Source: Actinomycetes bacterium (lineage in GTDB: Bacteria; Planctomycetota; Phycisphaerae; JAACET01). From it: DNA of 37,740 nucleotides. The position numbers and the translations under genes were made by a program. The notes beneath the pieces are model-generated. The model made no database searches. It had not been told where the DNA came from and worked only from the letters and a program-made list of their open reading frames with translations. Where the stretch lies: positions 1 through 37,740 of the forward strand of contig JAUXAG010000022.1 of the NCBI GenBank assembly GCA_030614915.1. The letters are read 5' to 3'. Positions 1 through 37,740 of this stretch are shown here, piece by piece. Every line of letters starts with the position of its first letter. The stretch's first letter is position 1.

Positions 1-447
1 AGAGATGTCCCTCCAAGAGAGGGGACAGCCGGCAATGACGATCAGCGGGGAGTCTATGGGCCGATGCTTTTTGCAGAAGACGAGCAGGCCCAGATCCTCG
101 GGCAGATCGAATCTGTCGAGAAACCCGGAATAGCCTATAAAAGCCAGGGGCAGCGATTCGATGCCTGGTTCGCCACCCCGCTCCTGATGCCAAGACTATT
201 AGCCAATCTGGCCCTTCAGGCTGGCGTACATCTTTACGCTGAACCGGGAAACGTCGTCTTTGGTTCCGGCAGACTGATTTCACTAAAGAGTGACGACACG
301 CAGGCAGTCGAATTCAAACCCAGGCCAAGCACAGAGAAGGTCGAAAACCTGCTGACCGGTGAAATGATCACGGCTTCGAACGGAGCATTCGAAATTGACC
401 TCGTCGCGAACGATCCGGTCCTGCTGAGATTACATGAGAAGCTTTAA
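1..447 (+). CDS. C-terminal part of a glycosidase-like protein (5' end outside window)
   Basis: The frame is open from base 1, so the gene starts upstream of the window; an internal ATG at 64 is in frame but need not be the start. About 148 residues are visible. The end reads like the C-terminal beta-sandwich that follows the catalytic domain in many glycoside hydrolases: a stretch around HLYAEPGN, then GRLISLKS, then VENLLTGEMI and a final LLRLHEKL, resembling the 'dressed' ending of beta-galactosidase-type enzymes. No catalytic residues can be seen. It lies 150 bases upstream of a run of same-strand sugar genes and probably belongs to that operon. The family is inferred from style, not from a diagnostic motif. 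Confidence 0.5.
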   Translation, partial: RDVPPREGTAGNDDQRGVYGPMLFAEDEQAQILGQIESVEKPGIAYKSQGQRFDAWFATPLLMPRLLANLALQAGVHLYAEPGNVVFGSGRLISLKSDDTQAVEFKPRPSTEKVENLLTGEMITASNGAFEIDLVANDPVLLRLHEKL

Positions 448-597
448 TTGCAGGAAGACAGTTTGGCTGATGAAAATGTAGAGATAGAACCAAGCAAATA
501 ACTCAAACCAGGAGCCGAAATTGTCACGCAATCTCTAATTCATGCTTGTCCCAACTTGGCTGAACCGATACAATCCGGAGGAATAGGAGAAAACAAA

Positions 598-1350
598 ATG
601 AAATATGATTTCGAGGACAAGGTGGCTGTCGTGACGGGGTCGGCACAAGGAATTGGCAGGGCGATCGCCCTAGGCTTGGCCGGGGAAGGCGCCAAGGTCG
701 TTATCGCGGACGTGGACTCTGAAAAGGCTGGTCTGCTCCAGAAAGAGATCGAAAGCCACGGACAAAACGCATTAGCAATTTTAACCGACGTCTCCGAGGT
801 GTCCAGCCTTGACAGGCTAATCGGGAAAGTGATCGACAAATACGCACGGATTGACGTTCTGGTCAACAGCGCTGGAATATGCCCGCGCACCGATTTCGAG
901 CAAATCACTGAAGACGAATGGGATAAAGTTTTGTCGGTCAACCTGAAAGGTGTTTTCTTTCTATGTCAGAAGGTTTTTGCCCACATGAAGAAAAGGAGGC
1001 AGGGCAATATGATCAACATTGCCTCCAGCGCAGGCAAAGTCGGCGGGATTCAAGTGGGAGCCCATTACTCTGCGTCTAAGGCTGCGATAATATGCCTGAC
1101 CAAAACTTTCGCTCTACATGGGGCCCCATATGGTATCCGTGTCAATGCGGTCTGCCCGGGTGTGATCGGAACGGAGATGACCATGTGCCTGCCGAGGGAA
1201 AGACTCGAGACCTATCGCAAGGTGATCCCGCTTGGGACCATCGGCACGGCAGAAGATGTGGCCAACGCGGTCTTGTTTCTGGCCTCGGACAGGTCGAACT
1301 ATATCACAGGCGAACTGATCGACGTTGACGGTGGATTGATAATGGACTGA
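598..1350 (+). CDS. SDR family NAD(P)-dependent oxidoreductase
   Basis: This 250-residue protein is a classical short-chain dehydrogenase/reductase. The N-terminal Rossmann motif TGSAQGIG is at residues 13-20, NSAG (a variant of NNAG) at about 90-93, the catalytic Ser lies in IASSAG near 144, and YSASK gives Tyr157 and Lys161. The C-terminal VDGG is also present. I chose the ATG at 598 because GGAGG/AGGAG stands just upstream and the protein then begins at the usual distance from the glycine motif; the frame stays open to 556. It is followed after 3 bases by an amidohydrolase gene. A sugar dehydrogenase making a lactone for that hydrolase is a reasonable inference (the L-fucose/L-rhamnose type of pathway), but substrate cannot be read from the sequence. 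Confidence 0.9.
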   Translation: MKYDFEDKVAVVTGSAQGIGRAIALGLAGEGAKVVIADVDSEKAGLLQKEIESHGQNALAILTDVSEVSSLDRLIGKVIDKYARIDVLVNSAGICPRTDFEQITEDEWDKVLSVNLKGVFFLCQKVFAHMKKRRQGNMINIASSAGKVGGIQVGAHYSASKAAIICLTKTFALHGAPYGIRVNAVCPGVIGTEMTMCLPRERLETYRKVIPLGTIGTAEDVANAVLFLASDRSNYITGELIDVDGGLIMD

Positions 1351-1353
1351 CTT

Positions 1354-2295
1354 GTGAGTGACAGAAAAATGATTATCGACGCCCATATGCATCTCTGGGA
1401 CAAGGTTCACGGCCAACTGGGCAATCAGAACGTCAGACCTCTGAAAGACGGTGTGATTCGGATAGGCTCGCAGAAGTATCAGGGAATGCCAAGCTGGTTT
1501 CGCGATTGTCGAAACTCTGCGGAGTTGGCAATCGCGGCCTTTGATGAAGCCGGCGTGGATGCGGCCGTGGTGACGCAAGAATACCTTGACGGGAATCAAA
1601 ATGAATACCTCTTACGGGTAGCCAGGAAGTATCCCAATCGCTTTTTCGTGCACGGCCTTATGGATTTTCGCAAACCCAGCGGCTTGAAAAAGGAGTTCTC
1701 AAGAGTAGTTAGACAGGGTTTTCGCGGCATAAAGTGCCCGGCTATGTTCCTGCCGAAGCTGCGCCGGCGGGTCCGACTTGACGAGCCGACCCTGATGGAA
1801 ATCTGGGAGCAAATGGAGGACAGGAAAATGATCCTGGCCATCGACCTGGCGCCAGGCGATATCCAAGTGAGCCAGATGAAGCAAGTTCTGCGAAGGTTTC
1901 CGAAGCTCAAGGTCGCCATCGGCCATTTTGGTATGGTCTCACACGGCAACTGGATGGCCCAGATCCGGTTGGCTGAATTCAAGAACGTTTATATCGAGTG
2001 TGGGGGCATTATCTGGCTTTTCCGGCAGGAAGGCCCGCCCTTCCGCAAGGCCCAAAATAAGATCAAACAGGTCGTGCAAACTATCGGGGCGAAGAAGATC
2101 ATGTGGGGTTCGGACTATCCGAGGACAATGGTGGATTTCACGTATCGTCAGAGCCTGGAGTTCGTGACCAAGGGCTGCGGCTTCCTGACAGCGAAGGACA
2201 AAGGGCGATTTCTGGGCGGCAATGCAGCGGCTCTTTACGGTTTCAAAGTCCGGAAAAATACGAGCGGCCCGCGGATGCATATTACAGAGCTCTGA
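1354..2295 (+). CDS. Amidohydrolase-2 family protein, possible sugar lactonase
   Basis: This 313-residue protein starts at a GTG three bases after the SDR stop, so the two are probably translated together. It has the metal-binding HxH of amidohydrolase-2 (PF04909) TIM barrels in AHMHLWD (His11, His13), a conserved histidine in IGHFG near residue 191 and the terminal Asp motif GSDYPR near residue 252. Relatives include L-fuconolactone and L-rhamnonolactone hydrolases as well as decarboxylases of the same fold. Position directly behind an SDR supports a dehydrogenase-lactonase pair: the SDR would oxidise a free sugar to its lactone and this enzyme would open it to the acid. Family assignment is firm; the lactone substrate is inference. 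Confidence 0.85.
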   Translation: MSDRKMIIDAHMHLWDKVHGQLGNQNVRPLKDGVIRIGSQKYQGMPSWFRDCRNSAELAIAAFDEAGVDAAVVTQEYLDGNQNEYLLRVARKYPNRFFVHGLMDFRKPSGLKKEFSRVVRQGFRGIKCPAMFLPKLRRRVRLDEPTLMEIWEQMEDRKMILAIDLAPGDIQVSQMKQVLRRFPKLKVAIGHFGMVSHGNWMAQIRLAEFKNVYIECGGIIWLFRQEGPPFRKAQNKIKQVVQTIGAKKIMWGSDYPRTMVDFTYRQSLEFVTKGCGFLTAKDKGRFLGGNAAALYGFKVRKNTSGPRMHITEL

Positions 2296-2311
2296 GATAA
2301 AGGACTGTTTT

Positions 2312-3184
2312 ATGGCGAAAACTAGTTTGATAAAGCTACCTTTTGCTTTTGGCGGCGGCCATATGGAGAATACGCCGGTCATTCTCGACTCCAGGCCTTT
2401 GCTGGTCGAATGCTTCCGGCCATCCGACCTACTTCCCGATGTTAAGCCTGAGGATGTGTATTGCTACATACGAGACCTGCGGACCGGCACTGAGGTGTCG
2501 CGTTTTGCCGAAAGGCACAGTTTTGTAAGCGCATTCGTCGACAATAACACACTCCATGCGTTTGCCGCCGAGTACACCGACGACTGGACGAAAAACATTT
2601 ACCGCTTCTCGTCTGAGGATCTGAAGCATTGGCGAAGGGAACTCGTGATCGCTCCGGAGGGAGAGGAGCACCTGCTGAACTCTTCGGTCTGCCGGGACGA
2701 GACGGGCTATCTGATGGCCTATGAGTCTAATCTTCCGGTGAAATTCTGTTTTAAGTTCGCCCGCTCGGCAGACTTGGTCAAGTGGGAAAAGATTGAGGAG
2801 TTGATCTTCGCCGGAACTGGTAACGAATACAGTGCCTGTCCGGTTATCCGCTATTTTTGTCCCTACTATTATGTGATCTACCTGCATGAGGCGACACCCG
2901 GACACGAAGGCTGGATATCATTTCTGGCCCGATCCCGCGACCTGATCAGTTGGGAACTGAGCCCATTGAACCCCATTCTGGAAGCCGGACCGGGAGAAGG
3001 TATCAACAACTCGGATGTAGACCTGTTTGAGTTCGAGGGAAATACCTACGTATTCTACGCGACCGGAGATCAAGAGACATGGGGTACAGTTAGGGTGGCA
3101 ATGTACGCAGGAACGATGAAGGAATTTTTCGAAAACTATTTTCCCAAACAAAGCAGAACAGAAAAGGTTAGCACGAGGAGATAG
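2312..3184 (+). CDS. GH43-like five-bladed beta-propeller glycosidase-related protein
   Basis: The 290-residue product is rich in the repeated 'SxDLxxW' blade pattern of GH43/GH117-type propellers: SSEDLKHWRREL, SADLVKWEKI and SRDLISWEL each followed by a short strand. This pattern is common in glycoside hydrolase clan F-like and GH130-like proteins. The ATG at 2312 was chosen because AAAGGA lies 7 bases upstream; the frame is open upstream to 2222 but that part overlaps the preceding gene. It follows the amidohydrolase by 16 bases and precedes the GH95-like gene by 5, so it sits inside one operon. No signal peptide is evident, suggesting cytoplasmic action on small imported oligosaccharides. 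Which glycosidic bond it cleaves, or whether it is active, cannot be told. Confidence 0.7.
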   Translation: MAKTSLIKLPFAFGGGHMENTPVILDSRPLLVECFRPSDLLPDVKPEDVYCYIRDLRTGTEVSRFAERHSFVSAFVDNNTLHAFAAEYTDDWTKNIYRFSSEDLKHWRRELVIAPEGEEHLLNSSVCRDETGYLMAYESNLPVKFCFKFARSADLVKWEKIEELIFAGTGNEYSACPVIRYFCPYYYVIYLHEATPGHEGWISFLARSRDLISWELSPLNPILEAGPGEGINNSDVDLFEFEGNTYVFYATGDQETWGTVRVAMYAGTMKEFFENYFPKQSRTEKVSTRR

Positions 3185-3189
3185 TCCTG

Positions 3190-5766
3190 ATGAAGACCTT
3201 CGCGAGCGGCCTTGTTGAGTTCGACGTGGACGGCTTTCTGTCCCAACACGACATAGTCTATCTCTCGCCACCGGAGCAAGGCTTTGAGGGGTTACATATT
3301 GGTAACGGAGATCTAGGCGCGATGTCCTGGACTCCCGGCAATCGATTACATTTTCAGATCAATAAGTGTGATACCTGGGACGACAAACCGCCGGGGATGT
3401 TCAGAGCGTGGGGCGAGCAAGAGGAGGAAGAAGCGACATCCCTTCGGCACGTTGGCCAACTCGAAATCAACCCGGGTTTTCCTCTTTTCGATTGGATGTA
3501 TTTGGAAGACTTTAAGGCAAGGCTCGACTTGGCCAAGGCTACTATCTCCTGGTTTGCCAAGGGTCCTTTGGGTGAAGTTCGGTGTAGCGCATTTGCAGCT
3601 AGTGAACCAGCTGTGTTAGCCATTCACTATCGCGACAAGCTGGCTGAGGGCACGACCAGGAGGATTCGCCTGGCCCGCTGGGGTAGCCGTGTCTTTGCTC
3701 ATTGGTACCGCTGGATACGCAGGCACCGTTACTTGGGTCCCATTGGTACTCAGTCAGGAGCCCAGGATAATGAACTCTGGATAGTCCAACCCACCGGGAG
3801 CCTGGAGTTTGCCGTGGCCTGTCGGATAGAAGGGCCTTGCGGAGCCAGCAAACGGATTAATTCCAGGTGCAGCGAATTTGAGGTAGAAGCATCAAAGGAG
3901 TGTGAGTTCTACCTTTACTTGACTGCCTGTACGAGCGAACAGACCAAAAATCCGCTGGCCAAGTGCAGAGAAACACTTGAGCATGCCCAGCGGGAAGGTT
4001 TTGAGAAGATCTCCAAAGCTCATCATTCTCACTGGAGGATGTTCTGGGAAAAATCTTTTGTCAGGCTGCCGGACGATTACCTGGAAAACCTCTGGTACGC
4101 GAATCTTTATCAGACGGCTTCTTCGTCGCAGGGTCGATACCCTCCACATTTCATAAATAGCCTCTGGTCATGGAACAGGGATATCCGGCCCTGGAATCAT
4201 TATTATCACTGGAACCAACAGCAATATACCTGGTTCCTGCATTCTTCGGGACATCCGGAACTGTTTTTACCTTATGCTCAATGGGCCAAGGAGGCCCTTC
4301 CGGGCGCCATGCACGCCGCCAAGACAAGTCGCGGTAAAGAAGGAGCCTTCTACTCCGACGTGGCCAATCGCAGAGGCGATCAGGACGAATCCACCGATGA
4401 CTGGACTGGAACAGAGAACAACCTGACCCCTGGGACACAGATCGCGGCCATGCTGTGGCAGCATTATCAATTCACCGCAGACCGCGACTATCTGGAGCAA
4501 TACGCCTATCCGGTGATGCGTGAGGTCGTGCGCTTTTACTTAGATGTGCTGGAGTTGGGCGACGACGGCCTGTTTCATATTCCCCTATCCTGTCCGTACG
4601 AGGGAACCGGAACGGTTCGTGACACGACGACAGACCTGGCATGCATACGCCAATTATTCCCTGCCTTCGTGGTTGCAGCAGAGGAACTTGGTAAGGACCC
4701 GGAGCTTCAAAGGCAAGCCAAGGATGTGGTTTCCAAACTCGCGGATTTTGTGACCATGCAAATACCCGAATACGCCAAGTTGAGCGGGGTAGGGCAAGCC
4801 GGTGAAGAAGTAATGTCCGGCGGAATTAATCTGGAAGATGGTGAGCCCTATCATGTATGGCTGCCGGATACGCCGGAAAAGAAACGGGTACTTTTTTCGT
4901 GTGCCTTTCAGATCGCACCGATCTTTCCGGCTGCCCTGGTGAGTGTCGACGACAAGGGTAGCGAGTTCTATAATTTGATGGCTCGAACCCTAAGAGCTTT
5001 TGACATGCAAGATAGTCTAGGTATCTTTGGTCAACTTATATCGGCCGCTCGTATGGGCTTTAAGGACATCCTGGCTGAGGAGCTTAGCCAATGGATAAAT
5101 AATTATCAATGGTTCCCGCAGGGACTCTTTTCATATTACAAACGAAAAACGCAATCCGGTGACGCACCTCATGCTACACGAGCATGCGAGCGAACCGCTA
5201 CCTTCCATGTCAAGATCCTGGATAAGAAAGACGGAAAGGTTACGAAAGAGGAAACAGACATTCCGCAATGGCCTTTCGCGCATTGCGGGCTTGAGGCCAG
5301 TTCCATTTTTCATACAACGGTAAATGAGATGCTTCTTCAGAGTTGTGGCAAGCGTATTCACTTGTTTCCGGCGACGCCGGACGACTGGGATTGCGCGTTT
5401 CGCCTGCATGCGAGGGGAGGGTTCGTCATCACGTCCTCCCGGAAGTCCGGCCAGGTCCGCTTTGTGACCGTTGAAAGCAGCCTTGGGAACACGTGCACAA
5501 TCGCCAGCCCTTGGCCGAAGGATGAAGACTGGCATGTGTGGGACGTTTCGGGCGATGAGGTGAAAAAGGTTGCGGGGGACAGGGGAGATATCGCCTTTGA
5601 GACAGTTGCAAGGAATTCCTATATGATTGAACTTAAAAGCGAGCCGGTTACTGAGGAAGACAAATTGAGTCTCGCCGGTAGCGTCAATCTTCAATCAAAA
5701 CATCTTAGAGAGGCAATTCTTGGCAAGAAAGGGGGCTGTGGCAGGAATAAAGGTTATGCACCATAA
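3190..5766 (+). CDS. GH95-like six-hairpin glycoside hydrolase
   Basis: This 858-residue protein has the layout of GH95-type enzymes. An N-terminal beta-sandwich domain starts with GLHIGNGDLGAMSW (about residues 34-47) followed by FQINKCDTWDD. The middle carries an (alpha/alpha)6-barrel signature with LENLWYANLYQTASSS, SLWSWNRDIRPWN and YHWNQQQYTW, and a C-terminal small beta-domain includes GGFVITSSRKSG. GH95 members are alpha-L-fucosidases and alpha-L-galactosidases; DUF5703-type relatives of unknown activity share this layout. There is no clear signal peptide. Length is in the family range. Being last of the large + strand genes and next to an SDR and a lactonase-like protein, it may release the sugar those enzymes oxidise. 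The fold is well supported; fucosidase activity is inference. Confidence 0.75.
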   Translation: MKTFASGLVEFDVDGFLSQHDIVYLSPPEQGFEGLHIGNGDLGAMSWTPGNRLHFQINKCDTWDDKPPGMFRAWGEQEEEEATSLRHVGQLEINPGFPLFDWMYLEDFKARLDLAKATISWFAKGPLGEVRCSAFAASEPAVLAIHYRDKLAEGTTRRIRLARWGSRVFAHWYRWIRRHRYLGPIGTQSGAQDNELWIVQPTGSLEFAVACRIEGPCGASKRINSRCSEFEVEASKECEFYLYLTACTSEQTKNPLAKCRETLEHAQREGFEKISKAHHSHWRMFWEKSFVRLPDDYLENLWYANLYQTASSSQGRYPPHFINSLWSWNRDIRPWNHYYHWNQQQYTWFLHSSGHPELFLPYAQWAKEALPGAMHAAKTSRGKEGAFYSDVANRRGDQDESTDDWTGTENNLTPGTQIAAMLWQHYQFTADRDYLEQYAYPVMREVVRFYLDVLELGDDGLFHIPLSCPYEGTGTVRDTTTDLACIRQLFPAFVVAAEELGKDPELQRQAKDVVSKLADFVTMQIPEYAKLSGVGQAGEEVMSGGINLEDGEPYHVWLPDTPEKKRVLFSCAFQIAPIFPAALVSVDDKGSEFYNLMARTLRAFDMQDSLGIFGQLISAARMGFKDILAEELSQWINNYQWFPQGLFSYYKRKTQSGDAPHATRACERTATFHVKILDKKDGKVTKEETDIPQWPFAHCGLEASSIFHTTVNEMLLQSCGKRIHLFPATPDDWDCAFRLHARGGFVITSSRKSGQVRFVTVESSLGNTCTIASPWPKDEDWHVWDVSGDEVKKVAGDRGDIAFETVARNSYMIELKSEPVTEEDKLSLAGSVNLQSKHLREAILGKKGGCGRNKGYAP

Positions 5767-5782
5767 CCCGGAAAGGTGCCTT

Positions 5783-5941
5783 ATGAATCCGGTGTTTCTA
5801 AGCCAGGGTGACGATCCGGTCTGGATTGGCAGATTTGTCCGCCGCTTCTACGGCCACCACAGCCTTTCTGAATTCCTCTGGGCGATGACCTGGGACTTTG
5901 ACCTGATTCAAGCGGCCCTACCGGATAAATCCAGGGGCTAA
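5783..5941 (+). CDS. Small hypothetical protein (52 aa)
   Basis: I do not recognise this protein. The ATG at 5783 has AAAGG six bases upstream and follows the GH95-like stop by 16 bases, which is the spacing seen elsewhere in this operon. The product begins MNPVFLSQGDDP and is rich in aromatic residues (Trp, Phe, Tyr), with WAMTWDFD near the C-terminus. It has no obvious membrane segment or signal peptide. The frame also stays open upstream to 5720, overlapping the preceding gene. It could be a genuine small protein, or the remaining start of a gene that has been truncated before the converging - strand cluster. Confidence 0.3.
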   Translation: MNPVFLSQGDDPVWIGRFVRRFYGHHSLSEFLWAMTWDFDLIQAALPDKSRG

Positions 5942-6035
5942 ATAAAAACATTTCCCGGGATGGTCGTGCTTTCGGCCTTCCAGCAGAATGAGCTGCCCGC
6001 GCCTATTACTGCAATTTTCATAACTCACGCTCCGT

Positions 6036-7169
6036 CTAGAGTTGGCTTTGATTCTGTAGCGTCTCTGGGCCGAAGAACACTGATGTGTGTTCTTTAGACC
6101 ACTTTTCTGCCTTGCGGAGCAGATCTTTGGCCTCGTCCTCCGTCCGGCAGAATGTTATGATGAAGAGTCCTTTTGCAGAAAGTTCACGCAAAGCCGAACG
6201 GACTTCGTTCGGCTGGATACCAATGTGAAGATTCTTCCCCGCAGCCTGCACCTTTTTCAGAACGGTCATGTAATGCAGAGGGCTCGGCTTAGAGTCGCCA
6301 GGCCCAATCTGAAGGGCTTGGAGGTTTTCAAGTTCGCACAACATGTCCACGTGTACGAAATTACGTACCCCGTCAACGTGGTACACAGCGTAATCGAGAA
6401 ACTCTAACCGCTTTTGAAGAGCCGGAAGAAATAGGTCTTCGTACATTTTCGGGGAAATCATGTAGGCAAAGTCGTTCTGAACTGCGTACAATTTCCCCGG
6501 CGCCCAGAGACCTAACCAGCAGGCCGAACCCTCGGCCACAGGATAAGTTATCTCGTAGAACCGATCGTACAAACCGCGCTGCTGCTCCACAAGATACAAT
6601 TCCGCAGCTCGTACTTCTTCCGGGCGATCAATAAGATCGTATAGCAAGCGTTCGGTGCCGCGAAGGGCCGCCAGCGTATCCCCCGTGCTACCCAAAGTGC
6701 CGATCACGGGAACGGATTTGCCCCGAGCCTCTTCTACGCCTCGACGGACCAAGGCCAACTGGAACTGCAGATTTGGATTTGATTCATCGATTTGAAGTGC
6801 CTGCCAGTCAATTTTTTCTCCAGCCAATGCCGGATGTGGTTCAACCCAGCCGGTGTCATAGTTCAACTCCACACGACAGCCCAGAAACGCAGGGTGGTCC
6901 GCATAATATGGCCATCCGCCGTGCCACATAGGGAAGGCTTCACCTCCGTAAAAAGTACGCCGATGACTCCATTCGCAGAGCTCGGAGAGATGGTCCAGGT
7001 TTGTCCAGCGTTCAAAAGGCGTATCCGGCTGGGCAGGTTGAGGGATATCCTTAGCCTCTTGTCGAATAGCAGTAACCGCCAGGCCACAGCGGCCGGTGTT
7101 CTCACCTTGCCACCAGGCGGAGTAGCGTTCCTTTACCTGCTCCCAATCTTCTTTGTATTTAAGCTTCAT
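6036..7169 (-). CDS. Uroporphyrinogen decarboxylase/MtaA-like (UroD superfamily) protein
   Basis: The 377-residue product resembles the UroD/MtaA superfamily of TIM-barrel proteins. Family-like stretches include VPVIGTLGSTGDTLAALRG, a YHVDGVRNFVHVDML block, IQIGPGD-like ALQIGPGD and the late GLFIITFCRTEDEA. The start is supported by GGAGAAACAAA immediately before the ATG. UroD-family paralogues in sugar-degradation clusters of Planctomycetota and Firmicutes are common and mostly uncharacterised; true UroD activity in haem synthesis is unlikely given the neighbours. The related methyltransferases MtaA and CmuA handle methyl-cobamides. This is the last gene of the - strand cluster. What it acts on here is unknown. 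Confidence 0.75.
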   Translation of the reverse strand: MKLKYKEDWEQVKERYSAWWQGENTGRCGLAVTAIRQEAKDIPQPAQPDTPFERWTNLDHLSELCEWSHRRTFYGGEAFPMWHGGWPYYADHPAFLGCRVELNYDTGWVEPHPALAGEKIDWQALQIDESNPNLQFQLALVRRGVEEARGKSVPVIGTLGSTGDTLAALRGTERLLYDLIDRPEEVRAAELYLVEQQRGLYDRFYEITYPVAEGSACWLGLWAPGKLYAVQNDFAYMISPKMYEDLFLPALQKRLEFLDYAVYHVDGVRNFVHVDMLCELENLQALQIGPGDSKPSPLHYMTVLKKVQAAGKNLHIGIQPNEVRSALRELSAKGLFIITFCRTEDEAKDLLRKAEKWSKEHTSVFFGPETLQNQSQL

Positions 7170-7262
7170 TTTGTTTCTCCTGTTACTCCGGATTTACCCC
7201 GTGGTTTTGCCAAAAACGCATTTTCAGTTTGTTGTCTTGATCTTCATGGCTAACCTTAGGCC

Positions 7263-8297
7263 TTATGGTTCTAGGACTACTTTGATGACGCCATCTGTCC
7301 GATTGCGCATAATCTCGACACCCTCAACAAATTCTGATAGAGCCAGGTGGTGTGTGATCAGGGGCTGAGCCGTCACTGCCCCTCTTTCGTGAAGGTCTAT
7401 CGCTTCATCCCAGACACCAGGACTGCCAAGTACGCCAAAAACCGTTATGTTGCTGACTACAAGCGGGTCAAAATCGACGCTGCACTTCGCTCCCGCAAAA
7501 AGGCCCGTCATTGCGACACGAGCACGGGGTGCGATTATCGAGGCAATATCATCCCAGACTGCCGACTTGCCGACCGCCTCAATTACAGCGTCTATCATGT
7601 GGCCGTCAGTTGCTTCCCTGACTTTGCCCAGGAGATTTTCCGTACTCACGTTGACGGTAACATCGGCGCCCAGAACTCTGCCGACGGCCAGCCGCTCGTC
7701 TCTAGTTCCAACGAGAATAACCTTTCTTGCCCCATACGCCTTGGCAGTCTGTACTGCGAAAAGACCTATCGGGCCGGGGCCCATCACAGCAACATAGTCC
7801 TCGGGACAGACACTGATCAGTTTGGTCGCATACAAAGCCACGCCGGTTGGCTCGATAAAGGCAGACTCGGCGAATTCCATCTTATTGCATTTATGCAGGA
7901 AGTGTTTGGGGAAGGAGATGTACTCGGCGCAGCCTCCGTCCCGATTCAGTATTCCAGTCTCAGTGCGAAACTGACACTGGTTATACCATCCACGAATACA
8001 ATAGCTGCAACTGCGACATCCAACGGAACATTCGCCTGTTACTCTGTCGCCTATGGAGAACTCGCTCACATTTGAGCCTAATTCCACTACTTCCCCGGAC
8101 CATTCGTGGCCCGGTATCAAAGGCAGTTGGGCCATTCCGCTGGTAAGATAAAACATTGTGCCGTCATATAGCTCCAGGTCCGTGCCACAAAGTCCGGCAG
8201 CCTTAACCTTGATAAGGACATCGTCCGGGCCGACCTGCGGCATCGGCGCGTCTTCGTATCGAACGTGTTTGCTGCCATGTATGCGAATGGCTTTCAT
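7263..8297 (-). CDS. Zinc-dependent medium-chain dehydrogenase (sorbitol/threonine dehydrogenase type)
   Basis: This 344-residue MDR protein carries the catalytic zinc ligands Cys37 (AGLCGTD) and His64-Glu65 (PGHEWSGE), and the four structural-zinc cysteines within GCRSCSYCIRGWYNQC. The NAD-binding motif is GPGPIG. The start is set by GAGGAGGTGG just upstream of the ATG. The start codon overlaps the stop of a 45-codon ORF by ATGA. Members oxidise polyols, sugar acids or hydroxy-amino acids; idonate, iditol and threonine dehydrogenases share this arrangement. It is one of three such enzymes in this 6-kb cluster, which suggests several oxidation steps on one carbohydrate. Substrate is not deducible. 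Confidence 0.9.
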   Translation of the reverse strand: MKAIRIHGSKHVRYEDAPMPQVGPDDVLIKVKAAGLCGTDLELYDGTMFYLTSGMAQLPLIPGHEWSGEVVELGSNVSEFSIGDRVTGECSVGCRSCSYCIRGWYNQCQFRTETGILNRDGGCAEYISFPKHFLHKCNKMEFAESAFIEPTGVALYATKLISVCPEDYVAVMGPGPIGLFAVQTAKAYGARKVILVGTRDERLAVGRVLGADVTVNVSTENLLGKVREATDGHMIDAVIEAVGKSAVWDDIASIIAPRARVAMTGLFAGAKCSVDFDPLVVSNITVFGVLGSPGVWDEAIDLHERGAVTAQPLITHHLALSEFVEGVEIMRNRTDGVIKVVLEP

Positions 8298-8431
8298 GAG
8301 CCCACCTCCTCAGAAGCTTCTAATAGATACAGCGGCTCACTGGCCCGCCCAGTAAACGCAACCACGGCTATGCAAATACATTTCATCATAAAACCTGCAA
8401 CAATCGCTTGGGGGTTACTCACGATAAGCAT
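8294..8431 (-). CDS. Unlisted small ORF (45 aa), translationally coupled between SDR and MDR genes
   Basis: An ATG at 8431 lies 3 bases after the stop of the upstream SDR gene, with GGAG eight bases before it inside the last SDR codons. The frame runs 45 codons and stops in an ATGA overlap with the MDR start at 8297. The product starts MLIVSNPQAIVAG and has a hydrophobic centre (IVAGFMMKCICIAVVAF) and an acidic tail ending EASEEVGS. The exact fit between two genes, with a good ribosome site at each end, argues for translation. Against it: the product matches nothing I know, and remnants of other genes occur in this cluster, so it might be leftover sequence. Confidence 0.35.
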   Translation of the reverse strand: MLIVSNPQAIVAGFMMKCICIAVVAFTGRASEPLYLLEASEEVGS

Positions 8432-8434
8432 TAG

Positions 8435-9247
8435 TCAAACTCCAGAAGAGGCAGTAAACCCGCCGTCAACGGGAATGATGGCCCCGGTGACAAAACTTGC
8501 CAAGTCTGAAACCAGCCACAGTGCCGCTCCGACCAGTTCATCCGGCCGGCCATATCGACCGGCGGGAACGCTACGGAGAATGTCTTTGCCTCTTTCAGTG
8601 ACTTCGCCTGAGCTCTCATCAATTAGAAGAAATCTGTTCTGCTCGGTTAAAACAAAACCCGGAGCAATGGCGTTAACGCGAATACTGGGTGAATATTCCT
8701 TCGCCATATGAACAGCCAGCCATTGGGTGAAGCTATTAGTCGCTGCTTTGCCGTCGGAATATGAAACGGATCTGGTAAGGGGTCGGATTCCGGCAATGGA
8801 CGAGACATTCAATATCACTCCGGAACCTTTCTCGGCAAAGATTCGTCCCACAGCCTGCGACGTTATGACGACACTGCCGTAATTGAGTCTCATAGTCGAA
8901 TCCATTTCTTCGGATTCAATATCAAAGAAACTCAATTCCTGCGAAGTTGTGGTCGTCTTGCGGCTACCACCGGCGCCGTTGACAAGGATATCAACGGTTC
9001 CGTACTCGGACACCGTCTTATCAAGAGCAAGAGCAACACTGGCCTTGTCAGTCGCATCACATTCCACCGCTATTGCTTTGCCCTTCTTTGAGATAATCTC
9101 GTCCGTCCTTTTGGCCGCTGCGGCAAAGGAGATATCCCATAGAGCCGTCTTCACCCCTGCCACGGCAAATGCCTGGGCTATTTCACCACAGATCGCTCCG
9201 CCTGCTCCGGTGACGACTGCAACCTTGTCCGCAAGATTAAAATTCAT
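8435..9247 (-). CDS. SDR family oxidoreductase, D-mannonate oxidoreductase (UxuB/YjmF)-like
   Basis: This 270-residue SDR begins MNFNLADKVAVVTG and has the altered glycine motif TGAGGAICG, VNGAGG in place of NNAG, and SYSDGKAA with the catalytic Tyr and Lys. The block FVLTEQNRFLL followed by GEVTERGKDIL is characteristic, in my recollection, of the YjmF/UxuB-type SDR that reduces fructuronate to mannonate. The C-terminus VDGGFTASSGV is complete. I used the ATG at 9247 rather than the longer frame to 9316, because that extension is the antisense-phase shadow of the truncated aminopeptidase piece upstream. No strong ribosome site precedes 9247, so coupling to that upstream reading frame (gap 13 bases) may matter. 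Role: sugar-acid interconversion (inference). Confidence 0.82.
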   Translation of the reverse strand: MNFNLADKVAVVTGAGGAICGEIAQAFAVAGVKTALWDISFAAAAKRTDEIISKKGKAIAVECDATDKASVALALDKTVSEYGTVDILVNGAGGSRKTTTTSQELSFFDIESEEMDSTMRLNYGSVVITSQAVGRIFAEKGSGVILNVSSIAGIRPLTRSVSYSDGKAATNSFTQWLAVHMAKEYSPSIRVNAIAPGFVLTEQNRFLLIDESSGEVTERGKDILRSVPAGRYGRPDELVGAALWLVSDLASFVTGAIIPVDGGFTASSGV

Positions 9248-9260
9248 GCTGTTGCTACTC

Positions 9261-9449
9261 TCAGCCTTCGGCCGCAACCACTGCGGCCGGGCCATCTTTG
9301 GCAGTAAAAACCGCATAGGAAAACCCGACCATCGGCCAGGTGCCGAAGCTCATGACAATATTTTCCGGCAGTCGGAGGATTATCGCATCGAGCTTTGCCT
9401 GCCTGATCGCAAGCCTCAGCCGTTTGATTCTTTCCTTGTCTGCACGCAT
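9261..9449 (-). pseudogene. Truncated Xaa-Pro aminopeptidase/creatinase (M24) N-terminal fragment
   Basis: This 62-codon frame starts at an ATG with GGAG seven bases upstream and reads as the first strands of a creatinase N-terminal domain: RIKRLRLAIRQAKLDAIIL, then LPENIVMSFGTW, then AVFTAKDGPAAVVAAEG, where normal M24 proteins continue for another 300 residues. It ends in TGA 13 bases before the SDR start. The M24 catalytic domain is absent from the rest of the window. The simplest reading is that a deletion removed the remainder of the gene and left the SDR immediately behind it. The preserved ribosome site means the short peptide may still be translated and help load the SDR gene. Confidence 0.6.
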
Positions 9450-9482
9450 ATTAATTCTCCTGATCATTACCCGACAAAAGTT

Positions 9483-10289
9483 TTATTTGCCTTCAAGAAC
9501 TTTGCTCTTGTAGCTTTCCTTGCTCACGAGCAGGCTGGTCATGCCTCCATCAGCAAAGAGATTGGCGCCAGTAATATAGGACGCCTTATCGGAGGCTAGG
9601 AACGCCGCGGCTTGACCCATTTCCCGGCAGGTACCGACACGTGCCATGGGAATATTCGACCACCAGTGTTTGTGACAGGCATCCATATCTTCTGCAACGT
9701 CTTGGATATCCTGCCATATTTGCGTATCAATCAGGCCGGGGCTGAGGCAGTTAAAGCGGATATTTCGCGATGCGAATTCGACTGCAAGAGACTTGGTCAG
9801 CCCAACCATGCCCCACTTGGCCGCGTCGTACGGAGCCGCGCCAGGTAAGCATGCCCCAGTATGCACCGTCGCGATATTGACAACATTTCCGCTACCCTGT
9901 TTGAGGAATGGATCAATACAGGCCCTGGTGCAAAGAAACGTGCCACGCAGATCGACACCAATAACGCGATCCCATTCCTCGGTGGTGAGTTCTTCGAAGG
10001 CTTTTACGAAATTCACACCGGCGTTATTGATCAGGGCATCGATTCGGCCATATTTGTCCAGGGCGGTTTTGACCATCGCGTCGACCTGGTCGCTCTGGGA
10101 CACATCACATCGCACAAAAACCGCCTCCCCGCCCTTCTCGCGTATGGAGGCAGCTACGGCCTGCCCCTGCTTCTCACGACGTGCGACACAAACGACCTTA
10201 GCACCCTCTTCGGCGAAAACCTCTACGATACCTATCCCTATACCGCTGCTGGCTCCGGTAACTATCGTGACTTTGTCTTTAAGAAGCAT
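9483..10289 (-). CDS. SDR family NAD(P)-dependent oxidoreductase
   Basis: This 268-residue classical SDR has the TGASSGIG cofactor motif near residues 12-19, INNAG near 86-90, a serine/threonine-containing NIATVHTG block and YDAAK as the active-site Tyr-x-x-x-Lys. The C-terminal FADGG is present. The ATG at 10289 (MLLKDKVTIVTG) was chosen over the longer frame to 10325 because AAAGGA stands about nine bases upstream and the Rossmann strand then starts at the usual place. It belongs to the - strand cluster between an MDR gene and the truncated aminopeptidase. A role as dehydrogenase of a keto-deoxy sugar acid or polyol is plausible from context only. Confidence 0.9.
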   Translation of the reverse strand: MLLKDKVTIVTGASSGIGIGIVEVFAEEGAKVVCVARREKQGQAVAASIREKGGEAVFVRCDVSQSDQVDAMVKTALDKYGRIDALINNAGVNFVKAFEELTTEEWDRVIGVDLRGTFLCTRACIDPFLKQGSGNVVNIATVHTGACLPGAAPYDAAKWGMVGLTKSLAVEFASRNIRFNCLSPGLIDTQIWQDIQDVAEDMDACHKHWWSNIPMARVGTCREMGQAAAFLASDKASYITGANLFADGGMTSLLVSKESYKSKVLEGK

Positions 10290-10347
10290 GTATAAGTTCC
10301 TTTTTTCAATAGTTGAAGCTATCAAATAGTCCTATTTAATCAGGCCA

Positions 10348-11394
10348 TTATGCACCTATCTGAAACACCGGCCGGACTGCCTCCAGTTTTTCCAACTTAT
10401 CAAAGGCATCTTTCCACTGCTCCAATTCAAAGCGATGAGTAATCAAAGGGAGTGTTTGAACTTTTTTATCTGCCAAAAGGTCCAAGGCCTTTTCCCAATC
10501 TGAGTTAATCGAGCTGTAGCAGAAAAACAGTGAAACCGCCTTCGATACCATTTGATCCCAAGCAATGGGAAGTTTCGTTTTTCCAGTGATGCCGGATATC
10601 GCCATTCGGCCGTTCTTCCTTAGCATCTCCAAACCGCAAGCAATGGCAGATGTGCTGCCCGAAGCCTCCACGACAACGTCAGCCCCCGCGTGAGCAGTTA
10701 AATCATCAATCCTTCTCTGCAACCCCTCTTTTCCGACTTTTTCAATATTCAGCGTCTCCAGGCCGAGTTCGTCAGCACACGCAAATCGAACCGCCTCATC
10801 GCGAGTTGTCCCGACAAGCACTATATTTTTCGCATTTTCTGCTCGTGCGACCTGTGCTGCCAAAATTCCTATGGCACCGGGGCCGAAAACTACGACAGTG
10901 TCACCTTGCTCTATTGAACACCTGTGAGAAACAGCGTGAGTTGCAACCGCCAGTGGCTCCATCAGAGACGCTTCTTCAAACGAGATATTATCAGGAATTC
11001 GATGAATCAGGTTCGCCGGGAGTTTGACATATTCGGCAAAACATCCATCGGAATGAATCCCCATTGCCTTTTTCTGGGGGCACATATTGGGATATCCACG
11101 CTTGCATATGGCACAGGCACCACAGGCAAATGGATTGTTTGCCGATACGACCCGATCACCTTTTCTGAAAGCTTCCACACCAGTACCGATACTTTCAATC
11201 ACGCCGGAAAATTCATGGCCGAGTATTATGGGCGGTGAATTGGCAAAACGATCGTAGTAGATATGGACATCCGTACCACAAACGCAGGCTACTTGAACCC
11301 TTATCAAAACTTCGCCTTGACCAGGCGATGGTGTCGGAACATGCTGAACCCGTACCTTACCAACTCCCCCAGCTGTTTTCATCAAAGCTTTCAT
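10348..11394 (-). CDS. Zinc-dependent medium-chain dehydrogenase
   Basis: The 348-residue product shows catalytic zinc ligands Cys39 (VCGTD) and His60-Glu61 (ILGHEFSG), the structural-zinc loop CGACAICKRGYPNMC with four cysteines, and the NAD motif GPGAIG. The ATG at 11394 (MKALMKTAGG) has AAGGA five to six bases upstream; the frame stays open to 11448 but that part overlaps the non-coding end of the larA-like remnant. It follows that remnant by 22 bases on the - strand. The family includes sorbitol, L-threonine and galactitol dehydrogenases. Together with the other two MDR enzymes it suggests stepwise oxidation of a sugar alcohol or acid. Confidence 0.9.
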   Translation of the reverse strand: MKALMKTAGGVGKVRVQHVPTPSPGQGEVLIRVQVACVCGTDVHIYYDRFANSPPIILGHEFSGVIESIGTGVEAFRKGDRVVSANNPFACGACAICKRGYPNMCPQKKAMGIHSDGCFAEYVKLPANLIHRIPDNISFEEASLMEPLAVATHAVSHRCSIEQGDTVVVFGPGAIGILAAQVARAENAKNIVLVGTTRDEAVRFACADELGLETLNIEKVGKEGLQRRIDDLTAHAGADVVVEASGSTSAIACGLEMLRKNGRMAISGITGKTKLPIAWDQMVSKAVSLFFCYSSINSDWEKALDLLADKKVQTLPLITHRFELEQWKDAFDKLEKLEAVRPVFQIGA

Positions 11395-11416
11395 TCGTAT
11401 CCTTGCGTATAGCTTT

Positions 11417-11698
11417 TTATTTGCACACTGGTAGCATTTCGGCAGCACCGCTCAGAACGACGACCTTCGCTTCTGAACCAAGAATCTCAAACGCCTTATC
11501 CAAAGCTTCCTGTGGGGTGGCGGCGTAATTCAAGCCGACTTTTTCGACCTTCTCACGTGGAATTTCACCGGTAACAAGAAACACAGTTGCCTTTTCGATT
11601 GCTACGTCCGAAACCTATATCATGTGAACTCCAACAACCTTGTGGTCAAGCTTACCTGAGGCCACAACCACTACGGCCACGCCGAACCCTTCAATCAC
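11417..11698 (-). pseudogene. larA-like (nickel-dependent racemase family) C-terminal remnant with in-frame TAG
   Basis: One frame of 94 codons runs from a GTG that overlaps the stop of the upstream MDR gene (GTGATTGA) to TAA at 11417-11419, interrupted by TAG at 11615-11617. After the TAG the product reads ATVFLVTGEIPREKVEKVGL, then TPQEALDKAFEILG and AKVVVLSGAAEMLPV, which is the C-terminal pattern of LarA/DUF2088 proteins (strand, 'v..vgl', 'eAl..Al...G.dakv.v.p'). The N-terminal two-thirds, with the nickel-pincer lysine and histidines, is absent. Before the TAG the frame is VAVVVVASGKLDHKVVGVHM, of uncertain relation. This is most simply a decayed, internally deleted gene. Confidence 0.55.
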
Positions 11699-12758
11699 TT
11701 GCAGAACTCGGCATTTCCACGATCCACTTGATCCGCTGGGTGTTTTTATCTTTCATGTCTTTTAGTGCCTGTTCGATATCCTCGAACTTGTACCTTCCGG
11801 TTATTAATGGTCTGGTATTCAGCATACCGTTGGCCATCAGATTCAGAATCGGCGGATACATCCCTAAGCTGCCGGCCACTCCACGCAGAGTAATTCCGCC
11901 GAAAACGAATTTATCTATTTCTACTTGTTCTGCCATTTTTTCGTAAAAGGCCACCAGGGATATATTTCCACCTGCACGAATAACTTCCAATGACTGTGTA
12001 AACAGTTCAATAGACCCGGATGCCTCGACAACTCTGTCGACGCCTTGGCCATTCGTATGCTCGGCAATAACATCAACGAAAGATTCCTCTAGCGTGTTGA
12101 TGGCCACATCCGCGCCGAAATTCAAGGCCAATTCGAGCTTAAATTTCTTACGTCCGGTTATAAACACCTTGGAAGCCCCGCAAAGTTTTGACAGTTTTGC
12201 TGCCAAGACCCCTAAAGGCCCAGTGCCGTGGACTAGCACCGTATCACCTGTGCCGACATCAGCCCGTTTGACTGCATATAGTGATGTAGCTGCAGGCTCA
12301 ACGAAAGTTCCCTGATCGAAACTAATCGAATCAGGCAGCCGGAACAGATGTCTTTCCGGCATAACGACATATTCAGCATATGCTCCGTCCCAGGCATTTA
12401 TGGTACCGACCGCCTGCGACTGCTTACACCGATAATACGCACCTAGTAAGCAATAATTGCAATTCCCGCAGGCTACAACGGTATCTCCCACAACGCGATC
12501 GCCGACCTTAAAATTCTCCACGTCAGCCCCGATCTCGGCCACAGTTGCCGACCATTCATGGCCAAGCGTCATGGGGAATTTCACATCACCGGTTTTTATA
12601 GCCGAAAATTCACCCGTATAAATCGCGTAGTCCGTCCCACATATTCCTACTCTTTCCACTTTGCACAACACATCATGTGCTCCGAGTTTGGGAATCTCCA
12701 TATCGATCATTCGCAGATCGTTTGGCCCGAAAAGTCGGGCCACCTTCATCGTGCTCAT
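11691..12758 (-). CDS. Zinc-dependent medium-chain dehydrogenase
   Basis: This 355-residue MDR enzyme has catalytic zinc ligands Cys40 (GICGTD) and His67-Glu68 (LGHEWSA), the structural-zinc cysteines in CGNCNYCLLGAYYRC, and a cofactor motif GTGPLG. AAAGGA seven bases upstream of the ATG at 12758 supports the start; a second ATG at 12749 (MKVARLFG) is possible. It lies 37 bases downstream of the metallo-hydrolase gene. Its stop codon overlaps a GTG that opens the larA-like remnant, a coupling-type junction that suggests an intact larA-like gene once followed. Likely a polyol or sugar-acid dehydrogenase; substrate unknown. Confidence 0.9.
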   Translation of the reverse strand: MSTMKVARLFGPNDLRMIDMEIPKLGAHDVLCKVERVGICGTDYAIYTGEFSAIKTGDVKFPMTLGHEWSATVAEIGADVENFKVGDRVVGDTVVACGNCNYCLLGAYYRCKQSQAVGTINAWDGAYAEYVVMPERHLFRLPDSISFDQGTFVEPAATSLYAVKRADVGTGDTVLVHGTGPLGVLAAKLSKLCGASKVFITGRKKFKLELALNFGADVAINTLEESFVDVIAEHTNGQGVDRVVEASGSIELFTQSLEVIRAGGNISLVAFYEKMAEQVEIDKFVFGGITLRGVAGSLGMYPPILNLMANGMLNTRPLITGRYKFEDIEQALKDMKDKNTQRIKWIVEMPSSASD

Positions 12759-12795
12759 GCTAAATCCTTTACCGGAGAAACCAGATTAAACGAAT

Positions 12796-13596
12796 CTATT
12801 CCATCCTTTCACAACTCTTTATTCCCTCGCTTACCGAATAAATCATTCGTCCACCACGAGCAAGAACCACGGACGCAATCCCCGGCAGGCGTTCCTCAGC
12901 CTCAGCCAGGAATTTCTCAGGCTCACCGCCGTGCTCGACGAACATACCAAAATGGCTGGCGATAAGCACCTTAAGACCAATAACGTCAGCCAGTCGGCAC
13001 GCCTCTACGTGATCCATATTACCAAAAGCTCCGTTTATGGGAGCTATCATCACATCGATATCTGTCCCAAGCGATTGGACTATTTTTTCAGGTTGGTATC
13101 CTGTATCCCCGGCATTATATATCTTAATGCCATCTACTGTGATTAGAATCCCCACAGCTTCTGGTGCCAACTCGCCGTGATCAGCATAGATCGCACGGAA
13201 GTCGATCCCTCTGATCTGACAGCTTTCGCCTTGAGCGATGATCTTGAACCGCTCTTCACTCAAGCCCGCCCGCAGGTAAAATTCCCGGCAATCGGGAGCG
13301 CCGATAAAAAACGTATTTGGATTTAGCGCAACCGTCGGCAAGGCGTCGATATCGAGATGATCGAAGTGAGCGTGCGTAGTCACGAAAATATCAGCCTTCA
13401 GTTCCTTTGGGCCAATCACTGGCTGGATCAATCGCTTAAAACCAAATTCTCGCTCACAGCAATTGCTAAAATACGGATCCATACAGATCAGAGCGCCCGA
13501 GGCAGTCTTGAAGCAAAAGCCCGCCTGGGCAAGATAAAAAATCGCGATCTCACCCTCCGAAACCTGCGTTTGTGATATGCTATCCTTGAGTTCCAT
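12796..13596 (-). CDS. UlaG-like MBL-fold metal-dependent hydrolase
   Basis: The 266-residue product is a metallo-beta-lactamase-fold protein. The metal-binding motif is HAHFDHLD (His75, His77, Asp79, His80), with further family features GDTGYQPE and IASHFGMF containing a late histidine. UlaG, the L-ascorbate-6-phosphate lactonase, and related sugar-lactone hydrolases have this form, as do many uncharacterised YtnP/YhfI-type proteins. A GGAG just before the ATG at 13596 is close (2-base spacing) but the frame has no better start. It is the first intact gene of the - strand cluster, 12 bases after a larA-like fragment. A lactonase role would fit a cluster full of dehydrogenases; that is inference. 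Confidence 0.8.
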   Translation of the reverse strand: MELKDSISQTQVSEGEIAIFYLAQAGFCFKTASGALICMDPYFSNCCEREFGFKRLIQPVIGPKELKADIFVTTHAHFDHLDIDALPTVALNPNTFFIGAPDCREFYLRAGLSEERFKIIAQGESCQIRGIDFRAIYADHGELAPEAVGILITVDGIKIYNAGDTGYQPEKIVQSLGTDIDVMIAPINGAFGNMDHVEACRLADVIGLKVLIASHFGMFVEHGGEPEKFLAEAEERLPGIASVVLARGGRMIYSVSEGIKSCERME

Positions 13597-13608
13597 GACT
13601 CCGTCTGA

Positions 13609-13821
13609 TCATTCAACTGCACAGATCATCTTCGAGGCCTTATATAGCACGTTTAGCCTAGCTGAAGTACCGTGTTTGTCAAACGCCATCTTCAAGGCTT
13701 CAGCCGGGCTCTTGGCCCAGCCAAAACCCATCGCCCGCGTATCCTCTTCGCAAATACCTGTCGTAACAAGTATGGTATCCGCTCTCTTGGCTAGCCCGAA
13801 TATTTCACAAGGCTTTTGGTT
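13609..13821 (-). pseudogene. Second larA-like C-terminal remnant
   Basis: A 71-codon frame with no usable start codon at its beginning runs from after a TAA (13822-13824) to TGA at 13609-13611. It reads CEIFGLAKRADTILVTTGI, then CEEDTRAMGFGWAKSPAEAL, then KMAFDKHG and a final KMICAVE, matching the end of LarA/DUF2088 proteins. Everything N-terminal of this is missing; the sequence immediately upstream (above 13825) is non-coding and may be a repeat element that cut the gene. It is a different family member from the remnant at 11417, since the two peptides differ at most positions. Confidence 0.55.
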
Positions 13822-13825
13822 TTAG

Positions 13826-14205
13826 CCGGTTATTTTACCCAGCTTCTGCGTTCTCGGCTCTAAATGTCCTCGACGTATACACCTATACGCCTCCGGTCAT
13901 TCAGAGCCTGCGGCCTTGAATCTGGGAAAAATTCCTCGGCCAAAACAGGGTGTTATTTCAATCGACTTCAAGAACAATGATTAGGTCCTTTGTCTTGCCT
14001 AAGTTATGCAAAGGCGTTCAAAATCTCGTGAAATATCCGGGCTAGCTGTCGTCTGACATGCCCCCGTTTTATGTGCCAAATTCTGTGAGCAGATCATCAA
14101 GCTCAGGCCAAATCTGAACCAGTCAAATTCGCAGTAAAATGAGGCGAAGGAAGAGAGAATCAGAAGTCGTAAGCTTATGTGTTTTCAAATGTTACAGGAG
14201 CTGAA
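13826..14205. other. 380-base non-coding stretch, possible dispersed repeat
   Basis: No gene can be supported here on either strand. It begins exactly where the larA-like fragment ends. A short perfect inverted repeat, CGTATA-cacc-TATACG, is at 13874-13889. Reading the - strand gives short peptides such as DISRDFERLCIT and EPRTQKLGKITG that I believe I have seen as read-through translations in unrelated genomes, which would suggest a dispersed intergenic element from about 13826 to 14165. That recollection cannot be verified here. Confidence 0.3.
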
Positions 14206-14296
<91 letters not shown>

Positions 14297-14399
14297 TTAT
14301 ACTTGTAATGCCTTGTTCATACTAATGTTGCGTTTATATCGCGACTGCCTGGTGTTAGAGAATTCCCGATACGAGGACCTTTCGACATCCTAGAACACA

Positions 14400-14597
14400 G
14401 TTCTGACATCTAGACGTGCGTTCTCCAAAAGGTCTACGCCAAGATACATTTTTGGCGTCTGGGATGACCCTCAGACAGCCTTAGAAGATTACCTCCGGGT
14501 AGCTGTGGACCTCCAGACTGGACGCAGACCTCGGTTCTTGAGCATACCCGACGATGCAGTAACCGTCAAGGATGTGTGCAATTGCTTTTCTACCTAG
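14400..14597 (+). pseudogene. Decayed tyrosine recombinase/integrase N-terminal fragment
   Basis: The frame on the + strand reads STPRYIFGVWDDPQTALEDY, then LRVAVDLQTGRRPR, then DAVTVKDVCNCF before a TAG at 14595-14597. The order 'YxFGxWDDPxxAL..YL....DL..GR.PR....TV.DLC..F' is, from my knowledge of planctomycete genomes, the N-terminal arm-binding region of their abundant phage-type integrases. No start codon with a ribosome site and no catalytic domain (Arg-His-Arg-Tyr) follows; downstream frames are broken by several stops. It lies about 100 bases from tRNA-Ser, a typical neighbour for an integrase, though on the 5' side of the tRNA. Confidence 0.45.
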
Positions 14598-14858
14598 AAG
14601 TCATCCCCCAAACCTGCTTTCGTGGCGAGAACGAGCAATTTCACGTAGTGATGCTACGCATTGTCGGCTGGCAAGAAGCGAAAACGATACATATTTGGAG
14701 AATATATTGAGTTTGAGCGACACAACCAGATCCATCCTTCGTAGCCACTTCGGTACAGTAGGCCCATAAAAGGGCCGTTCGCAGCAGAAATTGGCGTTGC
14801 GGGATGGCTTCTACAAACATGACATGCACCCCGGGCTCGGCCAGCTAGAATTTTTCCC
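14598..14858. other. Non-coding or decayed sequence between integrase fragment and rpmB promoter
   Basis: Stops occur in all frames at short intervals and I can support no gene. It may include further scrambled integrase sequence (a stretch AGKKRKRYIFGEY on the + strand echoes the fragment upstream), but this is too weak to assign. Confidence 0.3.
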
Positions 14859-14887
14859 TTGATTGTGCCCCCCATCCACCATATAAG
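14859..14887 (+). promoter_or_regulatory. Sigma-70-type promoter for rpmB-gatCAB
   Basis: A -35 box TTGATT at 14859-14864 and a -10 box TATAAG at 14882-14887 are separated by exactly 17 bases. Transcription would begin near 14894, about 50 bases before the rpmB ATG. It is the only such pair I see between the tRNA and rpmB. Confidence 0.55.
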
Positions 14888-14944
14888 TTTCAAATTCAGC
14901 CCGGGCCCAGCTCACTTGGCTAGGCCCTTGAGGCAGGAGCAGTT

Positions 14945-15217
14945 ATGTCCAGAGTGTGCTTTTTCACAGGCAAAAAGACCCGCGCCGGCGGCAGCAAGGT
15001 CTACCGCGGCCGAGCTAAATACCTCGGCGGTGTCGGTCGCAAGATAACCGGCCGAAGCAAAAGGCAGTTCAAAGCCAATATCCAGAAGGTCCGGGCCCTC
15101 GTAAATGGCCGTGTCGTAAGGATTAGAGTCTCCGCCAAGGCCATCCGCATGGGCCTGGTCGTCAAGCCGCCCAAACGCGACTACCATCCGGAAGTTCAAG
15201 AATCCACCGGCGAATAG
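14945..15217 (+). CDS. rpmB: Large ribosomal subunit protein bL28
   Basis: The 90-residue product is bL28, a structural protein of the 50S subunit. It starts MSRVCFFTGKKTRAGG, the usual N-terminal zinc-ribbon-like region (here with only one Cys, so the cysteine-free type of ribbon), and continues with a basic core VYRGRAKYLGG and ITGRSKRQFKANIQKV, followed by VRIRVSAKAIR. Length is normal with a slightly longer C-terminal tail (HPEVQESTGE). AGGAG five bases upstream sets the start. It is the first gene of a probable transcript with gatC, gatA and gatB; 58 bases separate it from gatC. Confidence 0.95.
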   Translation: MSRVCFFTGKKTRAGGSKVYRGRAKYLGGVGRKITGRSKRQFKANIQKVRALVNGRVVRIRVSAKAIRMGLVVKPPKRDYHPEVQESTGE

Positions 15218-15275
15218 GCCATCTGCTGAGCCCTTCGCTTGATCAAATCCAATAAGCCTTCCCGGAGCCCCCCCA

Positions 15276-15569
15276 GTGCCCGCTAAGATAGACCCTGACC
15301 AGGTGCGCCGCATTGCTCGACTGGCCCGGATTAATCTCACCCAGGAGGAGCTCGAGCAATTCTCCAACCAATTATCCGATATTCTCAACTACGTCGACCA
15401 GCTCAGTGAGCTGAACACCGAAGGCGTGGAGCCCACCACCGGTCCCCTGAAAATCAGCAACGTCTTTCGCCAGGACCAGGCCGCTCGTTCTCTTTCCAGC
15501 GAGCAGGCCCTGGCCAACGCCCCCTGCAGACACGGAGACTTCTTCGCCGTCCCCAAGGTCCTGGAATAG
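15276..15569 (+). CDS. gatC: Asp-tRNA(Asn)/Glu-tRNA(Gln) amidotransferase subunit GatC
   Basis: GatC is the small clamp subunit that stabilises the GatA-GatB complex, which amidates Glu-tRNA(Gln) or Asp-tRNA(Asn) in bacteria lacking the direct synthetases. The 97-residue protein has the family pattern VRRIARLARINLTQEELEQF near the N-terminus, ILNYVDQLSELNTEGVEP in the middle, and a C-terminal APCRHGDFFAVPKVLE. The start is a GTG at 15276 with GGAG eight bases upstream; no ATG fits. gatA follows after 12 bases, so the two are in one operon. Confidence 0.95.
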   Translation: MPAKIDPDQVRRIARLARINLTQEELEQFSNQLSDILNYVDQLSELNTEGVEPTTGPLKISNVFRQDQAARSLSSEQALANAPCRHGDFFAVPKVLE

Positions 15570-15581
15570 CCCGGCCCAACT

Positions 15582-17048
15582 ATGGAATTACACTGCCTGA
15601 GCATCCACCAGCTCGCCGCCGAATTGGCCAAAGGACAGGTCAGCTCCTGCCAGGCCACCGAACACCTCTTCGAGCGTATCGAACGCCACGACCCCGTCAT
15701 ACACGGTTATCTCGAGTTGCAGCAAGACGCTGCCATCGCTCAAGCCGACCGGATCGACAAACGCCGCAACGATGGCGAAACCCTCGGCCCCTTGGCCGGT
15801 GTCCCCTTGGCCATAAAAGACAACATCTGTGTCAGCCATGGCCGAACCACATGCGCCTCAAAGATTCTGGGCAACTTCCAATCCCCCTACGACGCCCACG
15901 TCATTGAAGCCCTCAATGCCGCCGACGCGGTTATTCTCGGCAAAACTAACTTGGACGAGTTCGCCATGGGTGCCAGCACCGAAAACTCCGGCTTCGGCCT
16001 GACCCGCAATCCCTGGAACCCAGAGACAGTCCCCGGCGGCTCATCCGGCGGCTCTGCTGCCGTCGTTGCTGCCGATCTGGCCTATGCCGCTCTGGGCTCC
16101 GACACCGGGGGCTCGATTCGTCAGCCGGCTGCCTTTTGCTCCGTTGTCGGGCTGAAACCAACTTACGGCCGGGTCTCCCGCTACGGACTGGTGGCCTTTG
16201 GCTCTTCGCTCGATCAGATTGGCCCTATAGCCAAGACCGTCCCCGATGCCGCTTTATTGTTGGCTGCCATTGCCAGCCACGACCGGCGCGATTCCACCAG
16301 CGCCGAGCTCGAAGTGGGCGACTATTTGGCCGAGATCGAGCGCCCCGTCAAGCCGCTGAGAATCGGAGTAGCCAGCGAATACTTCGGACCGGGCCTCGAT
16401 AAGGAAATCGCTCAGGCCGTCCGCCGAGCCCTGGACCTCTACGAGTCTTTGGGAGCCGAGATCGTCGAGCTCTCCATGCCGCTGAACAAGTACGCCTTGG
16501 CCGTCTACTACATCGTCGCCACTGCCGAGGCCTCCAGCAACCTGGCCCGCTACGACGGCGTCCGCTATGGCTATCGCGACCGGGATTCCAAAGACCACAT
16601 AGACATGTATTCCGCCAGCCGCGCCCACGGCTTCGGTGCCGAGGTCAAACGCCGCATCATGCTCGGCACCTACACGCTGTCGGCTGGCTATTACGACGCC
16701 TACTATCTGAAAGCACTCAAAGTGCGTACCCTCATCAAGCAGGATTTCGACAAGGCCTTTGAGCAGGTCGATTGTATTGCCGGCCCGGTTACTCCCACCC
16801 CGCCCTTTAAGCTCGGCGAAAAGATCGACGATCCGCTGACCCTGTATTTGTCGGACGTCTATACCGTCATGGCCAACTTGACCGGCCTGCCGGCTATCAG
16901 TATTCCCTGTGGCTTCAGCTCCGCAGGCCTGCCCATCGGTCTGCAACTAACCACTAAAGCGTTTAGCGAAGAATTGCTCCTGCGGATTGCCCGCATGTTC
17001 GAGCAGGCCACCGATTACCACCAGCGAAAACCGAAGCTTCAGTCTTAG
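15582..17048 (+). CDS. gatA: Asp/Glu-tRNA amidotransferase subunit GatA (amidase)
   Basis: GatA is the glutaminase/amidase subunit that supplies ammonia from glutamine to GatB. The 488-residue protein carries the complete amidase-signature triad: Lys79 in AIKDN, Ser154 in the glycine/serine-rich GGSSGGSAA and Ser178 in DTGGSIR, at the same numbers as in the Staphylococcus aureus enzyme. Length is normal. It lies between gatC and gatB with gaps of 12 and 7 bases, so subunits are made together. Confidence 0.97.
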   Translation: MELHCLSIHQLAAELAKGQVSSCQATEHLFERIERHDPVIHGYLELQQDAAIAQADRIDKRRNDGETLGPLAGVPLAIKDNICVSHGRTTCASKILGNFQSPYDAHVIEALNAADAVILGKTNLDEFAMGASTENSGFGLTRNPWNPETVPGGSSGGSAAVVAADLAYAALGSDTGGSIRQPAAFCSVVGLKPTYGRVSRYGLVAFGSSLDQIGPIAKTVPDAALLLAAIASHDRRDSTSAELEVGDYLAEIERPVKPLRIGVASEYFGPGLDKEIAQAVRRALDLYESLGAEIVELSMPLNKYALAVYYIVATAEASSNLARYDGVRYGYRDRDSKDHIDMYSASRAHGFGAEVKRRIMLGTYTLSAGYYDAYYLKALKVRTLIKQDFDKAFEQVDCIAGPVTPTPPFKLGEKIDDPLTLYLSDVYTVMANLTGLPAISIPCGFSSAGLPIGLQLTTKAFSEELLLRIARMFEQATDYHQRKPKLQS

Positions 17049-17055
17049 TGGAACG

Positions 17056-18555
17056 ATGAGTCAAGAGAACTTAACATCTTTGGGATATCGGCCGACTATC
17101 GGCCTGGAAATACACGTCGAGCTCTCCACCGCCAGCAAGATGTTCTGCGGCTGTCCCAACCACTTTGGCGACCCGCCCAACAGCAACGTCTGTCCGGTCT
17201 GCCTGGGTATGCCCGGCGTCCTGCCCACCATGAACCGTCAAGCCTACGAGTATGCCGTCCTCATGGGCCTGGCCCTGAACTGCCGAATCGCCACCTTCAC
17301 CAAGTGGGATCGCAAGGGCTACTACTATCCCGACTTGCCCAAGAACTATCAGATCTCGCAATACGATTTGCCGCTGAGCAGCAACGGCTACATCGACCTG
17401 CTCGTCAATGGGCAAACCAAGCGGATCGGCATAACCAGGGCCCACCTCGAAGAAGACGCCGGCAAGAACGTCCACGATCTGCCCGGCTGCACCGGCGTGG
17501 ACCTCAACCGGGCCGGGGTGCCCCTGCTGGAGATCGTCTCCGAGCCGGACATGAACTCCGTCCCGGAAGTCATGGCCTATGCCCGCAGCATGCGCCAACT
17601 CGTCCGCTACCTGAATATTTCCCAGGCCAATATGCAGCAGGGACACATGCGCTTCGAGCCCAACATCAGCTTGTGGGTTTTCGACGACGCCGAACCCGAC
17701 GGCGGCCACTATACCCCCATCGTCGAGGTCAAGAACCTAAACAGCTTCCGCTCTCTGGAGCGAACGGTGGCCTTCGAGATTGACCGCCAAGCCGGCCAAT
17801 GGCAGGCCGATCCGGACGGCTACCGTATGGACAAGATGTCCAAACAGAATCGCGGCTGGGACGACGTCCGGGAAGTTACCGTTTATCAACGGCACAAGGA
17901 GGAGGCCGACGAGTATCGCTATTTCCCCGAGCCCGATTTGCTGCCCGTAGAAATCGACGACGCCTGGCTCGGGAGAATCAAAGCCCAACTCCCCGAGCTG
18001 CCCATCGCCCGATATGCCCGCTTCCGGAAAGAATTCGGTCTCGATGAAAAACTCACCACTCTGCTGACATCCGAGCGGGGCACAGCCGACTATTTTGAAG
18101 CCGTTGTACAGGCCGGTGCCTCTCCCCACCGGGCGGCCAATCTGATTCAATCCCAGGGCCTGCGCCTGGCCAACGAACGCGGCACAGATGTAGCCGGCCT
18201 GGGCATCTCCGCTGAACGCTTAGCTGGGTTATGCAAGCTGGCTGATGAGGATAAGGTCTCCGCCACCACCGCAGCCGGTATCTTCCAAGCCATGCTCGAA
18301 TCGGACGATCCGCCTGAAAAAATAGCTCAAGACAGGAACCTTATGCAGGTTTCCGACACTTCTGCCCTGGAGGCTATTGTCGCTGAGGTGCTCAGCGAGA
18401 ATGGAAAGGCCGTGGCCGATTACAAGTCCGGCGGGAAAAAAGCCAAGAAGGCTCGCAGCTTCATCCTCGGCCAAGTCATGCAGAGGAGCAAGGGCCAAGC
18501 CAATCCCAAAGTTGCCGGTGAGCTCATCGACCGCAAAGTCCTCGGCCAAACTTGA
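17056..18555 (+). CDS. gatB: Asp/Glu-tRNA amidotransferase subunit GatB
   Basis: GatB binds the mischarged tRNA, phosphorylates the acyl group and transfers ammonia to it. The 499-residue product starts MSQENLTSLGYRPTIGLEIH and holds the conserved GLEIHVEL strand, the zinc-binding cysteines CGC and CPVC (residues about 31-50), the CLGMPGVLP loop and a C-terminal helical YqeY-like tail domain ending in QRSKGQANPK. The frame is open upstream to 16987 but the ATG at 17056 gives the family's standard N-terminus and sits 7 bases after gatA. Ribosome site is weak (GTGGA), consistent with translational coupling. Confidence 0.96.
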   Translation: MSQENLTSLGYRPTIGLEIHVELSTASKMFCGCPNHFGDPPNSNVCPVCLGMPGVLPTMNRQAYEYAVLMGLALNCRIATFTKWDRKGYYYPDLPKNYQISQYDLPLSSNGYIDLLVNGQTKRIGITRAHLEEDAGKNVHDLPGCTGVDLNRAGVPLLEIVSEPDMNSVPEVMAYARSMRQLVRYLNISQANMQQGHMRFEPNISLWVFDDAEPDGGHYTPIVEVKNLNSFRSLERTVAFEIDRQAGQWQADPDGYRMDKMSKQNRGWDDVREVTVYQRHKEEADEYRYFPEPDLLPVEIDDAWLGRIKAQLPELPIARYARFRKEFGLDEKLTTLLTSERGTADYFEAVVQAGASPHRAANLIQSQGLRLANERGTDVAGLGISAERLAGLCKLADEDKVSATTAAGIFQAMLESDDPPEKIAQDRNLMQVSDTSALEAIVAEVLSENGKAVADYKSGGKKAKKARSFILGQVMQRSKGQANPKVAGELIDRKVLGQT

Positions 18556-18556
18556 G

Positions 18557-18585
18557 TTGCCTGCTCCTCGGATACCGGGTATAAT
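18557..18585 (+). promoter_or_regulatory. Strong sigma-70-type promoter before the MNT/HEPN pair
   Basis: A -35 box TTGCCT (18557-18562) and a perfect consensus -10 box TATAAT (18580-18585) are 17 bases apart. The predicted start of transcription, about 18592, falls on the base before the ATG at 18593, which would give a leaderless mRNA. It begins directly after the gatB stop. Confidence 0.5.
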
Positions 18586-18592
18586 GTCTACC

Positions 18593-18916
18593 ATGTTGAA
18601 GATCAATGACCAGACAGTGCAGCAAATCGTTAACCGTCTGGTCCAGGTGCTGCATCCCCAGCAGATTTACCTGTTCGGCTCCCGGGCCACCGGCAAAACC
18701 CACGAGCATAGCGACCTGGACCTCTTGATTGTGGTCGATGACGATGCTGGTGATTTGCACCAATTGGCCGGACAGGCCTACAGTGCCGTGGCTGATATTG
18801 CCCTGCCCAAGGATCTGGTCTTCTATCGTCGCAAAAGCATGGAAAAATGGGCGCCGGTTAAGTTCTCATTGCCCTACGAAGTAACCCACAAGGGAAGGTT
18901 GGTTTATGCCGCCTGA
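18593..18916 (+). CDS. MNT-domain nucleotidyltransferase (MntA-like antitoxin)
   Basis: The 107-residue protein is a minimal nucleotidyltransferase (PF01909). It shows FGSRATGKTHEHSDLDLLIV, that is GSxA followed by DxD with the two metal-binding aspartates, at about residues 31-50. In MntA/HepT systems such a protein AMPylates and silences a HEPN toxin. The downstream HEPN gene overlaps it by 11 bases, the hallmark of the pair. Two starts are possible, 18584 (MSTMLKIND) and 18593 (MLKIND); I prefer the second because the promoter would start transcription at 18592. No ribosome site is visible for either. Confidence 0.85.
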   Translation: MLKINDQTVQQIVNRLVQVLHPQQIYLFGSRATGKTHEHSDLDLLIVVDDDAGDLHQLAGQAYSAVADIALPKDLVFYRRKSMEKWAPVKFSLPYEVTHKGRLVYAA

Positions 18917-19316
18917 ACTGGAATTGGTCCAACAGTGGCTCCAGCGGGCTCAATCCGACTTGAGTGTGGCCCAGGTTGCCATGGGTTTGCGGCGGCCCGA
19001 AGCGGCGGCTGTTTGCTTTCACTGTCAACAGGCTGTTGAAAAGTGCCTCAAAGGATTTCTGGTTTACCAGGATACTGATTTCGAGTGGTCGCATGAAATC
19101 GAATACCTGATCAATCTTTGCGCTACCAAAGATAAGTCGTTTGAAAAGTTCCGTAGCTCTGCGGGACCGCTGACCGATTATGCCGTCCGTTTTCGCTATC
19201 CGTCTGGAGAACCCGATCCAACAGTTAAACAGGCTCAAGATGCCTTAACCGTCGCCCAGCACGTATATCAGTTAGTTTTGGACCGCCTCCCGCCTGAAAC
19301 CCAGCCGGAAAAATGA
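18906..19316 (+). CDS. HEPN-domain protein (HepT-like, PF05168)
   Basis: The 136-residue protein is a HEPN four-helix domain. The typical stretch is WLQRAQSDLSVAQVAM, then VCFHCQQAVEKCLKGFLV, then YAVRFRYP. HEPN proteins are often ribonucleases with an Arg-x4-6-His pair; here FRYPSGEPDP follows without a histidine at the proper distance, so the canonical catalytic pair is not obvious. The start overlaps the MNT gene by 11 bases. The two probably form a toxin-antitoxin or nucleotide-binding regulatory complex; whether this HEPN cuts RNA is open. Confidence 0.82.
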   Translation: MPPELELVQQWLQRAQSDLSVAQVAMGLRRPEAAAVCFHCQQAVEKCLKGFLVYQDTDFEWSHEIEYLINLCATKDKSFEKFRSSAGPLTDYAVRFRYPSGEPDPTVKQAQDALTVAQHVYQLVLDRLPPETQPEK

Positions 19317-19416
19317 GCGTTATCATAGATAGATGCTCAACTCATTGTTGGCAAAGCAGTTAAGCTGCCGCAAAGATCCCCAAAAAACTTCGTCAAAAAA
19401 ATTTTTCTAAAAGAGC

Positions 19417-19444
19417 TTGACTTATTCCTCCGATACTCTAAAAT
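19417..19444 (+). promoter_or_regulatory. Promoter for the membrane protein/winged-helix operon
   Basis: A -35 box TTGACT (19417-19422) and a -10 box TAAAAT (19439-19444) are separated by 16 bases. Transcription would begin near 19451. The -10 box lies inside the inverted repeat at 19434-19452. Confidence 0.5.
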
Positions 19445-19452
19445 ATAGAGTA
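19434..19452. promoter_or_regulatory. Perfect inverted repeat overlapping the -10 box (candidate operator)
   Basis: TACTCTA-aaata-TAGAGTA is a perfect 7-base palindrome with a 5-base spacer, covering the -10 element of the promoter. A dimeric repressor bound here would block RNA polymerase. The winged-helix protein encoded two genes downstream in the same operon is the natural candidate, giving autoregulation. Confidence 0.5.
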
Positions 19453-19498
19453 ATTGGAGTTTTTGAGTATATGGCTTGCCGACTTCGGAGGTTGAAAA

Positions 19499-20113
19499 AT
19501 GAGCGTGAATGAAATTGAACGCGTAAAAGAGGATATCGCCACAATCAAGGAGGCGGCTGGGCTTCAATTGCCGTTTGGCTGGGATTCAGCATGGCTAAAC
19601 CTGATTGGCTTTCCCTGTATCGGATTTGGCTGCTTAATCTATTGGTTGATTAGCGACAGTCCGTCCCGCTATGTGATGCTTGCGCCAGGCGTGCTCTTGT
19701 TCGCGGTTCTTGGCTATCTTAGATTCAAGCACAGGCGGAGTACTGGAAGCCCAGCAATCAAACGTCGGGAGTATGGAGTGAACTTCTATGGGAGTATTTT
19801 TGTCCTTGCAGTCATACTGGTCTTGGGGATCTGGGCAAAACGGGCAGGCATTAACACAGCCCATCTTGGAAGCGGACTAGTAACCATGTGTGGCTTAATG
19901 GTTACGCTGATAGCTTTTCAGGACAGACAGCGGATATCGTACCTCGCCAGCAGTATTCCGCTTATACTCTTCGGCATTTCCATCGCCATCTGGCCAACTG
20001 CCGATGCGGTTATTAGGAATGGCTGTATAGCGATGATTGTTGGTAGCCCAGCCATGGCTTTTATTATGATGTACCAGCTCAAACAAGCGGGACAGAGAAA
20101 TGACGCCGATTGA
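19499..20113 (+). CDS. Six-helix integral membrane protein, unknown function
   Basis: I do not recognise this 204-residue protein. It has a short amphipathic N-terminus (SVNEIERVKEDIATIKEAAG) and about six hydrophobic segments near residues 31-51, 57-75, 96-113, 122-140, 147-166 and 172-192, ending with a short charged tail. GGAGG seven bases before the ATG is a strong ribosome site. The winged-helix gene begins 14 bases before its stop. Small membrane proteins paired with PadR/HTH_34-type regulators are widespread; the regulator typically controls the pair and the membrane protein's job is mostly unknown. Confidence 0.75.
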   Translation: MSVNEIERVKEDIATIKEAAGLQLPFGWDSAWLNLIGFPCIGFGCLIYWLISDSPSRYVMLAPGVLLFAVLGYLRFKHRRSTGSPAIKRREYGVNFYGSIFVLAVILVLGIWAKRAGINTAHLGSGLVTMCGLMVTLIAFQDRQRISYLASSIPLILFGISIAIWPTADAVIRNGCIAMIVGSPAMAFIMMYQLKQAGQRNDAD

Positions 20114-20414
20114 TTTCAATGGGCTCGACACAGCTGTTCACGGCCCCATACGACTGGGGACGATGACCGCCTTGCAGATAGACGGCAAGCTGGACTTCAC
20201 TACGCTAAAAAAACGCCTGGACGTAACCGACGGCAGCCTGGGTGTGCATCTGCAAAAACTTGAGGAAAAAAGATATATCAGGAGCAAGAAGGCGTTTGTG
20301 GGCCGACGACCGAAAACGACCTATCAGTTGACGGCAACGGGAAGAAGGGCCCTGGCGGGCTATCTCGATTCAATGCAAAAACTGCTTGAAGCTGTTGAGA
20401 AAGCAAAGCGATAA
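20100..20414 (+). CDS. Winged-helix transcriptional regulator (HTH_34/MarR-like)
   Basis: This 104-residue protein is a single winged-helix domain. After a helix beginning HGPIRLGTM come the DFTTLKKRL and TDGSLGVHLQKLEEKRYI recognition-helix region and a wing with FVGRRPKTTYQLTATGRRAL, the usual PF13601 (HTH_34) pattern. It overlaps the membrane-protein gene by 14 bases. Such proteins bind palindromic operators as dimers; the perfect repeat at 19434-19452 in front of the operon is a likely site. No ligand-binding domain is present, so what signal it senses, if any, is not visible. Confidence 0.85.
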   Translation: MTPIDFNGLDTAVHGPIRLGTMTALQIDGKLDFTTLKKRLDVTDGSLGVHLQKLEEKRYIRSKKAFVGRRPKTTYQLTATGRRALAGYLDSMQKLLEAVEKAKR

Positions 20415-20441
20415 ACTACTCAAACGGACCGATTTTTGTTG

Positions 20442-20532
20442 TCATCCCCGCGCAGGCGGGGATCCATCTTGTTTTTTGACTTCGTGGATTACCGCTAAAG
20501 CGGTGGTAAGAGCCCGCTTTCGCGGGAATGAC
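20442..20532. repeat. REP/MITE-like palindromic repeat
   Basis: The 91-base element starts GTCATCCCCGC and ends GCGGGAATGAC, an 11-base terminal inverted repeat with one mismatch. Inside is a hairpin ACCGC-taaa-GCGGT (20491-20504) and a GCAGGCGGGGAT arm. Sequences of this kind (GTCATTCCCGCGnAAGCGGGAAT) are scattered between genes in many bacteria. It lies between two converging genes and might also act as a transcription end. Confidence 0.7.
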
Positions 20533-20547
20533 GGGTTGTGGTATCTA

Positions 20548-21318
20548 TTAGCGTTTCCGTTTGCCCAGTGGTGGCACCGATACCGGCATTCCCTGCCGGG
20601 TACCTTCAGCCGTCAACTGCTCGGCATAAGGTATCGCCGCTGCCGCTTCGCGAGCCAACACTTCCTCTTGGGCCCGGCGGTAATCCTCTACGATCTGCAC
20701 CGCCTCCGCTGGATCGTCCGTCAGCTTGTAGATCTCCAGGTCCGACGTCGAAATGTGACGGTAGCTGCCCAGCATCTTATCCTCAATCCAGTTCAGCAAG
20801 TCCTTCCAGAACTCCGAGCCCATCAGGATCAGCGGATAGCGATCCACCTTCAGGGTCTGCATCAAGGTCATGGATTCAAAAAACTCATCCATGGTCCCAA
20901 AGCCCCCCGGAAAGCACACTATGGCTGTGGCGTACTTGATGAAGGTTACCTTCCGGGCAAAGAAGTAGTGGAAATTCATGGACAAGGTTTGATACTGATT
21001 GGCCACTTGCTCTTGCGGCAAAGAGATGTTCAGTCCGATGCTCTTGCCCCCAGCCTCAAAGGCCCCGCGATTGGCCGCTTCCATGATGCCGGGCCCGCCG
21101 CCGGTTATCACCGCATAGCCCGCCTTGGCCATCAGCTCCGCTGTCTGGCGAGCCAATTTGTAGAACGGATTTGTCGGCTCAACCCGCGCCGAGCCGAACA
21201 TGGTCACCGCTGGCCCTATGTCGCCGAGCAAATCGAAAGATTCGACGAACTCCGACAGGTACCTGAATATTCGCCAGGTATCTCTGGCATGTATATCGCT
21301 GCGTCTGCCGTCTGTCAT
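20548..21318 (-). CDS. LOG family protein (TIGR00730 Rossmann fold)
   Basis: The 256-residue protein belongs to the LOG family (lysine decarboxylase-like Rossmann fold), whose characterised members are cytokinin nucleotide phosphoribohydrolases or nucleoside-5'-monophosphate hydrolases (PpnN type). The signatures are VITGGGPGIMEAANRGA and PGGFGTMDEFFE (PGGxGTxxE), with the active-site Arg and Glu both present. The ATG at 21318 has GAGG nearby; a GTG at 21327 is an alternative. It lies downstream of murJ on the same strand (75 bases). Enzymatic specificity is not deducible; true lysine decarboxylase activity is unlikely. Confidence 0.87.
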   Translation of the reverse strand: MTDGRRSDIHARDTWRIFRYLSEFVESFDLLGDIGPAVTMFGSARVEPTNPFYKLARQTAELMAKAGYAVITGGGPGIMEAANRGAFEAGGKSIGLNISLPQEQVANQYQTLSMNFHYFFARKVTFIKYATAIVCFPGGFGTMDEFFESMTLMQTLKVDRYPLILMGSEFWKDLLNWIEDKMLGSYRHISTSDLEIYKLTDDPAEAVQIVEDYRRAQEEVLAREAAAAIPYAEQLTAEGTRQGMPVSVPPLGKRKR

Positions 21319-21393
21319 TTTGTACACCTCGCGTAATTTACTTGAACGAGCGTCCGTCCTTAGCGGGCATTGTCCCTTCTCGCCGGGTCTTCG

Positions 21394-23085
21394 TCAAGAA
21401 TCCCTACCCAGAAGTTCATCGAGCTCTCTACAGCCCAGCAGCCTCGCCGCCAGGTAATAGACCGCCAGCCCGGCCAGCACCGCCGCCCCCAGCCGTAAGC
21501 CCGACTGCCCCACGCCCGGGCCCACCCACTTTTCCGTCAACACCAGGGCTCCGTATGCTGCTGCCCCCATCAGGGCCGTAGCTAGTATTATCTTCGGCAA
21601 AGCAGCGGCCACTTCTCGCAGCGGTCCGGCCCGTTGAACTTCATCTGCTTGTTCACTGCCGGCCGGCAACTTCTCGATTTTTCTGCTCAGCAGCCGGGTC
21701 AATATCGCCAAATTCAGGGCCGCACATATCGCCGTGGAGAGGGCCAAGCCTCCTGTACCCAAAGGCCAAATCAAGATCAGATTTAGAGGGATATTCAAGA
21801 GTACCAGGCAGGCCCCTACTTTTACCGGCGTGATGGTATCCTGCAAGGCATAAAAACCCCGCACTATCACGTGCACCCCGCAATACGCCCAGATTCCCAG
21901 ACAATAGAAAAGCAGCGTGGAAGTTGTCCGATCGATCGCCGCGACGCCGAATTCTCCTTTGGCTATTCCGAACAGACTCAAGAGCCCTCCGCCGGGAATG
22001 AACTCCACCACCGTTCGGCCAACAATCATCAACCCTAGCGATGCCGCCAGACCTATAAAAGCCACCAGCCGCAAGCCCTTTACCAGCGTAGCCACCAACC
22101 CGGCATGATCCTTGCGCCCCGCACAGGCCGTAAAGTACGGAAAGATGGCCGTCGCCAGCGCTACCCCGAACACCCCCAACGGCACGTTGTAGAGTCGTTG
22201 GGCATAATACAAATTAGCGGGGGCCTCAGCTCCCACTGGATAGAGAACATTCCAAGACCCGATCCTTAACATGACTTCGCCGGGATTACCCCCAAGCCAA
22301 TAGGCCAGCAGATAGTCCAGCAAGGCATTGACCTGCATCACCGCCAGCCCCAGAACCATCGGACTGGTCAATCTTACAATATGCAAAATCTGCTTCATCT
22401 GTGGCCGCCAGAGCCAACCCAGAGAGATTCCTTTCCGTTTCAACGGCACGATTACCAACAGTAGTTGAGCCACTCCGCCGACAAGCACGGCCGCACAAAC
22501 CGCGAATATCTTTCTGGACAATTCCCCGCCCAGCAATCCCGTCCCCCAGAGCCCCGCTATGATCAAGAATACATTCAGCAGCACCGGCGCCAGGGCCGGG
22601 CACGAAAAATGATACCTGGCGTTGAGCATCCCCCCCAACAGGGCTACCAGGCAGATCAAAACCACGTAAGGCAGCACCACCGCCGCCAGCAAAAGCGTCA
22701 AGGCTGTCTGAGGATTATCCCCGAAAGCCCAGCTCAATCCGGCGATAATGATTTCCCCCACCAAAACCACTCCAGCCAATATCACCACCAATAGCCACAG
22801 CGTGGCTCTGCCCAGACGCTGGGCCAATTCCTCATCACCCGATTCGATTGCCTCGGAATACACTGGAATAAACGCCGCCGAGAGGGCCCCCTCTCCGAAC
22901 AGCCGCCGGAACAGATTCGGGACCATAAAGGCCACCGTGTAGCTGCTCCATACTGCCCCGTCGCCGAACACATGGCCAAAGACCGCGTCCCGCAGTACCC
23001 CCAGCACACGCGAGAGCACTGTAGCGGCGGCTATCAGCTTGGCCTTGCCTACAAACCCACCGGGATTTTTTTTTGTTCCGGACAT
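21394..23085 (-). CDS. murJ: Lipid II flippase MurJ
   Basis: MurJ carries lipid-linked peptidoglycan precursor across the inner membrane. The 563-residue product begins with the family N-terminus GKAKLIAAATVLSRVLGVLRD and has AFMVPNLFRRLFGEGALSAAFIP, the conserved charged pair Arg-Arg within TM2-TM3, followed by about 14 hydrophobic segments in MOP-superfamily style. Length is slightly above the usual 510-550. It stands between purD and the LOG gene, all on the - strand; the order purD-murJ-LOG suggests one transcript. Ribosome site: GGGGG just before the ATG, weakly placed. Confidence 0.95.
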   Translation of the reverse strand: MSGTKKNPGGFVGKAKLIAAATVLSRVLGVLRDAVFGHVFGDGAVWSSYTVAFMVPNLFRRLFGEGALSAAFIPVYSEAIESGDEELAQRLGRATLWLLVVILAGVVLVGEIIIAGLSWAFGDNPQTALTLLLAAVVLPYVVLICLVALLGGMLNARYHFSCPALAPVLLNVFLIIAGLWGTGLLGGELSRKIFAVCAAVLVGGVAQLLLVIVPLKRKGISLGWLWRPQMKQILHIVRLTSPMVLGLAVMQVNALLDYLLAYWLGGNPGEVMLRIGSWNVLYPVGAEAPANLYYAQRLYNVPLGVFGVALATAIFPYFTACAGRKDHAGLVATLVKGLRLVAFIGLAASLGLMIVGRTVVEFIPGGGLLSLFGIAKGEFGVAAIDRTTSTLLFYCLGIWAYCGVHVIVRGFYALQDTITPVKVGACLVLLNIPLNLILIWPLGTGGLALSTAICAALNLAILTRLLSRKIEKLPAGSEQADEVQRAGPLREVAAALPKIILATALMGAAAYGALVLTEKWVGPGVGQSGLRLGAAVLAGLAVYYLAARLLGCRELDELLGRDS

Positions 23086-23151
23086 GCCCCCATCATAGCA
23101 GCAACACCGCCTCCCAGCCAGCGCTTGCCACCTTGCTGGGCCGATTGGTTG

Positions 23152-24435
23152 TTACGAAGAACTCGGAGCCGACAGGGCTTTGTCGGAGATATCCCGTCGG
23201 TAGCAGGCGGCTTCGAAATTGATCTTGGAAACGGCCTCGTAGGCCCGGGCCTTGGCTTGAGTGATATCATCGCCCATTGAGGTAACCCCCAGGACTCGCC
23301 CGCCGGATGTTACCAATTCACCGTCCAGTAGTGCCGTGCCGGCCTGGAAGACCACCGTATCCTCAACCTTCCCCGCCTGATCCAGTCCCGCTATTACCTT
23401 GCCCTTTTCATAGGAGCCGGGATAACCCCCCGAGGCCATCACCACGCACAGAGCTGGTCGCGGATCCCATTCCAGATCGACTTTATCCAACTCACCTCGA
23501 CACACAGCCAACAGGGCCGCAAGCAGATCGCTCTTGAGCCGTACCATCAATGGCTGCGTCTCCGGATCGCCGAACCGGCAGTTGTATTCCAGCAGCTTCG
23601 GGCCGGCCGGGGTGATCATAATCCCCGCATACAGCAGCCCGCGATAAGGTGTGCCCGCCCGGTTCATCGCATCGACGGTCGGAACAAGCATATCAGAAAC
23701 CACCTGGGCCATTACCTCTTCGCTGACCACCGGTGCTGGGCTGTACGCACCCATTCCCCCGGTATTCGGACCCGTGTCGCCGTCGCCGATGGCCTTGTGG
23801 TCCTGGCTGGATTCGAGCACATAAATGTTCGTCCCATCGACCAAGGCCAAGATACTGGCCTCCTGGCCTTTGAGCATTTCCTCCACTACGATGGTCCGGC
23901 CCGCATCGCCGAAGGCTTCCTCAGCCATAATCTTCTGGGCCGCAGCCAGGGCCTCTTTCGGCTCGGAACACAAGAACACCCCTTTGCCTGCTGCCAGCCC
24001 CGAGGCCTTGACCACCAGGGCCTCGTCGCGGCTGGAGATGTATTTCCGGGCTGCATCGAGATCATCGAATATGCGAGCCTTGGCCGTGGGAACCGAAGCC
24101 GAGCGCACCAATTGTTTGCAGAAAGCCTTGTCCGCCTCGATCTTCGCCGCCTGGGCCGACGGTCCAAAGATGTTCAGCCCTTCAGCCTTGAAGGCGTCGA
24201 CTATTCCCTCCGCCAGCGGAGCCTCCGGCCCCACCACCGTCAGACCGATCGACTCGCCCTTGGCAAATTTCACCAGCTCGCCTATATCATCCACCCCAAG
24301 AGCAACATTCTGTGCCAGCTCAGCGGTACCTGGATTCCCCGGGGCACAAAACAGTTGCTTTAGCAATTTCGACTGTGCGATTTTCCAGGCCAGGGCATGT
24401 TCCCGGCCGCCGCTGCCTATAATCAGAACCTTCAT
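23152..24435 (-). CDS. purD: Phosphoribosylamine--glycine ligase (GAR synthetase)
   Basis: PurD joins glycine to phosphoribosylamine with ATP in the second step of purine synthesis. The 427-residue protein begins MKVLIIGSGGREHALAWKI, the standard N-terminus, and contains an ATP-grasp domain with VVKASGLAAGKGVFL, GDTGPNTGGMGAYSPAP and EYNCRFGDPETQP. The ATG at 24435 is preceded by GGAGG about ten bases upstream; the frame is open further upstream but adds nothing of the family. It is the first gene of the - strand purD-murJ-LOG group and is divergent from the DUF502 gene. Confidence 0.97.
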   Translation of the reverse strand: MKVLIIGSGGREHALAWKIAQSKLLKQLFCAPGNPGTAELAQNVALGVDDIGELVKFAKGESIGLTVVGPEAPLAEGIVDAFKAEGLNIFGPSAQAAKIEADKAFCKQLVRSASVPTAKARIFDDLDAARKYISSRDEALVVKASGLAAGKGVFLCSEPKEALAAAQKIMAEEAFGDAGRTIVVEEMLKGQEASILALVDGTNIYVLESSQDHKAIGDGDTGPNTGGMGAYSPAPVVSEEVMAQVVSDMLVPTVDAMNRAGTPYRGLLYAGIMITPAGPKLLEYNCRFGDPETQPLMVRLKSDLLAALLAVCRGELDKVDLEWDPRPALCVVMASGGYPGSYEKGKVIAGLDQAGKVEDTVVFQAGTALLDGELVTSGGRVLGVTSMGDDITQAKARAYEAVSKINFEAACYRRDISDKALSAPSSS

Positions 24436-24619
24436 GGCTGCAAAGACCTCCCGCCGCTGAACGCAAACTCTCATCGGCCCGGTAAAACAGGCCCAACACT
24501 ATCCCCTGCCGAATAAACTGTCAATCCCCAAGCCCTGGGCTTTGCCTTGCACGGGAGAGAATCTCACTCCTGTCGGCAATAACGCCGATATTTTCCCGAG
24601 CAACTGGGGAGCTTTTGGA

Positions 24620-24648
24620 TTGACTTTGCCCTGTAAGAACGCTAGATT
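24620..24648 (+). promoter_or_regulatory. Putative promoter for the DUF502-hpf-pts operon
   Basis: In the 318-base gap between divergent purD and DUF502, a -35 box TTGACT (24620-24625) and a -10 box TAGATT (24643-24648) stand 17 bases apart. Transcription from about 24655 would give a leader of roughly 100 bases before the ATG at 24754. I see nothing else clear in this gap, including no - strand promoter that I can support for purD. Confidence 0.4.
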
Positions 24649-24753
24649 ACCAGCCAAGGCAAACGAGTGCTTGAGATGTTGGGCCGCTCGTCCCTGAAGA
24701 GTATGTTCTTGGCAACCTGCCGTGAGAGCGGGGCTTACAAATATAGCAAATCC

Positions 24754-25563
24754 ATGGAACAAAAAACGCGGAAAAAAGGATTTTGGCCCGATTTCAAGCA
24801 CTTCTTTCTCAGAGGCTTGGCGGCTGTGCTTCCGAGTCTGCTCAGCCTGGTCCTCATCATCAAGGGCTATCAGTTCATCAATCAATACGTCGGCGAGTAT
24901 GTAAACGCTGCTATCATCTGGCTTGTCGCCCACGCTCAAATGTGGATAGATGGTGGCAAGGACGTCGAAGTATACATAGCCGCTCTCAAACTGATCTGGA
25001 TTGATTGGTATCTGCACATCGGCGGCTTCGTCATCGCTATAAGCTTGATCTACTTCTTTGGCATCTTCCTGGCCAGCTTCGTTGGCCGATGGATTTGGCG
25101 ACTCGTCGAAGCCTTTCTCAATCGCACGCCCATCGTCGGTCAGGTCTACCCACACATCAAGCAGGTCACCGATTTCTTCCTCTCCGAGAAACGTCTCCAG
25201 TACTCCCAGGTCGTGGCCGTTGAGTACCCCCGCAAGGGGATCTGGTCTTTGGGACTGCTAACCGGCGAGGCCCCCAGAAATGTCAGAGAACGCCTCGGTG
25301 ACGATATCATCTCCGTGTTCATGCCCAGTTCCCCCACTCCGCTGACCGGCTACGTTATCTGTACCAAACGTAGCGAGGTCGTGAAACTTACTATTAGCAT
25401 TGATGAAGCCTTTAGGTTTATTATTTCAGGCGGTGTTCTCAAGCCCAGAAAATTCCTCGACGGCAAAGCGTCCCCCGCCTTTGACTTTCCAGGCACAGAA
25501 CCTCATAGCCAGGAGAACCCGTCCACTGGACCGCATGAGAAGAAACCAAACGAGCAGAATTAG
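24754..25563 (+). CDS. DUF502 family membrane protein
   Basis: The 269-residue protein is of the DUF502 (PF04367) family, inner-membrane proteins of unknown function. Two hydrophobic segments lie at about residues 21-38 and 87-111, followed by the conserved LNRTPIVGQVYPHIKQVTDF block, then VAVEYPRKGIWSLGLLTGE and VFMPSSPTPLTGYVICTK, the usual family core. A hydrophilic C-terminal tail is rich in Pro, His and Glu. No good ribosome site stands before 24754; upstream in-frame starts to 24667 exist, so the start is uncertain by up to 29 codons. It opens the hpf-ptsN-ptsH-ptsI run. Confidence 0.85.
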   Translation: MEQKTRKKGFWPDFKHFFLRGLAAVLPSLLSLVLIIKGYQFINQYVGEYVNAAIIWLVAHAQMWIDGGKDVEVYIAALKLIWIDWYLHIGGFVIAISLIYFFGIFLASFVGRWIWRLVEAFLNRTPIVGQVYPHIKQVTDFFLSEKRLQYSQVVAVEYPRKGIWSLGLLTGEAPRNVRERLGDDIISVFMPSSPTPLTGYVICTKRSEVVKLTISIDEAFRFIISGGVLKPRKFLDGKASPAFDFPGTEPHSQENPSTGPHEKKPNEQN

Positions 25564-25591
25564 CCCCCCAGACTTTTCAAGGAGAAGCTAG

Positions 25592-25924
25592 ATGCAAATA
25601 TCCGTTAGCGGTCGTCACCTGCACGTCTCCCAGGACCTCCAGGACTACGCCCGCAGCAAAGCCTCTAAATTGACGCAGTTCTTTGATAAGATACGAACAG
25701 TCGATGTCATAATATCCAAGGAAGGGCTAAATTATGCTGTGGAAATCATCGTCAAGCCCGACGGTCATGAAATCTTGGTCGGGCGAGATTACGGGCCCGA
25801 CATCAAGGCTTGCATAGACCTTATTCTCGATAAGCTCGAACGCCAAATTACTAGGCACAAGGAGAAAATTCGAAATCGCAAACATCGCCAGACGGACCAG
25901 CAGGAAACTTATCCTCCCCAGTGA
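25592..25924 (+). CDS. hpf: Ribosome hibernation-promoting factor, HPF/YfiA family
   Basis: The 110-residue protein is a short-type HPF (sigma-54 modulation protein/RaiA family) that binds in the 30S decoding region and blocks translation in slow growth. It starts MQISVSGRHLHVSQDLQDYA and has the family pattern ASKLTQFFDKI and ILVGRDYGPDIKACIDLILDKLERQI, ending in a basic tail HKEKIRNRKHRQ. GGAGA eight bases upstream supports the ATG. It lacks the C-terminal dimerisation domain of long HPF. It directly precedes ptsN, an order also found in proteobacterial rpoN-hpf-ptsN loci. Confidence 0.93.
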   Translation: MQISVSGRHLHVSQDLQDYARSKASKLTQFFDKIRTVDVIISKEGLNYAVEIIVKPDGHEILVGRDYGPDIKACIDLILDKLERQITRHKEKIRNRKHRQTDQQETYPPQ

Positions 25925-25962
25925 CCCTCACCACCAGAAGTTGTTCGGGCCCGGAGAGCTCT

Positions 25963-26436
25963 ATGAAATTGTCCGAAATCCTCAGCCACGATGCCATTAT
26001 CTCCCAATTGTGCTCTGACACCCGCGACGGGGCTATCCAGGAGCTTCTCGAAGTCTTGCTAGCTGCCGATCAGCTAAGCTCCCAAGGCTATCGGCAGATA
26101 CTCCAGGCCCTTCTCGAGCGCGAAGCCAACGGTTCGACCGGATTCGGCAAAGGCGTCGCCGTCCCCCATTGCCAACACCGGGCCGTCAAGAAGACCGCTC
26201 TGGCTATTGGACGTTCCACTAAAGGTTTGGATTTCAATGCCTTGGACAAGGCTCCCGTGTATTCGGTGCTTCTGTTGCTCAGCCCGGCAAATGACCACGA
26301 TCGACACCTCCAGGCCATGGAACTGGTTTTCGGGAACCTCCAACGCCCCGGCTTCAGAAATGCCCTCCGACAGGCCAGCAGCCCGAAGGCTGTTCTTGAG
26401 CTTATCGCCGGAACTGAAGGCTCAGAAGCAAACTGA
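25963..26436 (+). CDS. ptsN: PTS EIIA domain protein, PtsN (EIIA-Ntr/fructose type)
   Basis: This 157-residue protein is a PTS EIIA type-2 domain. The phospho-accepting histidine is His69 in GVAVPHCQHRAV, preceded by GSTGFGKG, the standard motif. It begins MKLSEILSHDAI; I chose the ATG at 25963 for its GGAG six bases upstream, over an open frame to 25921. No EIIB or EIIC domain is fused or nearby, so it probably serves regulation (PtsN-type), taking phosphate from the HPr encoded next. The hpf-ptsN order supports this. Confidence 0.9.
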   Translation: MKLSEILSHDAIISQLCSDTRDGAIQELLEVLLAADQLSSQGYRQILQALLEREANGSTGFGKGVAVPHCQHRAVKKTALAIGRSTKGLDFNALDKAPVYSVLLLLSPANDHDRHLQAMELVFGNLQRPGFRNALRQASSPKAVLELIAGTEGSEAN

Positions 26437-26464
26437 AACGCTCGATTTGAAAAGGTACCCGGGC

Positions 26465-26761
26465 ATGACCCAAGAAACTTCAGCAGACCGCCGGGAGATT
26501 ACCAAGCAGGTAAAAATCCCCAACTCCTTGGGCCTCCATGCCAGACCGGCTATGCAGCTGGTCGATTTGGCTAACCGCTTCGAGGCGAGCTTGCAAATTG
26601 CCAAAGGCAACCAACTGGTCGACGCCAAAAGCATCATGCAGGTTATGACTTTGGCAGCCACACAAGGAACCAAACTTACTCTCAGTGCCACCGGCCCTGA
26701 CGCCACCCAGGCCCTGGCCGCTATGGCCGAACTCATTGCTGAAGGATTTGGTGAAGAATGA
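26465..26761 (+). CDS. ptsH: Phosphocarrier protein HPr
   Basis: The 98-residue HPr carries phosphate from EI to EIIA on His25 in NSLGLHARPA. The regulatory-serine region DAKSIMQVMTL (Ser56) is also conserved, the site phosphorylated by HPr kinase in organisms that have it. About ten extra N-terminal residues (TQETSADRRE) precede the core, compared with a typical 85-90-residue HPr. It starts 28 bases after ptsN and its stop overlaps the ptsI start as ATGA, so HPr and EI are translationally coupled. Confidence 0.96.
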   Translation: MTQETSADRREITKQVKIPNSLGLHARPAMQLVDLANRFEASLQIAKGNQLVDAKSIMQVMTLAATQGTKLTLSATGPDATQALAAMAELIAEGFGEE

Positions 26762-28530
26762 ATGACCCCATCGGACAGACAGCAATGGAAACTAAAAAGG
26801 GCATTCCCGTCTCCTCGGGAATAGCGTTTGCCCCGGCGGTGGTGATTGACGCTGAGGATTACCGCATCCCGCGTCGGCACCTCTTGCGTTCGGAAATCAA
26901 GGATGAGCTGGCCCGTGTGCGCAAGGCCCTGGCCGATTCCGCCGCCGGCGTGGCCAAATTGAGGGAAACGGCCACCGAAAAGTTCGGGCGCCAAACCGCT
27001 GCCATCTTCGACATGCACTGGCTCTACCTCCGCGATCGCAATCTTTACCGGGAAATAGCCGAAACCGTCCGCGACCAACTGGTCACCGCCGAGTATGCCA
27101 CCAGTATCGTGCTCCGCCAAAAGGCCCTGATGCTCCTGGAGTCCGCCGACCACTACATGGCTGATCGGGTTACCGATATTTACGACATTGAACGCCGAAT
27201 CCTCCACAACCTTATTGGTGAAAAGCGGGAGGATCTCAGCCACCTTACCGCCGACGTCGTGGTCATTGCTCACGACCTTACCCCCTCCCAGACGGCCCAT
27301 CTGGACAATACCCGCGTCAAGGGCATCGCCACCGACGCCGGTGGACGCACCTCTCACTCGGCTATCGTCGCCAGGGCCCTGGGTATTCCCGCCGTGGTAG
27401 GACTTAACAATATAACCGCTCTGGTTACCGGGGGCGATGAATTGATTATCGACGGTACTCGCGGAACCGTGGTCATCAAACCCGATCAGCCCACTACCGA
27501 CCAGTTTCGCCAGTACGAACGAGAACTCATCAGCCTCGGAGAAGAGCTGCGGACCCTCCGTGATTTGCCCGCCGTCACCAAATGCGGCACAAAAATACAA
27601 CTCCTCGGCAATATCGAGTTTCCCCACGAAGCCCAAACCTGCCTGGACTACGGGGCCGAAGGTATCGGCCTCTATCGCACCGAGTTTCTACATCTGGGAA
27701 GGGAAACTGAACCAACCGAGGAAGAGCACTACCAGGCTTACCGCAAAACCTTGGAAGTCATGGGCGAGCGTCCCCTGGTCATCCGCACCCTCGACTTAGG
27801 AGCCGACAAATACACTCAGGCCCGCGCCGCCGCACCGGAAAGAAATCCCTTCCTGGGCTGCCGTTCCATCCGCTTCTGTCTCCAGCCCGACCGTCTGCCA
27901 CTCTTCCGCAGGCAGTTGCGGGCCATGCTGCGGGCCTCGGCTCACGGCGATGTCCGCATCCTTCTGCCGCTAATTACCACTCTCACCGAGTTGCGGCAGG
28001 CCCGCATGATCCTCGGCGAAGTCAGCGAAGAATTGGATGAACAGGCCGTTGCTCATCGCCGCGATATCCCCGTCGGCATTATGGTCGAAACCCCCTCTGC
28101 CGCCCTCAGTGCCCCTATCTTTGCCCCCGAGGCCAGCTTCTTCAGTATCGGCACCAACGATTTGATCCAGTACACCTTGGCCGTTGACAGGGCCAACGAG
28201 CATGTGGCCAGCCTCTTCACCCCCGCCAATCCCGCACTGATAAAGATGATCCGGGACGTCATCAAGGCTGGCAGACGATACGATATACCAGTTGCCCTCT
28301 GCGGAGAGATGGCCTCAGAGCTGGAGTTTTGCCTGCTGCTGCTGGGCCTGGGGCTCAGGCAGTTTTCCGTGGCCCCCCAGGCCATTCCCTCCGTCAAAAA
28401 GCTCATCAGGGCCAGCACCCTCCAGCACGCCCAGCGGGTCGCCCGGCGTGTGATGGACCTCCATACAGATAGACAGATACTCCACTATCTCCGCCGCGAG
28501 ACCAGAAAGGTGTTTCCTGATTTGGTCTGA
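26758..28530 (+). CDS. ptsI: PTS enzyme I (PEP-protein phosphotransferase)
   Basis: Enzyme I takes phosphate from PEP and passes it to HPr. The 590-residue product has the swivelling-domain active histidine His200 in GGRTSHSAIVARALG, and in the PEP-binding barrel TEFLHLGRE, TLDLGADK, GCRSIRFCL, FSIGTNDLIQYTLAVDR and VALCGEMASE with the catalytic Cys. Length matches the family (about 575). It overlaps ptsH by 4 bases. A second methionine at residue 10 (METKKGIPVSSG) is a possible alternative start. With ptsN and ptsH this forms a complete phosphorelay lacking any membrane sugar permease in the window. Confidence 0.97.
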   Translation: MNDPIGQTAMETKKGIPVSSGIAFAPAVVIDAEDYRIPRRHLLRSEIKDELARVRKALADSAAGVAKLRETATEKFGRQTAAIFDMHWLYLRDRNLYREIAETVRDQLVTAEYATSIVLRQKALMLLESADHYMADRVTDIYDIERRILHNLIGEKREDLSHLTADVVVIAHDLTPSQTAHLDNTRVKGIATDAGGRTSHSAIVARALGIPAVVGLNNITALVTGGDELIIDGTRGTVVIKPDQPTTDQFRQYERELISLGEELRTLRDLPAVTKCGTKIQLLGNIEFPHEAQTCLDYGAEGIGLYRTEFLHLGRETEPTEEEHYQAYRKTLEVMGERPLVIRTLDLGADKYTQARAAAPERNPFLGCRSIRFCLQPDRLPLFRRQLRAMLRASAHGDVRILLPLITTLTELRQARMILGEVSEELDEQAVAHRRDIPVGIMVETPSAALSAPIFAPEASFFSIGTNDLIQYTLAVDRANEHVASLFTPANPALIKMIRDVIKAGRRYDIPVALCGEMASELEFCLLLLGLGLRQFSVAPQAIPSVKKLIRASTLQHAQRVARRVMDLHTDRQILHYLRRETRKVFPDLV

Positions 28531-28756
28531 GTGGATATAATTATTATCCTAGAGGGGCAGAGGCGATTTGCGAATTTAGTGCCACCGATCAGGTGGCGAG
28601 ATAATATTCCATCGTGGGACAGGGCTGGTCTGGCCGGTTGCTCAGGCCCCACAGGCCAAACAACTTATCCTGCCCACAGAGCGGGCACCTATCCGGAACC
28701 GACTCCGCACCGGCAGTTGCTGCCGAGCCGGATGTGACCCGGGAAAAGAGTTTCAA

Positions 28757-29500
28757 TTGTCAGGTAAATTTGGGGTTAGTTTTTCGCTGTCCGGGGATTT
28801 GCGCTTCTTGTCCCACCATGATATGTTGCGTCTGTTCGCCCGGGCTGTCCGCCGCGCCGGCCTGCCCATAGCCTACAGCCAGGGCTACAACCCTCGGCCT
28901 AGGCTCTGGCTTATGCTGCCCAGGCCTCTCGGCGTGAGTTGCCGCGATGACCTGCTCCTCGTCGAACTATCCGAAGACTGCGGCGTCGAAGCGCTTGGGG
29001 CCCGCTTGGCTCAGAATCTCCCCGCTGGGATCAAACTACGCAGCTCCTTCAGGCTCGGCCCCGGCCGAGCCCCCCAGCCCGTTTCTGCCGCATATACCCT
29101 TGAGCTGTCCCAGCAAGACGCGGCCAAGATGACTCGCAAGATAGCCGCTCTGTTGGACTCCGCCCGCCTGGGCGTCCGCAGATTCTCCAGGCGAAAGGCT
29201 CAATTTCAAGAAGTGAATATCCGTCCCTACCTTAGCCGGGTGCGTTTGGACCATAGCGAGCTGGCCTTCACTCTGAGCTGTAGCCCGGCCGGTTCAGCTA
29301 AGCCCGCTGAGGTTCTGGCCCTGTTGGATTTGGATAATCCGCCCAACCGCGCAAAGCTCGTCCGTACCAAAGTAACCTACAGCCCTCTGCAAGCTGACCA
29401 GCTACAACTCAAAATCAATGATCAAGAAAACCTTTGGCCGAAAACTCAACCGGCTACCGAAGGAGTAATTTATGCCCAGAGAGATGCTCATCAATGCTGA
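28757..29500 (+). CDS. TIGR03936/DUF2344 radical SAM-linked protein
   Basis: The 247-residue protein matches DUF2344 (TIGR03936), a domain usually fused or adjacent to a B12-binding radical SAM enzyme. Family landmarks are GDLRFLSHHDMLRLFARAVRRAG, GYNPRPRLWLMLPRPLGV and VELSEDCGVEALGARL. The start is a TTG at 28757, with GGGAAAAGAG upstream; no ATG or GTG fits. The radical SAM partner is not in this window. Its last 29 bases overlap the start of the RNase E/G gene, a neighbourhood also seen in other bacteria. The 226 bases before it (28531-28756) hold no gene I can support. Function is unknown; a link to tRNA or rRNA maturation is often guessed from the RNase neighbour. Confidence 0.85.
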   Translation: MSGKFGVSFSLSGDLRFLSHHDMLRLFARAVRRAGLPIAYSQGYNPRPRLWLMLPRPLGVSCRDDLLLVELSEDCGVEALGARLAQNLPAGIKLRSSFRLGPGRAPQPVSAAYTLELSQQDAAKMTRKIAALLDSARLGVRRFSRRKAQFQEVNIRPYLSRVRLDHSELAFTLSCSPAGSAKPAEVLALLDLDNPPNRAKLVRTKVTYSPLQADQLQLKINDQENLWPKTQPATEGVIYAQRDAHQC

Positions 29501-31010
29501 AGATGAAGAGTGTCGCATCGCCGTGATCGAGGACGGCCAACTCGAGGAACTCTATTTGGAGCGGGTTTCCTTGGCCAGCCACGTTGGAAACATCTACAAA
29601 GGACGCGTTAGCAATGTGGAAAAGTCCATCCAGGCCGCCTTTGTTGACTTCGGTCTGCCCAAACAGGGATTTCTGCACGTCTCCGATCTGCATTCCCAGT
29701 ATTTCCCATCGAAAAAAGCGGTTTCCGCCGAGTCGATCGAGCCGGTCGGTCGTAAGAAGTCACGCAGAGAGCGGCCTCCTATACAAAACTGCTTGAAGCG
29801 GGGCCAGGACATCATCGTACAAGTCATTAAAGAGGGCGTCGGCACCAAGGGCCCAACCCTCACCGGCTATATCTCCCTGCCCGGACGCTTCCTGATTATG
29901 ATGCCCGGCATGCGGCGCACGGGCGTCTCTCGCAAGATCGAAAACGAAGACGACCGCCGACAGCTCAAGGCTCTACTGGAGTCTCTAAAACCCCCAAAAA
30001 ACTACGGCTTCATTGTCCGCACCGCCGGCCTCGGTCGTAGCAAACGCGACATCAGGGCCGACCTCAACTATCTCCTGCGACTCTGGAATGCCGTCAGCAA
30101 GCGGGTCAAAAACGAGCAGGCCCCTTGTGAGCTCTACCGCGAATCCGACCTGGTTATCCGTACCATCCGTGACGTCTTCAGCTCCGACATTGCCCAGATC
30201 ATCACCGATAACCCCGACGTTGCCGCCCGCATTCGCGACTTTCTCAAGGCCGCCATGCCCAGGTCCCTCCGCAAGGTCAAACTATACGATGGCAGCAAAC
30301 CTCTCTTTCACCATTACAAAATCGAGCCCGAGATTGACAAGATTCACAACCGTCGTGTCGCTCTGCCCAGCGGCGGCTCAATAATCATTGACCCAACCGA
30401 GGCCCTCGTGGCCATCGACGTCAACTCTGGAAAATCGCGGGCCCACGGCAGCGCCGAAGCCATGGCTTACAACACCAACAAGCAGGCCGCACCTGAAATC
30501 GCCCGCCAGCTTCGCCTGCGAGACCTGGGCGGACTGATTATCTGCGACTTCATCGATATGCTGCAGGCCAAACACCGCCGCGAAATCGAAAGCATTCTGC
30601 GCGAAGCCATGAAAAACGACCGGGCCCACTCCAAGGCCCTGCGCATGAGTCAATTCGGCATCATCGAGATGACTCGCCAGCGCCTCCGCCCCACCCTGTC
30701 CAGTAGTGTTTATGAGGAATGTCCTCACTGCAGCGGAGCCGGCCTGGTCAAAAGCGCCCAGTCCGTCACTCTCGATGCCATGCGCTCTCTCAAGCTGGTC
30801 CTCAACCACGATGATGTCACTTCTGTGGAGCTTAGGTTATCCCGGCCCGTCGCCTATCACCTCCAGAACACCAATCGCCAATGGCTCGCCGAGTTGGAAA
30901 AATCTTCCGGCAAAACCATTACCATTGTCCCCGATGACGCCTGCGGCCAGGATGAGTTCCAGTTCCACTGCCAGAACGCCCGCGGCTCGAAAGTCGCCGT
31001 AAAAATCTAA
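29472..31010 (+). CDS. rng: Ribonuclease E/G family protein
   Basis: The 512-residue protein is an RNase G-sized member of the RNase E/G family, which trims 5' ends of 16S rRNA and starts mRNA decay. An S1 domain sits near residues 36-150 (GNIYKGRVSNVEKSIQAAFV), with a long basic insertion GRKKSRRERPP, followed by the 5'-sensor region and the catalytic DNase-I-like subdomain DPTEALVAIDVNSGKS with the two conserved aspartates. The zinc-link motif CPHC (Cys417, Cys420) is intact. AGGAG six bases upstream of the ATG supports the start. It overlaps the DUF2344 gene by 29 bases. No long C-terminal degradosome scaffold, so RNase G rather than E in layout. Confidence 0.93.
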   Translation: MPREMLINAEDEECRIAVIEDGQLEELYLERVSLASHVGNIYKGRVSNVEKSIQAAFVDFGLPKQGFLHVSDLHSQYFPSKKAVSAESIEPVGRKKSRRERPPIQNCLKRGQDIIVQVIKEGVGTKGPTLTGYISLPGRFLIMMPGMRRTGVSRKIENEDDRRQLKALLESLKPPKNYGFIVRTAGLGRSKRDIRADLNYLLRLWNAVSKRVKNEQAPCELYRESDLVIRTIRDVFSSDIAQIITDNPDVAARIRDFLKAAMPRSLRKVKLYDGSKPLFHHYKIEPEIDKIHNRRVALPSGGSIIIDPTEALVAIDVNSGKSRAHGSAEAMAYNTNKQAAPEIARQLRLRDLGGLIICDFIDMLQAKHRREIESILREAMKNDRAHSKALRMSQFGIIEMTRQRLRPTLSSSVYEECPHCSGAGLVKSAQSVTLDAMRSLKLVLNHDDVTSVELRLSRPVAYHLQNTNRQWLAELEKSSGKTITIVPDDACGQDEFQFHCQNARGSKVAVKI

Positions 31011-31035
31011 GCCCTGTCCCTACCGAGAGTTTGCT

Positions 31036-31542
31036 CTACCGTTTTTCCTCGGATGCCCCTCCCGCACGTCCCCGCAGAATACATAGAGCTACCAACCCCA
31101 CGCCAACGCAGAGGAAGGCATCAGCTAGATTGAAAGTGTACCAAAAAGTAAAGTCGATGAAATCCCGCACCCGCCAAGGCTCTCTAAGCCTATCAACCAA
31201 ATTCCCCAGAGCCCCAGCCAATATCAGCCCCAGCCCGATATGATAACAAACCGCACTCCTGCCGCTGGTCAAAAACAGCCATATCACCAAAACAATCCCC
31301 ACCACCACCGCAAACAGAATCAGCCACCAGCCCAACTCGATCCCGAAAGCGATCCCCGGATTGTACACCAGCTTCCAGTCCAGGATCCCCGGGATAACCT
31401 TACGTGGTCGTCCTTCCACCAGCTTTTTGCACGCATACCACTTGCTCAGCAAATCCACCAACACCCCCAGCCCAACCACCGACCAGAACCTCACGTGGCT
31501 TAGCGGATGGCCTGCGGCTCTGCCCAATCTTCGCTCTTTCAT
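31036..31542 (-). CDS. lspA: Lipoprotein signal peptidase (signal peptidase II)
   Basis: LspA cleaves lipidated prolipoproteins in the inner membrane. The 168-residue product has four hydrophobic segments and the two catalytic aspartates, Asp117 in GNLVDRL and Asp141 in FNLADAFLCVG. The family's NxGxAF motif reads YNPGIAFGI. Length is normal. The gene lies 67 bases downstream of the dksA-like gene, a pairing that recurs in planctomycetes, and converges with rng, with only 25 bases between their stops. Confidence 0.94.
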   Translation of the reverse strand: MKERRLGRAAGHPLSHVRFWSVVGLGVLVDLLSKWYACKKLVEGRPRKVIPGILDWKLVYNPGIAFGIELGWWLILFAVVVGIVLVIWLFLTSGRSAVCYHIGLGLILAGALGNLVDRLREPWRVRDFIDFTFWYTFNLADAFLCVGVGLVALCILRGRAGGASEEKR

Positions 31543-31609
31543 AACTAAAGGTGATTGTCCGCTGTTTGACGGGCGATCTTAGCCCTGCAGCTGGCCGGTC
31601 GCCCTGGGA

Positions 31610-32338
31610 CTATTCTTCCGACTCATCCGGCCCAGCTGAACTTGTCGAAACCAGCCCCTTCTCCAGGAGGCTGGCATATTCGACCGTATAGCGGGCCCAG
31701 GGCTCAAATCGTAATCGGTCCCGAGGAATGGCCTGCCCGGTCGCTTCGCATATTCCATAGACGCCCTCGTCAATCCGCTTCAGGGCATTGTCTATTTCTT
31801 TCAGCAACTCGCGCTCGCCTTCCAGCAGGCTCAAGGTGAACTCCAGTTCGTAGTTATCGCTGCCCAGGTCGGCTGGGTTTGTCGGAAACTTCGACAGATT
31901 ACCCGCAGCATCCTGCCGATTCTTTTCCAGGGCTTCCGCTCGCATCCGGGAAACATTGCTGAGCAACTCCTGTCTCTGCTTCAGCAGCAAAGCCCTGAAT
32001 TCATCCAACTCCTCACTGGTAAGCGGCGAAGACTTATAACGCACCTTCCTTGCCGAAACCGCTTTGGTTGCCGGCAGGGTTGAGCCCACCTTGCCGGCCA
32101 GCTTGGCCCCCGCACCGGTAGAAATTACTCCCGCCGACTTCTTCTTCGTCGGCGACTTTCCCCGCTTGGCCCGGACCGACTTCTTCTTCGCAGCCTTCTT
32201 TTTGGATACCTTCTTAGCCGACTTGACTTTCTTGGTTTTGGCCTTGGCCTTGCTCTTGGTCTTGGCCTTCGCTTTAGACTTGGAACTTTTGGCTCGAGCC
32301 TTGCCTGAACTAGCCTTTTTGCTTGCCTTTTTGGCCAC
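31610..32338 (-). CDS. DksA/TraR-like protein with Lys/Ala-rich N-terminal tail
   Basis: This 242-residue protein has two parts. Residues 1-70 are almost entirely Lys, Ala and Ser (AKAKSKSKAK-like repeats), as in histone H1-like tails. Residues about 105-235 form a DksA/TraR-type coiled coil (ELDEFRALLLKQRQELLSNV) followed by the YGICEATGQAIPRDRLRFEP and ARYTVEYASLLEK end. In DksA four cysteines bind zinc; here only one Cys (ICEATG) remains, so the zinc finger is degenerate. The start is a GTG with GGAG ten bases upstream. DksA-type proteins bind RNA polymerase's secondary channel and modulate stringent control; the basic tail could add DNA binding. That combined role is inference. Confidence 0.85.
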   Translation of the reverse strand: MAKKASKKASSGKARAKSSKSKAKAKTKSKAKAKTKKVKSAKKVSKKKAAKKKSVRAKRGKSPTKKKSAGVISTGAGAKLAGKVGSTLPATKAVSARKVRYKSSPLTSEELDEFRALLLKQRQELLSNVSRMRAEALEKNRQDAAGNLSKFPTNPADLGSDNYELEFTLSLLEGERELLKEIDNALKRIDEGVYGICEATGQAIPRDRLRFEPWARYTVEYASLLEKGLVSTSSAGPDESEE

Positions 32339-32499
32339 GACTAGCTAACTCCATCAAGAACCATCAATCCTCATAACGTCCCATAAAGAAAGAAGTTGCA
32401 AAGCAATACCTGCCGAAACCAAACCCGGCAAACGGCAAACTATAGCGCTGCATCGGCTGATAGTCAAGCAAAAAACACCCCAAACTCGCTCGCCTTCCA

Positions 32500-32528
32500 T
32501 TGCCAAAGAGCCCCGGGCCGATTAGTAT
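32500..32528 (+). promoter_or_regulatory. Putative promoter for argG-fdhD
   Basis: In the 309-base gap before argG, a -35 box TTGCCA (32500-32505) and a -10 box TAGTAT (32523-32528) are 17 bases apart, giving a start near 32535 and a leader of about 110 bases. The leader can form CCGAGCG pairing with CGCTTGG, whose role is unknown. I see no gene in this gap and no clear ArgR-type box. Confidence 0.4.
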
Positions 32529-32647
32529 GCTCCAACCGAGCGCTCGAGCAGCCGGCGCTTGGGGTTATATCGGCCATTTGCCCGCCGGTTGATTCGTGGA
32601 ATTCACCGCCCAACCCCTTGGATGCAAAACTTGCAGGAGATATCCCA

Positions 32648-33907
32648 GTGGTGAGCAAACCAAAAAAAGTTAAAAAAATCGTCTTGGCTTACAGCGGCGG
32701 TCTGGATACCTCCGTTATCCTCCCTTGGCTGCGCGAGACCTACAACTGCCCCGTAATCGCCTTTGCCGCCGAGCTCGGCCAGGGACAGGAGCTCGAAGGC
32801 ATCCGCAAAAAGGCCCTGGCCAGCGGGGCCAGCAAGTGTATCGTCGCCGATTTACGCCAGGAGTTCGCCCAGGATTATCTTTGGCCGATGCTCCGCTGTG
32901 GGGCGGTGTACGAGGAGCGATACCTGCTGGGCACTTCCATTGCTCGGCCTTTGATCGCCAAGCACCAGGTAGCCGTGGCCAAGGCCGAGGGCGCCGACGC
33001 CGTCGCTCACGGTGCCACTGGTAAGGGCAACGACCAAGTTCGCTTTGAGCTTACCTACATGTCCTTGGCTCCGGAGCTGCAGATCATTGCCCCCTGGAAG
33101 GACGACCGCTTCGGGCTCCGCAGCCGCGAAGCCGCCCTCGAGTATGCCCGCGAGCACGGCATAGCGGTCGATGCCACCAAGAAAAAAATCTATAGCCGCG
33201 ACCGCAATCTCTGGCACCTCAGTCACGAAGGCGCCGACCTCGAAGACCCCGCCAACGAGCCGCGAGAGGATTTATGGCTTATCTCTCGGCCGGTATCCCA
33301 GGCCCCGGACAAGCCGCAGTATGTGAGCATCGATTTTGTCAAGGGCTCCCCCGTAGCCCTAAACGGAAAAAAGATGCTGGCCTGGAAACTGCTCGAACAA
33401 CTCAACAAGCTCGCCGGCCGACACGCCGTAGGCCAGAGCGACCTGGTCGAGAATCGCCTGGTCGGTATCAAGAACCGCGGGGCCTACGAAACCCCCGGCG
33501 GCAGCGTGCTCTACGAGGCCCACCGGGCCTTGGAAAGTATCACCCTCGACCGTGATACCGCTCACTACAAACAACAGTTGGCCCTGCGCTACGCGGAGCT
33601 GGTCTACTATGGCAAATGGTTTTCTACCCTTCGCCGGGCCCTCGATGCCTTCGTCAACGTAACCCAGCAGAACGTAACCGGCCGAGTCAAGATGAAGCTC
33701 TTCAAGGGCCGAGCCACCGTAGCCGCCCTGAGCAGTCCCTATTCGCTTTATGTGACCGAATTGGCCAGCTTCACTATGGGCAGCGAATATCAGCCCAAGG
33801 ACGCCATCGGCTTTATCCGTCTCTTCGGTCTGCAACAGAAGATACAGGCTCAACTGTCCAAAAGTGGTCGAGCTGAGAAGTCGTCTGCCAAGCGAAAAAA
33901 GAAATGA
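32648..33907 (+). CDS. argG: Argininosuccinate synthase
   Basis: ArgG condenses citrulline and aspartate with ATP in arginine synthesis. The 419-residue product begins VVSKPKKVKKIVLAYSGGLD, the family N-terminus with the PP-loop AYSGGLDTS, and has AHGATGKGNDQVRFEL, the ATP/citrulline-binding region, and YETPGGSVLY late. The start is a GTG; I prefer 32648 because GGAG lies eight bases upstream, but 32651 is equally in frame. The upstream part of the frame is not family-like. A Lys/Arg-rich tail (SSAKRKKK) ends the protein. Its stop overlaps the fdhD start by ATGA. Confidence 0.97.
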   Translation: MVSKPKKVKKIVLAYSGGLDTSVILPWLRETYNCPVIAFAAELGQGQELEGIRKKALASGASKCIVADLRQEFAQDYLWPMLRCGAVYEERYLLGTSIARPLIAKHQVAVAKAEGADAVAHGATGKGNDQVRFELTYMSLAPELQIIAPWKDDRFGLRSREAALEYAREHGIAVDATKKKIYSRDRNLWHLSHEGADLEDPANEPREDLWLISRPVSQAPDKPQYVSIDFVKGSPVALNGKKMLAWKLLEQLNKLAGRHAVGQSDLVENRLVGIKNRGAYETPGGSVLYEAHRALESITLDRDTAHYKQQLALRYAELVYYGKWFSTLRRALDAFVNVTQQNVTGRVKMKLFKGRATVAALSSPYSLYVTELASFTMGSEYQPKDAIGFIRLFGLQQKIQAQLSKSGRAEKSSAKRKKK

Positions 33908-34704
33908 GCGATTTCGAGCAGATCACCAGGCAAGCTGATGTCGTGAAATTCCAGCAGGACCAAGCAGCTCAAAAGCTCACCGAGCCCGTAGCGGCCGAAG
34001 AGCTCTGCCAAATCATCTTGAACGATAAGCTCATCGCTACGGTAGCTTGCAGCCCTGCTGATCTGCGCGAATTGGCTGCGGGGTTTCTTTTTAGTGAAGG
34101 TATCGTCGGGCAGATAGATTCGGTGGCCGAGCCAGAAAAAGTGGACGATGGTTTCGCGGTCAAAGTTGCTGGCGAGCTATTGGCTGACGAAGACGCTCTG
34201 GAAAATCGCATTCTTACAAGTGGTTGTGCCGGTGGTCGCAGTTTAGCCCAAAAAAAGTTATCAGATGAGCCTGATGACCAAATCAGGCTGGGCATGTTTG
34301 TTAGAGTCTCGCGCCAGCAGCTGCTCAGCTTGAATAAGCAAATGGATAGCCGAGCTGAGGTTTTTCATCAGACCGGCGGCGTGCATAGTGCCTGCCTCTG
34401 CAGGCCGGACCGCATTATCTTTCGCACGGACGACATTGGCCGACACAACGCGGTGGATAAGGTCATCGGCTGGGCCAAGCTTAATGGTATGGGTCTACAG
34501 GACAAGCTGCTCTTGACCACGGGTCGGATCAGCTCGGATATCGCTCTAAAGGCTCTCCGGGTGGGCATGACCATCGTAGCTTCGCGGGCTGCCCCTACCA
34601 GCCGAGCCCTGGCTTACGCTCAACGCCTCGGCCTCACCGTCGTCGGCTTTGCTCGGGGAAAGCGGATGAGCGTCTACACTTGGCCAAACCGCTGTAGCGG
34701 CTGA
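33904..34704 (+). CDS. fdhD: Formate dehydrogenase accessory sulfurtransferase FdhD
   Basis: FdhD carries sulfur from the cysteine desulfurase IscS to the molybdenum/tungsten bis-MGD cofactor of formate dehydrogenase. The 266-residue product has LRELAAGFLFSEGIV, the TSGCAGGRSL loop with Cys108 (the classical loop has Cys-x-x-Cys; here the second position is Gly), TGGVHSACL, and DIGRHNAVDKVIGWA, all diagnostic. The ATG overlaps the argG stop by four bases, which is an unexpected coupling. No formate dehydrogenase gene lies in this window, so its client must be elsewhere. Confidence 0.95.
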   Translation: MSDFEQITRQADVVKFQQDQAAQKLTEPVAAEELCQIILNDKLIATVACSPADLRELAAGFLFSEGIVGQIDSVAEPEKVDDGFAVKVAGELLADEDALENRILTSGCAGGRSLAQKKLSDEPDDQIRLGMFVRVSRQQLLSLNKQMDSRAEVFHQTGGVHSACLCRPDRIIFRTDDIGRHNAVDKVIGWAKLNGMGLQDKLLLTTGRISSDIALKALRVGMTIVASRAAPTSRALAYAQRLGLTVVGFARGKRMSVYTWPNRCSG

Positions 34705-34729
34705 GACGCAAGCCGGACGATATGCCGTA

Positions 34730-34758
34730 TTGAAGAAGTAATGGGAACTTGCTATACT
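34730..34758 (+). promoter_or_regulatory. Promoter of the AAA ATPase/DUF3226 pair
   Basis: A -35 box TTGAAG (34730-34735) and a -10 box TATACT (34753-34758) stand exactly 17 bases apart, about 60 bases before the ATPase start. A short hairpin AGGAG...CTCCT at 34776-34793 lies in the leader. This gives the two-gene insert its own transcription, independent of argG-fdhD. Confidence 0.5.
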
Positions 34759-34815
34759 GACAGAAACAGTTAGCCAGGAGGCCGAAAACTCCTTAATTTC
34801 AAAGGACACATTGAA

Positions 34816-35886
34816 ATGATTACGGAAGTTCTGATTAGAAATTTCAAGTGCTTTAAGAGCCTCACCGTTCCCGAACTTGGCCGCATAACCTTAATCGGTG
34901 GTAGAAACAACGTGGGGAAAACGGCATTGCTGGAAGCTCTTTTCCTATTCCTGGACCGTACGCGGGCTGATATGATATTTCGCCAGTATGGCTGGCGCGG
35001 AATGGAAGGCGTTGCTTCCAAGCCGGAGGAAATGTGGGGTCCTATTTTTTATGATTATGATATGAGTCAAGAAATAGTTATTACAACAACTATAGATGGT
35101 ACGTTGGAAACTGCGAAGCTTAGCTTTAATCCAAACTTTGTACCACCCGCTCCTACGCCCAGCCCACCACCGGGGGAACACCAGATTGCTACAGATGAAA
35201 AAGCAGTCAGGTCATTCGCTCTGGATATCGAATATTGCCATGAAGATTCTACAAAGAAGACATCCCATCTTTCCATCAGTCCTCTTGGCAAGCCAGTATT
35301 ATACCCAGACCCTGCTGGCATTTCAAGCCATCCAGGTCGATTTTTTCCGTCTAAGCAACAAGTAGCGTCAAAACACACAGCAGAACTGTTTAGTGAATTG
35401 GCAAGAGAAGGACGGGAGAGTGAAGCCATCGGCTTCCTCAGAATCATTGAGCCACGCCTTGAGGATCTGAAGATCATAACCCAGGGGCCTGGCTCATTCG
35501 TACATGGCAAACTCAAAGGTCTTTCTCGTACTCTTCCTATTAACCTTATGGGCGAGGCCATGGGGAAACTCTTAAACATCATAGTCGGGATTGTCAACTC
35601 TCAAGGCGGCATTGTCTTTGTCGATGAAATGGAAAACGGTTTTCACTATTCTGTTTTGCCAAAGATTTGGGAAACTGTTGGCAAAGCGCTTCGCAATTAT
35701 AAGTGCCAGCTTATTGCTTCAACTCATAGTTACGAATGTTTGCAGGCAGCACACGAAGGTCTTTCCAAAATGCCTGAGGATTTCAGATATATCCGGCTGG
35801 ATCGAAAAGGTGATGAAATATCTGCCAAACTGTCAAATTATGACATGATAGGTACTGCATTAAAGACAAATTTGGAGGTAAGATAA
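34816..35886 (+). CDS. AAA/ABC-type ATPase, candidate anti-phage sensor subunit
   Basis: This 356-residue protein is an AAA_15/AAA_21-type ATPase of the ABC-like OLD class. It starts MITEVLIRNFKCFKSL, has a Walker A GRNNVGKT (Gly29-Thr36), a signature-like LMGEAMGKLL, a Walker B GGIVFVDEMENG (Asp270, Glu271) and a switch histidine in ASTHS (His304). A Pro-rich insertion (FVPPAPTPSPPP) interrupts the N-terminal lobe. The DUF3226 gene begins 1 base after its stop. Base composition is visibly AT-richer than the genes on both sides. AAAGGA ten bases upstream gives a moderate ribosome site. By analogy with PARIS, AbiL and Gabija-type ATPases it may sense phage or DNA ends; that is inference. Confidence 0.85.
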   Translation: MITEVLIRNFKCFKSLTVPELGRITLIGGRNNVGKTALLEALFLFLDRTRADMIFRQYGWRGMEGVASKPEEMWGPIFYDYDMSQEIVITTTIDGTLETAKLSFNPNFVPPAPTPSPPPGEHQIATDEKAVRSFALDIEYCHEDSTKKTSHLSISPLGKPVLYPDPAGISSHPGRFFPSKQQVASKHTAELFSELAREGRESEAIGFLRIIEPRLEDLKIITQGPGSFVHGKLKGLSRTLPINLMGEAMGKLLNIIVGIVNSQGGIVFVDEMENGFHYSVLPKIWETVGKALRNYKCQLIASTHSYECLQAAHEGLSKMPEDFRYIRLDRKGDEISAKLSNYDMIGTALKTNLEVR

Positions 35887-35887
35887 T

Positions 35888-36505
35888 TTGCCTAAGCCGA
35901 AATCGATAACCGCCAAGAAACTTATCTTAGCGGAAGGTCGAGATGCCGAACTATTTCTTGTATGGGCAGCCAGGCATTTCCGTCCTGAGCAAGATTTTCA
36001 AGTAATGGACTTTGGAGGCATTAGAGAGTTAACTAGATTTCTTTTATTGTTAGTTAACGACGAATGCTACGACGACGTCGAAACTATAGTGGTTGCCCGT
36101 GATGCCGAAACGAATGCTGATGCTGCGATAGACAGTATTCGGAATTCCATGAAAAAAGCAAATATGCCAGTACCTCAAAAGCCTTTTGAGTACACCGGAA
36201 ACGATACGTTGAAAACTGCGTTCATGATTTTCTCCGATTCTAAACACGAATCTGGCACACTTGAAGATCTGTGTCTCTTGACCGTGCAGGATGACCCTAT
36301 TATGGAATGTGTTGCTGATTATTTGGAATGTGTGAAGGTCGAAGGTGAAGCATTGTCTCATGTGCATAAGAAGAAGCTTCATTGTTTCTTAGCGGGGAAA
36401 AAAGATTATGCTGGTTTGCCCATCGGATTAGTGTCACGTCAAGGTGCTTGGTGTTTTGACCATCCGGCTTTAAAACCGTTCAAGGCTATCATCCAGGGAA
36501 TGTAA
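35888..36505 (+). CDS. DUF3226/TOPRIM-like protein, candidate nuclease effector
   Basis: The 205-residue product begins at a TTG at 35888 with GGAGG seven bases upstream, inside the end of the ATPase gene, so translation is coupled. It shows a TOPRIM-like metal site: Glu16 in LILAEGRDAELF, then Asp72 and Glu74 in IVVARDAETN, and the GTLEDLCL motif (Glu126-Asp127) typical of DUF3226. TOPRIM domains of OLD-family, AriB and AbiLii proteins cleave nucleic acid. The domain is complete, with a conserved HCFLAGKK and a final region FDHPALKPF. The protein is AT-rich like its partner. Nuclease activity is likely from the family, untested here. Confidence 0.8.
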   Translation: MPKPKSITAKKLILAEGRDAELFLVWAARHFRPEQDFQVMDFGGIRELTRFLLLLVNDECYDDVETIVVARDAETNADAAIDSIRNSMKKANMPVPQKPFEYTGNDTLKTAFMIFSDSKHESGTLEDLCLLTVQDDPIMECVADYLECVKVEGEALSHVHKKKLHCFLAGKKDYAGLPIGLVSRQGAWCFDHPALKPFKAIIQGM

Positions 36506-36526
36506 TACCCAAACTTGCAATGGCTT

Positions 36527-36952
36527 CTAATCTTCCGACGCCCCCACGGGGCCTCGCAGAGATTTGACTCGTCCTCGGCGTTTTTTGGCGTCGAGTCGGC
36601 GCTGTTTCGAGGCTAAGCTGGGCTTGGTCTTGCGGCGCGGCTTAGGTTTGCGGGCTGCTCTGCGGATCAAGGCGATGAGCCGATCCAGAGCGTCTTGCCG
36701 GTTGCGCTGGCGGGTGCGGTATCTGCGGGCATCAATGATCAATACACCCCATTGGGTAATCCGTTTGCCGCCGAGGCGCAGCAGGCGTAGCCGAACGTCC
36801 TCCGGCAGAGACGGCGAATTCTTCACATTGAAACGCAATTGCACAGCGGTGGCCACTTTGTTGACGTTCTGTCCGCCTGGTCCGGAGGCTCGGATGAACT
36901 TCTCGCGGATTTGGGCCGGGTCAATCTCGATGGTTCTGGTTATGCGGATCAT
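36527..36952 (-). CDS. arfB: Peptidyl-tRNA hydrolase ArfB (alternative ribosome rescue)
   Basis: ArfB releases peptides from ribosomes stalled at mRNA ends. The 141-residue protein carries the catalytic GGQ at residues 26-28 within RASGPGGQNVNKV and the basic C-terminal tail (KPRRKTKPSLASKQRRLDAKKRRG) that occupies the mRNA channel. Length is normal. It converges with the DUF3226 gene; 21 bases separate the stops. The ribosome site is weak. GGQ and tail together exclude a standard release factor. Confidence 0.95.
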   Translation of the reverse strand: MIRITRTIEIDPAQIREKFIRASGPGGQNVNKVATAVQLRFNVKNSPSLPEDVRLRLLRLGGKRITQWGVLIIDARRYRTRQRNRQDALDRLIALIRRAARKPKPRRKTKPSLASKQRRLDAKKRRGRVKSLRGPVGASED

Positions 36953-37229
36953 GGTCCGGATTTCGATGGATCGGGCACGGGCAAATAACCGGCTGGATAG
37001 ATTATCGTCAATAATGCAGGCTAATAAACATAATAATTATCTCAGGTCCACCACGCGGTGGTCTCTGCTATTTGGGTTTTTAATGAGTAATCAAGTGTAT
37101 TACCAGACTAAAGAGAAGTCTCGTCTGAGAAACGATTAAAAACAAATCATAAGGTTCCGGACAGGTCAAAAAATTTACTCTTAAATTTGTTTTTTTGCTA
37201 AAGACATACTAAGTTTCTTTACGGATGTT
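36953..37229. other. Leader region between arfB and the riboswitch, no gene
   Basis: No coding sequence is supported here. A small hairpin ACCAC-gcg-GTGGT lies near 37050-37062. An AT-rich inverted repeat, AAATTTA-ctct-TAAATTT, at 37171-37188 is followed by seven T residues and may act as a terminator or merely as AT-rich DNA. I could not assign a convincing promoter for the tad gene. Confidence 0.4.
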
Positions 37230-37318
37230 TCAGGTAGGCTTGCAGGGCAAACCAGCCGCGAGGCTGGGACGCAAAACGTTGAATCTGTGGCCGAGCCGCA
37301 GATTGTCGCGCTGCCTCG
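37230..37318 (+). ncRNA. Cyclic-di-GMP-I (GEMM) riboswitch aptamer
   Basis: The conserved GEMM core is present in order: GCAGGGCAAACC, then a stem AGCC-GCGA-GGCT closed by a GNRA tetraloop, then GGGACGCAAA (37242-37275). A second stem AATCTGTGG/CCGCAGATT follows (37282-37303). A closing helix AGGTAG (37232-37237) with CTGCCT (37311-37316) frames the aptamer. Such RNAs bind c-di-GMP and control genes of motility, pili and adhesion; the downstream gene here is a Tad pilus protein. The part between the GCAAA motif and the second stem is shorter than in the Vibrio Vc2 model, so it could be a variant of the class or a c-AMP-GMP type. Confidence 0.82.
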
Positions 37319-37331
37319 AGCGGCATTTTGT

Positions 37332-37363
37332 CGTTCCTGACGCAAGTATTGTGGAAAGGAACG
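37332..37363 (+). promoter_or_regulatory. Ribosome-site-masking hairpin (riboswitch expression platform)
   Basis: CGTTCCT (37332-37338) is fully complementary to AGGAACG (37357-37363), and the second arm contains the AGGA ribosome-binding site of the ATG at 37368. Folding this hairpin would hide the site. It follows the GEMM aptamer by 13 bases, so the switch probably acts on translation. Confidence 0.6.
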
Positions 37364-37367
37364 CATT

Positions 37368-37740
37368 ATGCCTCAGCCCACTTTTTTCCATCCTCACCTT
37401 TCTATCGATGGTCATCAACGCAAGGGAGCGGTCTTAGTTATGGTCGCTGTTTTGCTCATAGTTCTGCTGGGTTGCGTGGCCCTGGCCGTGGATATCGGCT
37501 ATCTCTACGTAGTTCGTACCGAACTCCAGCGGACCGCTGATGCCGCCGCCATGGCCGGAGTCCAAGCCCTTGCTCGTGGCGCCGACAATCCCCTTGGTAT
37601 TTACGCTCCATCTGTCGAAACCGTCCACACCGACGTCAAGTTATACGCCGGTTTGAACACCGTGGTCGGCGAAGGCATTGCAATCGACCCACAGGCCGAC
37701 GTAATGATCGGATATTTGGCCAACCCCCACGACCTCAGTA
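37368..37740 (+). CDS. Tad pilus assembly protein (TadE/TadG-like), 3' end outside window
   Basis: The frame opens at the ATG at 37368 and is still open at the last base, 124 codons visible. The product starts MPQPTFFHPHL, then RKGAVLVMVAVLLIVLLGC as a single transmembrane helix at about residues 21-41, followed by DIGYLYVVRTELQRTADAAA and GVQALARG, the diagnostic PF13400 'putative Flp pilus-assembly TadE/G-like' N-terminus. These proteins are pseudopilin-like parts of the Tad secretion/pilus system, used for surface attachment. The upstream leader carries the c-di-GMP riboswitch and a hairpin over AGGA at 37357-37360. Whether further tad genes follow lies outside the window. Confidence 0.88.
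   Translation, partial: MPQPTFFHPHLSIDGHQRKGAVLVMVAVLLIVLLGCVALAVDIGYLYVVRTELQRTADAAAMAGVQALARGADNPLGIYAPSVETVHTDVKLYAGLNTVVGEGIAIDPQADVMIGYLANPHDLS

Follow-up and report, generated by a model that had tools for sequence, protein, structure and literature searches.

Does the leader in front of the truncated Tad-family gene at the end of this contig carry a c-di-GMP riboswitch, and, if so, how would it act on that gene? An earlier note on this DNA had reported GEMM hallmarks around a GNRA-capped stem and had proposed a scan with Rfam models. In the window (the whole stretch analysed, 37,740 nucleotides), cmscan with Rfam 15 identified a full-length c-di-GMP-I match (RF01051, model positions 1–87 of 87) at 37236–37318 on the plus strand. 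It scored 50.3 bits, where the gathering score is 35 bits, with E = 4.4e-7 for the window and 7.2e-9 when the whole 2.56-Mb genome was searched; the sole other Rfam match in the window was a tRNA. The motifs GGGCAAACC and GGGACGCAAA are located at 37245–37253 and 37266–37275, and between them lies a 6-bp stem (37252–37257/37262–37267) with the GNRA loop GCGA at 37258–37261. The family core, GGCAAA...GACGCAAA, was present together with covarying P2 and P3. The elements of the aptamer are as follows.

37236–37318 (+): c-di-GMP-I (GEMM-I) aptamer, from the cmscan score of 50.3 bits and covariation in 18 leaders
37238–37242 (+): putative 5′ strand of P1, GCUUG, with partner 37317–37321, placed by its canonical position relative to the core
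37246 (+): position 20 (Vc2 numbering), a G, the ligand-selectivity position, placed by the Rfam alignment register
37247–37248 (+): core pairs G21–C46 and C22–G45, formed with 37271–37272, invariant in 18/18 leaders
37252–37267 (+): P2 stem and GCGA loop, with two-sided changes in 5/6 pairs and 100% of cells paired
37266–37272 (+): core strand GGGACGC, by sequence complementary in relatives to GCGUCCC before the start codon
37273 (+): presumed equivalent of A47, the ligand-stacking adenine, by the Rfam register
37275–37312 (+): P3, from folding and the leader alignment
37275–37278/37309–37312 (+): basal part of P3, with an A37276–C37311 mismatch
37282–37291/37295–37304 (+): apical 10-bp helix of P3, with a CGA loop

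The leader alignment comprised the two copies of this genome and 16 from relatives. Standard pairs were formed by 97.4% of the cells and 10 pairs had changed on both sides, a result matched in pairing or two-sided changes by none of 500 shuffles; registers slid by 1–3 columns reached at most 45%. The hallmarks and the capped stem were thus confirmed in their coordinates, by a score above the cut-off and by covariation, and 37236–37318 is almost certainly a c-di-GMP-I riboswitch. The canonical P1 of this copy was weak, with a probability below 0.1 in the free ensemble.

The linker between the core and the second stem, which had been regarded as unusual, turned out to be the normal P3 of the clade, a continuous helix without a UAA-type receptor. 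The window P3 lacks the 11-nt tetraloop receptor and has a helical CU:AG in its place, together with the loop GCGA, while nearly all other TadG-type copies have a CC:GG helix there. The position of the basal mismatch is an A–U pair in the second copy of this genome. In a simple pattern test on the best 30 phylum copies, UAA or a receptor-like sequence was found in 19 of 21 copies with a GAAA loop, and was lacking in seven of nine with another GNRA loop. Loop and receptor site may therefore co-vary (GCGA with CU:AG, other loops with CC:GG), which, with a single CU:AG case, is suggestive at best.

The gene behind the leader is the following.

37368–37740 (+): orphan TadG-like gene, truncated at the contig end after 124 codons, identified by PF13400 and paralogue identity

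Contig C16 is identical with the window, and the reading frame therefore runs off its end. Its product matched PF13400 (TadE/G-like) at 45.2 bits (cut-off 22.3) and was 56–57% identical to paralogues on contig C21 and in the genus-mate G002. The contig stops at residue 124, and the C-terminal Tad_C was found in 21 of 23 aligned relatives. Upstream of the leader the window contains no tad genes, and none of tadA/B/C, rcpA/C or flp is adjacent. A tad operon (Flp pilin, TadE, RcpC, secretin, TadA-like ATPase and T2SSF) is located on contig C14, where the whole-genome search with RF01051 identified no riboswitch. The target is thus a Tad-family gene, as had been proposed, but an orphan TadG-like paralogue outside the tad operon.

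In G002 the gene order is fdhD-like, two TadG-like genes, further ORFs, and then gltX-like and glnS-like tRNA-synthetase genes, the latter two named by eye. In the present genome fdhD (TIGR00129) lies on C16, separated from the leader by other genes, and C21 (137728) ends within a TadG-like gene, beyond which come two others of this type and then the tRNA-synthetase-like pair. This synteny suggests that an array of TadG-like paralogues broke the assembly at C16/C21; by synteny rather than assembly, the two contigs are most likely adjacent, and the array would comprise four or more such genes. No hidden riboswitch was found before the C21 paralogues or in the examined stretches of G002 and the other genus-mate, G001, with E up to 5. 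The riboswitch was absent from both genus-mates, whose assemblies are 83% and 89% complete, including from the leader of the same-position TadG gene of G002; hence it is not essential to the locus. Directly upstream of the riboswitch, the stretch 37140–37235 has 30% G+C against 54% for the window and is likely the promoter region; it contained no significant sigma-70 match.

The genome contains two RF01051 copies above the cut-off. The second, at C2:64269, scored 58.7 bits and precedes a different gene.

L014:8269–8349: second riboswitch of this genome, before the gene at 8412–11066 for a DUF4347/cadherin protein

In this leader a 15-bp hairpin closes the ribosome-binding site (z = −4.9). A small ORF back to back with the riboswitch resembled a Flp pilin by eye and matched no family. 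The DUF4347/cadherin protein carries the motif LEPLEERMLLSG near its start, and we take this motif, together with DUF1559 in a same-phylum genome, to suggest Planctomycetota. The earlier assignment to a probable planctomycete is plausible, although a genus-mate contig (L059, G001:C228) is labelled 'Actinomycetes bacterium isolate CSMAG_1421'. The gene content looks planctomycete-like, and the label is possibly wrong.

We also examined the distribution of the riboswitch in relatives. RF01051 was present in 43 of 397 genomes of the class and 132 of 392 of the phylum, both sets being samples that partly overlap. Copies in the class were mainly located before genes for TadG-like proteins, PilM or GspG-like pseudopilins. 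PF13400 was identified in 22 of 23 aligned TadG-like proteins, three of these 23 being paralogues without a riboswitch, and PilM_2 in 15/15 PilM-type targets; one pseudopilin was assigned by Pfam scan and the rest by the signature FTLVEILIV. The association with TadG-like genes spans at least four families of the class (f1, f3, f14 and f19), and in G064, G238, G165 and G396, where TadG-type leaders occur in tandem, every such leader carries a riboswitch of its own. The same leader, which the earlier note expected before tad loci of related genomes, thus does recur before TadG-like genes, but not before full tad loci. No description of this association was found in a search of the open-access literature.

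Elsewhere in the phylum, the riboswitch preceded sigma-70 factors in 8 of the 30 best loci (L121, L129, L132, L133, L137, L140, L144 and L145), and all three of these factors that were scanned with NCBIfam passed the FliA/WhiG model; control of a flagellar sigma factor by c-di-GMP would constitute a finding in its own right. Several genomes of the phylum, G637 (C1), G555 (C3), G600 (C1) and G580 among others, contain at least 10 c-di-GMP-I copies each. Some of these copies are paired, with at most a few hundred bases between the two, and may be tandem riboswitches.

In the minimum-energy folds of several TadG-type leaders of relatives, the core strand GGGACGC paired with a GCGUCCC that touches the AUG. 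At least six of the seven core–start pairs were possible in 15 of 27 TadG/adhesin-type leaders versus 0 of 26 riboswitch-less TadG starts of the same clade (Fisher 4e-6; per-genome Mann–Whitney 4e-4), a significance that is inflated by shared ancestry. Pairs were counted in a single register, selected once the folds had been seen, and the position of some starts was set by hand. The 27 leaders include the DUF4347 leader, and three of them open short frames only. The mean number of pairs decreased from 5.1 to 3.7 when the register was shifted by one. In the 5.3 Mb of G396, GGCGTCCCATG occurs seven times, and four of these occurrences are found at the riboswitches, of which this genome has four. 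In G191 the core strand reads GGGGCGC and its partner GCGCC, which is compatible with a compensating change. When the aptamer was enforced, the predicted accessibility of the start codon rose in six leaders (0.15 to 0.63, 0.23 to 0.70, 0.33 to 0.62, 0.15 to 0.47, 0.28 to 0.66 and 0.29 to 0.60) and changed little in many others. Against general start sites the pairing signal was weaker (combined p 3e-4). Core–start pairing was also tried for the PilM and pseudopilin leaders and was not enriched there (combined p 0.19 and 1.0).

The pairing in relatives leads us to predict a translational switch turned ON by c-di-GMP. Without ligand, the core strand would pair with GCGUCCC next to the AUG; with ligand bound, the core would be locked in the aptamer and the start site freed. 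We put at an even bet the full reading, a direct core-to-start platform from which c-di-GMP would release translation without a separate hairpin, with one copy for each tandem TadG paralogue and, at G238:C95:2682, an A20 copy beside a G20 one. Such a compact platform, visible in the sequence of relatives, could account for translational control by a class I aptamer, and it is the more novel part of this work than the window riboswitch.

The start region of the window copy has a different arrangement.

37310–37324 (+): terminator-like hairpin GCUGC-CUCGA-GCGGC followed by AUUUUGU, a weak candidate at chance level (−5.6 kcal/mol)
37320–37376 (+): hairpin sequestering the ribosome-binding site and start codon, from folding against shuffles
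37357–37360 (+): Shine–Dalgarno AGGA, from the sequence

The hairpin at 37320–37376 is formed by CGUUCCU (37332–37338) with AGGAACG (37357–37363) and GGCAU (37322–37326) with AUGCC (37368–37372). Its folding energy was −25.8 kcal/mol (z = −5.4), reached by none of 200 shuffles. Two-dimensional folding left the Shine–Dalgarno closed with and without the aptamer, so that no switching step is visible in this copy. Enforcing the aptamer cost 4–8 kcal/mol relative to the unconstrained fold, a figure that excludes the energy of ligand binding and of tertiary contacts. Direct core–start pairing was rejected for the window, where 4/7 pairs can form.

We estimate a probability of about 0.85 that a functional c-di-GMP riboswitch controls the TadG-like gene. 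Binding of c-di-GMP would organise P1, J2/3 and P3 and thereby change access to a ribosome-binding site that the hairpin would otherwise keep shut. By analogy with relatives and from c-di-GMP biology, we slightly favour translational control in which high c-di-GMP raises the target; the opposite direction is somewhat unlikely, and a leader that acts in neither direction or does not respond is quite unlikely.

The opposite direction can be drawn as a concrete exchange, in which the anti-Shine–Dalgarno CGUUCC (37332–37337) pairs either with the core GGGACG (37266–37271) or with the Shine–Dalgarno strand GGAACG, and c-di-GMP, by locking the core, would make the anti-Shine–Dalgarno close the site. 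Core and anti-Shine–Dalgarno could form six pairs, one of them G–U, an aptamer with canonical P1 can coexist with the hairpin, and c-di-GMP OFF switches such as Cd1 exist (PMC9262584). The fold that joins core and anti-Shine–Dalgarno lies, however, about 13 kcal/mol above the free ensemble, and attachment biology and the relatives point to ON, which makes this exchange doubtful.

Control at transcription would keep the ON direction. Without ligand, P1 and P3 would give up their 3′ strands to the terminator at 37310–37324 with its AUUUUGU, and c-di-GMP would prevent this by stabilising P1, in the manner of the Geobacter pilM riboswitch, a terminator-based transcriptional ON switch (PMC9262584). 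The hairpin indeed overlaps both 3′ strands and is therefore mutually exclusive with them, but it has only 5 bp at −5.6 kcal/mol and a short U tract, and its probability in the free ensemble was below 0.01. Moreover, the TadG-type leaders of relatives that were inspected have no matching U-run, and terminator-like matches in the leader region were near chance (2 found, 0.9 expected), for which reason the terminator platform was rejected. We consider transcriptional control unlikely.

It is less likely still that the aptamer is a decaying remnant with weak or no binding and that a static hairpin alone sets translation. Both genus-mates lack the riboswitch, the base of P3 contains the A37276–C37311 mismatch, and no coupling between aptamer and hairpin is visible; against this, the core positions and P2 pairs are all intact and the apical helix of P3 runs through its 10 bp without interruption.

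For the ligand, the earlier note had left the choice between c-di-GMP and c-AMP-GMP open. The ligand-facing residue of the cGAMP riboswitch is A14, and the change G20A in GEMM-I gives cGAMP binding (PMC6274999). Position 20 was placed at 37246 by the Rfam register, the numbers being matched through the G20/A14 pair of that study. The residue at 37246 is G, not the A that marks GEMM-Ib (cGAMP), and because of this G we predict that the ligand is very probably c-di-GMP, so that the choice now leans clearly one way. The genome carries five GGDEF matches. Although cGAMP-preferring GEMM-I variants exist, one of them before the pilus gene pilM (PMC9262584; see also PMC8835794), sensing of cGAMP (3′,3′-c-AMP-GMP) in place of c-di-GMP is very unlikely here, given G at the position where the cGAMP class has A (PMC6274999). 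In G238:C95, one copy (L063:2682–2760) has A at position 20, and a G20 copy is located at 959–1037 in the same TadG array. By sequence, the A20 copy is a candidate cGAMP sensor beside a c-di-GMP sensor; if true, the two neighbours would let adjacent paralogues answer two dinucleotides.

Taken together, these results connect RNA-based sensing of c-di-GMP with orphan TadG-like surface proteins, which are often encoded in tandem, and the predicted targets fit a shift from free-living to attached life. In C. difficile, c-di-GMP raises the type IV pilus genes via a riboswitch before their operon (cited in PMC11656802). That riboswitch has a class II aptamer, and its target is the main pilus operon, whereas here it is orphan TadG genes. 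Bc2 of Bacillus thuringiensis is a c-di-GMP riboswitch that controls a surface adhesion gene, the collagen adhesion protein cap, in another host group (PMC4933901). The Geobacter pilM GEMM-Ib riboswitch shares with the window copy its aptamer architecture, a type IV filament gene and a possible terminator exclusive with P1, but it has A at position 20 and a working terminator, in contrast to G20 and the ribosome-binding-site hairpin here (PMC9262584). With c-di-GMP-I (GEMM-I, RF01051) itself, the window copy shares the full-length match, the GNRA loop of P2, the pairs G21–C46 and C22–G45, the 3′ end GCUGCC and G20; it differs in having, instead of the 11-nt receptor, a continuous P3 with CU:AG, where the clade's other GNRA loops face CC:GG.
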